Below, piece by piece: positions 1 through 64,000 of a stretch of DNA of 64,000 nucleotides. Source of the DNA: Streptomyces sp. RPT161 (GTDB lineage: Bacteria; Actinomycetota; Actinomycetes; Streptomycetales; Streptomycetaceae); assembly GCF_027533845.1 (NCBI RefSeq), contig NZ_JAPZVN010000003.1:310001-374000 (forward strand). Reading direction: 5' to 3'. Numbering within the stretch: position 1 is the first letter of the stretch; the number at the start of each line of letters is the position of its first letter. The notes beneath the pieces are model-generated. The model was not told the DNA's origin. It searched no databases and saw only the letters and a list, made by a program, of their open reading frames with translations. Both the position numbers and the translations under genes were made by a program.

Positions 1-485
1 GCCTCGGTGTGCCCGTCCCGGGTGAGCACGCCGCCGGAGCGGGCGCGCAGCGGGAAGATGTGTCCGGGGCGCACGAAGTCGGTGGCCGCGCTGCCGGGGG
101 CGGCGAGCATCCGCAGGGTGGTGGCGCGGTCGGCGGCGGAGATGCCGGTGCTGGTGCCGTGCTCGGGGGCCGCGTCCACGGAGACGGTGAAGGCGGTGCG
201 CATCGACTCGGTGTTCTGCTGCACCATCTGCGGCAGGTCGAGGCGCTCCAGGTCGGGGGCCTCCAGTGGGGCGCAGATCAGGCCGCGGCACTCGGTCATC
301 ATGAAGGCGACGAGTTCGGGCGTGGCGAGCTCCGCGGCGAAGACCAGGTCGCCCTCGTTCTCCCGGTCCTCGTCGTCGACCACCACGACCGGGCGTCCGG
401 CCGCGATGTCGGCGATCGCCCGCTCGACGGGGTCCAGGGCGAAAGTGTCGCCGTCGGCGTCGTACCAGCTCTGCAGCGCGGTCAT
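1..485 (-). CDS. ribA: 3,4-dihydroxy-2-butanone-4-phosphate synthase / GTP cyclohydrolase II, 5' part only
   Basis: The visible 161 residues are the N-terminal DHBP-synthase domain, which converts ribulose 5-phosphate to the four-carbon precursor of riboflavin. The acidic motif [10 protein letters not shown] (about residues 38-47) and [10 protein letters not shown] near residue 143 are family signatures for metal and substrate binding. The ATG lies at 483-485. The gene runs off the left edge, so the expected C-terminal GTP cyclohydrolase II domain is not seen; fusion is inferred from the usual actinobacterial arrangement. It is the fourth gene of the rib operon, 91 bases after ribM. That gap carries a motif also seen before pyrF. 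Confidence 0.93.
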
Positions 486-498
486 GCTCGGCCCCTTG

Positions 499-583
499 TG
501 TTCGCTTCTCCGCCCTCGCGGCGCGAAGGTGCGGCTTTCACTGTTGTCTGCGGCCCGGCGGCCGCGAGTGCGACGCTCACGCG
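499..583. repeat. Intergenic element shared between the ribM-ribA and pyrD-pyrF gaps
   Basis: TGTTCGCTTCTCCGCC (499-514) and GCGACGCTCACGCG (570-583) match the two ends of the pyrD-pyrF gap (33512-33609). See that entry. Confidence 0.4.
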
Positions 584-1227
584 ACTCCTTCCAGAACGGT
601 CCCGGTGTTCGGAAGCACCCGGGTGCGCAGCCACCAGGCGCGCATGCCCGCGATCACGAGAATGAAGTAGACGCCGTAGACGAGGGCGGAGAAGACCAGC
701 CCGCTGCTGAACGCCAGCGGCACACCGACCAGGTCCACCGCGAGCCAGGCGAACCAGAACTCGACCCAGCCACGGGCCTGCGCCACCATCGCGGCGAGGG
801 TGCCGACGAATATGTACGCGTCCGGCCAGGGGTTCCAGGACAGCGCCGGGTAGGCCGTGAACAGCCCGCCGACGAGCAGCGTGCCGAGCGCCAACCCGGC
901 CAGCAGCAGGCCGCGTTCCCGCCAGGTGGCGAAGCGCACCGCGACATCGCCCTCGGTGCGCAGCCCCCGCTGCCACCGGCCCCAGCCCCACAACGCCACG
1001 ACGATGACCACGAGTTGCTTGCCGATCCCACCGCTGAGGTGCGCGGTGGCGTACGCGACGACCAGGACCAGCCCGGAGAGCAGCTGTGCGGGCCAGCTCC
1101 ACACCGAGCGGCGCCAGCCGAGCGCGAGCGCGGCCAGGCCGAGCACGTTGCCGATCATGTCGGACCAGATGACGTGCTGTCCCAGTACGGAGAACGCCTG
1201 GCCGGACAGCCAGTGCAGGGCGCTCAC
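577..1227 (-). CDS. ribM: PnuC-family membrane transporter, probably riboflavin transporter RibM
   Basis: A 216-residue, very hydrophobic protein with about six to seven membrane segments and the PnuC-like pattern of tryptophan-rich helices (WGWGRWQRG near residue 80, [14 protein letters not shown] near 129). PnuC proteins import nicotinamide riboside, but the homologue encoded inside streptomycete rib operons (RibM) is known to transport riboflavin and its analogues. The gene lies between ribE and ribA in an operon with an FMN riboswitch, so a flavin substrate is far more likely than a nicotinamide one. Its start overlaps the ribE stop by four bases, implying coupled translation. Confidence 0.85.
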
Positions 1228-1832
1228 CTGGCCACGTCCCCGGTACGGTCGCCCAGCAGCCGCTCGACGTACTTGGCGAGCACGTCCACCTCGAGGTTGA
1301 CCGGGTCGCCGGGCTGCTTGATGCCGAGCGTGGTCAGCGCGAGGGTGGTCGGGATCAGGCTGACGGTGAAGTGGTCGTCGGCCGCCTCGACCACGGTGAG
1401 GCTGATGCCGTCCACCGTGATCGAGCCCTTCTCCACCACGTACCGCGAAAGGGCCTTCGGCAGCGAGACCTTGACGATCTCCCAGTGCTCGGCGGGGGTG
1501 CGCTCCACGATGGTCCCGGTGCCGTCGACATGCCCCTGGACGAGGTGGCCGCCGAGCCGCCCGCCGAGCGCCATCGGCCGCTCAAGGTTGACCCGGGAGC
1601 CGGTGCGCAGCGCGCCCAGGCTGGAGCGGTGCAACGTTTCGGCCATCACATCGGCGGTGAAGGCGCCGTCCGCGGTCTCCACGACCGTGAGGCACACGCC
1701 GTTGACCGCGATCGAGTCGCCGTGCTTGGCGTCTTCGGCGACTACCGGGCCGCGCAGGGTGAAGCGGGACGCGTCACCCAGGTCCGCCACGGCGACGACC
1801 TCGCCCAGTTCTTCGACGATTCCGGTGAACAC
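1224..1832 (-). CDS. ribE: Riboflavin synthase alpha chain
   Basis: The 202-residue protein opens with MFTGIVEELG, the hallmark of riboflavin synthase, which dismutates two 6,7-dimethyl-8-ribityllumazines into riboflavin. Two tandem lumazine-binding barrels are visible; the internal repeat shows as VNGVCLTVVE (about residues 44-53) and VDGISLTVVE (about 141-150). The GTG start follows the ribD stop directly (TGA then GTG), and the end overlaps ribM by four bases. Length is normal for the family. Confidence 0.95.
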   Translation of the reverse strand: MFTGIVEELGEVVAVADLGDASRFTLRGPVVAEDAKHGDSIAVNGVCLTVVETADGAFTADVMAETLHRSSLGALRTGSRVNLERPMALGGRLGGHLVQGHVDGTGTIVERTPAEHWEIVKVSLPKALSRYVVEKGSITVDGISLTVVEAADDHFTVSLIPTTLALTTLGIKQPGDPVNLEVDVLAKYVERLLGDRTGDVAR

Positions 1833-3008
1833 TCAGTTCTCCTCGGCAGCTTCGGCATCGGGGTGGGCCCGCAGGTCCCTCGATGAGGGGTGGTGGTCGG
1901 GCGACGGGTGGGACCGAACCAGGTGATCAGGTGACGGGTAGGCGGTGATGCGGATGTCGGGGCCGATGGGTTGCAGGTCGGCCACATCGAGCCGCAACGC
2001 CCGTTCGATGGTGGGGATTCCGGCGTCGGCGAGGGCGGCGGGCCCGGCGCCGAGCAGTGCGGGTGCGAGGTAGCCGATGACCTTGTCCACCACTCCGGCG
2101 GCCAGGAAGGCCCCGGCGAGGGTGGGTCCGCCCTCCAGCAGCACGGACCGAACGTCGCGCTGGTACAACGCGCTGAGCAGGGCGTGCGGGTCGAGACCGC
2201 GGCCGTCGGCGGCGCGCGGCAGGCGGAGCACCTCGGCCTTGAGGTGGTCGGTGTCGGCGTCCTGGGCGACCGCCACCACGGTGGGCGCGGCCGAGTCCAG
2301 TACGCGGGCGTCGGGGCGGATGGTGGCTTCGGTGTCCACCACGACCCGCAGCGGCTGGGTGATGTCACCGTCGACGCCGCGCACCGCGAGCTGCGGGTCG
2401 TCGGCGCGCAGGGTGCCGGAGCCGACCAGCACCGCGTCGGACTCGGCGCGCAGGCGGTGCACCTCGGCCCTGGCCTGGGGTGCGGTGATCCAGCGGCTGG
2501 TGCCGTCGGCGGCGGCGCTGCGGCCGTCCAGCGTGGCGGCGTACTTCCAGGTCACGAAGGGGCGTCGGCGGGGGGTGGCGGTCAGCCATGCCTCGTTGCC
2601 GCGGGCCGCGGCGTCGGCGAGCAGTCCGCCCTCCACGTCGATGCCCGCGGCGCGCAGGGTGGCCGCGCCCCCGGTGGCGGTGGGGGTGGGGTCGGCGACG
2701 GCGTAGACGACCCGGGCGACTCCGGCGGAGATCAGCGCCTGGGCGCAGGGGCCGGTGCGGCCGGTGTGGTTGCAGGGCTCCAGGGTGACGACCGCGGTTC
2801 CGCCGCGGGCCCGCCCGGCCGCGGCGCGCAGTGCGTGCACCTCGGCGTGCGGCCCGCCGGCCCGCTGGTGCCAGCCCTCTCCGGCGACCTCGCCGTCCGG
2901 ATCGAGGATGACGCAGCCGACGACCGGGTTGGGGCTGGTGGAGCCGAGCCCACGGGCGGCGAGCTCAATGGCCCGCTGCATCGCGAGGGCTTCAACTGCG
3001 GTGGCCAC
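1833..3008 (-). CDS. ribD: Bifunctional diaminohydroxyphosphoribosylaminopyrimidine deaminase / 5-amino-6-(5-phosphoribosylamino)uracil reductase
   Basis: About 391 residues. The N-terminal zinc deaminase domain shows the ligand motifs PHAEVHAL and TLEPCNHTGRTGPC, and the C-terminal reductase domain starts near WKYAATLDGRSAA. It performs the second and third steps of the GTP branch of riboflavin synthesis. The frame stays open far upstream to about 3191, but the GTG at 3006-3008 is chosen because AGGAGG lies six bases before it and because the upstream frame runs into the riboswitch leader. A proline/serine/histidine-rich tail of about 30 residues beyond the reductase fold is unusual. First gene of the rib operon. 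Confidence 0.92.
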   Translation of the reverse strand: MATAVEALAMQRAIELAARGLGSTSPNPVVGCVILDPDGEVAGEGWHQRAGGPHAEVHALRAAAGRARGGTAVVTLEPCNHTGRTGPCAQALISAGVARVVYAVADPTPTATGGAATLRAAGIDVEGGLLADAAARGNEAWLTATPRRRPFVTWKYAATLDGRSAAADGTSRWITAPQARAEVHRLRAESDAVLVGSGTLRADDPQLAVRGVDGDITQPLRVVVDTEATIRPDARVLDSAAPTVVAVAQDADTDHLKAEVLRLPRAADGRGLDPHALLSALYQRDVRSVLLEGGPTLAGAFLAAGVVDKVIGYLAPALLGAGPAALADAGIPTIERALRLDVADLQPIGPDIRITAYPSPDHLVRSHPSPDHHPSSRDLRAHPDAEAAEEN

Positions 3009-3177
3009 CGGGTCCTCCTGCCTCTTCGGGCGGACTCCGGGGCTCAGTCGGGACGCGTACGGGCGAGAACGCCTCGTACGGGCATGTACACCAGGCCACA
3101 CCGTTGTCGGCAATGCGCCGCCGCGAGTACGAACGCTGGCGGGGCCGCCGAAGACGGCGTACCGGTGGATCCCGCGC

Positions 3178-3302
3178 GCACTGCCTCCCATCCGGACTTT
3201 AACCGTCGGTCCAGGAATTTCACCTGGTCAACCGGCCGCTGGTTGCGGACGGGTCGCGGACTGTAACCGCCGGTTCGGACTTTCACCGACCCCGGAGTGC
3301 GC
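3178..3302 (-). promoter_or_regulatory. FMN riboswitch (RFN element)
   Basis: On the minus strand the conserved RFN segments occur in order: CCGGGGTCGGTGAAAGTCCG, then ACCGGCGGTTACAGTCCGCG, then GGTGAAATTCCTGGACCGAC, then GGTTAAAGTCCGGATGGGAG. These are the known FMN-binding core. It lies about 170 bases upstream of the ribD start, so FMN should repress the rib operon. The leader between aptamer and start codon contains two copies of GCCCGTACG that could take part in sequestering the AGGAGG, but this expression platform is only inferred. Confidence 0.95.
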
Positions 3303-3769
3303 TTTGTCACTGGTACAGCTTCAGTCTGCCACGGCTGATCGGGAACTATGCGGGCGAGGCCCTGTGGCTTGAGTCACAGGATGGATGCGGAACGTGAAGG
3401 TCCGATTCGCTGGGCCGAAGCGACCCCACGGCGGCCCGGCCCGCCGGTCGCTCAGCCCCAGACCGGATCGGGCTGTTCCGGTGCGGGGCGCAGCGCGTGG
3501 ACATCGCCGCCGGGTGGGGTGCGCGGCCTGGACAGCGCGGTGCGCACGGCCCGGTCTCCCGCGTCGGCGGCGGCGTCCACGAACAAGGCCGTTGGAGCGT
3601 AGAGCCATCGCCGCCGCGCGGGCAGTGGTGCGGACATGACGAGAGCGCGACGGCTTGGGGACGGCCGGGCGCAGATCGGCACTGACAGACTGGTTGACGT
3701 GCGGACATCCCCCGCCGAGCCGCTGACCGGGGGCGCACCGCGCGAGCACTGCCTGCGACGGGAGCGTTG
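3303..3769. other. Intergenic region upstream of the rib leader and of the DUF2797 gene
   Basis: No convincing gene: the open frames here have no ribosome binding site and no recognisable product. The region must hold the rib promoter (minus strand) and the promoter for the plus-strand gene at 3770, but no clear -35/-10 pair stands out. It contains a hairpin (3419-3452) that includes a 14-base motif repeated at 59404-59417. Confidence 0.5.
3419..3452. repeat. Hairpin carrying a dispersed GCGACCCCACGGCG motif
   Basis: AGCGACC at 3419-3425 pairs perfectly with GGTCGCT at 3446-3452, with GGCGG/CCGCC inside. The left arm contains GCGACCCCACGGCG (3420-3433), found again at 59404-59417, with a close variant near 19994. 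No known function. Confidence 0.45.
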
Positions 3770-4663
3770 ATGAGCGAATGGCGCTGCACCGGGATGTCGT
3801 GGCGCGCCACGGGTCCGGTGCTGGGCTGGTCCTCGGCGACCGCCGGTGAGCGCGAACGGCCGCTGGTGCTGGGCGAGTCGCTCGCCTTCGCCGCTGGTGG
3901 GGACCGCCGCTGCGGCGGTGTGCGGCGAGCCGGGCGGCGCCTCAGGTGCCCGTGGCAGGCCACGGTGCCCGACGGCGCCGTCTCCGGGCAGTGCCCGGAC
4001 TGCTCGGCCATGGACCGCTCCTCCTCAGTGGCCGCCGACACCGCCTTCGACGACCGGCGCCCGTTCCGCCTGTACCTGGCGTGGTTCGGCCCCGGCCTGC
4101 TGAAGCTCGGCATCACCGCCGCCGAACGGGGCCACAACCGGCTACGTGAACAGGGCGCCCTCGCCCACACCTGGCTCGGCCAGGGTCCCCTGGCCGCCGC
4201 CCGCCGCGCGGAGGCGTCCCTCGGCCCGGCCCTGGGCATACCCGACCGCGTCCGCCACGCCACCAAACTCGCCGCCCGTATGGCCGCGTCTGACCCCGCC
4301 GACCGGACGCGGGAGATGGCGACCGCCCACGAGTGCGCGGTCTCCTGCGCGGCGTGGCCGGAGACCCTGCACAGCCTCCCGCTGGAGATCACTGACCACA
4401 CCCCCGCCTACGGCCTGGACCTGGCCTCCCCACCGCTCCCGCACGCGGAGATCAGCCACCTCTCCGCCGGCAGTACCGTGGCGGGCGCCCTGACCTCGCT
4501 GGTGGGCACGGACGCGTATCTCAGCACCGGATCAGGGCTGTTCACACTCGACCTGCGCCTGCTCTCCGGCTGGCCCCTCACGTCCGCGTCCCCCACCGAC
4601 CGCACCACCGCACCGAACCGGCCGCTCGGACCGCGCGAAGGGGACCAGGACGCCTTGTTCTGA
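3770..4663 (+). CDS. DUF2797 domain protein
   Basis: A 297-residue protein of the DUF2797 family, function unknown. Four cysteines at about 48, 60, 75 and 78 (the last pair as CPDC) suggest a small zinc site. It is followed by YLAWFGPGLLKLGITAAERG and then RLREQGA, whose spacing resembles a GIY-YIG nuclease-like fold; this resemblance is my inference. The ATG at 3770 is preferred over the TTG just before it because GGGAG lies about five bases upstream. It stands alone and converges on the uracil permease gene with only 28 bases between stops. Confidence 0.75.
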   Translation: MSEWRCTGMSWRATGPVLGWSSATAGERERPLVLGESLAFAAGGDRRCGGVRRAGRRLRCPWQATVPDGAVSGQCPDCSAMDRSSSVAADTAFDDRRPFRLYLAWFGPGLLKLGITAAERGHNRLREQGALAHTWLGQGPLAAARRAEASLGPALGIPDRVRHATKLAARMAASDPADRTREMATAHECAVSCAAWPETLHSLPLEITDHTPAYGLDLASPPLPHAEISHLSAGSTVAGALTSLVGTDAYLSTGSGLFTLDLRLLSGWPLTSASPTDRTTAPNRPLGPREGDQDALF

Positions 4664-4691
4664 GGGCACTTCGCGGCGCTGCGGTAGCCGC

Positions 4692-6077
4692 TCATTCCGG
4701 CTCTGTCGTCGTCCGGTCGTAGTCGCTCGTGCCGGCGTCGAGGAGGGGCATCCGGCGTTGGGCGGCGGCGCGGGAGAGCCAGCGCAGGGCGTGGTAGCCG
4801 GTGAGGACGATGAGCGTGCCCAGGGCGATGCCGTTGAGCTCGAAGTGGTTGGTGATCTTGAGCGAGACGCCGCCGATGGCGATGATGACTCCGGAGGCGG
4901 CCGGGATGAGGTTCAGCGGAACGGCGAAGTCCACCTTGTTGCGGACCCAGATCTGGGCGCCCAGCAGGCCGATCATGCCGTAGAGGATCACCGTGATCCC
5001 GCCCAGCACGCCGCCGGGGATCGCCGCCACCATGGCGCCGAACTTCGGGCAGAGGCCGAAGAGCAGAGCGAAGGCCGCCGCCGCGGAGTAGGCGGCGGTG
5101 GAGTAGACCCGGGTCGCCGCCATGACCCCGATGTTCTCCGCGTAGGTGGTGGTCGCCGGACCGCCGACGGCGGTGGAGAGCATGGTGGCCGTACCGTCAG
5201 CCGCGATGGCCATGCCCATCTTGTCCTCCAGCGGGTCCCCCGTCATCTCCCCGACCGCCTTGACGTGGCCCGCGTTCTCGGCCACCAGGGCCACCAGGAC
5301 GGGAAGGGCGACGAGGATCGCCGAGGCCGAGAAGTCGGGGGCGTGGAAGTGCGGCAGACCGATCCAGTGCGCCTTGGCCACTCCGGAGAAGTCGATGCGC
5401 CAGTGGTCGGTGATCTGACCACTGCCATTGGCCGAATGGATCCTTCCGGTGGTGCGGTCGAGCACCCAGGAGAGCGCGTAGCCGAAGACCAGGCCGAGGA
5501 AGATCGCGATCCGCGACCAGAAGCCGCGCAGTACGACCAGCGCCAGCCCCGTGAACAGCATGGTCAGCAGTGCCGTCCACTGGTCCTGCGGCCAGTAGGT
5601 GCTGGCCGTGACCGGGGCCAGATTGAAGCCGATGAGCATCACGACCGCCCCGGTGACCGCGGGCGGCAGCACCGCGTGGATGACCCGGGCGCCGAGCACC
5701 TGGATGGCGATGCCGCACGCGGCCAGGCAGGCCCCCACCACCAGCATCGAGCCGGTCAGCGTCCCGGCGTTGCCGCCCTGACGCGCGATCACCGCGGACA
5801 CACCGACGAAGGAGAGCGAGGAGCCGAGGTAGCTGGGGATGCGGCCCCGCGTCATCACCAGGAACAGTACGGTCGCCACGCCGGACGCCATCAGGGCCAG
5901 GCTCGGATCGAGCCCCATCAGTACCGGGGCGACGAAGCAGGCGCCGATCATCGAGACGACGTGCTGGGCGCCAAGGGCGATCGTGCGCCCCCAACTCAGC
6001 CGCTCCCCCGGTTTGACGACCTCGCCGGGCGCCAGGTGCCTGCCATCACCGTGCAGCTTCCAGCCGAAGCCGGTCAT
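4692..6077 (-). CDS. Uracil/xanthine permease (NCS2 family)
   Basis: A 461-residue protein with 12-14 membrane segments. The NCS2 hallmark VAENAGHVKAVGEMTG (about residues 264-279) and the proton/substrate site region GGPATTTYAENIGVMAATRVYS are clear. The family imports uracil, xanthine or uric acid with protons; closest by eye to the UraA/PyrP type, so uracil is most likely. GGAG lies eight bases before the ATG. It is a single gene downstream of, but probably not co-transcribed with, the MmyB-like regulator at 6143. It is not attached to the pyr operon at 32-43 kb. Confidence 0.9.
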   Translation of the reverse strand: MTGFGWKLHGDGRHLAPGEVVKPGERLSWGRTIALGAQHVVSMIGACFVAPVLMGLDPSLALMASGVATVLFLVMTRGRIPSYLGSSLSFVGVSAVIARQGGNAGTLTGSMLVVGACLAACGIAIQVLGARVIHAVLPPAVTGAVVMLIGFNLAPVTASTYWPQDQWTALLTMLFTGLALVVLRGFWSRIAIFLGLVFGYALSWVLDRTTGRIHSANGSGQITDHWRIDFSGVAKAHWIGLPHFHAPDFSASAILVALPVLVALVAENAGHVKAVGEMTGDPLEDKMGMAIAADGTATMLSTAVGGPATTTYAENIGVMAATRVYSTAAYSAAAAFALLFGLCPKFGAMVAAIPGGVLGGITVILYGMIGLLGAQIWVRNKVDFAVPLNLIPAASGVIIAIGGVSLKITNHFELNGIALGTLIVLTGYHALRWLSRAAAQRRMPLLDAGTSDYDRTTTEPE

Positions 6078-6142
6078 TGATCACGCTCCGTCCACTACGC
6101 TCCGGGCGACGAAGCATACGACGGCGCGGCGCGCCGGCACGG

Positions 6143-6991
6143 TCAGTTGGTGCTGGCGGCGAAGTCCTCAAGGCCGACCACGCGCAGCAGCCGAAGCCGC
6201 TCGTACGAGTCGCTGCCGGGGCGCGCGGTGTAGACGATCAGCCGCTGGCCGCCCTCCTCGCTGAGCAGCACCTCGCGCGCCAACTCCAGCGCGCCGACGA
6301 CCGGATGGCGCAGCCGCAGGCTGTTCCGGTGCCGTGGTGCAGGCTCGGGGTGGTCCCACAGGTCGGCGAACTCCGGGCTCGCCGTGCGCAGTCGGGCGAC
6401 CAGCGCGGCGGCCCTGGCGTCCTGGTGGCGTGCCGCCAACGCCGTCCGCAGCCGGGCGACATGGGCCCGGGAGTGGGCCAACCGGTCCGGCGCGGAGAGG
6501 AGTTCCCGGGCGGCGGGGTCGGTGAAGTGCCGGAGGATGACGTTCCGCCGCTGTGGCGGGAGGTTCGAGTCATCGCCGAGCAGCGCCGCCGCCAGTGCGT
6601 TGCGGGCCAGCACATCGCCGATGCCGTTCACCACTTGGGCGGGGGTGTCGGCCAGGCGGTCCAGGATCAACAGCATTCCCGGGCGAACGTGTTCGCCGGA
6701 ACCACGGTCGTCCGGCGGCTCCTCCCCCGCCAACCTGAACAGATGGTCCCGTTCGCCGTCGGTCAGCCGCAGTGCCCGGGCCAGCGCGGCCAGGACCCGG
6801 CGCGACGGACGAGGCGCGCGGCCCTGTTCCAGCCGGGTGTAGTAGTCGGCGGACATGTCGGCCAGCCGGGCCACCTCCTCCCGCCGCAGTCCGGGGGTCC
6901 GGCGGCGCGGCCCCGCCGCCAGCCCGACGTCCACGGGCGCGAGCCCGGCACGGCGGCGGCGCAGGAAGTCGGCGAGAGCGGTGCGGTCCAC
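6143..6991 (-). CDS. Helix-turn-helix transcriptional regulator with MmyB-like ligand domain
   Basis: A 282-residue XRE-type regulator. The N-terminal DNA-binding part has RRRTPGLRREEVARLADMS and YYTRLEQGRAPRPS (about residues 29-65), the standard signature of this actinobacterial group. The C-terminal two thirds match the MmyB-like PAS-type domain (FTDPAARELL, PEFADLWDHPEP, HPVVGALELAREVL), thought to bind a fatty-acid-like ligand. Such regulators usually control a divergent oxidoreductase gene, but here none is adjacent, so the target is unknown. The start is a GTG without a good ribosome binding site. Confidence 0.85.
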   Translation of the reverse strand: MDRTALADFLRRRRAGLAPVDVGLAAGPRRRTPGLRREEVARLADMSADYYTRLEQGRAPRPSRRVLAALARALRLTDGERDHLFRLAGEEPPDDRGSGEHVRPGMLLILDRLADTPAQVVNGIGDVLARNALAAALLGDDSNLPPQRRNVILRHFTDPAARELLSAPDRLAHSRAHVARLRTALAARHQDARAAALVARLRTASPEFADLWDHPEPAPRHRNSLRLRHPVVGALELAREVLLSEEGGQRLIVYTARPGSDSYERLRLLRVVGLEDFAASTN

Positions 6992-7071
6992 ATGTTCAGG
7001 ATGCGCGGCACCGAAGACCGTATCCAGGGTGTGCCGGTCCCCGTATCGGGGTTACCGTCGACGGGCGGGCG

Positions 7072-7407
7072 TCAGTCCAGGTGGAAGACCTCTTCGGCGT
7101 GGACCCACAGTTCTCCCCGCGCCGCGCTGTCCAGCGGTTGCTGGCAGGGGTCGGTCAGCTGCCACCAGCGCCGGGTCTGCGGGTCGGCCGCGATACGGGC
7201 CTGGTCGGCGGCGTAGTCGTCGCCGGTGTACTCGAAGTAGGCGAACAGCAGGCCGTCGCGCAGGAAGATCGAGTAGTTGGTGATGTGCGCCGCGGTCAGG
7301 GTCTTCAGCACCGAGGGCCAGACCTCCTGGTGCAGCCTTCGGTACTCCGCCTCGTGCTCGGGACGGAGCCGGACCACCTGGGCGACGCGTCGCGGGGGCT
7401 TCGACAT
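7072..7407 (-). CDS. L-rhamnose mutarotase family protein
   Basis: 111 residues, normal for the RhaM family, which interconverts the anomers of L-rhamnose. The diagnostic segments are present: HQEVWPSVLKTLTAAHITNYSIFLRDG, FAYFEYTGDD and the RWWQLTDPCQQPL block near residue 80. There is no rhamnose catabolic gene nearby, so the true substrate is uncertain. The ATG at 7405-7407 is chosen because family similarity begins just after it; the frame is open further upstream to 7641. No strong ribosome binding site precedes it. The gene is divergent from the DUF5995 gene at 7529. Confidence 0.85.
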   Translation of the reverse strand: MSKPPRRVAQVVRLRPEHEAEYRRLHQEVWPSVLKTLTAAHITNYSIFLRDGLLFAYFEYTGDDYAADQARIAADPQTRRWWQLTDPCQQPLDSAARGELWVHAEEVFHLD

Positions 7408-7528
7408 GGGGCCAGGATGCCCAGGCCTTCGTACCGCCGGAAGGGGGGAGGCGGCCTGTCGCCCGTTGTGGGGAACGCCGGGCGGGGCGAATCGCCCCAA
7501 GTGTCCGTTCACTGGGACGCTGGCCCGC

Positions 7529-8221
7529 ATGACTCCAAGCGGGCAACTGTCCTCGGCGGCAACCGGTGTTGACTCCGCACTGGCACGGATGCGGGCGCTG
7601 TACGAGACGCTGCCGCCGGACGACGGCGTGGCGGTGTTCAACCGGGTGTACCTGGCGGTGACCGAGGCGCTGCGCGGCCGGATCGCGGACGGCTACTTTC
7701 CCGATCCCTACGCCACGGCCGAGTTGGGTGCGGTGTTCGCGGAGCGCTATCTGGCCGCCGTCGACGCCGACGCGGCCGGGCGGCGGGCGCCCGCGTGCTG
7801 GCGCCCGCTGTTCCAGTTGCGTGGGCACCGCGGGGTGCGGCCGGTGCAGTTCGCGCTGGCTGGCATCAACGCCCACGTGGGCCACGACCTGCCGATGGCG
7901 GTGGTCGACGCGTGCGAGGCGCTCGGCGCGCCACCGCACGCCGTCCAGCGGGACTTCGAGCGGGTCGGGCGGATGCTCGGGCTGCTTGAGGACCGGATCC
8001 GCGAGGAGTTGATGCCCGTCGGCGACGTGCGGGAGATCGGCGACGCGCTGATCCACCTCGCCGGGGCGTGGAGTCTGGACGCGGCACGGGACGCGGCGTG
8101 GGACGCCGCGCAGGTGCTGTGGCGGTTGCGTGAACTGCCGCATGTGTACGCGGCGTTCACGGATCGGCTGGACGCCGGGGTCGGGCTGGTCGGCCGGTGT
8201 TTGCTGACCCCGCTCAACTAG
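7529..8221 (+). CDS. DUF5995 family protein
   Basis: A 230-residue, mostly helical protein of a family common in actinobacteria and of unknown function. Recognisable blocks are RPLFQLRGHRGVRPVQFALAG and NAHVGHDLPMAVVDACE (about residues 92-128). The repeated histidines in INAHVGHDL could form an active or metal site; this is speculation. The ATG at 7529 is taken because the family block starts near here, although the frame is open upstream. It ends against the flavin oxidase gene, separated by a hairpin terminator. Confidence 0.75.
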   Translation: MTPSGQLSSAATGVDSALARMRALYETLPPDDGVAVFNRVYLAVTEALRGRIADGYFPDPYATAELGAVFAERYLAAVDADAAGRRAPACWRPLFQLRGHRGVRPVQFALAGINAHVGHDLPMAVVDACEALGAPPHAVQRDFERVGRMLGLLEDRIREELMPVGDVREIGDALIHLAGAWSLDAARDAAWDAAQVLWRLRELPHVYAAFTDRLDAGVGLVGRCLLTPLN

Positions 8222-8229
8222 GGGCCGCC

Positions 8230-8253
8230 GGGGTGGGGGCGAGCCCCCACCCC
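8230..8253. terminator. Bidirectional hairpin terminator between convergent genes
   Basis: GGGGTGGGGGC (8230-8240) pairs with GCCCCCACCCC (8243-8253). It sits between the stops of the DUF5995 gene and the davB-like gene and could serve both. There is no U-tract, as is usual in this organism group. Confidence 0.6.
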
Positions 8254-8262
8254 CAAGGCCCG

Positions 8263-9960
8263 TCAGTCCTCCGGTAGTTCCACCGGCGCGATCTCCTCGT
8301 AGACGTCGCCCGGGCCGGGGTTGGTCGGGTCCGTCTCGCCACCGAGGTGGTGCATCACGCCCCACACCGCGTTCAGGGCGGTTTGGACCGCGCCCTCGGC
8401 CCAGCCGGCGGTCCAGGAGATGTCGTCGCCCGCCAGGAAGATGCCGCGCTTGTCGGCGGGCAGCCGGTCCTGCATGAAGTGGGTGAACAGGCGGCGCTGG
8501 TAGCGGTAGTGGCCCGGCAGGTTGGCCTTGAACGCCCCCATGAAATAGGGCTCGTTCTCCCAGGAGATGGTCACCGGGTTGCCGATGATGTGCTTGCGGA
8601 TGTCGACCTTCGGGTAGATCTCGCCGAGCGACTTGAGCATGACCTCCATCCGCTCGTTGGCGCTGAGCGGAAGCCACTTGAGGCTGTCGTCGCACCAGGT
8701 GTACGACAGGCAGATCACCGCGGGCCTGTCCGGCCCGTCGTCCAGCAGGTACGTGCCGCGGGTCATCCGGTCGGTGAGCGTCATGCTCATCACGTCCCTG
8801 CCCGTCTCCTCGTCCTTGTCCAGCCAGAAAGGCCGGTCGACGGGGACGAACAGCTTGGACGACTCCATGTAGTGGGTGCGCTCGATCGCCGTCCAGTGGT
8901 CGATCGGGAACAGCTCGTCATCGCAGGCGATCTTCGACAGCAGCATCCAGCTCTGCGCGGTGAAGACAACCGCTTTGTAGGAACGGATGTCGCCGGACGC
9001 GTCGGTGACCGTGATCCGGTTGCCCGCGGTGCGGTGCAGCCTGGTGACGGCCGGGCGCGGCTCGCCGTCGTGCAGCGACTTCAGGGACGTGCCCGGCGCC
9101 CAGTACACCAGCTTGGCGGGCTCGTCCTCCCAGAGCCGCAGCGGCAGTTGCTCGCTGCCCCCGACGATGCCGCGGTGGTCGTCGTCCGCGCCGGTGTAGA
9201 CGACGCGCAGGATCTCCAGGATGGAGTTGGGGAAGTCGGTGTCCCAGCCGCCGGTGCCGAAGCCCACCTGGCCGAAGATCTCACGGTGGCGGAAGGACTT
9301 GAACGCCGGGGAGTCGCAGAGGAACCCGTAGAAGGTCTGGTTGTCCAGCTTCTCCACGAGGTCCGCCCAGAGGGCGCGGATGGCGGGCACGTCGCGCTCG
9401 CGGATCGCCCGCTGCATCTCGGAGAACCGGGCGCCGTCCTCCAGGCAGGCGTTCCAGGCGTCCATCACCTGGTGGTAGACCTCGGGCAGGTCGTCGAGGG
9501 TGCGCGCGTAGTGCGACTCGCCCTTGAGGTCGACGACGGTCGACGGGGTGTCCGGGGCCAGCGGGTTGGGGAACGGCCTGGTCTCCAGGCCGACCATGTC
9601 GATGTAGTGCTGGAAGGCGGTGGAGCACGGCGGGAAACGCATCGCGCCCATCTCGGCCGTCAGGTCGTCGCAGCCGTCGAAGCGCGCGGTGCGCAGCCGC
9701 CCGCCGAGCCGGTCGGCCTCGTAGACGACCGGCTTGAGGCCCATCTTCATCAGCTCGTACGCGGCGACGATGCCGGACAGTCCGCCGCCGACGACGGCCA
9801 CCTCCGTGCCGTGCTCGTGCGCCGGTATCGAGCCGAGGCCCGCCGGGTGCGCCAGGTAGTCGTCGTAGGCGTACGGGAAGTCGGGGCCGAACATGGTGAT
9901 CGGCTTGGCCGCCTCCGGAACCTGCTCATCGTGGACGGCAGTGGGCACCGTGGACGTCAT
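8263..9960 (-). CDS. davB: Flavin amino-acid monooxygenase, DavB-like (lysine 2-monooxygenase family)
   Basis: 565 residues. An FAD-binding Rossmann motif VVGGGLSG lies at about 56-63, followed by EADRLGGRLR (81-90). The head KPITMFGPDFPYAYDD and blocks FGQVGFGTGGWDTDFPNS (229-246) and SMTLTDRMTRGTYLLDDG match, as I remember it, Pseudomonas lysine 2-monooxygenase DavB, which converts L-lysine to 5-aminovaleramide. Asp242 matches a conserved active-site aspartate; the position equivalent to Cys254 of the Pseudomonas enzyme is Ala258. The amidase gene directly upstream supports a monooxygenase giving an amide. Related enzymes use tryptophan, phenylalanine or arginine, so the substrate is not proved. 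AAGGAGAG precedes the ATG. Confidence 0.8.
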   Translation of the reverse strand: MTSTVPTAVHDEQVPEAAKPITMFGPDFPYAYDDYLAHPAGLGSIPAHEHGTEVAVVGGGLSGIVAAYELMKMGLKPVVYEADRLGGRLRTARFDGCDDLTAEMGAMRFPPCSTAFQHYIDMVGLETRPFPNPLAPDTPSTVVDLKGESHYARTLDDLPEVYHQVMDAWNACLEDGARFSEMQRAIRERDVPAIRALWADLVEKLDNQTFYGFLCDSPAFKSFRHREIFGQVGFGTGGWDTDFPNSILEILRVVYTGADDDHRGIVGGSEQLPLRLWEDEPAKLVYWAPGTSLKSLHDGEPRPAVTRLHRTAGNRITVTDASGDIRSYKAVVFTAQSWMLLSKIACDDELFPIDHWTAIERTHYMESSKLFVPVDRPFWLDKDEETGRDVMSMTLTDRMTRGTYLLDDGPDRPAVICLSYTWCDDSLKWLPLSANERMEVMLKSLGEIYPKVDIRKHIIGNPVTISWENEPYFMGAFKANLPGHYRYQRRLFTHFMQDRLPADKRGIFLAGDDISWTAGWAEGAVQTALNAVWGVMHHLGGETDPTNPGPGDVYEEIAPVELPED

Positions 9961-10019
9961 CGGCGTGCTCTCCTTGGCGGGGCGGTACGAGAAGGGCGGT
10001 ACGAGAGGGGAGACCGGAA

Positions 10020-10820
10020 TCAGGCGAGCGGCCCGTACAACTCGGGGCGGCGGTCGCGCAGATACGGGTTCTGGCGGCGCGAGGCGCGCAGGCGCACCGG
10101 GTCGACGTCAGCGAAGACCAGGTCCTCGCCGGTCCCGGCACGGGCGTGCGCCACGCCGTCGGGACCGGCCAGACAGCTGAGCCCGGCGAAGTGGAACTCG
10201 CCCTCGGCGCCCGCACGGTTCGCATAGGCCAGATACAGCTGGCTCTCGAACGCGCGCGCCGGGACGAGGGTCTGGGGTACGACCTCGAAGGGCCGCATCA
10301 GTGCGGTGGGCACCACGATCAGATCGGTACCGGCCAGCGCGTGCGCCCGCACGTTCTCCGGGAACTCGACGTCGTAGCAGATCAGCAGGCCGACGGTGAG
10401 CCCGTCGAGGGTCGCCTGGACGATCAGTTCGTCTCCGGCCGTGAAGTGCCGGGCCTCGAACTCGCCGAACAGGTGCGTCTTGCGGTAGTTGGCCAGCCGG
10501 ACCCCGTCCGGGCCGATGAACTGGGCGGAGTTGAAGACCCGTTCGCCGTCGCGCTCGGGGTATCCGTACACGATCGCGACCCGGTGCTCGGCGGCGATCT
10601 TCGCGACGCGCTGGGCGCCGGGGCCGTCGGCGGGCTCGGCGAGGGTGGCGACGGCGTCCCCGAGGGCGTATCCGGTCAGGTACATCTCGGCGGTCGCCAG
10701 CAGCGCCGCGCCCGCGGCGGCCGCCCGCCGTGCGGCGTCGTCCAGCGCGGCAAGGCTCTCCTCGGTGGTCCGCGGCACACCGCTCGGGCCCTGGTACAAC
10801 GCGATGCGCAGCGGCTTCAT
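10020..10820 (-). CDS. davA: Carbon-nitrogen hydrolase, DavA-like (5-aminovaleramidase)
   Basis: 266 residues, a single nitrilase-fold domain. The catalytic triad is Glu45 (AEMYLTGY), Lys114 (YRKTHLFGEFE) and Cys148 (LICYDVEFPEN). The start MKPLRIALYQG and the segments VAIVYGYPER and NYRKTHLFGE closely resemble DavA, which hydrolyses 5-aminovaleramide to 5-aminovalerate. It is the first gene of a two-gene operon with the DavB-like oxygenase, 59 bases apart, so the two probably act in sequence. Substrate assignment is by family and context only. Confidence 0.82.
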   Translation of the reverse strand: MKPLRIALYQGPSGVPRTTEESLAALDDAARRAAAAGAALLATAEMYLTGYALGDAVATLAEPADGPGAQRVAKIAAEHRVAIVYGYPERDGERVFNSAQFIGPDGVRLANYRKTHLFGEFEARHFTAGDELIVQATLDGLTVGLLICYDVEFPENVRAHALAGTDLIVVPTALMRPFEVVPQTLVPARAFESQLYLAYANRAGAEGEFHFAGLSCLAGPDGVAHARAGTGEDLVFADVDPVRLRASRRQNPYLRDRRPELYGPLA

Positions 10821-10862
10821 GGTGTCGTGGCCGTTCCGTGAAGGGGTTCGGGGGTTCCCTCG

Positions 10863-10892
10863 AAGGTACGGGCGCCTGCGGCGGGCTCACAA
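10863..10892 (-). promoter_or_regulatory. Candidate sigma-70-type promoter of davA-davB
   Basis: On the minus strand TTGTGA (10887-10892) and TACCTT (10863-10868) are separated by 18 bases, a fair match to the streptomycete housekeeping promoter. It lies between the davA start and the CGTTGCG repeats, which would then be upstream activator-type sites. Confidence 0.35.
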
Positions 10893-10900
10893 GGTCGGGT

Positions 10901-10960
10901 CATTGCGTTCCGATGGTGGGTTCGTTGCGTTCTGGGGGGCTTGCGTGGTGAATCGTTGCG
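10901..10960. promoter_or_regulatory. Repeated CGTTGCG operator-like sites upstream of davA-davB
   Basis: Plus-strand motifs CATTGCG (10901-10907), CGTTGCG (10923-10929) and CGTTGCG (10954-10960), with a further TTGCG at 10941. The main spacings are 22 and 31 bases, i.e. about two and three helical turns. The last copy lies in an 11-mer, AATCGTTGCGC, that recurs exactly upstream of the permease-lrp operon. Candidate binding sites for the Lrp/AsnC regulator at 13526. Confidence 0.5.
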
Positions 10961-11040
10961 CGGGTGCGCTCGTGGGTTTTCGCACCTGGTCCGCCCGTGC
11001 GCTCCGCCGGGTCGTGGGGCGGTTTCCGCCGCGCCGGGGC

Positions 11041-11943
11041 CTACGCGGCGGCGACCGCGTCCCTGACCACCTGGCGGAGCCAGGCGTGGCCCGGGTCCGC
11101 GTCGTGGCGGGGGTGCCAGGCCATGCCGATGCGGACCGGCGGCAGCTCCAGCGGGACCGGGAAGGTGCGCAGCCCCAGCGCGTCCACCGCGCGGGCCGCC
11201 ACACGCTCCAGGACCAGGCCCACCGCATCGCTCTCCATGATCATGAACAGCGAGGCGGCCAGCGCGGGCGCGGAGCCGACCACCCGGCGGCGCAGCCCGC
11301 GGTCGGCCAGCGCTTCGTCCAGGGGGCCGTAGAACCGGCCGCGCCGGGAGATCAACAGGTGCCCGGCGTCGGTGAACTGACGCAGGGTCAGCTTGTTCTC
11401 CCTGGCCATCGGATGGCCCGGCCGTACCACCGCGACCATGCGGTCCTCGAACAGCGGCTCCACCCGTACCTCCGGCTCGCCGCGGTCGATGACGCCGATC
11501 TCCAGGTCCACCGAGCCGTCCCGCAGCGGCGGCACACCGGAGCGTTCCTCGGGCAGGAACCGCAGCTTGGAGCCAGGCGCCTCGCAGGCCACCCGGCGCA
11601 GCAGTTCGGAGCCGAACACCATCACCAGCGCGTCGAACGCCACAATGGTGAACTGCCGCTGGAAGGTGCTGGGGTCGTCGGGTGCCACCGAGGCGAAGAC
11701 CGCCCGCGCCTCCTCCACCACGCGCCGCACCTCGGCGCGGATCGCCAACGCGCGCGGGGTGGGAACCATCCGCCGCCCGGCCCGCACCAGCACGGGGTCG
11801 CCGAACTGCCGCCGGATCCGGCCCAGCGTACGGCTCATCGCCGGGCCGGACAGTCCGAGCCGCTCGGCGGCCAACGTGACACTCTCTTCCTCCAGTAGCG
11901 CATCAAGCGCGACCAGCAGATTGAGATCGGCCCCGCGGTCCAT
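11041..11943 (-). CDS. LysR family transcriptional regulator
   Basis: 300 residues. The N-terminal winged helix has LNLLVALDALLEEESVTLAA and LGLSGPAMSRTLGRIR (about 8-44), followed by the periplasmic-binding-protein-like co-inducer domain from about residue 90. The ATG at 11941-11943 has GGAGGGGAG directly upstream. It is divergent from an MFS pump gene, the classic LysR arrangement, with inverted repeats in the shared gap, so it probably controls that pump. Whether it also affects the davA-davB operon directly downstream is unknown. Confidence 0.9.
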   Translation of the reverse strand: MDRGADLNLLVALDALLEEESVTLAAERLGLSGPAMSRTLGRIRRQFGDPVLVRAGRRMVPTPRALAIRAEVRRVVEEARAVFASVAPDDPSTFQRQFTIVAFDALVMVFGSELLRRVACEAPGSKLRFLPEERSGVPPLRDGSVDLEIGVIDRGEPEVRVEPLFEDRMVAVVRPGHPMARENKLTLRQFTDAGHLLISRRGRFYGPLDEALADRGLRRRVVGSAPALAASLFMIMESDAVGLVLERVAARAVDALGLRTFPVPLELPPVRIGMAWHPRHDADPGHAWLRQVVRDAVAAA

Positions 11944-11964
11944 TTCTCCCCTCCGAGCTGCTGG

Positions 11965-12012
11965 ATTGCGTCTGGCGCAGCAATGCCTTGCCATCATTGC
12001 ACTTGAAGGCAA
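11965..12012. promoter_or_regulatory. LysR-type operator between divergent regulator and MFS genes
   Basis: ATTGC (11965-11969) and GCAAT (11980-11984) form a perfect inverted repeat with a 10-base spacer, a classical T-N11-A-type site. The GCAAT also pairs with ATTGC at 11996-12000, and that copy with GCAA at 12009-12012 (8-base spacer), giving overlapping half-sites across the promoter region. Confidence 0.55.
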
Positions 12013-12038
12013 CACTGGCGGCCCCTAGCGTCCTGAAC

Positions 12039-13550
12039 ATGTCCACAACGCTTTCCGCCACTGCTCCGGCACCCCCAACCACCAAGCCACGCGCGGTCGT
12101 TCTGGCGATGTGCGCCTGTGTGCTGGTGACCCAGTCCCTGGTCGCGGCGATCAACCTGGCGATACCGAAGCTCTCCGCCAGCGCACTGCATCCCAGCTCC
12201 GCGCAACTGCTGTGGATCGTCGACGCCTACGTCATCGTCTTCGCCGGTCTGCTGATCCCGGCCGGTGCGCTGGGTGACCGCTACGGCCGCAAGGGGGTGC
12301 TGCTCAGCGGCCTGGCGGTGTTCACCGTGGGCGCGGCCGGCTGCGCGCTCGCGCCGAGCGTGCCCGTGCTGCTCGCGGCACGGGCGGTGTGCGGTCTGGG
12401 CGCCGCCCTGGTGCTGCCGGGCACCATGGCGCTGCTGCTGTACGCGGTGCCGGCCGAGCGCCGGGGCGCGGCGGTGGCCAGTTGGAGCAGTGCCATCGCC
12501 GTCGGGGGTGTGCTGGGCAACGCGGGCGGCGCGCTGGTGTTGCAGTACCTGCCCTGGCAGGGCCTGTTCTGGATGTACGTACCGCTGGGCGCGGCGCTGC
12601 TGGCCTTCTCCGCGCACAGCGCGCCCCGGGTGCCCCGGCACGCCGCGGCCCTGGACCTGCCCGGCTCGGGGCTGCTGATCCTCGGCTGTGTGGCGCTGCT
12701 CTACGGCATCATCGAGGGGCCCGAGCTGGGTTGGGGTTCGACCGCCACGCTGGGCGCCTTCGCCCTGTCGGCGGTGCTGCTGGCGGTGTTCGTCCGGCAC
12801 GAGCTGCGGGTGGCCGCTCCGCTGCTGGACCCACGGCTGTTCCGGCTGCCGAAGGTCCGCGCGGGGGCGCTGGGGGTGGCTGCGGCGTTCTTCGGGATGT
12901 TCGCGCTGTTCTACGTGAACGCCCAGTTCCTCCAGTACGTCAAGGGGTTCAGCGCGCTACGGGCCGGATTCGCGGTGCTGCCGCTGGCGTTCGGGATGAT
13001 GCTGGTGACACAGCGCAGCATGCGGTGGGCGGCGCGGATCGGGGCCGCCGCCACGGTGGCCACGGGGCTGGTGTCCATCGCGGGCGGTCTGCTGCTGTTG
13101 TCCACCGCGAACTCCGGCACGCCGTACCCGCTGTACGCCTGCTACATGCTGGTGCTGGCGTTCGGCGCGGGCATGGCGATGCCCTCGCTGTCGCACGCCA
13201 TCGTCACCTCGCTGCCGCAGCACCGGGCCGGGGTCGGCTCGGCGCTGAACACCGCGGCCCGTGAGCTGGGCACCGCGCTGGGGGTGGCGGCGGTGGGCAC
13301 CGCCCTGTCCACCGGGTTCGCCTCCCGGCTGCCCGCCCCGCTCGCCGGTCACGCGGACTCGACGGCGGCCACCTTCGCGGCGGCCACCCGGCTGGGGGTC
13401 CGGGCCCACACCGAGGCGGTGACCGCGTTCACCCACGCGACGGCGGACGGGTACCGGGTCGTGGCGGCACTGCTGCTGGTGCTGACCGTCGCCGTCGCCG
13501 CCGGGCTGCGGCGCGGGGGCACGGCTCAGGTGGGCGAGCCCGCGCTGTAG
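12039..13550 (+). CDS. MFS transporter, DHA2-type drug/proton antiporter
   Basis: About 503 residues with roughly 14 membrane segments. Motif A of the major facilitator superfamily is seen as GALGDRYGRKG (near residue 75), and the antiporter motif C region lies near GGVLGNAGGALV. The family exports drugs or metabolites. ATG at 12039 is chosen because the first helix begins soon after; no ribosome binding site is visible, so the start at 11988 cannot be excluded, although that would run into the operator. Divergent from the LysR gene. Its last 25 bases overlap the end of the lrp gene on the other strand. Confidence 0.85.
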   Translation: MSTTLSATAPAPPTTKPRAVVLAMCACVLVTQSLVAAINLAIPKLSASALHPSSAQLLWIVDAYVIVFAGLLIPAGALGDRYGRKGVLLSGLAVFTVGAAGCALAPSVPVLLAARAVCGLGAALVLPGTMALLLYAVPAERRGAAVASWSSAIAVGGVLGNAGGALVLQYLPWQGLFWMYVPLGAALLAFSAHSAPRVPRHAAALDLPGSGLLILGCVALLYGIIEGPELGWGSTATLGAFALSAVLLAVFVRHELRVAAPLLDPRLFRLPKVRAGALGVAAAFFGMFALFYVNAQFLQYVKGFSALRAGFAVLPLAFGMMLVTQRSMRWAARIGAAATVATGLVSIAGGLLLLSTANSGTPYPLYACYMLVLAFGAGMAMPSLSHAIVTSLPQHRAGVGSALNTAARELGTALGVAAVGTALSTGFASRLPAPLAGHADSTAATFAAATRLGVRAHTEAVTAFTHATADGYRVVAALLLVLTVAVAAGLRRGGTAQVGEPAL

Positions 13551-13981
13551 CGGCGCAGCAGTGGCGAGAGCACCAGGACGGACTTGGTGCGCTCCACGAA
13601 GGGTTCGCCCGCGATGCGCTCCAGGACGCGCTCGAAGTGGCGGACGTCGGAGGCGTAGATCTGCACCAGGGCGTCCGCCTCGCCGGTGACGGTGGAGGCC
13701 GAGGCCACCTCCGGGTAGCGGGTGAGGCCGCGCCGGATGTCCTCGGGAGAGGTGTTGTGGCGGCAGTAGATCTCGACGAACGCCTCGGTCTCCCAGCCGA
13801 GTGCGGCCGGGTCGACCCGTACCGTGAAGCCGGTGATGGCGCCCGCCGCCAGCAGCCGGTCGACCCGGCGCTTGACGGCGGGCGCGGACAGGCCGACTTC
13901 GGCGCCGATGTCGGCGTAGGAGCGGCGGGCGTCCTCGGCGAGGGCGTGCACGATGCGTTCGTCGAGATCGTTCAGTCGCAA
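13526..13981 (-). CDS. Lrp/AsnC family transcriptional regulator
   Basis: 151 residues: N-terminal helix-turn-helix (LNDLDERIVHALAEDARRS, VGLSAPAVKRRVDRL, residues 3-45) and a C-terminal RAM ligand domain (EAFVEIYCRHNTS ... VTGEADALVQIYA). These proteins bind amino acids and form octamers that bind phased DNA sites. The start codon appears to be TTG; the ribosome binding site is weak (GAGAAG within the end of the preceding gene). The gene follows the amino-acid permease by 10 bases, so the two form an operon. It is the best candidate for the factor that binds the CGTTGCG repeats. Confidence 0.9.
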   Translation of the reverse strand: MRLNDLDERIVHALAEDARRSYADIGAEVGLSAPAVKRRVDRLLAAGAITGFTVRVDPAALGWETEAFVEIYCRHNTSPEDIRRGLTRYPEVASASTVTGEADALVQIYASDVRHFERVLERIAGEPFVERTKSVLVLSPLLRRYSAGSPT

Positions 13982-13991
13982 GGGGGGTGGT

Positions 13992-15494
13992 TCACTTCTC
14001 TAGTCGGGTGGGCACTTCTCGGGCCAGCTGCGAGCGGCGCATGCCGTACGCGAAGTACAGCACGATTCCGATGATCATCCAGCCACCGAAGTACTCCCAG
14101 GTAATCGTTTCGAAGCTACCCATCATCCACAGGCACAGCAGGAAACCGATCGCCGGGGTGACCGGCGAGAAGGCCACCTTGAAGCTGCGCGGCATGTCCG
14201 GCCGCGTCCTGCGCAGCACGATGACGGCCGCGTTGACCAGGGCGAAGGCGAAGAGGGTGCCGATGCTGGTGGCGTCGGCGAGCGCCCCGAGCGGGACCAC
14301 GGCGGCCAGCACACCGCAGAACAGCGAGACGATCACGGTGTTGGCCACCGGGATGCCGGACTTCGGGCTGACCCTGGCGAACAGCTTGGGCACCAGGCCG
14401 TCCCGGGACATGGAGAACAGGATCCGGGTCTGGCCGTACATCACGGTCAGCACCACGCTGGCGATGGCGATGACGGCGCCCGCGGCCAGCAGTACGGACC
14501 AGAAGTCCTGGCCGGTGACGTCCTTCATGATCTGGGCCAGCGCGGCGTCGGCGTTTCCGAACTGCTTCCACGGCATCGCGCCCACGGCCACCAGTGCGAC
14601 CAGGCAGTACAGCGCGGTGACGATCAGCAGCGAGAGCATGATCGCCCGCGGCAGGTCGCGCTTGGGGTTCTTGGCCTCCTCGCCCGCGGTCGAGGCGGCG
14701 TCGAAGCCGATGTAGGAGAAGAACAGCGAGGCACCCGCCGCGCTGACGCCGCCGAGGCCGAGCGGCATGAACGGCTTGTAGTTCCCGGCCCTGATGCCGG
14801 TGAAGGCGACCGCGCAGAAGAGGATCAGCGAGGCGATCTTCACCATGACCATGATGGTGTTGGCCCGCGCGCTCTCCTTGGCGCCGCCCAGCAGGAAGCC
14901 CATGGCCAGCAGTACCACGAGCAGCGCGGGGATGTTCAGATAGCCGCCCTGGCCCGGAGGGTTGGCCATCCAGCCGGGGATGGTGAGTCCGATGGTGCCG
15001 CTGAGCAGTTCGTTGAGGTACTGCCCCCAGCCCACCGCGACCGCGGCGACCGACACGCCGTATTCGAGGATCAGACACCAGCCGCAGATCCAGGCGATCA
15101 GCTCGCCCATCGTGGCGTAGGCGTAGGAGTAGGAGGAGCCGGAGACCGGGATGGTGCCGGCCAGCTCGGCGTAGGACAGGGCGGAGAAAAGCGCGGTCAG
15201 ACCGGCGATGACGAAGGAGACCACCACGGCCGGACCGGCCTTGGGCACCGCCTCGCCGAGCACCACGAAGATGCCGGTGCCCAGGGTGGCGCCGATGCTG
15301 ATCATGGTGAGCTGCCACATGCTCAGCGAGCGCTTGAGCTGACCGCCCTCACCCTGGCCGCCCTCGGCGACCAGGCGTTCCACCGGCTTGCGGCGCATCA
15401 CGGCGGCACCGAGGCCGGACGGCCGTCCGGCCGGAGGCGGTACGGCGTCGGTCGTCCGGGCAGGGGCTGTCGGCGTCGTGCCGGGTTCCACCAC
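13992..15494 (-). CDS. Amino-acid permease (APC superfamily, cationic amino-acid transporter type)
   Basis: About 500 residues with 12 or more membrane segments. The first helix has SIGATLGTGIFVVLGEAVPKAGPA and the sixth FSYIGFDAASTAGEEAKNPKRDLPRAI, both signatures of the cationic-amino-acid-transporter branch, which carries lysine, arginine and ornithine. The GTG at 15492-15494 is chosen because GGAG lies five bases upstream; the open frame extends further to 15620. It forms an operon with the downstream lrp gene and shares promoter repeats with davA-davB, which fits a role in feeding amino acid into that pathway. Confidence 0.85.
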   Translation of the reverse strand: MVEPGTTPTAPARTTDAVPPPAGRPSGLGAAVMRRKPVERLVAEGGQGEGGQLKRSLSMWQLTMISIGATLGTGIFVVLGEAVPKAGPAVVVSFVIAGLTALFSALSYAELAGTIPVSGSSYSYAYATMGELIAWICGWCLILEYGVSVAAVAVGWGQYLNELLSGTIGLTIPGWMANPPGQGGYLNIPALLVVLLAMGFLLGGAKESARANTIMVMVKIASLILFCAVAFTGIRAGNYKPFMPLGLGGVSAAGASLFFSYIGFDAASTAGEEAKNPKRDLPRAIMLSLLIVTALYCLVALVAVGAMPWKQFGNADAALAQIMKDVTGQDFWSVLLAAGAVIAIASVVLTVMYGQTRILFSMSRDGLVPKLFARVSPKSGIPVANTVIVSLFCGVLAAVVPLGALADATSIGTLFAFALVNAAVIVLRRTRPDMPRSFKVAFSPVTPAIGFLLCLWMMGSFETITWEYFGGWMIIGIVLYFAYGMRRSQLAREVPTRLEK

Positions 15495-15691
15495 GGGGGC
15501 TCCATCATCGTCAGCGGCTCTGAGCGGCGGCGACCCGCACGGCCGACCAGGCGAAGGGCACGCCGATGAAAGGCATGCCCTTGAGGGGGACCGCCGAGCC
15601 GGGGGTCCCCGCTGCTCCACGTATGGCCCACGACTCTAAGAGGGCGGGCGCTCCGTCCATAATGCGTGACCATTGCACATATACAAAAAAA

Positions 15692-15750
15692 CGTTGCGCC
15701 TAACCCGTGGTAGCCGAGTGATCGTTAGCCGCTCTCGGCGAATCGTTGCG
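15692..15750. promoter_or_regulatory. Repeated CGTTGCG operator-like sites upstream of the permease-lrp operon
   Basis: CGTTGCG (15692-15698), CGTTAGC (15723-15729) and CGTTGCG (15744-15750), spaced 31 and 21 bases, which places them on the same face of the helix. The third copy lies in AATCGTTGCGC, identical to 10951-10961 upstream of davA. Phased short repeats are typical of Lrp-family binding; the lrp gene is in the operon they precede. Confidence 0.5.
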
Positions 15751-15777
15751 CTCGGGGCGTTATGCGGCAAATAAGCA

Positions 15778-15819
15778 AGGCCCCGTACGGCCCGCCGAGC
15801 GGCGGTCCGTACGGGGCCT
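15778..15819. terminator. Hairpin terminator downstream of guaB1
   Basis: AGGCCCCGTACGG (15778-15790) and CCGTACGGGGCCT (15807-15819) form a perfect 13-base stem, 18 bases after the guaB1 stop. Confidence 0.75.
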
Positions 15820-15837
15820 GATGCCGATGTGGTGCGT

Positions 15838-17439
<1,602 letters not shown>

Positions 17440-17526
17440 TCACAGGTGGGCGAGTGACAATCGTAGTGACGTAGTGAGGCGTCCTCCGGCCGCGCGGCCG
17501 GGCCTTGGGACCCCCGGGAGGGGAAC

Positions 17527-18429
17527 ATGAACCGCACTCGCTTCGCCCCGGATCGGGGCCTGGCCAGCCGCATGGTCATCACCATGTTCTTGATCGGCCT
17601 GCTGTACGTGGTCTTCGTCGGTGCGCTGCTGGTGCTGCTGCGAGGCGCCTGGCCGATGATCCTGATCATCGCCGGGGGCCTGTTCATCGCCCAGTTCTGG
17701 TTCAGCGACAAGATCGCCGCGTTCAGCATGGGCGCGCGCGAGGTCACGCCGGAGGAGTATCCGCAGCTGCACGGCACGGTCGACCGCCTGTGCGCCCTGG
17801 CCGACATGCCCAAGCCGCGGGTGGCGGTCGCCGAGTCCGACGTGCCCAACGCCTTCGCCACCGGGCGCAACGCCGACAACGCGGTGATCTGCGCGACCAC
17901 CGGACTGCTGCGCCGGCTGGAGCCGGAGGAGCTGGAGGGCGTGCTGGCCCATGAGCTGTCGCATGTGGCGCACAAGGACGTCGCGGTGATGACCATCGCG
18001 TCCTTCCTCGGCGTACTGGCCGGGGTGATCACCCGGGTCGCGCTGTGGGGCGGCTTCCGCTCCCGTGGCAACAACCAGAACGCCGCCATCGCCGCGCTGC
18101 TCATCCCGCTGGTGAGCGCCGTGGTGTACGCGATCAGCTTCCTGCTGACCCGGATGCTCTCCCGTTACCGCGAGCTGTCCGCGGACCGCTCGGCCGCGCA
18201 GCTCACCGGTCGGCCGTCCGCGCTCGCCTCCGCGCTGACCAAGGTCACCGGCCAGATGGCCCGGATCCCCACCGAGGACCTGCGCAAGGCGGAGCCCTTC
18301 AACGCCTTCTACTTCGCCCCGGCGATCGCCTCCAAGGAGAGCCTGTCCAACCTGCTCTCCACCCACCCGACGCTGGAGCAGCGGCTGGAGCAGCTGGGGC
18401 GGATCTCCGCCGAGCTGAACCGCGGCTGA
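17527..18429 (+). CDS. htpX: Membrane zinc metalloprotease HtpX (M48)
   Basis: 300 residues. Two N-terminal membrane helices (about 17-58), the zinc-binding HELSH at 142-146 and further helices before the RELSADRSAAQL block that supplies the third ligand. HtpX degrades damaged membrane proteins. Start ATG with GGGAGGGG just upstream. The next gene, pspAB, starts 56 bases later, linking the protease with a phage-shock-type envelope stress function. Confidence 0.93.
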   Translation: MNRTRFAPDRGLASRMVITMFLIGLLYVVFVGALLVLLRGAWPMILIIAGGLFIAQFWFSDKIAAFSMGAREVTPEEYPQLHGTVDRLCALADMPKPRVAVAESDVPNAFATGRNADNAVICATTGLLRRLEPEELEGVLAHELSHVAHKDVAVMTIASFLGVLAGVITRVALWGGFRSRGNNQNAAIAALLIPLVSAVVYAISFLLTRMLSRYRELSADRSAAQLTGRPSALASALTKVTGQMARIPTEDLRKAEPFNAFYFAPAIASKESLSNLLSTHPTLEQRLEQLGRISAELNRG

Positions 18430-18485
18430 ACCACCACCGCACCCGCCGGGGAGATTCCCCGTACCTTTCGAGGAGCTGACCGTCC

Positions 18486-19067
18486 GTGGGATTCCTTGAC
18501 ACCCTGCTCGGCCGCAGCAAGCCGGTGAAGCCCGATCTCGACCAGCTGTTCGGACTGCCGTCGGCCGCCGTGACGCTGACCGCGGCGGCCGGGTTCACCC
18601 CGACCGGCGAGGGGTCGGTGTGCTTCGCCGCCGTGGAGGGCGGCGCCTTCGCCCAGTTGAAGCAGGAGGTGCAGGGCCTGCTGGACGCCGGGGCCAAGCA
18701 GGACGGCGGGCTTCCGGTGGAGTTCAGCCGGGACTCCTACGGCTACACCTGGCTGCTCTCCCGGCACGCCGCGGACGATGTGACAGGTCTGGTCACCGAT
18801 CTGCACGCGGTCAACTCGGTGCTGGAGAGCGGCGGTTTCGGCCCCCAGTTGCTGTGCTCGCTGGTGGGCTTCCGGGACGCCGAGGGGCGTTCGCTGGCGC
18901 TGGTCTACCTCTACAAGCGCGGCACGTTCTACCCGTTCGCGCCGCGCGGCGGCGAACGGCGGGACAACGCGCTGGAGTTGCAGGTGAAGGCGATGGTCGC
19001 GAACGACCTGCGGGTCGAGGAGGACCTCAGCCGCTGGTTCCCGGTGTGGGGTGCGCCGGGGCTGTGA
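18486..19067 (+). CDS. pspAB: PspA-associated protein PspAB
   Basis: 193 residues. The N-terminus GFLDTLLGRSKPVKPDLDQLFGL and the middle YGYTWLLSRHAADDVTGLVTDLH match the actinobacterial PspAB family, associated with PspA/phage-shock envelope stress systems. No membrane segment, so probably cytoplasmic. GTG start at 18486 with GAGGAG upstream. It probably forms an operon with htpX. The last 41 bases overlap the barstar-like gene on the other strand. Molecular function is unknown. Confidence 0.8.
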   Translation: MGFLDTLLGRSKPVKPDLDQLFGLPSAAVTLTAAAGFTPTGEGSVCFAAVEGGAFAQLKQEVQGLLDAGAKQDGGLPVEFSRDSYGYTWLLSRHAADDVTGLVTDLHAVNSVLESGGFGPQLLCSLVGFRDAEGRSLALVYLYKRGTFYPFAPRGGERRDNALELQVKAMVANDLRVEEDLSRWFPVWGAPGL

Positions 19068-19485
19068 ACTCCGGCTCCACCAGCAGGGCCAGGAACGGGG
19101 TGTCCGTCTTCGCCCAGTAGTCGGCGGCGTCGCCGAGGACGTCGAGCGCGGTGCGCCACTCCCCCGGTGCCGCCGCCGCGTACCCCTGCCAGCCGGTGAC
19201 CACCAGCACCCGGCCGCCTTCGGCGGGCAGTACGTCCGCGTCGGTCAGGCAGTCGTACAGGGCGTCCCAGTTGGCGCCGAACCACTCCGGCAGCTTCAGC
19301 GCCTCGGCGCAGCGCGCCATGAACGCGGCCTTGTCCGCGGCCCCTTGGAGGTCCAGCGGATACGCCCGGCGCCCGGTCCGCCGCACCGCGGCCAGCAGGT
19401 CGGCGATCGGGCGGTCCTGCTGCCAGTGGACTACTCCGGTGCCGCCCAGCAGAATCGGCAGCTTGTCAGGTTCCGGGGTGGTCAA
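19027..19485 (-). CDS. Barstar-family ribonuclease inhibitor
   Basis: 152 residues. The barstar signature WFGANWDALYDCLTD (residues 68-82) follows a typical DLQGAADKAAFMARCAEALKLP helix; barstar plugs the active site of barnase-like RNases. There is an N-terminal extension of about 30 residues relative to classical barstar. Its start overlaps the RNase gene end by 20 bases, so the two are co-translated: a secreted toxin and its cytoplasmic antidote. Its 3' end overlaps pspAB convergently by 41 bases. Confidence 0.88.
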   Translation of the reverse strand: MTTPEPDKLPILLGGTGVVHWQQDRPIADLLAAVRRTGRRAYPLDLQGAADKAAFMARCAEALKLPEWFGANWDALYDCLTDADVLPAEGGRVLVVTGWQGYAAAAPGEWRTALDVLGDAADYWAKTDTPFLALLVEPEFTAPAHPTPGTSG

Positions 19486-19879
19486 CTCCCGTCACCTCCT
19501 TGAAGGTTCGGTAGTGGTCGTCGGTGTAGTACGTCTCATGGCCCGCGCCGGTGACGATGCGGCGGGCACCGCGGTCACGCGCGCCGGGGGTGGGCACCGT
19601 GTACTCGTGGTAGTAGCCGCGGCGTTCGCGCGGCAGCGCGTTCTCGTAGTTGCCGAACACCACGCCGTCCTTCGGGTACGGGAACGGGCCTCCGGCGGCG
19701 ATGAGTTGCAGGGTGTGCCGTGCCTCCGGGGGCAGTTGGCCCACCGTGATCGTCGCCATGCCGTGTCCGCGCGTTCCGCTCGGGCGCGCAGCGGAGTGTT
19801 TGCCGCCGGAACAGCCCGCAAGGGCGAGGATCAGGCAGGCAAGCAGGGCGGGGAGCAGACGGAACGGACGGCGTCGCAT
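19466..19879 (-). CDS. RNase Sa/N1-type guanyl-specific ribonuclease with lipoprotein signal
   Basis: 137 residues. A lipoprotein signal peptide (basic start, hydrophobic LLPALLACLILAL, lipobox ending at Cys23) precedes a ribonuclease of the RNase Sa type. By eye the catalytic trio corresponds to Glu92 (YYHEYTV), Arg107 (GARRIVTG) and His122 (TDDHYRTF); LPPEARHTLQLI and GPFPYPKDGVVFGN also match RNase Sa. The mature domain has no cysteine, so the single disulfide of RNase Sa is missing, and it should be anchored to the membrane outer face. The barstar gene follows in the same operon. Confidence 0.85.
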   Translation of the reverse strand: MRRRPFRLLPALLACLILALAGCSGGKHSAARPSGTRGHGMATITVGQLPPEARHTLQLIAAGGPFPYPKDGVVFGNYENALPRERRGYYHEYTVPTPGARDRGARRIVTGAGHETYYTDDHYRTFKEVTGVDHPGT

Positions 19880-19980
19880 GGGGTCGATGCTTCCACATCC
19901 CGGGTCACGGCGGGTTCGGCGCAGCCGGGTCCCCGCCCCGGAAGGCCGCGGCCCGGGGGCTTGCTCCCAGTAGAGAAGAA

Positions 19981-20025
19981 CCGCCGCGGCGGCGAGCGAC
20001 CACGACGGCGTGGCCCGGCGGTGCC
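19981..20025. repeat. Dispersed intergenic repeat, copy A
   Basis: About 45 bases beginning CCGCCGCGGCGGCGAGCGAC and ending CGGCGGTGCC, nearly the same (roughly 38-39 of 45 by eye) as 59389-59432. Both copies lie downstream of a minus-strand gene (here the SorC-type regulator, there rpsD). Confidence 0.45.
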
Positions 20026-20058
20026 CAACCGAAGGCCAGTGGATCCGCCGGAGGCGGC

Positions 20059-21075
20059 TCACGCCTCGCCGGGGTCGGCGCGTTCCAGGGCCGGACGGGG
20101 GCCAGGGGCCTGGTGGTTGAGCAGGTGGTCCGCCGCGGCGGTGTCCGTGACGAGGCTGGTGACCAGCCCGGACCGCAGCACCGCGCCGACCGCCTGCGCC
20201 TTGCGCATGCCGCCGGCGATGGCGACGACCTCCGGCACCCGGCGCAGCCGGTCCGCGTCCACCGTGATGCAGCGCTCCCGCAGGTCCGGGCCGACCCGTC
20301 GGCCGTCCGCGTCGAACAGGTGCGAGGACATCTCGGCGGCCACGCCGAGGTCCGCGTAGTGCTTGCGCTCGGCGTCGGACAGCGCGTCGTACACCGTGGA
20401 CACGCGCGGCTCCCAGGAGCCGATGGACACCACGGCGACGGTGACCTTGTCGAAGTAGCTCATGGCCGCGGCGATCCCGGTCTGCTTGCGCAGCGCGGCG
20501 GCCGTGGCCGCGTCCGGCAGCACCATGGGCGCGTACATCGGATGGGCCTCACCGCCGGAGACCGCGGCGGCCCGGCGGACCGCCTCGACCGAGCCGCGCT
20601 CCGCGGTCCCGGCGTCGTACACGCCGGTGAGCTGGACGACGGTGCACGGCGGCAGCCGGTCGAGCGCGTTGGCCATGGTGATGATGGAACGCCCCCAGGC
20701 GAGGCCCAGCACATCACCCTCGTTGACCAGCTCACCGAGCAGCCCGGCGGCCACCGCTCCGAGGTTCTCCGGGTCGGGGGCGTCACTGGCCTGGCCGTCC
20801 GGCGACTCGACCACCACCGCGTGGCGCAAGCCGTACCGGGCGCGCAGCGCGTCGGAGCGCTCGGCATCCAGCTCCGCGGGGACACGGATCTCGATGCGCA
20901 CCAGATCGCGTTCGAGCGCGGACTCCAGCACGCGGGCGACCTTGAAGCGGCTGACGCCGAACTCCTCCGCGATCTGGATCTTGGACTTGCCCTCCAGGTA
21001 GAAGCGGCGGGCCATCGCCGCCGCCTGCACCATCTCGGCGGGCCCCATGCGGACGGATGAGCGGCCAGTGGTCAC
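20059..21075 (-). CDS. SorC-type sugar-binding transcriptional regulator
   Basis: 338 residues. An N-terminal helix-turn-helix (ARRFYLEGKSKIQIAEEFGVSRFKVARVLE, about residues 22-51) and a sugar-phosphate binding domain of the SorC/DeoR-like family (GLAWGRSI, VVQLTGVYDAG, GGMRKAQAVGAVLRSG). GTG at 21073-21075 is chosen because GGGGAGG lies five bases upstream; the more distal ATG at 21096 lacks such a site. Downstream of rpe on the same strand but 195 bases away. Direct repeats just upstream could be its own operator. Ligand unknown. Confidence 0.88.
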   Translation of the reverse strand: MTTGRSSVRMGPAEMVQAAAMARRFYLEGKSKIQIAEEFGVSRFKVARVLESALERDLVRIEIRVPAELDAERSDALRARYGLRHAVVVESPDGQASDAPDPENLGAVAAGLLGELVNEGDVLGLAWGRSIITMANALDRLPPCTVVQLTGVYDAGTAERGSVEAVRRAAAVSGGEAHPMYAPMVLPDAATAAALRKQTGIAAAMSYFDKVTVAVVSIGSWEPRVSTVYDALSDAERKHYADLGVAAEMSSHLFDADGRRVGPDLRERCITVDADRLRRVPEVVAIAGGMRKAQAVGAVLRSGLVTSLVTDTAAADHLLNHQAPGPRPALERADPGEA

Positions 21076-21090
21076 GTCAGCCTCCCCAGT

Positions 21091-21116
21091 GCTCATTTGA
21101 TTGCCAACATGCTCAT
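21091..21116 (-). promoter_or_regulatory. Candidate autoregulatory direct repeats upstream of the SorC-type gene
   Basis: On the minus strand ATGAGCA occurs twice (about 21091-21096 and 21110-21116), 19 bases apart, close to two helical turns, just upstream of the GTG start. This fits a self-operator but is unproven. Confidence 0.3.
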
Positions 21117-21270
21117 CTTTGCAGATGGCGAGGCGCGGCGCGCCCTCCGGCCGCCGGGACTTTGCCCGGAATCACAATCTCACCCGCAATTTACGGGAGT
21201 GAGATGAACGGAACGCGGCGCTGGGTGCCGCGACGCCCAGCGGAGTTAACGGTTCCGTTCCCGTTCGCGT

Positions 21271-21957
21271 TCAGTGGCCGCAGGCCCACGGCGCGCCGGC
21301 GAAAGTCGACTCGGCCCTCTCGCGCAGCGCCCGCACCGCCGCCGCCGGATCGTCCGCCCCGTACACCGCGGAGCCCGCCACGAACACGTCGGCGCCCGCC
21401 TCAGCGCACCGCTCGATGGTGGACTCGGACACCCCGCCGTCCACCTGGAGCCACAGCTCAAGGCCGTGCTTGGCGATCAGTTCCCGGGTGCGGCGGATCT
21501 TCGGCAGCATGATGTCCAGGAACGCCTGGCCACCGAAGCCCGGCTCCACCGTCATCACCAGCAGCATGTCGAGTTCCGGAAGCAGGTCCTCGTAAGGCTC
21601 GATCGGCGTGGCGGGCTTGAGCGCCATGGACGCCCTGGCACCCTGGGCCCGGATCTCCCGGGCAAGCCGGACCGGCGCCGCCGCGGCCTCGACATGGAAG
21701 GTCACCGACCCCGCGCCCGCCTCCACGTACCGCGGTGCCCAGCGGTCCGGGTCCTCGATCATCAGGTGGCAGTCCAGCGGGGTGTCGGTCGCCTTGCGCA
21801 GCGATTCCACGACGGGAACACCGAGCGTGAGGTTGGGCACGAAGTGGTTGTCCATCACGTCGACATGGAGCCAGTCGGCTCCCGCCACGGCCTGCGCCTC
21901 GTCGGCGAGCCGGGCGAAGTCGGCGGAAAGGATGCTCGGGTTGATCTGCGCACGCAT
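21271..21957 (-). CDS. rpe: Ribulose-phosphate 3-epimerase
   Basis: 228 residues. The barrel carries all family motifs: [48 protein letters not shown] and [11 protein letters not shown]. It interconverts ribulose 5-phosphate and xylulose 5-phosphate in the pentose phosphate pathway. The metal ligands His35/Asp37 (HVDVMD) and the catalytic Asp in VDGGV are present. Downstream of rsmB by 70 bases, same strand. Confidence 0.95.
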
Positions 21958-22027
21958 GCGCCCAGTATGGCGCCCCGTGCGCCGGGCCGCTTCGGGCGGC
22001 CCCCTCGCCCCGGCCGGTGGGGCCGGG

Positions 22028-23455
22028 TCAGCCGACCCGGCGCAGCAGCGCCAGGTACATCGCGTCCGTGCCGTGCAGATGCGGCCACAGCTGGATGTCC
22101 GGGCCGTCGCCGAGGTGCGGTACGCCGGGCAACAGCGGCCGGGCGTCGACCAGTTCGGCGGCCTCCGGCGCCGCACGCAGCACGTCGTCCACCACGGCCC
22201 GGGTCTCCGCCGGATGCGGTGAGCAGGTCGCGTACCCCACCACACCGCCGACCCGCACCGAACGCAGCGCTGTGCGCAGCAACTCCCGCTGGAGCGGCCC
22301 GAATCCGGCCACGTCCTCCGGGCGGCGGCGCCACCGGGCCTCCGGGCGGCGGCGCAGCGCGCCCAGCCCGGTGCACGGCACATCCATCAGCACCCGGTCG
22401 AAGGCTCCCAGCGGCCACGCCGGTCGGGTGCCGTCGGCGGTGACCACCTGGTAGGGGCCGGGGTTGCCGGCCAGTGCGCGGGCGACCAGCCGGGCGCGGT
22501 GCGGCTGCTTCTCGGCGGCCAGCAGCCCGGCGCCACGCTCCGCGGCGAGCGCGGCCAGCAGCGCCGCCTTGCCGCCGGGTCCGGCGCAGCCGTCCAGCCA
22601 GCGGCGGTCGGGGCCGTCCAGCGGGGCGTTGGCCAGCGCGAGCGCGACGAGCTGGCTGCCCTCGTCCTGGACCCCGGCGGCGCCGTCGCGCACCGCGTCC
22701 AGTGCCGCCGGGTCGCCGCCGTCGGCGAGCCGGATCGCGTACGGGGACCAGCGGCCCGGCGCGCCGTCCACGCCGACCTCCTCGGCCAGCTCGGCGGCGC
22801 CGCACCGGCCCGGCCGGGCGACCAGGGTCACCTCGGGCCGCTCGTTGTCCGCCGCCAGCAGCTCCTCGATGTCCTCGCGTCCGCCGCCGAGCGCGTCCCA
22901 CAGCGCGGAGACCACCCACCGGGGGTGGGAGTGCACCACGGCGAGGTGGTCCTCGGGGTCCTCGTCGTACGGCGGTGCCACCCGGTCCAGCCAGCCGTCG
23001 AGGTCATCGGCGGCGATCTTGCGCAGCACCGCGTTGACGAACCGCGAGCGGCCGTCCCCCACCACGGCCCTGGCCAGCTCGACGGTGGCCGAGACCGCGG
23101 CGTGCGGTGGGATGCGGGTGCCCAGCAGCTGGTGCGCGCCGAGACTCAGCACGTCCAGCACCGGCGGGTCCACCTCGCGCAACGGCCGGTCGACGCAGGC
23201 CGCGATGACGGCGTCGTACGTGCCCTGGCGGCGCAGCGTCCCGTAGACCAGCTCGGTGGCCAGCGCCGAGTCCCGGCGGTCGAAGCCCGCTCCGTCGCGC
23301 TCGGCTTCCCGCAGCAAGGCCGGGAGCACGAGATTGGCGTACGCGTCGCGCTCGTCCACTGCGCGCAGCACGTCGTAGGCGAGCTTGCGCACCGGATCGG
23401 GCTTCGGGCGACGGTACGGTGCCTTGCCCTGCGGGCGGCGGGGACGGGAGTTCAT
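22028..23455 (-). CDS. rsmB: 16S rRNA (cytosine-C5) methyltransferase, RsmB-type
   Basis: 475 residues. An N-terminal NusB-like RNA-binding domain (about residues 20-160: [40 protein letters not shown]) is followed by a SAM-dependent methyltransferase with [15 protein letters not shown], the catalytic [20 protein letters not shown] and the second cysteine motif YATCSPHP. It methylates a cytosine of 16S rRNA. It lies after fmt (191-base gap) and before rpe, a common order. The start ATG has only a weak ribosome binding site. Confidence 0.93.
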
Positions 23456-23646
23456 ACGGGAAGGTGCTCCGGAATCCAGCGATGTACGGGCCGCCTGGGC
23501 GGCGGACCTCCCCAGCCTACGGCTTACCCGCCGTACGGGCTGGCCACAGGGGGTACCGGAGGCTCGCCCCGGCCCATGGCCAGCCGCGACGGCGAGCACT
23601 CGACGACGGCCCCGGCGGTCACGAACCGGCCGCGCCCCGGCGCCCG

Positions 23647-24597
23647 CTAGGCCCCGGCCCCGTCGAACCGTTCGCCGGAAGCGATCCGGACGCCGCGGGC
23701 CCAGTCCGCGGCCCGCATCCGCTTCTTGCCCTGCGGCTGCACCTCCGTCAGCTCCACGGCGTACGAGCCGGTGCCCGCGTAGACCGCGGACTTGGTCACC
23801 GCCAACTCGCCCGGCGCGAGTTGGAGGTCCGCGCGGTCCGGCAGCGGCTTCACCGGCGCCGCGAGCTTGAGCCGCTCGCCCTGGAAGAGGGTCCACGCCC
23901 CCGGCGCGGGCGTGCACGCCCGGACCACGCGGTCCACCCGCAGCGCGGGCCCGGTCCAGTCGACGCGGGCGTCGTCGACGGTGATCTTCGGGGCCAGTGT
24001 GACGCCCTCGGCGGGCTGCGGCCGGGCCTTGAGCGTGCCGTCCGCGATGCCGTCCATGGTGGCCGCCAGCAGCCCGGCGCCGGAGCGTGCCAGCCGGTCC
24101 AGCAGCGCCCCGCTGGTGTCGTCCGGGCGCACCGTCTCGGTGATCACACCGTAGACCGGGCCGGAGTCCAGCCCCTCCTCGATCTGGAAGGTGGAGGCGC
24201 CGGTCACCTCGTCGCCCGCCATCACCGCGTGCTGCACCGGCGCAGCGCCACGCCACGCGGGCAGCAGCGAGAAGTGCAGGTTGACCCAGCCGTGCGCGGG
24301 GATGTCGAGCGCCACCCTGGGCAGCAGGGCGCCGTACGCCACGACCGGGCAGCAGTCGGGGGCGATCTCACGCAGCCGGACGAGGAAGTCCTCGTCACGC
24401 GGCCGGTTCGGCTTGAGCACCTCGATCCCGGCCTCTTGAGCGCGCTGCGCGACCGGGCTGGCCACCAGTTTGCGGCCGCGTCCCGCGGGGGCGTCGGGCC
24501 GGGTGACGACGGCGGCCACCTCGTGCCGCTCGGACGCCAGCAGCGCCTCAAGCGCGGGTACGGCGACTTCGGGGGTACCGGCGAAGACAAGCCTCAT
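23647..24597 (-). CDS. fmt: Methionyl-tRNA formyltransferase
   Basis: 316 residues. The formyl-tetrahydrofolate domain shows [25 protein letters not shown] with the catalytic asparagine/histidine, and the C-terminal OB-fold starts near residue 210. It formylates the initiator tRNA; def, which removes the formyl group, is the upstream neighbour 42 bases away, and the pair is presumably co-transcribed. Confidence 0.96.
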
Positions 24598-24639
24598 CGG
24601 GGTGCGGTGCCTTTCGGGAAGGAGCGTGGAACAGGGGAC

Positions 24640-25185
24640 TCAGCGCGGCCGGCCGAACGTGCTGTGCGGGGAGATCCGGACCTGCGGAGGGGGTTCGCCC
24701 GCCCACTCGGCCTCCCGGATGGCCTTCATCGCCGCCTTGCGCTGCTCGGGGTCGAGCCGGTCGATGAAGATGATCCCGTCGAGGTGGTCGGTCTCGTGCT
24801 GGATGCAGCGGGCGAGCAGTCGCGTGCCCTCGACGGTGACCGGGTCGCCGTACATGTTGAAGCCCTTGGCGACCACGCCGTACGCCCGCTTGCAGTCGTA
24901 CCGCAGGCCCGGCAGTGACAGACAGCCCTCCGGACCGTCCTGCTCCTCGTCGGTGAGCGTCAGGTCCGGGTTGACCAGATGGCCGAGTTCGCCGTCCACG
25001 TGATAGGTGAACACCCGCAGGGACACGCCGAGTTGGGGTGCGGCCAGACCCGCCCCCGGCGCGTCCAGCATGGTGTCACTGAGGTCCTTGACGAGGGTGC
25101 GCAGTTCCTTGTCGAAGACGGTGACCGGCTGCGCCTTCATGCGCAGCACCGGATCGCCGAAGAGATGGATCGGCATCACGGACAC
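24640..25185 (-). CDS. def: Peptide deformylase
   Basis: About 181 residues. The three metal/catalytic motifs are GAGLAAPQ (44-51), EGCLSLPG (86-93) and QHETDHLDG (129-137), supplying cysteine and two histidines. It removes the N-formyl group from new proteins. Start is GTG at 25183-25185 or the ATG nine bases further in (25176); both are plausible. Probable operon with fmt. Confidence 0.96.
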   Translation of the reverse strand: MSVMPIHLFGDPVLRMKAQPVTVFDKELRTLVKDLSDTMLDAPGAGLAAPQLGVSLRVFTYHVDGELGHLVNPDLTLTDEEQDGPEGCLSLPGLRYDCKRAYGVVAKGFNMYGDPVTVEGTRLLARCIQHETDHLDGIIFIDRLDPEQRKAAMKAIREAEWAGEPPPQVRISPHSTFGRPR

Positions 25186-25330
25186 AGGGCGGACTCCCGT
25201 CGGCGGGGTACGGAGCGGCCTCCCAGTCTATGGCGGCCGGCGTACCGGCGGATTCAGGGGCGTACGCAGGGGACATGCGCCTCTTCCGTGTCCACTCGCG
25301 CCCCCAGAGCGTGACCCGATGGGCTGCTGA

Positions 25331-25930
<600 letters not shown>

Positions 25931-25948
25931 CCCGCGGCGCACCGCCCC

Positions 25949-25982
25949 CACCGCCCCGCGACGCCGACACGCCGGGGCGGTG
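25949..25982. terminator. Hairpin terminator between convergent genes
   Basis: CACCGCCCCG (25949-25958) pairs with CGGGGCGGTG (25973-25982) between the stops of the helix-turn-helix gene and priA. Confidence 0.55.
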
Positions 25983-26000
25983 GCCCGCTCCCGGATGGTT

Positions 26001-28136
26001 TCAGCCGATGTCCGGCGGATCCATCCGCACCCGTACGGGTTCGAAATTACGGGCCATCCGCGCTACCTGCGCCGTCTTGAGCGCCGCGGCCAACGCTCCG
26101 CCGTTGCCCGGCGGCACCCGGAGCAGCACCCGCTCCCACACCTCGCCGGGCGGCGGATCGCCCATCCGCCGGGGACGGCCGGGCGGCGCGGCCGGAACCG
26201 GAACCGGTCCCAACCGGTCAGTGCCCTCCGGCAGTTGGGCGTGCTCCAGCAGATCGGTGACCGCCGCCGCGGTGCCGGTCACCGACGCCATACGGGACAC
26301 CGGCGGGAAGCCGAGTTCTGCCCGCTCCGCCAGTTCCCGTACCGCGTACCCGGCCGGATCCCAGCGCACCAGCGCCTGCACCGGGCGCAAGCCGGGCTCG
26401 GCGAGCACCGCGACGGTGCCGCCCTCGGCGGCCGGGCGGACCAGCGCCGCGGCGGTCAGCCAGCGGCGCAGCGTCTCCTCACCGGCTCGCAGGTCAGGGC
26501 GGTTCAGCAGGGCCCAGCCGTCGAGGAGCAGCGCCGCCGCGTAGCCGCCCTCCGCGACCGGCTCGGCGCCCGGCGTCGAGATGACCAGCGCGGGCTGGTC
26601 CGGCACCCGGGCCAGCACCGCCTCCCGCCCTGAGGTACGCACCGGCACCGTGGGGAAGGCCCGGCCCAGCTCGTCGGCGGTGCGCCGGGCGCCGACCACC
26701 TGTGCGCGCAGCCGGTTTCCGGCGCACTCCCGGCAGTGCCACGCGGCCTCCGGCCGTCCGCACCACGCGCAGTGCAGCACCCCTGACTCGGTCAGCTCCA
26801 GGGGACCCGCACACCGTGCGCAGCGGGCGGCTTCACGGCAGCGCTCGCAGGCCAGCCGGGGCACATAGCCCCGGCGCGGCACCTGTACCAGCACCGGACC
26901 GCGCAGCAGCGCGTCCCGGGTGACCTGCCAGGCGAGGCTGGGCAATCGGGCAGCGCGCGCGGCCGGGTCACGGGCCTGGTCCCCGTCGCCGACGGTACGC
27001 ACCAGCGGGGCCGCCGCCCGCACCTGCTCACGGGGGGCGGTGAGCGGCAACGCCCAGCGGCTGTCGACGAGTTGGGCCCCCTCGGCGGTGACCGAGAGCC
27101 CACCGAGCAGGAACGCGGCGTGCTCGTCGGTGGCGCGCAGCAGCAGCACATCGCGGGCGTGCGGCTGCGGTGCGTGCGGTTCCGCGTGGCTGGAGTCGCC
27201 GTCGTCCCACAGCGCGACCAGCCCGAGGTCGGTCACGGGAGCGAACATCGCGGCGCGGGTGCCGATGACGCCGCGCACCGTGCCGCGGTTGACGGCCAGC
27301 CACCGCCGGTACCGCTCCTCGGGACCGCTGTCCGCGGTGAGCACGACATGGTGTCCGTCGCCCAGCAGGGCGGTGAGCGCTGCATCGACCCTGGCCACCG
27401 CCCGGCCGTCGGGCAGCACCGCGAGCGCGCCGCGCCCGGAGGCCAGGGTGGCGGCGAGGGCGCGGGCGAGTTCGTCCGGCCAGTGCGGGCCGGGCAGCGC
27501 GGTCCACACCGCGCGCGGGCTGGCCCCGGTGGCGAGCGCCTCCAGGAAGCCTGGGCCGGTGGCGTACCGCGCCCAGCTGCCGGGATCGGGGCGCGCCGGC
27601 GTTCCGGGCGCCTCCGGTATCGCCCGGCCCTCCGCCCGGGCGTGCCGGGGCGGCACCGCCAGCTGCACGACATCGGCCAGCGCCCCCGCGTACCGGTCGG
27701 CCACCGAGCGGCACAGCCTCAGCAGGCCAGGTCCCAACACCGGTTCCGCAGAGAGCACTTGGGCCAGCGGCGCGAGCGGCCCCCGGTAGTCGCTCTCGGG
27801 CAGCCGGGCCACAACGAACCCGTCGTGCAACTCCCCGCCTTCCCGGCGCCCCCTGACCACCCGGGCCCCGAACCGCACCCGGACCCGCACCCCCGGCTGG
27901 GCCTGCTCGTCCATCGCCTCGGGCACCGAGTAGTCGAAGAACTGGTCGAGGTGGATCAGCCCCTTGTCCACCAGCACCCGGGCCACCGGCAGGCCCGCCG
28001 CCAGCGCCGCCCCCCGCCAGCTGCGCGGCTTGGCCCGCGGCTCCTTCGCCTTGCGCACCGTCTCCCGGATCAGCGCGAGCTGCTCCCCGGGCCCGCCCTC
28101 CGGACCCCGCTCCGGGCGCTCGTTCTCGCTGCTCAC
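26001..28136 (-). CDS. priA: Primosomal protein N' (PriA), actinobacterial form lacking helicase motifs
   Basis: About 711 residues. The N-terminal DNA-binding domain (VARVLVDKGLIHLDQFFDYSVPEAM) and the cysteine-rich zinc-binding module (CERCREAARCARC through HCAWC and CREC) identify PriA. Where PriA of other bacteria has Walker A (GxTGSGKT) and DEAH, this protein has neither: there is no GK[ST] and DEAH is replaced by DDGD. It should still bind forked DNA for replication restart, but ATP-driven unwinding is unlikely. Start uncertain: GTG 28136 or TTG 28166. Upstream neighbour is metK, separated by a terminator. Confidence 0.9.
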   Translation of the reverse strand: MSSENERPERGPEGGPGEQLALIRETVRKAKEPRAKPRSWRGAALAAGLPVARVLVDKGLIHLDQFFDYSVPEAMDEQAQPGVRVRVRFGARVVRGRREGGELHDGFVVARLPESDYRGPLAPLAQVLSAEPVLGPGLLRLCRSVADRYAGALADVVQLAVPPRHARAEGRAIPEAPGTPARPDPGSWARYATGPGFLEALATGASPRAVWTALPGPHWPDELARALAATLASGRGALAVLPDGRAVARVDAALTALLGDGHHVVLTADSGPEERYRRWLAVNRGTVRGVIGTRAAMFAPVTDLGLVALWDDGDSSHAEPHAPQPHARDVLLLRATDEHAAFLLGGLSVTAEGAQLVDSRWALPLTAPREQVRAAAPLVRTVGDGDQARDPAARAARLPSLAWQVTRDALLRGPVLVQVPRRGYVPRLACERCREAARCARCAGPLELTESGVLHCAWCGRPEAAWHCRECAGNRLRAQVVGARRTADELGRAFPTVPVRTSGREAVLARVPDQPALVISTPGAEPVAEGGYAAALLLDGWALLNRPDLRAGEETLRRWLTAAALVRPAAEGGTVAVLAEPGLRPVQALVRWDPAGYAVRELAERAELGFPPVSRMASVTGTAAAVTDLLEHAQLPEGTDRLGPVPVPAAPPGRPRRMGDPPPGEVWERVLLRVPPGNGGALAAALKTAQVARMARNFEPVRVRMDPPDIG

Positions 28137-28184
28137 GTCCTCATAACTACCAGACGGATACGACAATGCCCGCCGGGCAGCGGT

Positions 28185-28215
28185 GCGGCCCCGGACCGCG
28201 ATGGTCCGGGGCCGC
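28185..28215 (-). terminator. Hairpin terminator downstream of metK
   Basis: GCGGCCCCGGACC (28185-28197) and GGTCCGGGGCCGC (28203-28215) form a perfect 13-base stem with a 5-base loop between metK stop and priA start. Confidence 0.8.
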
Positions 28216-28236
28216 GACGTGGTTCAGGCGGCGGGC

Positions 28237-29445
<1,209 letters not shown>

Positions 29446-29486
29446 ATCGCTCCCTGGGGTTGCAGCGGCTGCTGGCTGATACGGGC

Positions 29487-29515
29487 GGTCCGACCGGGGC
29501 TGCGCCCGTCGGACC
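29487..29515 (-). promoter_or_regulatory. Stem-loop in the metK 5' leader
   Basis: GGTCCGAC (29487-29494) and GTCGGACC (29508-29515) form a perfect stem extended by GGGC/GCCC around a GCA loop. It lies about 40 bases before the start codon. It is not a SAM riboswitch class I recognise; it could affect mRNA stability or translation. Confidence 0.4.
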
Positions 29516-29730
29516 ACCGCCAGTTTATCGGTCGTGTCGAGGAAATAGACACGGTATCCGGATCTTTGTGTCCATCGTGACCTGCGACACCCTCCCGAAC
29601 GTCATGACGATACGCCCTGGTGTTCGCCGGACGGACGGATTCCGCGCAGCGTTGGCCACACCGCCGCCCCGTGTTCACACCTCGGCCCACGGCTTCGGCG
29701 TGGCGTGACCCACCGGGACCCGGCGGCGGC

Positions 29731-30933
29731 TCACCAACGCTGGAGCACCAGGTCCCACACCACGTCGGCGAGCGCCTCCTTGGGGCCGTGGGGCACCGGG
29801 GTCCGGGTGCCGTCCGGGGCGAGCACCACGGCCTCGTTCTGCTCGGAGCCGAAGGTCTTGTGCTCGCCGACCTCGTTGACGACCAACAGATCGCAACCCT
29901 TACGAGTGAGTTTGGCGAGGCCGTTCGCCAGAACGTCGTCGGTCTCCGCGGCGAAGCCCACCACGATCTGCCCGGGTTGCGGGCGGGCCGCGGACAGCTC
30001 GGCGAGGATGTCCGGATTGCGCACCAGCTCAAGCGGCGCGGGCTCCTCGCCGTCCTTCTTCTTGATCTTGCCGGTGGCGTACCGGGCGGGCCGGAAGTCG
30101 GCGACGGCCGCCGCCATCACCACGGCGTCGGCGTTGGCCGCGGCCTTGAACACGGCCTCGTGCAGCTGCTGGGCGGTCTCGACGCGGACCACGTCCACCC
30201 CGGCCGGGTCGGCCAGCGCGGTGTTGGCGGCGACCAGGGTGACCCGTGCCCCACGGGCCACGGCGGTACGGGCGAGGGCGTAGCCCTGCTTGCCGGAGGA
30301 ACGGTTCCCCAGGAAGCGCACCGGGTCCAGCGGCTCACGGGTGCCCCCGGCGCTGATCACCACGTGCCGACCGGCCAGGTCGGCGGCGGTCGCCGCGCCC
30401 CGGGCCAGCACCCGCTGGCAGACCTCGAAGATCTCGCCGGGCTCAGGCAGCCGCCCCTTGCCGGTGTCCACGCCGGTCAGCCGTCCGACGGCGGGCTCGA
30501 CGACGATCGCGCCGCGGCCGCGCAACGTGGCCACGTTCTGCTGGGTGGCCGGGTGCTCCCACATCTCGGTGTGCATGGCGGGCGCGAAGACCACCGGGCA
30601 GCGTGCGGTGAGCAGGGTGTTGGTCAGCAGGTCGTCGGCGAGGCCGTGGGCGGCCTTGGCGAGCATGTCGGCGGTGGCCGGGGCGACCACGACGAGGTCG
30701 GCGTGCTGGCCGATCCGTACGTGCGGGACCTCGCTCACGGTGTCCCAGACGCGGGTGGAGACCGGGTTGCCGGACAGCGCCGCCCACGTGGCCTCTCCCA
30801 CGAAGTGCAGCGCGGAGTCGGTGGGCACCACGCGCACGTCGTGCCCGGACTCGGTGAACCGCCGCAGCAGCTCGCACGCCTTGTACGCGGCGATGCCGCC
30901 GCTCACCCCCAGGACGACCTGTGGCCTGCCCAT
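29731..30933 (-). CDS. coaBC: Phosphopantothenoylcysteine decarboxylase / phosphopantothenate-cysteine ligase
   Basis: 400 residues, bifunctional. N-terminal CoaC flavoprotein domain: GVSGGIAAYKACELLR, the catalytic His in VPHVRIGQHADLVVVAPATA and PAMHTEMWEHPA. C-terminal CoaB synthetase domain: ISAGGTREPLDPVRFLGNRSSGKQG. It carries out steps two and three of coenzyme A synthesis. It follows rpoZ after a strong terminator. Confidence 0.96.
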   Translation of the reverse strand: MGRPQVVLGVSGGIAAYKACELLRRFTESGHDVRVVPTDSALHFVGEATWAALSGNPVSTRVWDTVSEVPHVRIGQHADLVVVAPATADMLAKAAHGLADDLLTNTLLTARCPVVFAPAMHTEMWEHPATQQNVATLRGRGAIVVEPAVGRLTGVDTGKGRLPEPGEIFEVCQRVLARGAATAADLAGRHVVISAGGTREPLDPVRFLGNRSSGKQGYALARTAVARGARVTLVAANTALADPAGVDVVRVETAQQLHEAVFKAAANADAVVMAAAVADFRPARYATGKIKKKDGEEPAPLELVRNPDILAELSAARPQPGQIVVGFAAETDDVLANGLAKLTRKGCDLLVVNEVGEHKTFGSEQNEAVVLAPDGTRTPVPHGPKEALADVVWDLVLQRW

Positions 30934-31016
30934 ACGCCTCTCCCCGCCGAGCGGTTCGGGTACCCGGGCGGATACCCGTCTCCATACTGCGTCCGCCGGG
31001 AACCCGCCCCGGCCCA

Positions 31017-31055
31017 GACCACGGGCCCGGCAGCTGCGCCGCCGGGCCCGTGGTC
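31017..31055 (-). terminator. Hairpin terminator downstream of rpoZ
   Basis: GACCACGGGCCCGGC (31017-31031) and GCCGGGCCCGTGGTC (31041-31055): perfect 15-base stem, 9-base loop, 14 bases after the rpoZ stop. Confidence 0.8.
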
Positions 31056-31069
31056 TCGATGTGTCGCTG

Positions 31070-31342
31070 TCAGTGGGCCGGCGTGTCGACGGCCTCGGAG
31101 GTCAGCAGACCCGCGTTGATCTCGCGCAGCGCGATCGACAGCGGCTTCTCGTGCACGTGGGTGTCCACGAGCGGGCCGACGTACTCCAGCAGGCCCTCAC
31201 CGAGCTGCGAGTAGTACGCGTTGATCTGGCGGGCACGCTTGGCCGCGTAGATCACCAGGCTGTACTTCGAGTCGGTGGCTTCGAGCAGCTCGTCGATCGG
31301 CGGGTTGATGATGCCCTCGGGCGTCGCGATGGAAGAGGACAC
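31070..31342 (-). CDS. rpoZ: RNA polymerase omega subunit
   Basis: 90 residues. [32 protein letters not shown] is the omega signature. It stabilises the polymerase assembly. GTG start; located 76 bases after gmk, the classical gmk-rpoZ pair. Confidence 0.96.
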
Positions 31343-31418
31343 TCTCTACCTACCCCTACTTGTGGAAAGAACTTGGACCTGGGTCAGCTCAGCTCGGCTC
31401 AGCGAACCCAGAAGTGGA

Positions 31419-32015
31419 TCAGCAGACCCGCATCAAGGCTAGCAGTTCGCGTGCCACGTCCTCGACGGAGGTGTTGACCAGGGTGACGTCGAACTCGGAC
31501 TCGGCCGCCAGTTCGACCCGGGCCGCGGCCAGTCGCCGCTCGATCACCTCGGCCGACTCGGTGCCCCGGCCGGTGAGCCGACGGACCAGCTCGTCCCAGC
31601 TGGGCGGGGCGAGGAAGACCAGCCTGGCCTCCGGCATGGTCTGACGAACCTGCCGCGCACCCTGCAGATCGATCTCCAGCAGTACCGGAACGCCGGCTTC
31701 GAGGTGCTCGAGCACGGCCTGCCGCGGGGTCCCGTAGCGGTTGCCCGCGAACTCCGCCCACTCCAGCAGCTCACCGTTGGCGATCAGCTTGTCGAACTCG
31801 TCGTCGTCGACGAAGTGGTACTGCACCCCGTCCCGTTCGCCCGGCCGGGGCCTGCGGGTGGTGACGGAGACCGACAGCCAGACTTCGGGGTGGACCTTGC
31901 GCAGGTAGCCGACGACCGTGCTCTTGCCGACCCCGGAGGGGCCGGAGAGCACGGTCAGCCGGGGTTGCTTGGCCGGAGGTTCGGGGGTTTCCCCCCGGGG
32001 GACCGCATCGCTCAT
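31419..32015 (-). CDS. gmk: Guanylate kinase
   Basis: 198 residues. P-loop GPSGVGKS (25-32), GMP-binding [21 protein letters not shown] and [13 protein letters not shown]. It phosphorylates GMP to GDP. An N-terminal extension of about 18 residues precedes the fold. Between mihF and rpoZ. Confidence 0.96.
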
Positions 32016-32064
32016 GGAGCGATTATCCCGGTTCCCCGGCCATGCGGAAAACGACGGTTGAACG

Positions 32065-32388
32065 TCAGGCGCCGGTGCTGCCGAACTCACGCTCCAGAGC
32101 GGCGATCTGGTTGGAGCCGAGACCCCGCACCCGACGGCTCTCGGAGATGCCGAGCCGCTCCATGAGCTGCTTGGCGCGGACCTTGCCCACGCCGGGCAGG
32201 GACTCCAGCAGAGCGGAGACCTTCATCTTGCCGATGACATCGTTCTCCTGCCCCTGCTTGATGACCTCGTGGAGGGAGGCCCCGGAGTGCTTGAGACGAT
32301 TCTTGACCTCGGCGCGCTCCCGGCGAGCCGCGGCGGCCTTCTCTAGCGCGGCAGCGCGCTGTTCAGGGGTTAGGGGCGGTAGAGCCAC
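32065..32388 (-). CDS. mihF: Actinobacterial integration host factor (sIHF/mIHF)
   Basis: 107 residues, the normal size. Sequence starts [28 protein letters not shown] and contains the helix-two-turns-helix [21 protein letters not shown]. It is a small nucleoid protein that binds DNA without strict sequence and affects sporulation and antibiotic production in Streptomyces. GTG start at 32386-32388. The leader upstream has a tandem GAGCAAC repeat able to form a hairpin with GTTGCTC. Confidence 0.95.
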
Positions 32389-32441
32389 GCCTACGTCACC
32401 TCGGAAGTAGAACTGTCGGATACGGACCGGTGAGGAACCTA

Positions 32442-32472
32442 GTTGCTCCACACCTACAGAGCAACGAGCAAC
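32442..32472 (-). promoter_or_regulatory. Alternative-hairpin repeat in the mihF leader
   Basis: GTTGCTC (32442-32448) can pair with either of two tandem GAGCAAC copies (32459-32465 and 32466-32472). It lies about 55-85 bases upstream of the mihF start. Two mutually exclusive hairpins are possible; function unknown. Confidence 0.3.
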
Positions 32473-32650
32473 GCGCTTCCTTGCGTTCTCCTGTCGGAGA
32501 CTAGCGGGCGAACCCGCTCCCGTCAGCGAGAACAGGCGAAAAGTCCAGGTCAGACTTGATCTCGCGGTACTTTTCGGGCATATCGGACAGAGTTCTTCTG
32601 TGCATGACTGCGTTGGGTATCCGCAAGGCCACGTTCCGCCCCCTTCGCCC

Positions 32651-33499
32651 TCAGTCGCCGACCACCGTCCGGACCTCGTCGGCGATCCGCTCGGCCGCCG
32701 CGCGCAGCGCCGCGGTGTCCGGTCCGTGCCGCAGGACGTCCCGGCTGACGCTCGGCAGCACGTTGCGCAGCGCCGATCCGAAGACCGCGGGCAGGTCGGC
32801 CGGGGTCGCGCCCTGCGCGCCGATGCCGGGAGCGAGCAGCGGCCCACCGGTGTCAAGGTCGATCCCTGCCTCGGCGACCGTGGCGCCCAGAGTCGCGCCG
32901 ACCACCGCGCCGAACGAGCCCAGCGGCCGCTCCCCCGCGTTCTCCTCGCGCAGGTGGCCGAGAACCGTCGCGGCCACCGTGCTTCCGTCGGCCCCGGTCG
33001 CCCGCTGCACCTCGGCGCCCTCCGGGTTGGAGGTGAGCGCCAGCGCGAAGATCCCGGTGCCGCAGGCGCGGGCCAGTTCCACGGCCGGACGCAGCGACCC
33101 GAACCCCAGGTAAGGGCTGACCGTGACCGCGTCGCTGAACAGCGGGCTCGCCGGATCGAGGTAGGTGGCGGCGTACGCGGCCATGGTGGAGCCGATGTCA
33201 CCGCGCTTGGCGTCCATCAGCACCAGCGCGCCGGCGGCCCGCGCGTCGGCCACCGTGCGCTCCAGCACCGCGACGCCGCGCGAGCCGAACCGCTCGAAGA
33301 ACGCGGACTGCGGCTTGAGCACCGCGACCCGGTCGGCCAGCGCCTCCACCACGGTCCGGGAGAAGCGCTCCAGACCCGCCGGATCGTCGGCCAGGTCCCA
33401 GGCGGCCAGCAGGGAGGCGTGCGGGTCGATCCCCACGCACAGCGGACCACGGGTGTCCATGGCCCGCCGCAGCCGGGCGCCGAAGGGGTCGAGGGTCAT
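32651..33499 (-). CDS. pyrF: Orotidine 5'-phosphate decarboxylase (type 2)
   Basis: 282 residues. CVGIDPHASLLAAWDL at the start, the catalytic motif VLMDAKRGDIGSTMAAYA (Asp-x-Lys-x-x-Asp) and SPYLGFGSL mark the larger type 2 enzyme. It makes UMP. ATG has AAGGAGA nine bases before it. It follows pyrD by 103 bases; that gap shares motifs with the gap before ribA. Confidence 0.95.
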   Translation of the reverse strand: MTLDPFGARLRRAMDTRGPLCVGIDPHASLLAAWDLADDPAGLERFSRTVVEALADRVAVLKPQSAFFERFGSRGVAVLERTVADARAAGALVLMDAKRGDIGSTMAAYAATYLDPASPLFSDAVTVSPYLGFGSLRPAVELARACGTGIFALALTSNPEGAEVQRATGADGSTVAATVLGHLREENAGERPLGSFGAVVGATLGATVAEAGIDLDTGGPLLAPGIGAQGATPADLPAVFGSALRNVLPSVSRDVLRHGPDTAALRAAAERIADEVRTVVGD

Positions 33500-33511
33500 G
33501 GGGCTTCTCCT

Positions 33512-33609
33512 TGTTCGCTTCTGCGCCGTTTGCTTCTGCGCCCGCGGGGGGACAGCGCGGGACTCGTCGTCGGATACCGGTCGTGCGCGTCGTGCGCGAC
33601 GCTCACGCG
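33512..33609. repeat. Intergenic element shared between the pyrD-pyrF and ribM-ribA gaps
   Basis: One end is TGTTCGCTTCTGCGCC (33512-33527), 15 of 16 identical to 499-514; the other is GCGACGCTCACGCG (33596-33609), identical to 570-583. In both places the second motif spans the stop codon of the upstream gene and the first lies just before the next start. The middle parts differ. Confidence 0.4.
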
Positions 33610-34709
33610 TCCTTCTTGACCGCGGCGCCGACGGCGTCGGCGAGGGTGGGGTACGGGCTGGCCTTGAGCCGTTCGGCCAGCCCCTTGTGGATCGCACGGC
33701 ACCAGAAGGGGCCCTGGTAGATGAAGGCGCTGTAGCCCTGGACCAGCGAGGCGCCCGCCAGGATCCGCTCCCAGGCGTCGTCCGCGGTCTCGACGCCGCC
33801 GACGCCGACCAGCGTGACCCGGTCGCCGACCCGCGCGTACAGCCTGCGCAGCACCTCCAGCGAGCGGGCCTTGAGCGGCGCCCCGGACAGTCCGCCCGCG
33901 CCGATGGCCTCGACGGCCGCCGAGTCGGTCTTCAGGCCGTCCCGGCCGATCGTGGTGTTGGTGGCGATGATGCCGTCCAGGCCGAGTTCCACCGCGAGGT
34001 CGGCGACGGCGTCGATGTCCTCGTCCGCCAGGTCGGGCGCGATCTTCACCAGCAGCGGTACGCGGCGGCCGGTGACGGTGCGGTCGGCGGCCTGGCGCAC
34101 CGCGCCGAGCAGCGGGCGCAGGTGCTCGACGGCCTGGAGGTTGCGCAGGCCGGGGGTGTTGGGCGAGGAGACGTTGACCACGAGGTAGTCGGCGTACCGC
34201 GCCAGGCGCTCGGTGGACGTCACGTAGTCGGCGACGGCTTCCGCCTCGGGGACGACCTTGGTCTTGCCGATGTTGACGCCGAGCACCGGCTTGAAGACCG
34301 GCCTGCGGGCGGCCAGCCGGGCGGCGACGGCGGCCGAGCCGTCGTTGTTGAAGCCCATCCGGTTGATCAGGGCGCGGTCCTGGACCAGCCGGAACAGCCG
34401 CTTCTTGGGGTTGCCGGGCTGCGGCTGGGCGGTGACGGTGCCGATCTCGACGTGGTCGAAGCCGAGCATCGCCATGCCGTCGATGGCGGTCGCGTTCTTG
34501 TCGAACCCGGCGGCGAGGCCGAACGGCCCGTGCATCCGCTTGCCGAACACCTCGGTGCGCAGCTCCCGGTGGCGCGGCGCCAGGACGGCGGCGGCGAACG
34601 TGCGCAGCACTGGGATCCGGGCCACGCCACGGATCCAGCCGAAGGCCAGGTGGTGCGCCCGCTCCGGATCGAGCCGGGTGAAGAAGAGTTTGAAGAAAAC
34701 AGAGTACAT
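33603..34709 (-). CDS. pyrD: Dihydroorotate dehydrogenase (quinone), class 2
   Basis: 368 residues. The N-terminal membrane-associating helices ([23 protein letters not shown]) are the class 2 feature, followed by [25 protein letters not shown] and the catalytic serine region [14 protein letters not shown]. It passes electrons from dihydroorotate to quinone. AGAAGG precedes the ATG. It comes after the carB terminator, so it may have its own promoter or depend on readthrough from the pyr operon. Confidence 0.96.
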
Positions 34710-34785
34710 GGCGGCGGGCCTTCTACGGTGGGGCAACTGCGGCCCACAGGGCCTGAGTTGGGCGCGGCCGGTAGCGGCCACGCGT

Positions 34786-34841
34786 GCCGGGGGGTTGTGC
34801 CCACCCGTGCCGCCCTGCGGCACGGGTGGGCACAACCCCCG
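34786..34841 (-). terminator. Long hairpin downstream of carB
   Basis: A stem of about 25 base pairs: left arm 34786-34811 (ends GCCCACCCGTGCCG), right arm 34817-34841 (begins CGGCACGGGTGGGC), with a single extra G on the left and a 5-base loop. It begins nine bases after the carB stop. Its length suggests a true terminator or processing site before pyrD. Confidence 0.75.
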
Positions 34842-34849
34842 GGGTTCCG

Positions 34850-38153
<3,304 letters not shown>

Positions 38154-38161
<8 letters not shown>

Positions 38162-39293
38162 GCTGGCCCTCCATCAGGGAGACGAAGCGGTCGAACAGGT
38201 AGGCCGCGTCGTGCGGGCCCGCCGCCGCCTCGGGGTGGTACTGGACGCTGAAGGCGGGGGTGTCGAGGCACTCCAGGCCCTCGACCACGTCGTCGTTGAG
38301 GCAGACGTGGGAGACCCGCACCCGCCCGTACGGGGTCTCGGAGTCACGGTCGAGCGGCGCGTCGACGGCGAAGCCGTGGTTGTGCGCGGTGACCTCGACC
38401 TTGCCGGTGGAACGGTCCTGCACCGGCTGGTTGATGCCCCGGTGGCCGTACTTGAGCTTGTACGTGCCGAAGCCGAGCGCCCGGCCCAGGATCTGGTTGC
38501 CGAAGCAGATGCCGAAGAACGGCGTCCCGCGCTCCAACACCCCCTGCAACACGGACATCTGGTGGTCGGCGGTGGCCGGATCGCCCGGACCGTTGGAGAA
38601 GAACACACCGTCCGGACCCGCCGCGTAGATGTCCTCCAGCGTGGCGGTGGCGGGCAGCACATGCACCTCGATGCCGCGCTCGGCCATCCGCTGCGGGGTC
38701 ATCGCCTTGATGCCCAGGTCGACCGCGGCCACGGTGAACTTCCTGGTGCCGACGGCAGGGATGACGTACGGCTCGGTGGTGGCCACCTCGGCGGCCAGGT
38801 CGGCACCCTTCATCTGCGGGGACGCCTGGACCTTGGCCAGCAGAATCGCTTCGTCAGCGATCGCCGCGCCGGAGAAGATGCCGACCCGCATCGCACCGCG
38901 CTCACGCAGGTGCCGGGTGAGCGCCCGGGTGTCGACACCGCTGATGCCGACCACGCCCTGGGCGGTCAGTTCCTCGTCGAGCGAGCGCTGGGCACGCCAG
39001 TTGGACGAGACGCGCGCCGGATCGCGGACCACGTAGCCGGAGACCCAGATGCGCCTGGACTCCGGGTCCTCGTCGTTGACGCCGGTGTTGCCGACGTGCG
39101 GCGCGGTCATGACCACGACCTGGCGGTGGTAGGAGGGATCGGTCAGCGTCTCCTGGTAGCCGGTCATCCCGGTGGAGAACACCGCCTCCCCGAAGGTCTC
39201 CCCCACCGCCCCGTAGGCACGGCCGCGGAAGGTGCGGCCGTCCTCCAGGACGAGTACGGCGGGGATGCGGGCTCCCCTGGTGGAGGTGGTCAT
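38154..39293 (-). CDS. carA: Carbamoyl phosphate synthase, small (glutaminase) subunit
   Basis: 379 residues. The class I glutaminase has the nucleophile motif [13 protein letters not shown] and the partner histidine/glutamate in [12 protein letters not shown]. It supplies ammonia to CarB. ATG at 39291-39293 overlaps the stop of the preceding membrane protein gene by four bases. Confidence 0.97.
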
Positions 39294-39856
39294 CGTGCGC
39301 CTTCCTTGGTGGTGTTCAGGTTGCTGAGTGCGGTGACCCACTCGGGGTGCTCGGCGGGGTGCTCGGAGCGGAACCCGGAGTCGATCAGCCGGTCGCCGTG
39401 CTGCCAGGTGATCACCAGCAGTCCGCCCTCGGGGACGACCTTGCCCGCGATGCCCTTGTCCAGTCGGGCGCCGCGCAGCGCCTCGGCCGGGATGAAGAAG
39501 TCGGTGGCGGCCGGCCGGCGCACCGCCACGCCCTGCTCGGTCAGGGTCAGTTCGACGAGGCTGCGGGTGCCCAGGCCGCGGGCGGCGATCCGGTCCAGCC
39601 AGTCACCGGCCGTGGTGCTGGCGTGGTAGCGGCCGGACAGCTCCGCGAGCGGCTCACCCAGGTTGTCGGGGATCCGCGGCAGCTCGGGCAGGTCGGACTG
39701 GCGGGCGGCCCGCTTGCGCCAGGCCCGCCACATCAGCCAGTAGACAAGGGCGATGAGGGCCAGCAGCGCGACGACCCACAGCAGTCGGTCGCCGAGGTCG
39801 GTGACCTTCGCCGAGTGCTTGTCAACCGCCTGCGTTACGTACGTTGTCGCGTTCAC
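39290..39856 (-). CDS. PH-like domain membrane protein inside the pyr operon
   Basis: 188 residues. One N-terminal membrane helix ([19 protein letters not shown], about 25-43), a basic stretch [10 protein letters not shown], then a soluble beta-rich domain (about 80-180) resembling bacterial PH-like domains. Function unknown. It overlaps both pyrC and carA by four bases, so its production is tied to theirs. Its place between pyrC and carA is, as I recall, conserved in streptomycetes, which argues for a linked function such as placing pyrimidine enzymes at the membrane; that is speculation. Confidence 0.75.
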
Positions 39857-41154
39857 GTGAGCTTCCCGTCCATGACCGTCGCCTTGCCCCGCAGGAAGGT
39901 GGCGGTCACCTGGCCCGGCAGCTCAAGCCCCTGGTACGGGGTGTTGCGGCTGCGGGAGGCGAAGCCGGCGGGGTTCACCACACCACGGTATGCCGGATCC
40001 ACCAGCGTGAGGTTGGCGGGCTCACCGGCGGCGATCGGACGGCCGTGACCGCCGAGGCGCCCGATGGCGGCCGGGCGGAACGACATCCGGTCGGCGACCC
40101 CGGACCAGTCCAGCAGGCCGGTGTCGACCATCGTGTGCTGGACCACGGACAGCGCGGTCTCCAGGCCCACCATGCCCATGGCGGCGGCGCCCCACTCGCA
40201 GTCCTTGTCCTCGTGCGGATGCGGCGCGTGGTCCGTGGCGACGCAGTCGATGGTGCCGTCGGCCAGCGCCTCGCGCAGCGCCATGACGTCGGCCTCGGTG
40301 CGCAGCGGCGGGTTGACCTTGTAGACCGGGTTGTACGAGCGCACCAGTTCGTCGGTGAGCAGCAGGTGGTGCGGGGTGACCTCGGCGGTGACGTTCCAGC
40401 CCTTGGACTTCGCCCAGCGCACCAGCTCCACCGAACCGGCGGTCGACAGATGGCAGATGTGCACCCGCGAGCCGACGTGCGCGGCGAGCAGCACGTCACG
40501 GGCGATGATCGACTCCTCGGCGACCGCGGGCCAGCCGCGCAGGCCGAGTTCGGCGGAGACGATGCCCTCGTTCATCTGGGCGCCCTCGGTGAGCCGGGGC
40601 TCCTGGGCGTGCTGGGCGATGACCCCGTCGAAGGCCTTCACGTACTCCAGGGCGCGGCGCATGATCACCGCGTCGTCCACGCACTTGCCGTCGTCGGAGA
40701 AGACGCGTACGCCCGCGGCGGAGTCGTGCATGGCACCCAACTCGGCGAGCTTCTTGCCCTCCAGGCCCACGGTGACGGCGCCGACCGGCTGTACGTCGCA
40801 GTAGCCGGACTCCCTGCCGAGCCGCCAGACCTGCTCCACCACACCGGCGGTGTCGGCGACCGGGAAGGTGTTGGCCATGGCGTGCACGGCGGTGTAGCCG
40901 CCGACGGCGGCGGCGCGGGTGCCGGTGAGCACGGTCTCGGAGTCCTCGCGGCCGGGCTCGCGCAGATGGGTGTGCAGGTCGACCAGGCCGGGGAGGAGGA
41001 CCTGCCCCTGTGCGTCGATGACCGTGGCGCCTTCAGCGCTGGAGACGGTCAGGTCGCTGCCGACGGCGGTGATGGTCTCGTCGACGATGATGACGTCCTG
41101 CGGTTCGCCGCCGAGTACCCTCGCGCCGCGGATCAGGGTCTTGCCGGTCGTCAC
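39853..41154 (-). CDS. pyrC: Dihydroorotase
   Basis: 433 residues. The metal-binding [15 protein letters not shown] (near residue 60) and the later [14 protein letters not shown] motif identify the class I enzyme, which closes carbamoyl aspartate into dihydroorotate. GTG start overlapping the pyrB stop by four bases. Confidence 0.97.
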
Positions 41155-42167
41155 TTGTTCTCCTCGGTGCGGTTCTCGGACAGGGCGGGCTCGTTGCCGC
41201 CGAGCAGCAGGTACAGGACAGCCATCCGGACGCTGACGCCGTTGCCGACCTGTTCGACGGCGGTGCAGCGGTCGGAGTCGGCGACCTCGGCGGTGATCTC
41301 CATGCCGCGGTTCATGGGGCCCGGGTGCATCACGATGGCGTGCTCGGGCAGTGCGGCCATGCGCGTCGCGTCGAGCCCGTAGCGGCGGGCGTACTCGCGC
41401 TCGGTGGGGAAGAACGCGGCGTTCATCCGCTCGTTCTGCACCCGCAGCATCATCACCGCGTCGGACTTGGCCAGCACGGAGTCGAGGTCGTAACTGACGT
41501 CGCAGGGCCAGGTCTCCACCCCGATCGGCAGCAGGGTGGGCGGCGCGACCAGGGTGACGTGGGCGCCCAGCGTGCCCAGCAGATGGACGTTGGAGCGGGC
41601 GACGCGGCTGTGCAGCACGTCGCCGACGATGGTGATCCGGCGCCCGGCGAGGTCGCGTCCGGTGCCGTCGCCGGGGCCGTCCTGGTGGCGGGTGGGGCCG
41701 CCGTCGGGGGCGCCGGCGAGGTGGCGGCGCATGGTGAAGGCGTCCAGCAGGGCCTGGGTGGGGTGCTCGTGGGTGCCGTCGCCCGCGTTCACCACGGAGC
41801 CGTTGATCCAGCCGGAGGTGGCCAGCCGGTGCGGGGCGCCGGAGGCGTGGTGGCGGATGACGACGGCGTCGGCGCCCATCGCCTCCAGGGTGAGCGCGGT
41901 GTCCTTCAGCGACTCGCCCTTGGAGACCGAGGAGCCCTTGGCGGAGAAGTTGATGACGTCCGCCGAGAGCCGTTTGGCGGCGGCCTCGAAGGAGATCCGG
42001 GTGCGGGTGGAGTCCTCGAAGAAGAGGTTGACCACGGTGCGCCCGCGCAGCGTGGGCAGCTTCTTGATCGGGCGGTTGGCGACGCGGGCCATCTCCTCCG
42101 CGGTGTCGAGGATCAGCAGGGCGTCGTCACGGGTGAGGTCGGCGGCCGAGATGAGGTGGCGCTTCAT
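41151..42167 (-). CDS. pyrB: Aspartate carbamoyltransferase, catalytic subunit
   Basis: 338 residues. Carbamoyl-phosphate motif [13 protein letters not shown] and [17 protein letters not shown] are clear. A glycine/aspartate-rich insert of about 24 residues (around 151-174) sits between that helix and [15 protein letters not shown] and looks longer than usual. ATG at 42165-42167 is chosen for its GGAG eight bases upstream; a GTG three codons earlier is also in frame. Confidence 0.96.
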
Positions 42168-42251
42168 CGGGTTCACTCCGGAGGGTACGGATATGCGGCA
42201 GGGCTGCGAGGCGCGCGGACAGGGCGGTCCGGGCGCGGCGGCGGGTGTGCC

Positions 42252-42821
42252 CTATTCGTCGTGGGAGCCGGGCTTGACGCCCAGCAGAACGCAGTCCCGG
42301 CCGTCGTTCTCGGCCAGCTGGACCTTGACGGTCTCGCGCAGCGAGGTCGGCAGGTTCTTGCCGACGTAGTCGGCACGGATCGGCAGTTGGCGGTGGCCGC
42401 GGTCGACCAGTACGGCGAGCTGGACGGCGCGCGGTCGGCCGATGTCGTTGATCGCGTCGAGGGCCGCGCGGATGGTGCGGCCGGAGAACAGCACGTCGTC
42501 GACGAGGATGACCAGGCGGCCGTCGATTCCGTCGCCCGGGATCTCGGTGCGGGCGAGCGCGCGCGCCGGGCCGAGCCGCAGGTCGTCGCGGTACATGGTG
42601 ATGTCGAGGGCGCCCACCGGCGTCTTGCGGCCGGTGATCTCGGCGAGCTTGTCGGCGAGCCTGCGGGCGAGAAAGACCCCGCGGGTGGGGATGCCGAGGA
42701 GCACCACGTCGTCGGCGCCCTTGGCGCGTTCGACGATCTCGTGGGCGATACGGGTGAGGACCCGTGCGATGTCCGGCGCTTCCAGGACTGGGCGCACCGG
42801 TGTGGAACGGTCGTCGACCAT
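42252..42821 (-). CDS. pyrR: Pyrimidine operon regulator PyrR / uracil phosphoribosyltransferase
   Basis: 189 residues. PRPP-binding motif [18 protein letters not shown] and [13 protein letters not shown] identify PyrR, an RNA-binding protein that represses pyr expression when UMP is high. First gene of the operon. A PyrR-type RNA hairpin lies immediately before its ribosome binding site. Confidence 0.95.
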
Positions 42822-42840
42822 GGGTCGTGAGACCTCCTTC

Positions 42841-42858
42841 CCCGCCTCACGGGACGGG
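42841..42858 (-). promoter_or_regulatory. PyrR-binding RNA hairpin abutting the pyrR ribosome binding site
   Basis: The minus strand reads CCCGTCCCGTGAGGCGGG. Within it GTCCCGTGAGGC fits the known PyrR loop consensus (ARUCCNGNGAGGYU) at nearly every position, and CCCG/CGGG closes the stem. The pyrR GGAGG follows four bases later. This layout fits translational repression, as described for mycobacterial PyrR. Confidence 0.7.
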
Positions 42859-42942
42859 CATTAAAGGACGTCAGGGGTACGTAGTCACGGTACCAGGCCG
42901 GGCGGACGGCTCTTTTCCGGGGGTCATCCGGAACCATTCCGC

Positions 42943-42972
42943 TTGACGAAGCCAAATTACGCTGCGTAACCT
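42943..42972 (+). promoter_or_regulatory. bldD: Candidate bldD promoter
   Basis: TTGACG (42943-42948) and TAACCT (42967-42972) with an 18-base spacer. The -10 touches the BldD box at 42971-42981. Confidence 0.5.
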
Positions 42973-42981
42973 CACAGTGAG
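42971..42981. promoter_or_regulatory. bldD: BldD box (autoregulatory operator)
   Basis: CTCACAGTGAG is a perfect 11-base palindrome that fits the known BldD half-site pattern AGTGA/TCAC. It lies 28 bases before the bldD start and overlaps the candidate -10, as expected for autorepression. Confidence 0.7.
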
Positions 42982-43008
42982 TTACCAAGTGTCCATCCGG
43001 GGAGCCTT

Positions 43009-43509
43009 ATGTCCAGCGATTACGCCAAACAGCTCGGAGCGAAGCTCCGAGCGATCCGCACGCAGCAGGGTCTCTCCCTCCACGGCGTCGAGGAGAAGTC
43101 CCAGGGCCGCTGGAAGGCCGTCGTCGTCGGCTCCTACGAGCGTGGCGACCGCGCGGTGACCGTGCAGCGGCTCGCCGAGCTGGCCGACTTCTACGGGGTC
43201 CCGGTGCAGGAGCTGCTGCCCGGCAGCGCCCCCGGTGGCGCCGCCGAGCCGCCGCCGAAGCTCGTGCTCGACCTGGAGCGGCTGGCCCAGGTGCCGTCCG
43301 AGAAGGCGGGCCCGCTGCAGCGGTACGCCGCGACCATCCAGAGCCAGCGCGGCGACTACAACGGCAAGGTGCTCTCGATCCGCCAGGACGACCTGCGCAC
43401 CCTCGCCGTGATCTACGACCAGTCGCCCTCGGTGCTGACCGAGCAGCTGATCGGCTGGGGTGTGCTGGACGCCGACGCGCGTCGGGCAGTGCAGCCAGAG
43501 GAGGGCTGA
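43009..43509 (+). CDS. bldD: Developmental master regulator BldD
   Basis: 166 residues, the standard length. N-terminal XRE helix-turn-helix (LGAKLRAIRTQQGLSLHGVEEKS) and a C-terminal domain with the cyclic-di-GMP signature Arg114-Gly-Asp116 followed after eight residues by Arg125-Gln-Asp-Asp128. With bound c-di-GMP it represses sporulation genes during vegetative growth. GGGGAG precedes the ATG. Monocistronic and divergent from pyrR, with two hairpins downstream. Confidence 0.97.
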   Translation: MSSDYAKQLGAKLRAIRTQQGLSLHGVEEKSQGRWKAVVVGSYERGDRAVTVQRLAELADFYGVPVQELLPGSAPGGAAEPPPKLVLDLERLAQVPSEKAGPLQRYAATIQSQRGDYNGKVLSIRQDDLRTLAVIYDQSPSVLTEQLIGWGVLDADARRAVQPEEG

Positions 43510-43515
43510 GCCCAT

Positions 43516-43532
43516 AGGTGCCTTTGGCACCT
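43516..43532 (+). terminator. Small hairpin after bldD
   Basis: AGGTGCC and GGCACCT form a 7-base stem around TTT, seven bases after the bldD stop. Confidence 0.5.
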
Positions 43533-43567
43533 GTGTTGCAGAAACGTCCCACTGAGTGCATCAGCGC

Positions 43568-43602
43568 AGAGGGCCCGGAACACCTTGTGTTCCGGGCCCT
43601 CT
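43568..43602. terminator. Bidirectional terminator between bldD and nusB
   Basis: AGAGGGCCCGGAACAC (43568-43583) and GTGTTCCGGGCCCTCT (43587-43602): perfect 16-base stem with a 3-base loop, between convergent genes. Confidence 0.85.
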
Positions 43603-43615
43603 CGCGTTCGGTGCG

Positions 43616-44044
43616 TCACTGGGTGCGCAGCGTCGGCTTGAGCTCCTTCAGCCGGGCCAGCAGGCCGTTGACGAAGGACGGCGACTCGTCGGTGGAGAAC
43701 TCCTTGACGAGCTGCACCGCCTCGTCCAGCACCACCGCGTCCGGGATGTCGTCCTCCCAGAGCAGCTCGTACGCGCCGAGCCGCAGCACGTTGCGGTCCA
43801 CCGCGGGCATCCGGTCCATGGTCCAGCCGACCGCGTAGGTGGCGATCAGCTCGTCGACCCGTGCGGCGTGGTCCTCGTAACCCTCGACGAGCCGCATCGT
43901 GTACTCGGTGACGGGCGGCTGTCGGTCGTCGGTCCGGGCGAGCCGGATCCAGTCCGCCATGACGGTCCTGGGCGCGGCGCCGCGCTGGTCCGCCTCGAAG
44001 AGGATCTGGAAAGCGCGCTTGCGGGCCTTGGTACGGGCAGCCAC
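43616..44044 (-). CDS. nusB: Transcription antitermination factor NusB
   Basis: 142 residues, all-helical NusB fold: ARTKARKRAFQILFEADQRG at the start, YAVGWTMDRMPAVDRNVLRLGAYELLW and VVLDEAVQLVKEFSTDESPSFVNGLL. It joins the rRNA antitermination complex. GTG start two bases after the efp stop. Confidence 0.96.
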   Translation of the reverse strand: MAARTKARKRAFQILFEADQRGAAPRTVMADWIRLARTDDRQPPVTEYTMRLVEGYEDHAARVDELIATYAVGWTMDRMPAVDRNVLRLGAYELLWEDDIPDAVVLDEAVQLVKEFSTDESPSFVNGLLARLKELKPTLRTQ

Positions 44045-44046
44045 GG

Positions 44047-44613
44047 TTAGCTGTTCACCCGGCCGAGGTAGTCACCAGTGCGGGTGTCCACCTTGATCTT
44101 CTCACCGGTGGTGATGAACAGCGGGACCTGGATCTCGTAGCCGGTCTCCAGCGTGGCGGGCTTGGTGCCGCCGGTGGAGCGGTCACCCTGCACACCCGGC
44201 TCGGTGTTCTGGATGGTGAGCTCGACTGCGGCCGGGAGCTCGACGTAGAGGACCGAGCCCTCGTGCGTCGCCACGACGGCCTCGAAGCCCTCGATCATGA
44301 AGTTGGCGGCGTCGCCAACGGACTTGCGGTCCACGTGGATCTGGTCGTAGGTGTCCATGTCCATGAAGACGAAGTACTCGCCGTCCATGTACGAGAACTG
44401 CATTCCGCGCTTGTCGACGGTGGCCGTCTCGACCTTCACGCCTGCGTTGAAGGTCTTGTCGACGACCTTGCCGGAGAGCACGTTCTTGAGCTTGGTGCGG
44501 ACGAAGGCAGGGCCCTTGCCCGGCTTGACGTGCTGGAACTCAACGACGGACCAGAGCTGGTCGCCGTCGAGCTTGAGCACCATGCCGTTCTTGAGGTCGT
44601 TCGTGCTGGCCAC
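44047..44613 (-). CDS. efp: Elongation factor P
   Basis: 188 residues, three beta-barrels. N-terminal [17 protein letters not shown] carries the tip lysine (Lys33 in PGKG), C-terminal [24 protein letters not shown] is the family end. It rescues ribosomes stalled at polyproline. GTG start at 44611-44613; an AGGAG lies rather far upstream (about 13 bases). In an operon with the M24 peptidase-like gene and nusB. Confidence 0.96.
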
Positions 44614-44662
44614 GGTCGCGGAATCTCCTGAGAGTGCTGCATCGGAAACCAGAAAGCGCCCG

Positions 44663-45769
44663 CTACAAGGCGAGCAGTTCCTTGGTCGTGATGGTGAGTA
44701 GCTCGGGCCCGCCGTCCGCCGTGGGGCGTACGACGAGTGTGTCGTCGATCCGGACACCGCCCCGGTCCGGGAAGTGGACCCCCGGCTCGACGGTGACCGG
44801 CACACAAGCGTCCAGTTTACCCATGGCTGAGGGGGTGAGCCGAGGGTCCTCGTCGATTTCGAGTCCCACGCCGTGTCCGGTCCACGATCCGGCGGCCTCA
44901 CCGTGGCCCGCCCGCTCCAGCACCCGGCGCGCGGCGAGGTCGACCTCCCGGCAGCTGGCGCCCGGTGCCAGGGCCTCGCGGCCGGCCCGCTGGGCGTCGA
45001 ACACGACGTCGTACAGGTCGATCTGCCAGTTCGCCGGTGCGGCGCCGATGACAAAGGTACGGCCGACCTCGCAGCGGTAGCCGCGGTAGCAGGCGCCGAG
45101 GCAGACGGTCAGGAAGTCGCCCTCCTCGACCCGCCGGTCGGTGGGGCGGTGCCGGGCGGCGCCCGAGTGCGGGCCGGTGCCGACGTAGGTGGGGAAGGCG
45201 GGGCCGTCCGCGCCGTGGTCGGCGAGACGACGCTCCAGCTCCAGGGCGAGGTGCCGTTCGGTGCGGCCGACCAGGATGGACTCCAGCAGCTCGCCCAGCG
45301 CCTGGTCGGTGATCTCGGCGGCGATCCGCAGGCAGGCGATCTCCTCCTCGTCCTTGACCAGCCGCAGCTGCTCCACGGCCTGGCCGAGGTCGAGCAGGCG
45401 CAGGCTCGGCGTGACGGAGGCGATGGCCCGGTGCCGGGCGACGGTCAGATGGTGCTCCTCGACCGCGAGGCTGTCGGCGCCCAGGCCCGGGGCGAGGTCG
45501 GCCGCGGCCACCGCGGGGTCGCCGTCCGGCGACGGCAGCACCACGCGCCGCAGGTCGTCCGGTGGGGTGCCCTCGCCCGGTTCCCCGTACACCCGGCGGC
45601 GGTGGACCAGCAGGTCCTCCGCGGGCGCCAGCATCAGTACGGCGTCGGACGGCGCCCAGCCGGTCAGATAGCGGATGTTGGCGGGTCGGGAGACCAGCGC
45701 CGCGGCGGATCCAGCCGCCGAGCACCGCTCCCGTAGCCGCAACCGGCGGGAAGCGTGCACCTCGGACAT
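44663..45769 (-). CDS. M24 family Xaa-Pro peptidase-like protein with altered metal ligands
   Basis: 368 residues. An N-terminal creatinase-like domain (about 1-135) and a C-terminal pita-bread M24 domain. In active M24 enzymes five residues (Asp, Asp, His, Glu, Glu) hold two metals. Here, aligned by eye, they are Cys213 (VCLGA instead of xDFGA), Glu224, His299, Glu328 and Asp342, so three of five are changed, the first drastically. His191 near the active site remains. It may be inactive or have a different role. It is the first gene before efp and nusB, the place usually held by pepQ. Confidence 0.8.
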
Positions 45770-46137
45770 GTGCCGAGCGTACGCAACACTCGCTCGCAAG
45801 ACCTCCGGACCGGGTCCGGACGGGTCCCTGCGGGCCGTGTCCGCGCCCCCACGCCGGGCGGCGCCGGTGGGGGTTCTGTCCGCCGTCACGGCGGGAGGAA
45901 GTCCGCCACCGCGCGCCCCGGCGGGCCCTAATCGGCTTGCGGCCGGTTCGCACCGCCCGACTACGCCGCAGGGGTTGCCCGCCGTCGTGGGGGAAGAGAC
46001 TTGGCCGCCGCGGGCACGGATACGCGGACGGAAGAACCTCGGTGGGCGCAAGCCCCGCCGGGGTCTGCGACGGGGTCCCGAGTGGCGGGTTCCGAGCGAG
46101 GCCGGGTGGGCGGGAGAGAAACCCCGGCGGGGACCGG
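45770..46137. other. Gene-poor gap upstream of the M24-efp-nusB operon
   Basis: About 370 bases. Open frames cross it only as extensions of the M24 frame or antisense frames. I see no RNA gene, clear promoter or strong hairpin. It should hold the promoter of the M24-efp-nusB operon. Confidence 0.45.
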
Positions 46138-46914
46138 CTAGTGGGCGGTGAGGGAGCGGGTCACGACGCGGTCCAGGGCCTCCGCCGTCGCGGGGACGTC
46201 CAGCTGGGAGTTGTCGATGATGGGCAGACCCGACCCGTACCAGCCCGCCATGCGGCCGTGGATACGGGCCACCTCCTCGTCGGACAGACGCCGGTTGCCG
46301 GTGCGCTCGGCGTTGCGGGCCAGTACGACCTCCAGGCCCGGCAGCAGGACCACGGGCAGCAGCCCGGGTCCGACGTGCCGTTTCCAGCCACCGAGGCCGA
46401 CCACCGGCCGGTCCGGGAAGACCGCGTCGTCGATGATGCAGGAGATGCCGTTGGCCAGGAAGTTACGGGCGGAGAACCCGCAGGTGCGCCGGGCCAGCCG
46501 GTACTGCGCCTCGGAGTGCTCGTTCCAGCCGGACTGCGGATCGGCGAACCCGGACCGCACCCACTCCCGAACGTCGTCCAGGCTGATGTGCGCGGTCGGC
46601 GCACCGCGGTGGTCGGCCCAGTACCGCGCGACGGTGGTCTTGCCCGCCCCCGCCGGACCGATGAGCAGCACCGCGACCGGTGCGTACGAGGGGGCCGCCG
46701 GCATCGCCATGGCGGCCGGGGGCAGCGGGAAGTGCCCGGTGATGGCCGCCGGAGCCGGACCGGGCACCGGGCCCGGCGGCGCGGGCCACGGCGGAGGCAC
46801 GGGCGGTTCCTGCGGGACCGGGCCGGAGCCGGGCCGTCCGTGCGGGGCCGGGGGGATCCAGCCAGCGGCACCCCCGTGAGGCGGTGGCAGCGGCACCCCC
46901 ACAGCATGCTGCAT
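46138..46914 (-). CDS. P-loop ATP-binding protein (AAA/kinase-like)
   Basis: 258 residues. The first 75 residues are proline/glycine-rich and probably disordered. A P-loop NTPase follows with Walker A GPAGAGKTT (86-94), SLDDVREWVRSG and a later IDDAVFPDRP; it resembles small-molecule or zeta-toxin-like kinases (phosphotransferase-type P-loop proteins). The substrate is unknown. The ATG at 46912-46914 is chosen because the frame upstream is not protein-like. It stands alone between the aro operon terminator and the efp operon. Confidence 0.7.
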   Translation of the reverse strand: MQHAVGVPLPPPHGGAAGWIPPAPHGRPGSGPVPQEPPVPPPWPAPPGPVPGPAPAAITGHFPLPPAAMAMPAAPSYAPVAVLLIGPAGAGKTTVARYWADHRGAPTAHISLDDVREWVRSGFADPQSGWNEHSEAQYRLARRTCGFSARNFLANGISCIIDDAVFPDRPVVGLGGWKRHVGPGLLPVVLLPGLEVVLARNAERTGNRRLSDEEVARIHGRMAGWYGSGLPIIDNSQLDVPATAEALDRVVTRSLTAH

Positions 46915-47033
46915 CTCGGCGCACTCCGTCTCGTGCCGATCGGAACTGTGTCGGACCCCGGCGCTATGACCGGTCCGACACCGAACCGTACCGCCCCCGG
47001 CCGTAGTTGTGTGAACGACCAGGGGACGGTCAA

Positions 47034-47059
47034 GGTGCCCGGACAGACGTCCGGGCACC
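47034..47059 (-). terminator. Hairpin terminator at the end of the aro operon
   Basis: GGTGCCCGGAC (47034-47044) and GTCCGGGCACC (47049-47059): perfect 11-base stem, 4-base loop, two bases after the aroQ stop. Confidence 0.8.
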
Positions 47060-47061
47060 GT

Positions 47062-49134
<2,073 letters not shown>

Positions 49135-49138
<4 letters not shown>

Positions 49139-50319
49139 CGGATCACCAGGTTGTCGAGGTATCCGGTGACGTTGCGCCGGGTCTCGGCGACCGAGTCGCC
49201 GCCGAACTTCTCGGCCACGGCGTCCGCCAGCACCAGCGCGACCATCGCCTCGGCCACGATCCCCGCGGCGGGCACCGCGCAGACATCGGACCGCTGGTGG
49301 TGCGCCTGGGTGGGTTCACCGGTGGTGACGTCCACGGTCGCCAGCGCCCGCGGGACGGTGGCGATGGGCTTCATCGCGGCCCGTACCCGCAGGAGCTCAC
49401 CGGTGGTGAGGCCGCCCTCGGTGCCGCCGGAGCGGCCGGAGGCGCGGCGGATTCCCTCCTCGGTGGGCAGGATCTCGTCGTGCGCCTTCGACCCCGGCAC
49501 CCGGGCCAACTCGAAGCCGTCGCCCACCTCCACGCCCTTGATCGCCTGGATGCCCATCAGCGCGGCGGCCAGCCGGGCGTCGAGACGGCGGTCCCAGTGC
49601 ACATGCGAGCCCAGGCCCACCGGTACCCCGTAGGCCAGCACCTCGACCACGCCGCCGAGGGTGTCGCCGTCCTTGTGCGCCTGGTCGATCTCGGCCACCA
49701 TCGCCTCGCCGGCGGCGGAGTCCAGGCAGCGCACCGGGTCGGCGTCCAGCCGCTCGACGTCAGCGGGCTTGGGGTAGACGCCGTAGGGCGCCTTGGCCGC
49801 GCCCAACTCCACGACGTGCGAGACGATCTCGATGCCGGCGGTCTCCTTCAGGTACGACCGCGCCACCGTGCCGAGCGCCACGCGGGCCGCGGTCTCCCGC
49901 GCCGAGGCCCGCTCCAGCACCGGACGGGCCTCGTCGAAGCCGTACTTCTGCATGCCCGCCAGATCGGCGTGGCCCGGACGCGGCCTGGTCAGCGGGGCGT
50001 TGCGGGCCAGCTCGGCGAGTTCGGCCGGGTCGACCGGGTCGGCCGCCATGACCTTCTCCCACTTGGGCCACTCGGTGTTGCCCACCATGATCGCCACCGG
50101 CGATCCCAGGGTGAGACCGTGCCGCACCCCGCCGAGGAAGGTGACCTCGTCCCGCTCGAACTTCATCCGGGCGCCGCGGCCGTACCCCAGCCGCCTGCGG
50201 GCCAGGGCGTCCGCCACCATCTCCGTCGTCACCGGTACCCCCGCAGGCAGCCCCTCCAGTGTCGCCACCAGGGCCGGGCCGTGCGACTCCCCCGCCGTCA
50301 ACCAGCGCAACCTACTCAA
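49135..50319 (-). CDS. aroC: Chorismate synthase
   Basis: 394 residues. Begins [26 protein letters not shown] and has [15 protein letters not shown], both family signatures, with the FMN-binding [10 protein letters not shown] region. It makes chorismate, the pathway end product. TTG start at 50317-50319, chosen for GAGAGGG seven bases upstream. Confidence 0.96.
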
Positions 50320-50434
50320 CGGTGTTCCCTCTCTCCTGTGCCCGCCGGAAGTCCTCGAACCGCGAACGTCCTCGGATCCGATCCTCCCACGGGACACCGA
50401 CAAGCCGGGCACCAGTCCGTCGAACGGACAGCAC

Positions 50435-51289
50435 TCAACGTGCGGCGAGCGCCGCCTCCCCGGCCGCCCGCATCGCGGCGAGCGGCGCCGGGCGGCGGCC
50501 GGTCATCAGCTCGACCTGGAGCACCGCCTGGTGCACCAGCAGGTCCAGGCCGCCGACCAGCGCGCCGCCACGCGCCGACCAGGCCGCCGCCAGCGGCGTC
50601 GGCCACGGCTCGTAGAGCACGTCGAACAGCGCACCGGGCTGGTCCGGCACCTCGGCCGCGAGCGCGTCGGTGGCACCCGCGGGGGTGGTGGCGATCACCA
50701 GGGGGGCGGTGAAGGCGTCCGCCGCGGCCGACCAGTCCCGGGTGCGCACGGCCACGCCGAGCCGCTCCCCCCACTCCCGCATCTCGACGGCCCGCGCCTC
50801 GCTGCGCACGTAGGCGGTGACCTCGGCCGAGCAGATCCGGGCGAGCGCGGCCAGCGCGGAGGAGGCGGTGGCTCCGGCTCCCAGGATCGCCGCGGCGTCG
50901 ACGCTGTCCACACCGCGTTCCCGCAGCGCGGCGACCATGCCGGGGATGTCGGTGTTCTCCCCGAGGCGCCGCCCGTCCGCGGTGAAGACGACGGTGTTGA
51001 CGGCCTCCACGGACGCCGCCGTGTCGCTGATCTCGTCCAGCAGCGGGATCACCGCGCGCTTGAGCGGCATGGTCAGCGACAGCCCGGCCCAGGGCTTCCG
51101 GTCGTCGCCGATCGAGGCGAGGAAGCCGGGCAGCGCCGCCTCGTCCACCTCATGCCGTTCGTACTCCCAGCCCTCCAGGCCCAGGGCCCGGTAGGCGGCG
51201 CGGTGCAGCACCGGGGAGAGCGAGTGGGCGATGGGCGATCCGAGGACCGCCGCGCGGTGGGGCCGGGCGGCCCGGGAAGGGGTCGACAT
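50435..51289 (-). CDS. aroE: Shikimate dehydrogenase
   Basis: 284 residues. Substrate domain [26 protein letters not shown], the catalytic lysine in [18 protein letters not shown] and NADP domain [13 protein letters not shown]. Fourth step of the shikimate pathway. ATG at 51287-51289 shares one base with the mltG stop (TGATG). A gap of 115 bases separates it from aroC. Confidence 0.95.
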
Positions 51290-52932
51290 CAACCGCCGTG
51301 CTCCTGCTGGTACTTGTTGAATTCCGCCACGTTCCGCTGGTGTTGCGCGTAGTCGTTGGTGAACCGGGTGTCCCCCGGCTTGACGGTCACAAAGTACAGC
51401 CAGTTGCCGTCGGCCGGGTGGAGCGCGGCGTCGATCGCCTGGTGTCCGGGGTTGTCGATCGGTCCGGGCGGCAGGCCCTTGTGCAGATAGGTGTTGTACG
51501 GCGAGTCGAAGTGGGTGTCGGCGCTGGTGGTGTTCAGCGTCGAGCGGCCCTTGGCGTAGTTGATCGTCGAGTCGAAGCCGAGCGCCATGTTCTGCTGCAG
51601 GCGGTTGTAGATGACCCGGGAGACCTTTTGGAAGTCCTGCTTCTCCTGGGCCTCGGCCTGGATCAGGCTGGCGATGATGATGATCTCGTACGGGGTCCTG
51701 CCCATCTTGGCGGCCTGTGCTTCGAGGTCGTCCTTGCCGTATTCGGCCTCGGCCTGCTGGACCATCTGCTTGAGGAAGTCCACCGGTTTGGTCGACTTCC
51801 CGATGCTGTACTTGGTGGGGAACAGGAAGCCCTCGGGGTTGCCGTTGGCATAGGACGGCAGTCCGAGGTCGCCGCTCTTGGCGGCGTTCGCCGTGGTGCC
51901 GGACGGCAGGCCGAGCTTCTGGTCGATGGCCTGGTAGATCCGGGAGGCGCGCCAGCCCTCGGGGACGATCAGCGAGTTCTGGCTGCTGGGGTCGGTCATC
52001 ATGGCGACCGCGGCGGCGGCCGACATCTCCTTGTGCAGGGTGTAGACACCGCCTTGGAGCGCCTTGTCGCCCACGGCCTTGGTGAAGGCCTCGACGCTCT
52101 TGACGACATCGTTCTGCTTGAGGATGTTGCCCATCTGGGCGACCGTGGCGCCGTTGGGGATCACGACCTGTACGTCGCCGGTGCCGTCGCCGGAGAAGTC
52201 GGGCGCCGAGGCGAAGTGCCGTTCCCAGTACCAGTACCCGCCGTAGCCGCCGCCTCCGATGAGCCCGAGGAGCACGACGAGGGCGACCAGGACGGCGCAG
52301 CCGCTGCGCTTCTTCTTGCCCTTGCGCTGGTCGTCGTCCGGGGCGTCCTCGTCGTCATCGTCATCGTCATCGCTGTCGACGAAGCGCTCGCGCTCCTCGC
52401 CGTCGGTGAGCGAGGCGCCGGTGAAGAACGGATGCCGCTCGGGCTCGTCGGCCTCCTCGTGGAACGCCGCCCATTCCGCGGTCTGTTCGGGATCGGACTG
52501 CGGCGCGGGCTGCGGGGGTAGATAGCCGTAGGGGTCGGCGTGCGCGGTGTCGGTGAATGCCTGGCCAGGCTGCTGAACATACGTTTCAGCAACGCCCGTG
52601 GCGTATGCGTCGTGCGTCGGCACGGCGTGCTGACCGGTCCAGTCGTACTGCTGCTGGCCGTCCCAGTGCGGCTGCTGCGGATACTGCTGGCCGCCGGAGT
52701 AGTGCGGGTCGACGTACCCGGGTTCCGCGTACTGCTGGCCGGGGTACTGCGCCTGCGGGTACTGCTGCTGCCCGGCGTAGTGCTGGGCGTCCGGGTACGG
52801 CTGCTGCGGCAACGGGTTGCCGTACTGGTCCCAACCGCCGTGCGACTGACCACGGTCCCACCCCTGGTCCCCGTAGAGGGGGTCGTCGGGGTGCCACGGT
52901 TCGGGACCGGGGCTTCGGCCGTAGTCGGTCAT
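51289..52932 (-). CDS. mltG: Endolytic murein transglycosylase
   Basis: 547 residues. The first 150 residues are a Gln/Tyr/Gly/Pro-rich low-complexity cytoplasmic tail with QQYPQ-like repeats, then an acidic run of aspartates and KGKKKR before one membrane helix (about 222-245). The outer part has the YceG/MltG domain with LysM-like region and the catalytic glutamate in ASLIQAEAQ. It cuts nascent glycan strands. The long tail is typical of actinobacterial versions. CAGGAGACGC precedes the ATG. Confidence 0.93.
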   Translation of the reverse strand: MTDYGRSPGPEPWHPDDPLYGDQGWDRGQSHGGWDQYGNPLPQQPYPDAQHYAGQQQYPQAQYPGQQYAEPGYVDPHYSGGQQYPQQPHWDGQQQYDWTGQHAVPTHDAYATGVAETYVQQPGQAFTDTAHADPYGYLPPQPAPQSDPEQTAEWAAFHEEADEPERHPFFTGASLTDGEERERFVDSDDDDDDDEDAPDDDQRKGKKKRSGCAVLVALVVLLGLIGGGGYGGYWYWERHFASAPDFSGDGTGDVQVVIPNGATVAQMGNILKQNDVVKSVEAFTKAVGDKALQGGVYTLHKEMSAAAAVAMMTDPSSQNSLIVPEGWRASRIYQAIDQKLGLPSGTTANAAKSGDLGLPSYANGNPEGFLFPTKYSIGKSTKPVDFLKQMVQQAEAEYGKDDLEAQAAKMGRTPYEIIIIASLIQAEAQEKQDFQKVSRVIYNRLQQNMALGFDSTINYAKGRSTLNTTSADTHFDSPYNTYLHKGLPPGPIDNPGHQAIDAALHPADGNWLYFVTVKPGDTRFTNDYAQHQRNVAEFNKYQQEHGG

Positions 52933-53026
52933 GCGTCTCCTGAATCGCGAGGCGGCACGTGGCCGACGCTCGTGGCGCCGCCCGTGGGGGCCCGCCTCTC
53001 CGGCGCGGAACGTTACCGTATCGCGA

Positions 53027-53491
53027 TCAGATGACCACTTCGACGGTCTCGCCGGGCGGCCTGCCGGAGACCCGCTCGGTCTCCAACGCGCTCTGCAGGA
53101 TGACCACCGCGGCGGCCTGGTCCACAACTGAGCGGCCCTTCTTGGCCTTTACCCCGGAGGCGCGCAGACCATGGGTGGCGGTGACGGTCGACATCCGCTC
53201 GTCCACCAGCCGCACCGGCACGGGTGTGATGATTTTCGCAAACTCCGTTGCGAAATCACGTGCCTTGGCGGCCGCCGGGCCCTCGCCCCCGCTGAGGGAG
53301 CGAGGCAGCCCGATGACCACCTCCAGGGGTTCGTACTCCTCGACGATGGCGGCGATGCGGCGGCGGGCCGCCTGGACGTCGCGGCCGGGGACGGTCTCCA
53401 CGGGTGTGGCGATCAGCCCGTCGGGGTCGCACGAGGCGACCCCGATCCGGGCGTCCCCGACATCGACGGCGATCCGCCTGCCGCGTCGCAT
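53027..53491 (-). CDS. ruvX: Putative Holliday junction resolvase / pre-16S rRNA nuclease
   Basis: 154 residues. RNase H-like fold with AVDVGDARIGVASCDPDG at the start, VIGLPRSLSGGEG and VRLVDERMSTVTAT. The YqgF/RuvX family matures 16S rRNA in other bacteria. Between alaS and mltG, the common order. Confidence 0.95.
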   Translation of the reverse strand: MRRGRRIAVDVGDARIGVASCDPDGLIATPVETVPGRDVQAARRRIAAIVEEYEPLEVVIGLPRSLSGGEGPAAAKARDFATEFAKIITPVPVRLVDERMSTVTATHGLRASGVKAKKGRSVVDQAAAVVILQSALETERVSGRPPGETVEVVI

Positions 53492-53517
53492 TGCCTGTCC
53501 TTCCGTCAGTTCCCTGC

Positions 53518-56187
53518 TCAGGCCTTCTCGGCGACCAGTCGGCGCACCGCCTCGACGGCCTCGCCCACGGCGTCCGGGTTGCTGCCGCCGCCCTGGGCGA
53601 CGTCGTCCTTGCCGCCGCCTCCGCCGCCGAGGGTCTTGGCGGCGGTGCGCACCAACTCACCCGCCTTGACGCCGCGTTCGCGGGCCGCCTCGTTGGTGGC
53701 GATGACGGTGAGCGGGCGGCCGTTGGCCACGGTGAACAGGGCGACGACCGCCGGACGGCCCCCAGTGATCCGCTGCCGTACGTCCAGGACCAGCTTGCGC
53801 AGGTCGTCGGCGCCGGTGCCGTCCGGGACGGTACCGGTGACCAGGGCGACGCCCTTGACGTCCTCGGCGCCCTGGGCGAGCCCGGCCGCGGCCTGGAGCA
53901 CCTTCTCGGCGCGGTACTTCTCGATCTCCTTCTCGGCCTCGCGCAGCTTGCTCAGCATGCCGGAGATCTTGTCGGGCAGCTCCTCCGGGCGGCCCTTGAC
54001 CAGCTCGGTGAGCTGGGAGACGACGGTGTGCTCACGGGCGAGGAACCTGTAGGCGTCGGCGCCTACCAGCGCCTCGACCCGGCGCACCCCGGAGCCGATG
54101 GACGACTCGCCGAGCAGCTTGACCAGCCCGAGCTGGGCGGTGTTGTGCACATGCGTACCGCCGCACAGCTCCTTGGAGAAGTCGCCGATGGTGACCACGC
54201 GCACCCGCTCGCCGTACTTCTCACCGAACTCGGCGATGGCGCCCTGCTTCTTGGCCTCGGCCATGCTCATCACCTCGGCGGTGACGTCCAGTTCACGGGC
54301 GAGGACCTCGTTGATCTTCTGCTCGACGTCGCTGAGCACCGAGCCGGGAACGGCGGCCGGCGAGCCGAAGTCGAAGCGGAAGCGGCCCGGGGAGTTCTCC
54401 GAACCGGCCTGGGCGGCGGTCGGGCCGAGGGCGTCGCGCAGCGCCTGGTGGGTGAGGTGGGTGGCGCTGTGGGCGCGGGCGATCGCCCGGCGACGGGTCA
54501 GGTCGATGGCGGCGTAGGCACCGGCGCCGACGGTCACCTCGCCGACCTGGACGACGCCCTTGTGCACCGAGACGCCCGGTACCGGCTGCTGGACGTCGCG
54601 CACCTCGATCACCGCGCCGGAGTCCAGGCGGATCCGGCCGGCGTCGGCGAGCTGGCCGCCGCCCTCGGCGTAGAACGGGGTGCGGTCCAGGACGACCTCG
54701 ACCTCGTCGCCCTCGACGGCGGCGGGCGACGGGAGCCCGTCGACCAGCAGACCGACGACGGTGGCCTCGCCCTCGTAGTCGGTGTAGCCGGTGAAGACGG
54801 TGCTGCCGGAGGTGTCGGCCACCTCGCGGTAGGCGGACAGGTCGGCGTGACCGGTCTTCTTGGCCTTGGCGTCGGCCTTGGCGCGCTCCCGCTGCTCCTT
54901 CATCAGGCGGCGGAAGCCCTCCTCGTCCACGGAGAGCCCCTGCTCGGCGGCCATCTCCAGGGTGAGGTCGATCGGGAAGCCCCAGGTGTCGTGGAGCAGG
55001 AACGCCTTGTCGCCGGGGAGCACGCTGCCGCCCGCGGCCCTGGTCTCGGTGACCGCGGTGTCGAGGATGTTGGTGCCCGCCTTGAGCGTCTTGAGGAAGG
55101 CGTTCTCCTCGGCGAGGGCCACGGTCTCGATGCGCCTGCGGTCCTCGGCCAGCTCCGGGTACTGCGGGCTCATGGCCTTGATCACGGTGTCGACCAGCTC
55201 GCCGACGGTGGGCTGGACGGCGCCGAGCAGCCGCATGTTGCGGATGGCGCGGCGCATGATGCGGCGCAGCACGTAGCCGCGGCCCTCGTTGCCGGGGGTG
55301 ACGCCGTCGCCGATGAGCATCACCGAGGTGCGGATGTGGTCGGCGACGACGCGCAGCGACACGTCGGAGCTGTGGGCGGCGCCGTAGTGGACGCCGGTCA
55401 GCTCGGTGGCCTTGTCGATGATCATGCGCGAGGTGTCGATCTCGTACATGTTCCGCACGCCCTGCAGGATCATCGCGAGGCGTTCCAGGCCGAGCCCGGT
55501 GTCGATGTTCTTGTTGGGCAGGTCGCCGAGGATCGGGAAGTCGTCCTTGCCGGAGCCCTCCCCGCGCTCGTACTGCATGAAGACCAGGTTCCAGATCTCC
55601 ACGTACCGCTCGTCGTTGACGGCCGGGCCGCCCTCGGGGCCGAACTCCGGGCCGCGGTCGTAGTTGATCTCGGAGCACGGGCCGCAGGGGCCGGGCACGC
55701 CCATGGACCAGAAGTTGTCCTTCTTGCCCAGGCGCTGGATGCGCTCGGCGGGCACGCCGACGACGTCCCGCCAGATCTGCTCGGCCTCGTCGTCGTCCTG
55801 GTAGACGGTGATCCACAGCCGCTCGGGGTCAAGCCCGTAGCCGCCCTCTTCCTGGGAGGTGGTGAGCAGCTCCCAGGCGAGCTTGATGGCGCCTTCCTTG
55901 AAGTAGTCGCCGAAGGAGAAGTTGCCGCACATCTGGAAGAAGGTGCCGTGCCGGGTGGTCTTGCCGACCTCTTCGATGTCCGGGGTGCGCACGCACTTCT
56001 GCACGCTGGTGGCGCGCGGGAACGGCGGCTTGACCTCACCGAGGAAGTACGGCTTGAACGGGACCATGCCCGCGGGGACCAGCAGCAGCGTCGGGTCGTC
56101 CGCGATGAGCGACGCGGACGGCACGACCGTGTGCCCGCGCTCCTCGAAGAAGCGCAGCCAGCGCCTGCGGATTTCTGCCGACTCCAT
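53518..56187 (-). CDS. alaS: Alanine-tRNA ligase
   Basis: 889 residues. Class II motifs in the N-terminal half ([30 protein letters not shown]); editing site His motif [13 protein letters not shown] and [14 protein letters not shown]-terminal glycine-rich domain ([17 protein letters not shown]). Full length. Its ATG shares one base with the stop of the DUF6167 gene (TGATG), and AAGAAGG lies six bases upstream. Confidence 0.97.
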
Positions 56188-56513
56188 CAGTGGCCTTCTT
56201 TCTGCTCGTACAAGGGACGCGTCTGCGGCGTGCGGGCGTCCGCCTGGTAGGCGATCTCCGGGCGTTGCCCGGGGAGTTCTGCGTGCGGGGCGTCGAGCCC
56301 CAGTAGGTTGTTCAGCTGCGATTCGCGCTCGGACATTCCGGCGCGGACGTCCTTGGCGAACCGCCGTGCCCGGCCGCCGAGTTCGATGGCCCGGTCGGCC
56401 GCGGTCGCGGCCAGGCCCTCGGGGGTCAGGCGGCGGGCGGCGCGGTGCACCTTGTTGGTCGCCCACACCCCGGCGGTGATTCCGGTGACGAACCAGAAGA
56501 GGCGGCGGAACAT
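56187..56513 (-). CDS. DUF6167 family small membrane-associated protein
   Basis: 108 residues. Begins [29 protein letters not shown], one N-terminal hydrophobic helix followed by a charged helical tail. Function unknown. Overlaps alaS by one base and follows the DUF948 gene by six bases; this trio is conserved in actinobacteria as I recall. Confidence 0.8.
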
Positions 56514-56519
56514 CTGGTA

Positions 56520-56984
56520 TCAGCCCTTCCCTCGGGTGCGGCGCGACCCGCGGCGGCCCGCCGGGATCGCGGTGCCGACGATGACCTTGCCGCGCGCGGC
56601 GTCCGCGCGGGACCGCGCGCCGCCGCCGTCGTCCTCGCGCCCGCGCAGGCCGACGGCGCGGCGCACGCCGTAGCCGAACGCGGCGACCTTGACCAGCGGG
56701 CCGCCGAAAGTGCTGGCGACGGTGGAGGACAGCGCCGAGGCGTTGGCGGTGACCTCCTGCACGTCGGCGGTGATGTTGTCCACGCGGTCGAGCTGGGTGT
56801 GCGCGGAGCGCACCGCCTCGGTGGCCTCGCCGAGCAGCGGGACGGCCTGTTCGGTGACGTCGGCGACCAGCCGGGTCGCCTGCTTCAGCGTCTGCGCCAG
56901 CCTGACCAGCACGACGGCGAGGAAGGACACCAGGATCGCCCAGAAGACGGCCACGATGAGACCGGCCACCTCTCCACCGGACAC
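56520..56984 (-). CDS. DUF948 domain membrane protein
   Basis: 154 residues. One N-terminal membrane helix ([25 protein letters not shown]) followed by a long amphipathic helix ([36 protein letters not shown]), the DUF948 pattern, then a basic, glycine-rich tail. Function unknown, perhaps envelope stress or general stress. GTG at 56982-56984 with AAAGGAG nine bases upstream. Probably leads the operon with DUF6167 and alaS. Confidence 0.8.
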
Positions 56985-57264
56985 TGCTCCGCGCTCCTTT
57001 GGTTCACGACGGTCGGCAGCCGCTCGCAGCGGGCGGGGCGGGACGGTCCGGGAGGTCGGATGGGTTCCGGGGTCACACCTGGCACGGTCCGCCGTGCTCG
57101 GGCGGCAGGGTACCGACCCTATCGCGCCGGGGTCGGCTGTTCGTACCGCATTCCCGCGGGGCGGGCGCGTCGTGGGTGCCGGATTTCCGCCGGTGCCGGG
57201 CCTGGCGTGGCAGCGGTAGCTGGAATTGCACGCTCCGCTCTCATCCCAGTACGCTCCGTGCCCC
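56985..57264. other. Divergent promoter region between DUF948 and STAND genes
   Basis: 280 bases with no gene. It must hold the promoters of the DUF948-DUF6167-alaS operon and of the STAND gene. I see no recognisable operator. Confidence 0.4.
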
Positions 57265-59259
57265 ATGCAGCACGGTGCCCCGCTCGACGGTCCCTCTCCC
57301 TTTGCTCCGCGCTCCGGGCCAGGCGGTCTGCCCGCCGAGGTGGACCGGCTGGTGGGTCGCGACGCCGAACTCTCCGCGCTGCGAGGCCGATTGGAGCGGT
57401 CCCGGCTGGTGACGGTGACGGGAACCGGCGGGGTCGGCAAGACACGGCTGGCGCTCGCCGCCGCGAGCGGATCGCAGGATCGGTTCTGCGGTGGGGTGCG
57501 GCTTGTGGAGCTGTCCATGGTGCGCGACGCGCCGATGGTGGACCGCGCGGTGCTTGAGGCACTGGCGGTCACCGACCACTCCGCCCGCCCGCCGCGGTCG
57601 GTACTGGCCGAGTACCTCGCCGACCGCGAGCTGCTGCTGGTGCTGGACGGCTGCGAGTACCTGGTCGCCGAGTGCGCGGCGCTCGCCGCCGAGCTGCTGC
57701 GCCGCGCACCGGGGTTGCGGATCCTGGCCACCGGCCGCAGGCCGCTCGGCGTCCCGGGGGAGTCCGTACTGCCGCTCGGCCCGCTGGAGTTGGCCGACCA
57801 GCCGGACGGTGAGAGTTCGGCGGTACGGCTGTTCGCGGAGCGGGCGGTGGCGGTCGTGCCGTCGTTCGCGGTCACCGAGGCCAACCGGGCGGCGGTCGGC
57901 GCACTGTGCCGTCGGCTGGACGGCCTGCCGCTCGCGCTGGAACTGGCCGCGGTCCGGCTGCGGACGATGTCGGTCGAGCGGATCGCGGAGCGGATCACCG
58001 ACCGGTTCCAGCTGCTGGCGGGCGGGGACCGTGCCGCGCTGCCGCGCCGGCAGACGCTGCGCGCGGTGATCGGCTGGAGCCACGAGCTGTGCACCCCGAC
58101 GCAGCGGCTGCTGTGGGCCCGGCTGTCGGTGTTCGCCGGGGAGTTCGACCTGGACGCGGTGGAGTACGTGTGCACCGGCTCGGGGCTGCCCGCGGAGGAG
58201 GTGCGGGACACGGTGGCGGCCCTGGTCGCGCAGTCCGTGGTCATCCGGGACGAGGCGGCCGAAGGGGCGCGCTACCGGATGCTGGAGCCGGTACGGGAGT
58301 ACGGCGCGGGCTGGCTGGAGGCGCTGGGCGACACCGAGCGGCTGCGGCGCCGGCACCGGGACTGGTACCTGGGTTTGGCCACCTCGTGCGAGCTGGACTG
58401 GTTCGGTCCCGGACAGGCCGAGGTCGCGGCGCGGGTCGACCGGGACCTGCGGAATCTGCGGCTCGCCCTGGAGTTCGGCCTGGAGCGCGCCTCGGATCCG
58501 CACATCGGCCAGTACCTCGCGGGCAGCCTGTGGTTCTACTGGGTCGGCTGCGGGCGGCTGTCGGAGGGGCGGCACTGGCTGGACCGGGCGCTTCGGCGAC
58601 CGGGCGGCAACGACGGGGCGCGGGCCAAGGCGCTGTGGGTGCTGGGGTACGTCGCGGCACTGCAGGGCGACACGGTGGCGGCGGTGGCCGCGCTGGACGA
58701 GTGCCGTGCGCTGGCGGAGCGCACCGGCAACGCCGCCGCGGCGGCATACGCGGTGCACCGCATCGGGTGCGTGGCGCTGCTGTGCCACGACGTGCCGCGC
58801 GCGGCCGAGCTGTTCGGGGCCGCGCTGGCCCGGTACCGGGAGATCGGGGAGCTGAACAGCCATGTGCTGTTGGGCCGGGTGGGACTGGCCCTGGCGATGG
58901 CCCTGCGGGGCGATCTGGAGGGCGCGGTCGCGCAGTGCGAGCAGGTCCGCGGGGTGTGCCTGCGGTACGGGGAGCGGTGGGCGCTGGCCTACGCGCTCTA
59001 CGTACTGGGGTACGCGGCGTGGCGCGGGGGCGCGGGTGCGCGGGCCGCAAGGGAGTTGCTGTGCGAGGGGCTGGCGATCCACCACGCCCTGCGCGATCCG
59101 GTCGGCATGGTGGTGGCGCTGGAGCTGCTGGCGCAGCTCACCGACGACGGCCAGGGTGCGGCGGCCCGCGCCTGGCCCTCACTCGGGGGGTTGCGCGGGG
59201 GCGCCCACCTGGACCTGGACACGGCGGTGTCCCGCGCGCTGAGCGCCCCCACCCGCTAG
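57265..59259 (+). CDS. STAND-type NTPase with TPR-like repeats and no recognisable output domain
   Basis: 664 residues. NB-ARC-type ATPase: Walker A GTGGVGKT (53-60), Walker B ELLLVLDGCE (122-131), ATGRRPLGVPGE and GLPLALELAAVRLR, as in AfsR/LuxR-type regulators. From about residue 390 it has helical TPR-like repeats (HWLDRALRR, AVHRIGCVALL, ALYVLGYAAW). Relatives usually end in a LuxR helix-turn-helix or start with a SARP domain; here neither is present. The ATG has no visible ribosome binding site; a GTG/ATG further upstream is possible. Confidence 0.8.
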   Translation: MQHGAPLDGPSPFAPRSGPGGLPAEVDRLVGRDAELSALRGRLERSRLVTVTGTGGVGKTRLALAAASGSQDRFCGGVRLVELSMVRDAPMVDRAVLEALAVTDHSARPPRSVLAEYLADRELLLVLDGCEYLVAECAALAAELLRRAPGLRILATGRRPLGVPGESVLPLGPLELADQPDGESSAVRLFAERAVAVVPSFAVTEANRAAVGALCRRLDGLPLALELAAVRLRTMSVERIAERITDRFQLLAGGDRAALPRRQTLRAVIGWSHELCTPTQRLLWARLSVFAGEFDLDAVEYVCTGSGLPAEEVRDTVAALVAQSVVIRDEAAEGARYRMLEPVREYGAGWLEALGDTERLRRRHRDWYLGLATSCELDWFGPGQAEVAARVDRDLRNLRLALEFGLERASDPHIGQYLAGSLWFYWVGCGRLSEGRHWLDRALRRPGGNDGARAKALWVLGYVAALQGDTVAAVAALDECRALAERTGNAAAAAYAVHRIGCVALLCHDVPRAAELFGAALARYREIGELNSHVLLGRVGLALAMALRGDLEGAVAQCEQVRGVCLRYGERWALAYALYVLGYAAWRGGAGARAARELLCEGLAIHHALRDPVGMVVALELLAQLTDDGQGAAARAWPSLGGLRGGAHLDLDTAVSRALSAPTR

Positions 59260-59319
59260 CGGGTGTGATTCGGCGGTTCCGGCACCGCCGAGCCACACCG
59301 CGGGAGTTGCTCGCCGCCG

Positions 59320-59360
59320 CCTCGGCTCTTTTGGGGCGCTCCGCCCCCAAACCCCCGAGG
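59320..59360 (+). terminator. Hairpin terminator after the STAND gene
   Basis: GGGGCG (59333-59338) pairs with CGCCCC (59342-59347), with flanking TT/AA and outer CCTCGG (59320-59325) / CCGAGG (59355-59360). Confidence 0.5.
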
Positions 59361-59388
59361 GCATCGGAAAGCGCGGCCACAAGGACCT

Positions 59389-59432
59389 CCGCCGCGACGG
59401 CGAGCGACCCCACGGCGTGAACCGCCGGTGCC
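59389..59432. repeat. Dispersed intergenic repeat, copy B
   Basis: Close copy of 19981-20025 (about 86% by eye). It contains GCGACCCCACGGCG (59404-59417), also present in the hairpin at 3419-3452. Confidence 0.45.
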
Positions 59433-59509
59433 GGGCCCGCCGGAACCGTCCGGGATCCGCGGGCGGAGCTCCCCGGAGGCGCGGCGGCCCGAGTCCGGCT
59501 GACCGTAGG

Positions 59510-60121
59510 TCAGCGGGCGTAGTACTCGACGACCAGCTGCTCGTCGCAGATCACCGGGATCTCCCGGCGGTTCGGGTCGCGGTCCAGGCGGAAGGCCAGG
59601 GCGTCCAGGTTGACCTGCAGGTACTTGGGGGCCTCACCGTCGCCCGCCCAGCCGCCCTCGCGGGCCACCAGGAACGGGGTCTTGGCACGCGAGCGCTCCC
59701 GCACCCGCACCACGTCGTCCGGGCGGACCCGGAAGGAGGGGCGGTCCACCTTGCGACCGTTGACCTCGATGTGACCGTGCACCACCATCTGGCGGGCCTG
59801 GTAGATCGTGCGGGCGAGCCCTGCCCGCAGCACGAGCGCGTCAAGACGCCGCTCCAGCTCGACGATCAGCGCGTCACCGGTCTTGCCCTCGACCTTGCGT
59901 GCGCGGTCGTAGGCGCGCCGCATCTGGGTCTCGCTGATGTCGTACTGGGCGCGCAGCCGCTGCTTCTCCAGCAGCCGCACCTTGTAGTCACTGCTCTGCT
60001 TGCGGCCGCGACCGTGCTCGCCCGGCGGGTAGGGGCGGGCCTCGAAGTACTTCACAGCCTTCGGGGTCAGCGCTATGCCGAGCGCGCGGGACTTCTTGAC
60101 CTTGGGACGCGACTGGTTCAC
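59510..60121 (-). CDS. rpsD: 30S ribosomal protein S4
   Basis: 203 residues, full length. [36 protein letters not shown] and the S4 RNA-binding domain [32 protein letters not shown]. No zinc-binding cysteines. GTG start with GGAG close by and GGAGG further up. The gene is away from the rpoA operon, as in other streptomycetes. An iron box lies 22 bases before its start. Confidence 0.96.
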
Positions 60122-60143
60122 GTTCTCCAGACCTCCATGTAAG

Positions 60144-60162
60144 TTAGGTGAGCCTTACCTTA
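60144..60162. promoter_or_regulatory. Iron box (DmdR/IdeR-type operator)
   Basis: TTAGGTGAGCCTTACCTTA fits the IdeR/DmdR consensus TWAGGTWAGSCTWACCTWA at 18 of 19 positions. It lies between rpsD (minus) and the DUF2470 gene (plus), 15 bases before the latter's start, so it can repress both when iron is plentiful. Confidence 0.8.
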
Positions 60163-60176
60163 GCTGAGGAGATCGC

Positions 60177-60992
60177 ATGAATCGACCCGGGAACCCCATG
60201 CCGCCCAGCGCGGAGCACACCACAGCGGTGGTCGGTGAGGAGCATGGTCAGCCGCGTCCCGAAGAGGAAGACGCGCTCACGTTGCCGACGGCAGCGGAGC
60301 GCTTGCGAACTCTCGTCGAGGGTAACTCGTCCGCCCGGCTCGTCATTCCCGGCCTGGACGGCGCCGATCCGTTCGGCATGATGCCGTCGGAGCGCACGGT
60401 GACCGAGGACGGCGACATCATCCTGTGCCTCCCGCCCGACTCCCCCGCGGTCCGCGCCGCCACGCACGCCGAGGACGACGAGCTCACCGCTGTGCTGGAG
60501 ATCACGGACATCGCACCCGTCGCCGTCCGCCACCGGACCCGCGCCCACGCCTGGGTCGCGGGCTGGCTCACCCCGATACGCGACGGCCGGCCGGGACGGC
60601 TGCGGCTTGAGTTCGGCGAGGCCGCGGTGGACGACCTGTGGGGCGCCGACCCGGTCGAACCCGACGAGTTCGCCGGCGCCGGGGCCGATCCGTTCGCCGC
60701 CCACGAGGCCGAACTGCTCCAGCACCTGGCCACCGCGCACGGCGGCCAACTCGACTGGCTGTGCGCACTGGTCGGCGGGCGGAACGGACAGTGTGCGGCG
60801 CCGCACGGCGCGGTTCCGGTGGCGCTCGACCGGTTCGGGCTGCGGGTGCGGTTCAGCGGTGACGGCCACGCCTTTGACGCGCGCTTCGACTTCCCCGCGC
60901 CGGTGGCCGACCACGGCCAACTGCGGCGCGCCATGCACGCGTTGTTCGACACCGCCCGGGACGCCGCCGGTCACACACCGGGCGAGGCGTAG
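60177..60992 (+). CDS. DUF2470 domain protein, probably iron-regulated
   Basis: 271 residues. The C-terminal part (about 175-262: HLATAHGGQLDWLCALVGG, ALDRFGLRVRF, DFPAPVADHGQLRRAMHALF) is a DUF2470 domain, found in haem-degrading HugZ-type proteins and related FMN-binding split barrels. The N-terminal half (TAAERLRTLVEGNSSARLVIPG) resembles the barrel part of that group in part. A role in iron or haem metabolism is supported by the iron box just upstream. GAGGAG precedes the ATG. Confidence 0.8.
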   Translation: MNRPGNPMPPSAEHTTAVVGEEHGQPRPEEEDALTLPTAAERLRTLVEGNSSARLVIPGLDGADPFGMMPSERTVTEDGDIILCLPPDSPAVRAATHAEDDELTAVLEITDIAPVAVRHRTRAHAWVAGWLTPIRDGRPGRLRLEFGEAAVDDLWGADPVEPDEFAGAGADPFAAHEAELLQHLATAHGGQLDWLCALVGGRNGQCAAPHGAVPVALDRFGLRVRFSGDGHAFDARFDFPAPVADHGQLRRAMHALFDTARDAAGHTPGEA

Positions 60993-61002
60993 TCTGCCGA
61001 TC

Positions 61003-61302
61003 ATGTTTGTTGTCGAACTGACCTACACCGCACCGCTGGAGCGCATCGACGCCGCGCTCGCCGACCACGTCGCCTGGCTGGACAAGCAGTACGCCGACGG
61101 AACCGTCATCGCCTCCGGCCGCAAGGAGCCCCGGGACGGCGGCGTGCTGATCATGGTGGCCCCGGACCGGGCCACCGTGGAAGCGCTGGTCGCCACCGAC
61201 CCGTTCGCCGTCGCGGGCGTCGCCGAGTACCGCGTCATCGAGTTCGTCGCCACCAAGACGGCACCCGCCCTGGAGCGGTACCGGCAGCAACTCCCGTCCT
61301 GA
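61003..61302 (+). CDS. YciI family protein
   Basis: 99 residues. Starts MFVVELTYTAPLERIDAALADHVAWLDK and has GVLIMVAPDRATVEALVATDPFAVAGVAEYRVIEF, the ferredoxin-like YciI fold with the His-Asp pair of this family; proposed to be small enzymes of unknown substrate. It begins 10 bases after the DUF2470 gene and probably shares its iron-controlled transcript. Confidence 0.88.
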   Translation: MFVVELTYTAPLERIDAALADHVAWLDKQYADGTVIASGRKEPRDGGVLIMVAPDRATVEALVATDPFAVAGVAEYRVIEFVATKTAPALERYRQQLPS

Positions 61303-61312
61303 GACCGGCGGT

Positions 61313-62662
61313 TCACCCGCCCGACAACCGGCCCCGGACGCGGTCGAGCACATCGGCGTAACGCGCCTCCGCCCCATAGCGGGTGGGCTCGTAGTAGCGC
61401 CGGCCCTGCACCTCGTCCGGGGCGTACTGCTGGGCGGCGATGGCCCCCGGCAGGTCATGCGGGTACTGATAGCCCTCGCCGTGCCCGAGCTTGCTCGCGC
61501 CCTTGTAGTGGCTGTCCCGCAGGTGCGGCGGCACCGGGCCCGCGAGGCCCTTGCGCACGTCGCCGATCGCCGCGTCGATCGCCAGGTAGGCGGCGTTGGA
61601 CTTCGGCGCGAGCGCCAGCGCGATGGTGGCCTGGGACAGGGTTATCCGGGCCTCCGGAAAGCCGATCATCTGCACCGCCTGCGCCGCGGCGACCGCGGTC
61701 TGCAGCGCCTGCGGGTCCGCCAGCCCGATGTCCTCGCTCGCCGAGATCATCAGCCGCCGGGCGATGAACCGCGGGTCCTCGCCCGCCTCGATCATCCGGG
61801 CCAGATAGTGCAGGGCGGCGTCCACGTCGGAGCCCCTGATGGACTTGATCAGCGCGCTGGCCACGTCGTAGTGCTGGTCACCGTCGCGGTCGTACTTCAC
61901 CGCGGCCCGGTCCACGGCCGCTTCCAGCGTCTCCAGGGTGATCTCGGGCTCGCCCTTGGCCAGCGCCGAGCCCGCCCCCGCCTCCAGCGCGGTCAGCGCG
62001 CGCCGGGCGTCCCCGCCCGCGATGCGCAGCAGATGCGCCTCGGAGTCCTCGGGCAGTGCGACGGCGCCCGCCAGACCGCGCGGGTCCGCCAGCGCCCGGT
62101 GCAACAGCCCGCGCAGGTCGTCGTCGGTGAGCGCTTCGAGGGTGAGCAGCAGCGAGCGGGACAGCAGCGGCGAGATCACCGAGAAGTACGGGTTCTCCGT
62201 GGTGGCGGCGATCAGCGTCACCCAGCGGTTCTCCACCGCCGGGAGCAGCGAGTCCTGCTGGGCCTTGCTGAAACGGTGGATCTCGTCCAGGAACAGCAGC
62301 GTCTCACGCCCGTACGCACCCGACTCGCGCTTGGCGCTGTCGATGACGGCGCGCACTTCCTTGACGCCCGCGGTGATCGCCGAGAGCTCCACGAACCGCC
62401 GGTTGGTGGCATGGCTGACCACGTACGCCAACGTGGTCTTGCCGGTGCCCGGCGGCCCCCACAGGATCACCGAGGCGGGACCGGCCGGGCCGCCGCTGCC
62501 CTCACCGACGAGACGGCGCAGCGGCGAGCCGGTCTTCAGCAGATGCCGCTGGCCCACCACCTCGTCGAGGGTGCGCGGACGCATCCGCACGGCGAGCGGG
62601 CTTCCGCCCGGCTCCCTCTCCTGGCGTTCCTCGGCGGCTACGGTGAACAGATCCGGTTCCAC
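61313..62662 (-). CDS. rarA: Replication-associated recombination protein A (AAA ATPase)
   Basis: 449 residues. [17 protein letters not shown], Walker A GPPGTGKT (69-76), Walker [17 protein letters not shown] and the C-terminal tetramerisation domain ending [16 protein letters not shown]. It works at stalled forks. Convergent with the YciI gene (10-base gap). Confidence 0.95.
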
Positions 62663-62708
62663 GCCAAGAAGCCTAGGACACCCCTCTGACAGTGCCTGGT
62701 CGCGCGAC

Positions 62709-63347
62709 CTAGATCAGCGTGCTCCAGTACGACCACCAGCGGGTCAGGATCAGCATGATGATCACGCCGTACCAGAGCGCCGGAACCGCCCAGTGGAACT
62801 CCAGAGCCGCCGAGCGCAGCCCCCGCGGCACCGGGATGACGCGGTGCTTGATGTTGTGCACCAGCGTGTACCAGAAGGCGGCGATGGTCACCACCCAGGC
62901 CAGCGAGCACCACAGGCACAGCGAGCCGATGCTGTACAGCGACTCGTACTGCAGCCAGGTCACGAAGCCGACCCCGAACAGGGTGCCCGCCTGCAGGCCG
63001 AGCCAGAACCACGGGCGGTAGCGCGCCCCGGCCAGTACGCCCATGCCCACGCACATCATGACCGGGTAGGCGACCAGGCCGATCATCGGGTTCGGGAAGC
63101 CGAACGCGGACGCCTGGGCGCTCTTCATGATGTTGCCGCAGGAGATGATCGGGTTGAGGCTGCACCCGGGCACGAAGTTCGGGTTCTTCAGCAACTCGAA
63201 CTTGTCGATGGTGATCACCCAGGCGGCGAGCAGTCCCAGGGCGCCGCACACCACGAGCAACACGCTGAACGCCCGGCTAGCGCCGATGAGTCCCGCCGTC
63301 TCCTGCCGTTCGTCACTGCGTGTCTCGTCAAGCGCCGATGTCGTCAT
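62709..63347 (-). CDS. Vitamin K epoxide reductase (VKOR) family protein
   Basis: 212 residues, about five membrane helices. The redox cysteines are Cys62 and Cys70 ([12 protein letters not shown]) and the active-site Cys144-x-x-Cys147 ([10 protein letters not shown]). Bacterial VKOR reoxidises the DsbA-like disulfide catalyst, making extracellular disulfides. GAAGGCGAC precedes the ATG. Upstream of rarA by 46 bases on the same strand. Confidence 0.93.
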
Positions 63348-63551
63348 GTCGCCTTCTGTCGCCGTGTGCTCGGGTCCCCGCCTCTTCCAGCGTGCCTCAT
63401 TGTGCACCAGAGGTCCGCTACGCGGACCCGGACCGTCGAGTGAGCCGGACGGCCCCGGCTTGACGGTGGGGGGACCGGACGGCGCATATCCGGTCCCCCT
63501 TGTCGCTACGTACGGACCCCTCGCCTGGTTCAGCACACCGCCAGCCGAGCG

Positions 63552-64000
63552 CTAGGCGCTGGGGCTGCCCGAGAGGCGCTCGCGGACGGTGTCCACCAGC
63601 GCGTCCAGCGCGACCGCGCTCTGCTCGCCGCTCTCCAGGTCCTTCAACTGCACGGTCCCCTCGGCGAGGTCACGCTCACCGGCGACCACCGCGAACCGGG
63701 CACCGGACCGGTTGGCCGACTTCATCGCGTTCTTCAGGCCCTTGCCGCCGTACGCGAAGTCCGTCGCCACGCCCTGCCGGCGCAGTTCGGTGACGAGCGA
63801 GAACAGCGCGCGCCGCGCCTCCTCGCCGAGCGGCACCGCGAACACGTCGGTGTGCGCGGGGAGTTCCAGCTCGATGCCCTCGGCCTTCAGCGCCAGCACG
63901 GTGCGGTCCACCCCCAGCGCCCAGCCCACCGACGGCAGCGCCGGGCCGCCGATCATCTCGGACAGGCCGTCGTAGCGGCCACCGCCGCCGACCGCGGACT
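63552..64000 (-). CDS. hisS: Histidine-tRNA ligase, 3' part only
   Basis: The last 149 residues. The visible segment [15 protein letters not shown] is class II motif region of HisRS, followed by [16 protein letters not shown] (motif 3) and the anticodon-binding domain ([50 protein letters not shown]). The gene continues beyond the right edge. Confidence 0.95.

Follow-up and report, generated by a model that had tools for sequence, protein, structure and literature searches.

An operon of Streptomyces sp. RPT161 probably comprises the genes for an L-arginine 2-monooxygenase and for a 4-guanidinobutyramide amidase, as suggested by the active-site residues and phylogeny of the oxidase and by the gene contexts of its relatives. 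The operon lies in a window of 64,000 nucleotides (C63:310001-374000), the whole stretch of DNA that was analyzed (Table 1). An earlier sequence-only reading had described the pair as a DavB-like flavin enzyme and a DavA-like amidase, with lysine as the main substrate and tryptophan or arginine as alternatives. We find that lysine is not supported, because the oxidase falls outside the clade of the lysine enzyme, carries other residues at positions 254, 258 and 515, and groups with oxidases found in guanidino contexts. Arginine, one of the alternatives of that reading, fits best.

A core oxidase-amidase operon in streptomycetes

Both open reading frames are uninterrupted and lie on the same strand, with the amidase transcribed before the oxidase and 59 nt separating the amidase stop (10020) from the oxidase ATG (9960). 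The oxidase matches PF01593 (E=2.7e-51) and NAD_binding_8 (E=4.6e-10), and these matches, together with a full-length match to 3we0, identify a flavin amine oxidoreductase fold with an N-terminal dinucleotide-binding part. Its closest solved structure is L-AAO/MOG of Pseudomonas sp. AIU 813 (3we0, 5yb6-8; E=4.2e-239, 60% identity), followed by the tryptophan 2-monooxygenase 4iv9 (E=2.4e-61), with bit scores of 798 to 3we0 and 211 to 4iv9. The amidase matches PF00795 (E=2.8e-48), and its top solved matches are 5jqn ('Aliphatic amidase', ~4e-39) and 3hkx ('Amidase', ~5e-39). In the alignment it has Glu45, Lys114, Glu120 and Cys148, residues with catalytic roles in the nitrilase superfamily (Glu45, Lys114 and Cys148 form the Glu-Lys-Cys set), and it belongs to this carbon-nitrogen hydrolase superfamily.

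Table 1. The oxidase-amidase pair and neighbouring genes (positions in the window).
Feature	Position	Strand	Remarks
Oxidase gene	8263..9960	-	565 aa; FAD enzyme, DavB (L-amino acid oxidase/monooxygenase) family
Amidase gene	10020..10820	-	266 aa; nitrilase-fold (carbon-nitrogen hydrolase)
LysR-type regulator	11041..12015	-	Between Lrp gene and amidase; only 4/80 relative loci
Lrp/AsnC-type regulator	13526..13981	-	58/80 relative loci
APC-family amino acid permease	13992..15620	-	Start codon uncertain; 48/80 relative loci

The oxidase was found in 380 of the 392 Streptomyces genomes sampled, although in a few of these it may be the second type of oxidase. At 79 of 80 related streptomycete loci the oxidase is preceded by the amidase on the same strand, which argues that the pairing is not due to chance; the 80th locus (L118) is cut by a contig end, with only 115 bases of the piece ahead of the oxidase, which starts at base 116. 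The pair is a core operon of streptomycetes, and the reading frames, the two Pfam matches and this conservation bear out the earlier description of a DavB-like FAD oxidase/monooxygenase and a nitrilase-type amidase in one operon. In the window, the pair sits outside any biosynthetic cluster. The conserved neighbours, the Lrp regulator and the amino acid permease, name no particular substrate; the permease, a candidate substrate importer, is 61-62% identical to that of a ureohydrolase-permease-amidase-oxidase operon in Tsukamurella. None of the 80 streptomycete loci, 66 of which span at least 17.3 kb, contained a match to ureohydrolase, GabT or GabD (the latter two searched with the E. coli proteins). 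In the window's own genome the E. coli GabT query gave 13 matches, none of them inside the window, in agreement with the earlier observation that a davT-like gene is missing there.

Pocket residues and phylogeny of the oxidase

In L-AAO/MOG, Asp238 holds the cationic side chain, Arg102 and Tyr416 are assigned to the alpha group, Phe473 and Trp516 form an aromatic cage, and Ala515 lines the pocket of this lysine enzyme (PMC5832979). Aligned to it, the window oxidase retains Arg102, Trp235, Asp238, Asp393, Tyr416, Trp418, Lys424, Phe473 and Trp516. Three other residues of 3we0 are replaced (Cys254 by Ala, Gln258 by His and Ala515 by Gly), as are Glu140, Glu344 and Gln349 of the second site, where the window oxidase has Lys, Asp and Ile. 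The same source gives Val in TMO and Leu in PAO at position 238, and Phe in both at position 235 (PMC5832979). Because Asp238 and Trp235 are retained, tryptophan, an alternative named by the sequence-only reading, and phenylalanine are unlikely substrates, and we set both aside. The L-AAO/MOG enzyme, which has Ala515, also accepts arginine and ornithine (reported monooxygenase kcat/Km: Lys 74, Orn 200, Arg 24; PMC5832979), and therefore the residues argue for a preference at most.

Across the alignment, 12 columns split the Ala515-type oxidases (16 sequences including 3we0) from the Gly515-type oxidases (78 sequences), and the window oxidase is of the Gly type at 12 out of 12; since residue 515 itself served to define the groups, and the window oxidase is one of their members, this split only describes the clades. 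One oxidase, L167, was kept out of the grouping. In the tree it falls on the lysine side. Of the 12 columns, 9 show the lysine-type letter and only 515 shows the Gly-type letter, and a ureohydrolase-like match lies 1.4 kb away on the opposite strand. We give L167 little weight, as it is a single case and its branch is long.

The clade containing 3we0 excludes the window oxidase both in a first tree (12 rows, support 99/100) and in a second (17 rows, SH-aLRT 100). In the second tree the window oxidase belongs to a 51-row group (SH-aLRT 100) with 13 oxidases of the ligase/polyketide type and 10 that are linked to ureohydrolases; its union with the polyketide type was weak in the first tree (92/42). 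When the second tree was midpoint-rooted, 14 of 25 ureohydrolase-linked oxidases fell on the side of the lysine enzyme, not on that of the window oxidase. A grouping with the tryptophan/phenylalanine enzymes, which the sequence-only reading had named as the outcome that would speak against it, did not occur.

Gene context of related oxidases

We compared 88 loci outside the window-type streptomycete loci, with flanks fetched up to ~11 kb per side. A ureohydrolase match was present in the flanks of 28 of the 73 Gly515 loci (3 of the 28 being polyketide clusters) and of 0 of the 15 Ala515 loci; for a ureohydrolase or an acyl-CoA ligase, the counts were 37 out of 73 and 0 out of 15. The Ala515-type oxidases all fall in one clade, and therefore the association of Gly515 with ureohydrolases is largely one evolutionary contrast. 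A guanidinobutyrase-like gene occurs at the same locus as the oxidase in L254, L155, L213, L268, L258 and L260. Among the nearest relatives, L254 is an operon of overlapping genes for a ureohydrolase, a TPP enzyme, an amidase and an oxidase (77% identity to the window oxidase), and the Tsukamurella locus (L155) carries a ureohydrolase, a permease, an amidase and an oxidase (68% identity). For two ureohydrolases tested, the closest solved relative was guanidinobutyrase 3nio; the ureohydrolases also score above the NCBIfam agmatinase cut-off. Two Gly515 loci (L202 and L257) have GabT without ureohydrolase or ligase, and among the window-type loci of the nearest outside families (six f89 and ten f113) neither a ureohydrolase nor a ligase was found (0/16). 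Two genomes (G1107 and G1151) each hold both an Ala515 and a Gly515 oxidase, which is what a difference in substrate between the types would predict.

The genome of the window strain encodes a guanidinobutyrase-like ureohydrolase on a different contig (G000:C64, L045:9629-10612) and a GabT-like aminotransferase on a further one (G000:C69). A TPP enzyme beside the C64 ureohydrolase was considered as a 2-oxoarginine decarboxylase, which stays a tentative idea: its best NCBIfam model is a hypothetical-protein model, and '5-guanidino-2-oxopentanoate decarboxylase' ranks second with 320.7 bits against a cut-off of 500. The amidase sequence was discarded as a substrate marker, being about equally close to the amidases of an Ala515-type locus (L205, 55%) and a ligase-linked locus (L207, 56%). 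A search of 10 whole genomes for a dedicated amidase of the second oxidase found, besides the window type, only distant ones, two each in G000, G001, G002 and G660 (34-38%) and two in G006 (36% and 40%).

A proposed arginine route and its alternatives

We propose that the oxidase oxidizes the alpha-amino group of arginine and decarboxylates it to 4-guanidinobutyramide, which the amidase would hydrolyze to 4-guanidinobutyrate and ammonia. The C64 ureohydrolase could then release GABA and urea, and the C69 aminotransferase may take GABA towards succinate; the Lrp regulator and permease beside the pair may sense and import the amino acid. That ureohydrolase or ligase neighbours occur only at the Gly515 type, and that the two types coexist in single genomes, points to specialization and a guanidino substrate. 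The case for arginine is weakened by the 80 streptomycete loci and the f89 and f113 loci, which have no ureohydrolase neighbour, by the GabT of L202 and L257, by the agmatinase matches of the ureohydrolases, by the ureohydrolase-linked oxidases on the side of the lysine enzyme, and by ornithine being the best monooxygenase substrate of L-AAO/MOG. An alternative is a nitrogen scavenger with broad activity on basic amino acids (besides arginine also ornithine and lysine, and perhaps homoarginine and canavanine), or one with a preference for ornithine that would form GABA via 4-aminobutyramide. In its favour, L-AAO/MOG itself takes lysine, ornithine and arginine, with ornithine best by monooxygenase kcat/Km (PMC5832979), the conserved regulator and permease point to no one substrate, and the streptomycete loci lack a ureohydrolase. 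Such an enzyme is nonetheless unlikely in view of the same coexistence and neighbours.

We consider it quite improbable that the pair converts lysine to 5-aminovaleramide and then 5-aminovalerate, as DavB and DavA would. The window oxidase is 60% identical to a lysine 2-monooxygenase/oxidase and retains the residues for a cationic substrate, and the amidase resembles that of L205, which lies with GabT and GabD; yet the oxidase stands outside the 3we0 clade in both trees, Cys254, Gln258 and Ala515 are all replaced, the GabT and GabD queries matched nothing at the 80 streptomycete loci, and G1107 and G1151 carry both oxidase types. According to PMC5082578, S. lividans lacks an arginine monooxygenase and produced azalomycin only after being fed 4-guanidinobutyramide, a point against arginine and in favour of lysine: if S. 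lividans holds the operon, like nearly all sampled Streptomyces, then the operon gave no 4-guanidinobutyramide there. A route from tryptophan through indole-3-acetamide to indole-3-acetate, or one from phenylalanine, is extremely improbable. In its favour, 4iv9 is the second-best solved relative and Gly515 is also found in TMO and PAO (PMC5832979), but both of those enzymes differ from the window oxidase at positions 235 and 238, and the score to 3we0 is far above that to 4iv9.

Relation to known systems

The arginine reading would connect the operon to a route in the same genus that leads from arginine to 4-aminobutyrate in S. griseus. This route, reported by van Thoai and co-workers in 1966, is regarded here as an oxygenase route (EC 1.13.12.1). 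According to PMC2242806, which cites that work, the route was first described from products; the paper files it as an oxidase/dehydrogenase route via 2-ketoarginine and says that its first enzyme was not characterized. We infer that the window operon may belong to this route, and our literature search found no gene assignment for an arginine monooxygenase in streptomycete catabolism, no paper on the operon under presumed S. coelicolor locus tags and none treating arginine and lysine 2-monooxygenase together. If true, our reading would give genes to a streptomycete arginine pathway known from products for decades, and Ala or Gly at position 515 would be a simple testable rule separating lysine from arginine enzymes; it would also be a reason not to apply the DavB/lysine label to Streptomyces as a whole.

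The starter of azalomycin comes from arginine by way of 4-guanidinobutyramide (PMC5082578), and our reading bears on the source of the starter unit in producers of arginine-primed polyketides. We tentatively raise the possibility, which we hold to be doubtful as a whole, that nearly all streptomycetes have a core catabolic arginine 2-monooxygenase route, that Ala515Gly alone marks the switch from lysine to arginine, and that in strains with an arginine-primed polyketide cluster the amidase also serves as the 4-guanidinobutyramide hydrolase that is missing there, thereby linking core nitrogen metabolism to starter-unit supply.

Compared with L-AAO/MOG, a DavB-type enzyme, the window oxidase is alike in its FAD fold, full-length identity and nine kept residues, and differs at 254, 258 and 515, in its second-site residues and in its clade. 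The operons of L155, L213, L268 and L254 share Ala254, His258 and Gly515 with the window (oxidases 68-77% and amidases 51-57% identical); the first three have a permease homologous to that of the window, whereas L254 has a TPP enzyme. All four carry the ureohydrolase at the same locus, in contrast to the genome of the window strain. Oxidases of the arginoketide type (azalomycin, desertomycin), assigned by context alone from their position beside acyl-CoA ligases (L040, L042, L043, L139, L200, L207 and L210), have Ala254 and Gly515 and lie on the same side of the tree as the window oxidase, to which L040, L042 and L043 are 62-63% identical. All seven have Phe516, whereas the window oxidase has Trp516.

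Conservation of the gene pair

The gene pair is real, conserved and of an ordinary fold, and its oxidase aligns over the whole length with L-AAO/MOG, the lysine 2-monooxygenase/oxidase of Pseudomonas sp. AIU 813 (E=4.2e-239, 60% identity). A scan of genome contigs confirmed at least 558 relatives, the best 80 of which share 85-90% identity with the window sequence; the titles of these 80 name Streptomyces, Actinacidiphila or Wenjunlia in every case, and one is a metagenome-assembled genome. Among these 80 loci, 66 of which are at least 17.3 kb long, the amidase precedes the oxidase on its strand in 79, the remaining locus being cut, and the neighbours include Lrp (58), guaB1 (56), the permease (48) and LysR (4). 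Within Streptomyces, 380 of 392 sampled genomes had an oxidase match at E<=1e-120. Strict orthologues may be fewer than this, because the threshold also lets in a second oxidase type, as seen from five genomes (G1376, G1412, G1418, G1430 and G1503) whose best E-values range from 1e-193 to 1e-280. The sampled group (g2) is identified as Streptomyces by matches in G1556 and G1587 whose contig positions coincide with those for S. scabiei and S. malaysiense. In a phylum-wide sample, 16 of 396 genomes had a match at E<=1e-60. We also observed that the stretch between the Lrp and amidase genes (11041-13550) holds LysR and a divergent transporter-like ORF; the latter is present in 3 of the 80 loci, and a different transporter-like ORF occupies the corresponding place in three of four other loci inspected (L071, L125 and L111).

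Features of the gene pair and its surroundings (window positions)
Feature	Position	Strand	Remark
Amidase	10020-10820	-	First of the pair; carbon-nitrogen hydrolase
Oxidase	8263-9960	-	After the amidase, 59 nt gap; full-length relative of L-AAO/MOG
LysR regulator, Lrp regulator, APC amino acid permease, guaB1	upstream of amidase	-	
Transporter-like ORF	11988-13550	+	Judged by eye; between the LysR and Lrp genes

Substrate of the pair

The sequence-only reading had suggested a possible DavB-DavA-like lysine route for the pair. We replace this with an arginine 2-monooxygenase and a 4-guanidinobutyramide amidase, an assignment that we consider fairly probable. In L-AAO/MOG, according to the available sections of PMC5832979, Asp238 holds the cationic end of the substrate, Trp235, Trp418 and Ala515 surround the chain together with a Phe473/Trp516 cage, and Cys254 is key for oxidase versus monooxygenase activity; TMO and PAO, which have wider pockets, carry Gly as residue 515 and Phe as residue 235. 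In our alignment, the window oxidase retains Arg102, Trp235, Asp238, Tyr416, Trp418, Phe473 and Trp516, which leads us to expect a basic substrate, and it differs from L-AAO/MOG in having Ala254, His258 and Gly515. A wider pocket would suit a guanidino group. Since polyketide-type oxidases carry Ala254 too, this residue is no argument against amide formation.

We compared residue 515 with the gene neighbours (tblastn, E<=1e-15) in 88 loci with flanks, all from outside the 80 streptomycete loci. Oxidases with Ala515 (15 loci, 10 genera) had a ureohydrolase in no locus, an acyl-CoA ligase in none and GabT in 3, versus 28 loci in 12 genera, 12 loci and 6 loci for oxidases with Gly515 (73 loci, 28 genera), 37 of which had a ureohydrolase or a ligase (Fisher's test ignoring relatedness, p=0.002 for ureohydrolase and p=1e-4 for either). 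The 28 ureohydrolase loci include three of the polyketide type (L200, L042 and L043), through which alone genera g1 and g2 (Streptomyces) are counted, and the 73 take in three distant relatives (L214, L215 and L216; 36-43% identity), one with a ligase. Neither neighbour was found by tblastn in the fetched flanks of 36 of the 73 Gly515 loci, which include all six f89 and all ten window-type f113 loci, f89 and f113 being the outside families nearest the window. Two genomes each carry both an Ala515 and a Gly515 oxidase (L260/L267 in G1107 and L257/L261 in G1151), providing natural pairs for comparing lysine and arginine specificity.

The gene content of several relatives bears on the same question. 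L254, whose oxidase is 77% identical to that of the window, has an XRE-type ORF followed in the same orientation by genes for a ureohydrolase, a TPP enzyme, the amidase and the oxidase, which overlap by a few bases. The ureohydrolase of this locus has 77% identity, and its TPP enzyme 72%, to the counterparts on another contig (C64) of the window's genome, which thus holds the same parts in two places. A Tsukamurella plasmid (L155) has a ureohydrolase annotated as agmatinase, a permease, the amidase and the oxidase, and L226 and L164 have a distant amidase (37-39%) and the oxidase followed by an SSS transporter, ureohydrolase and TPP enzyme. The Ala515 locus L205 encodes oxidase, amidase, GabT and GabD without a ureohydrolase, as expected for a lysine route. 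Guanidinobutyrase 3nio was the best-scoring solved structure for both ureohydrolases compared (L155 and C64), with 3-guanidinopropionase nearly level for L155 (270.7 vs 267.8 bits); agmatine is also a possible substrate, as all three ureohydrolases scanned passed the NCBIfam agmatinase cut-off. On C64, the TPP-dependent enzyme, the guanidinobutyrase-like ureohydrolase and an SSS-type transporter form a module (L045:8019-12155); the first of these could act on 2-oxoarginine, which a bifunctional oxidase/monooxygenase is expected to release as a by-product.

In a careful 46-row tree, L-AAO/MOG (3we0), L205, L209, the Rhodobacterales oxidases, L166 and L167 formed one clade (12 rows, 99/100) with the window outside it, and the window side and the polyketide type were joined weakly (92/42). 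A quick tree of 95 rows, leaving out three distant rows, placed 17 rows in a lysine-side clade (SH-aLRT 100), united the window with 13 polyketide/ligase-type and 10 ureohydrolase-linked oxidases in a 51-row group (SH-aLRT 100), and contained a 27-row group (99) with 14 ureohydrolase-linked oxidases that joins the lysine side when drawn with the midpoint rooting used throughout. One ureohydrolase-linked row, L167, fell within the lysine clade. This lysine-side oxidase (L167:9812-11464) has Gly515 as its sole Gly-type separating residue, and a ureohydrolase-like match lies 1.4 kb away on the opposite strand, possibly reflecting a convergent specificity switch.

Counting against the arginine reading, none of the 80 streptomycete loci had a ureohydrolase, GabT or GabD match. 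In addition, S. lividans is reported to lack arginine monooxygenase and to have made azalomycin only upon feeding of 4-guanidinobutyramide (PMC5082578). The operon is carried by S. tendae and S. violaceorubidus, both close relatives of S. lividans. Should S. lividans carry it too, the enzyme would have been silent, repressed or not arginine-specific in that experiment. Mixed specificity of the window oxidase is possible, because L-AAO/MOG too accepts ornithine and arginine: its monooxygenase kcat/Km is given as 74 for lysine (pH 7), 200 for ornithine and 24 for arginine (both pH 9) (PMC5832979, sections available). An arginine to 4-aminobutyrate route, as far as the accessible text of PMC2242806 goes, is credited to 1966 work on S. 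griseus, described from products and filed as an oxidase/dehydrogenase route via 2-ketoarginine with an uncharacterised first enzyme; we found no literature linking streptomycete catabolic genes to this route in a search that covered mainly open-access papers.

A second oxidase in a probable polyketide context

The window's genome (G000) encodes a second oxidase, 62% identical to the first, as do both other genomes of the genus (G000:C76, L040; G001:C44, L043 and L275; G002:C9, L042 and L278). Its neighbours are an acyl-CoA ligase gene and a thioesterase gene. G002 also has a dTDP-sugar epimerase gene near by, and in both G001 and G002 an arginase-family gene lies at a distance of about 7 kb; in G000 the latter is found at the beginning of a different contig. 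Near by there are also type I polyketide synthase ORFs, seen as large ORFs with what we take to be ketosynthase and acyltransferase motifs, at a distance of about 9 kb in G002 and 21 kb in G001. In gene content the locus resembles the arginine-primed azalomycin and desertomycin clusters, and it looks like an amino-marginolactone (desertomycin-type) cluster. Azalomycin is reported to require an arginine monooxygenase, a 4-guanidinobutyramide hydrolase and a CoA ligase (PMC5082578, in part), and desertomycin an amidinohydrolase in addition (PMC4737276, in part). By analogy, the second copy would be an arginine monooxygenase.

Where a genome encodes a window-type oxidase as well, the polyketide-type oxidase had no amidase match in its fetched flanks (8 of 8 loci: L040, L042, L043, L200, L262, L264, L266 and L269); where no window-type oxidase was found, an amidase match lay in its flanks in four of five loci (L207, L210, L214 and L256; not L243). 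Given this distribution, and since no other amidase above 38% identity was found genome-wide in G000, G001, G002 and G660, the window amidase may additionally supply 4-guanidinobutyrate for the polyketide starter in strains with both oxidase types. Alternatively, this role could be filled by a hydrolase with a different fold encoded in the polyketide cluster; the azalomycin cluster is reported to have its own hydrolase gene (PMC5082578, sections available). S. hygroscopicus NBRC 13472 also has a second-type copy, and six other named genomes have one oxidase each (E<=1e-60).
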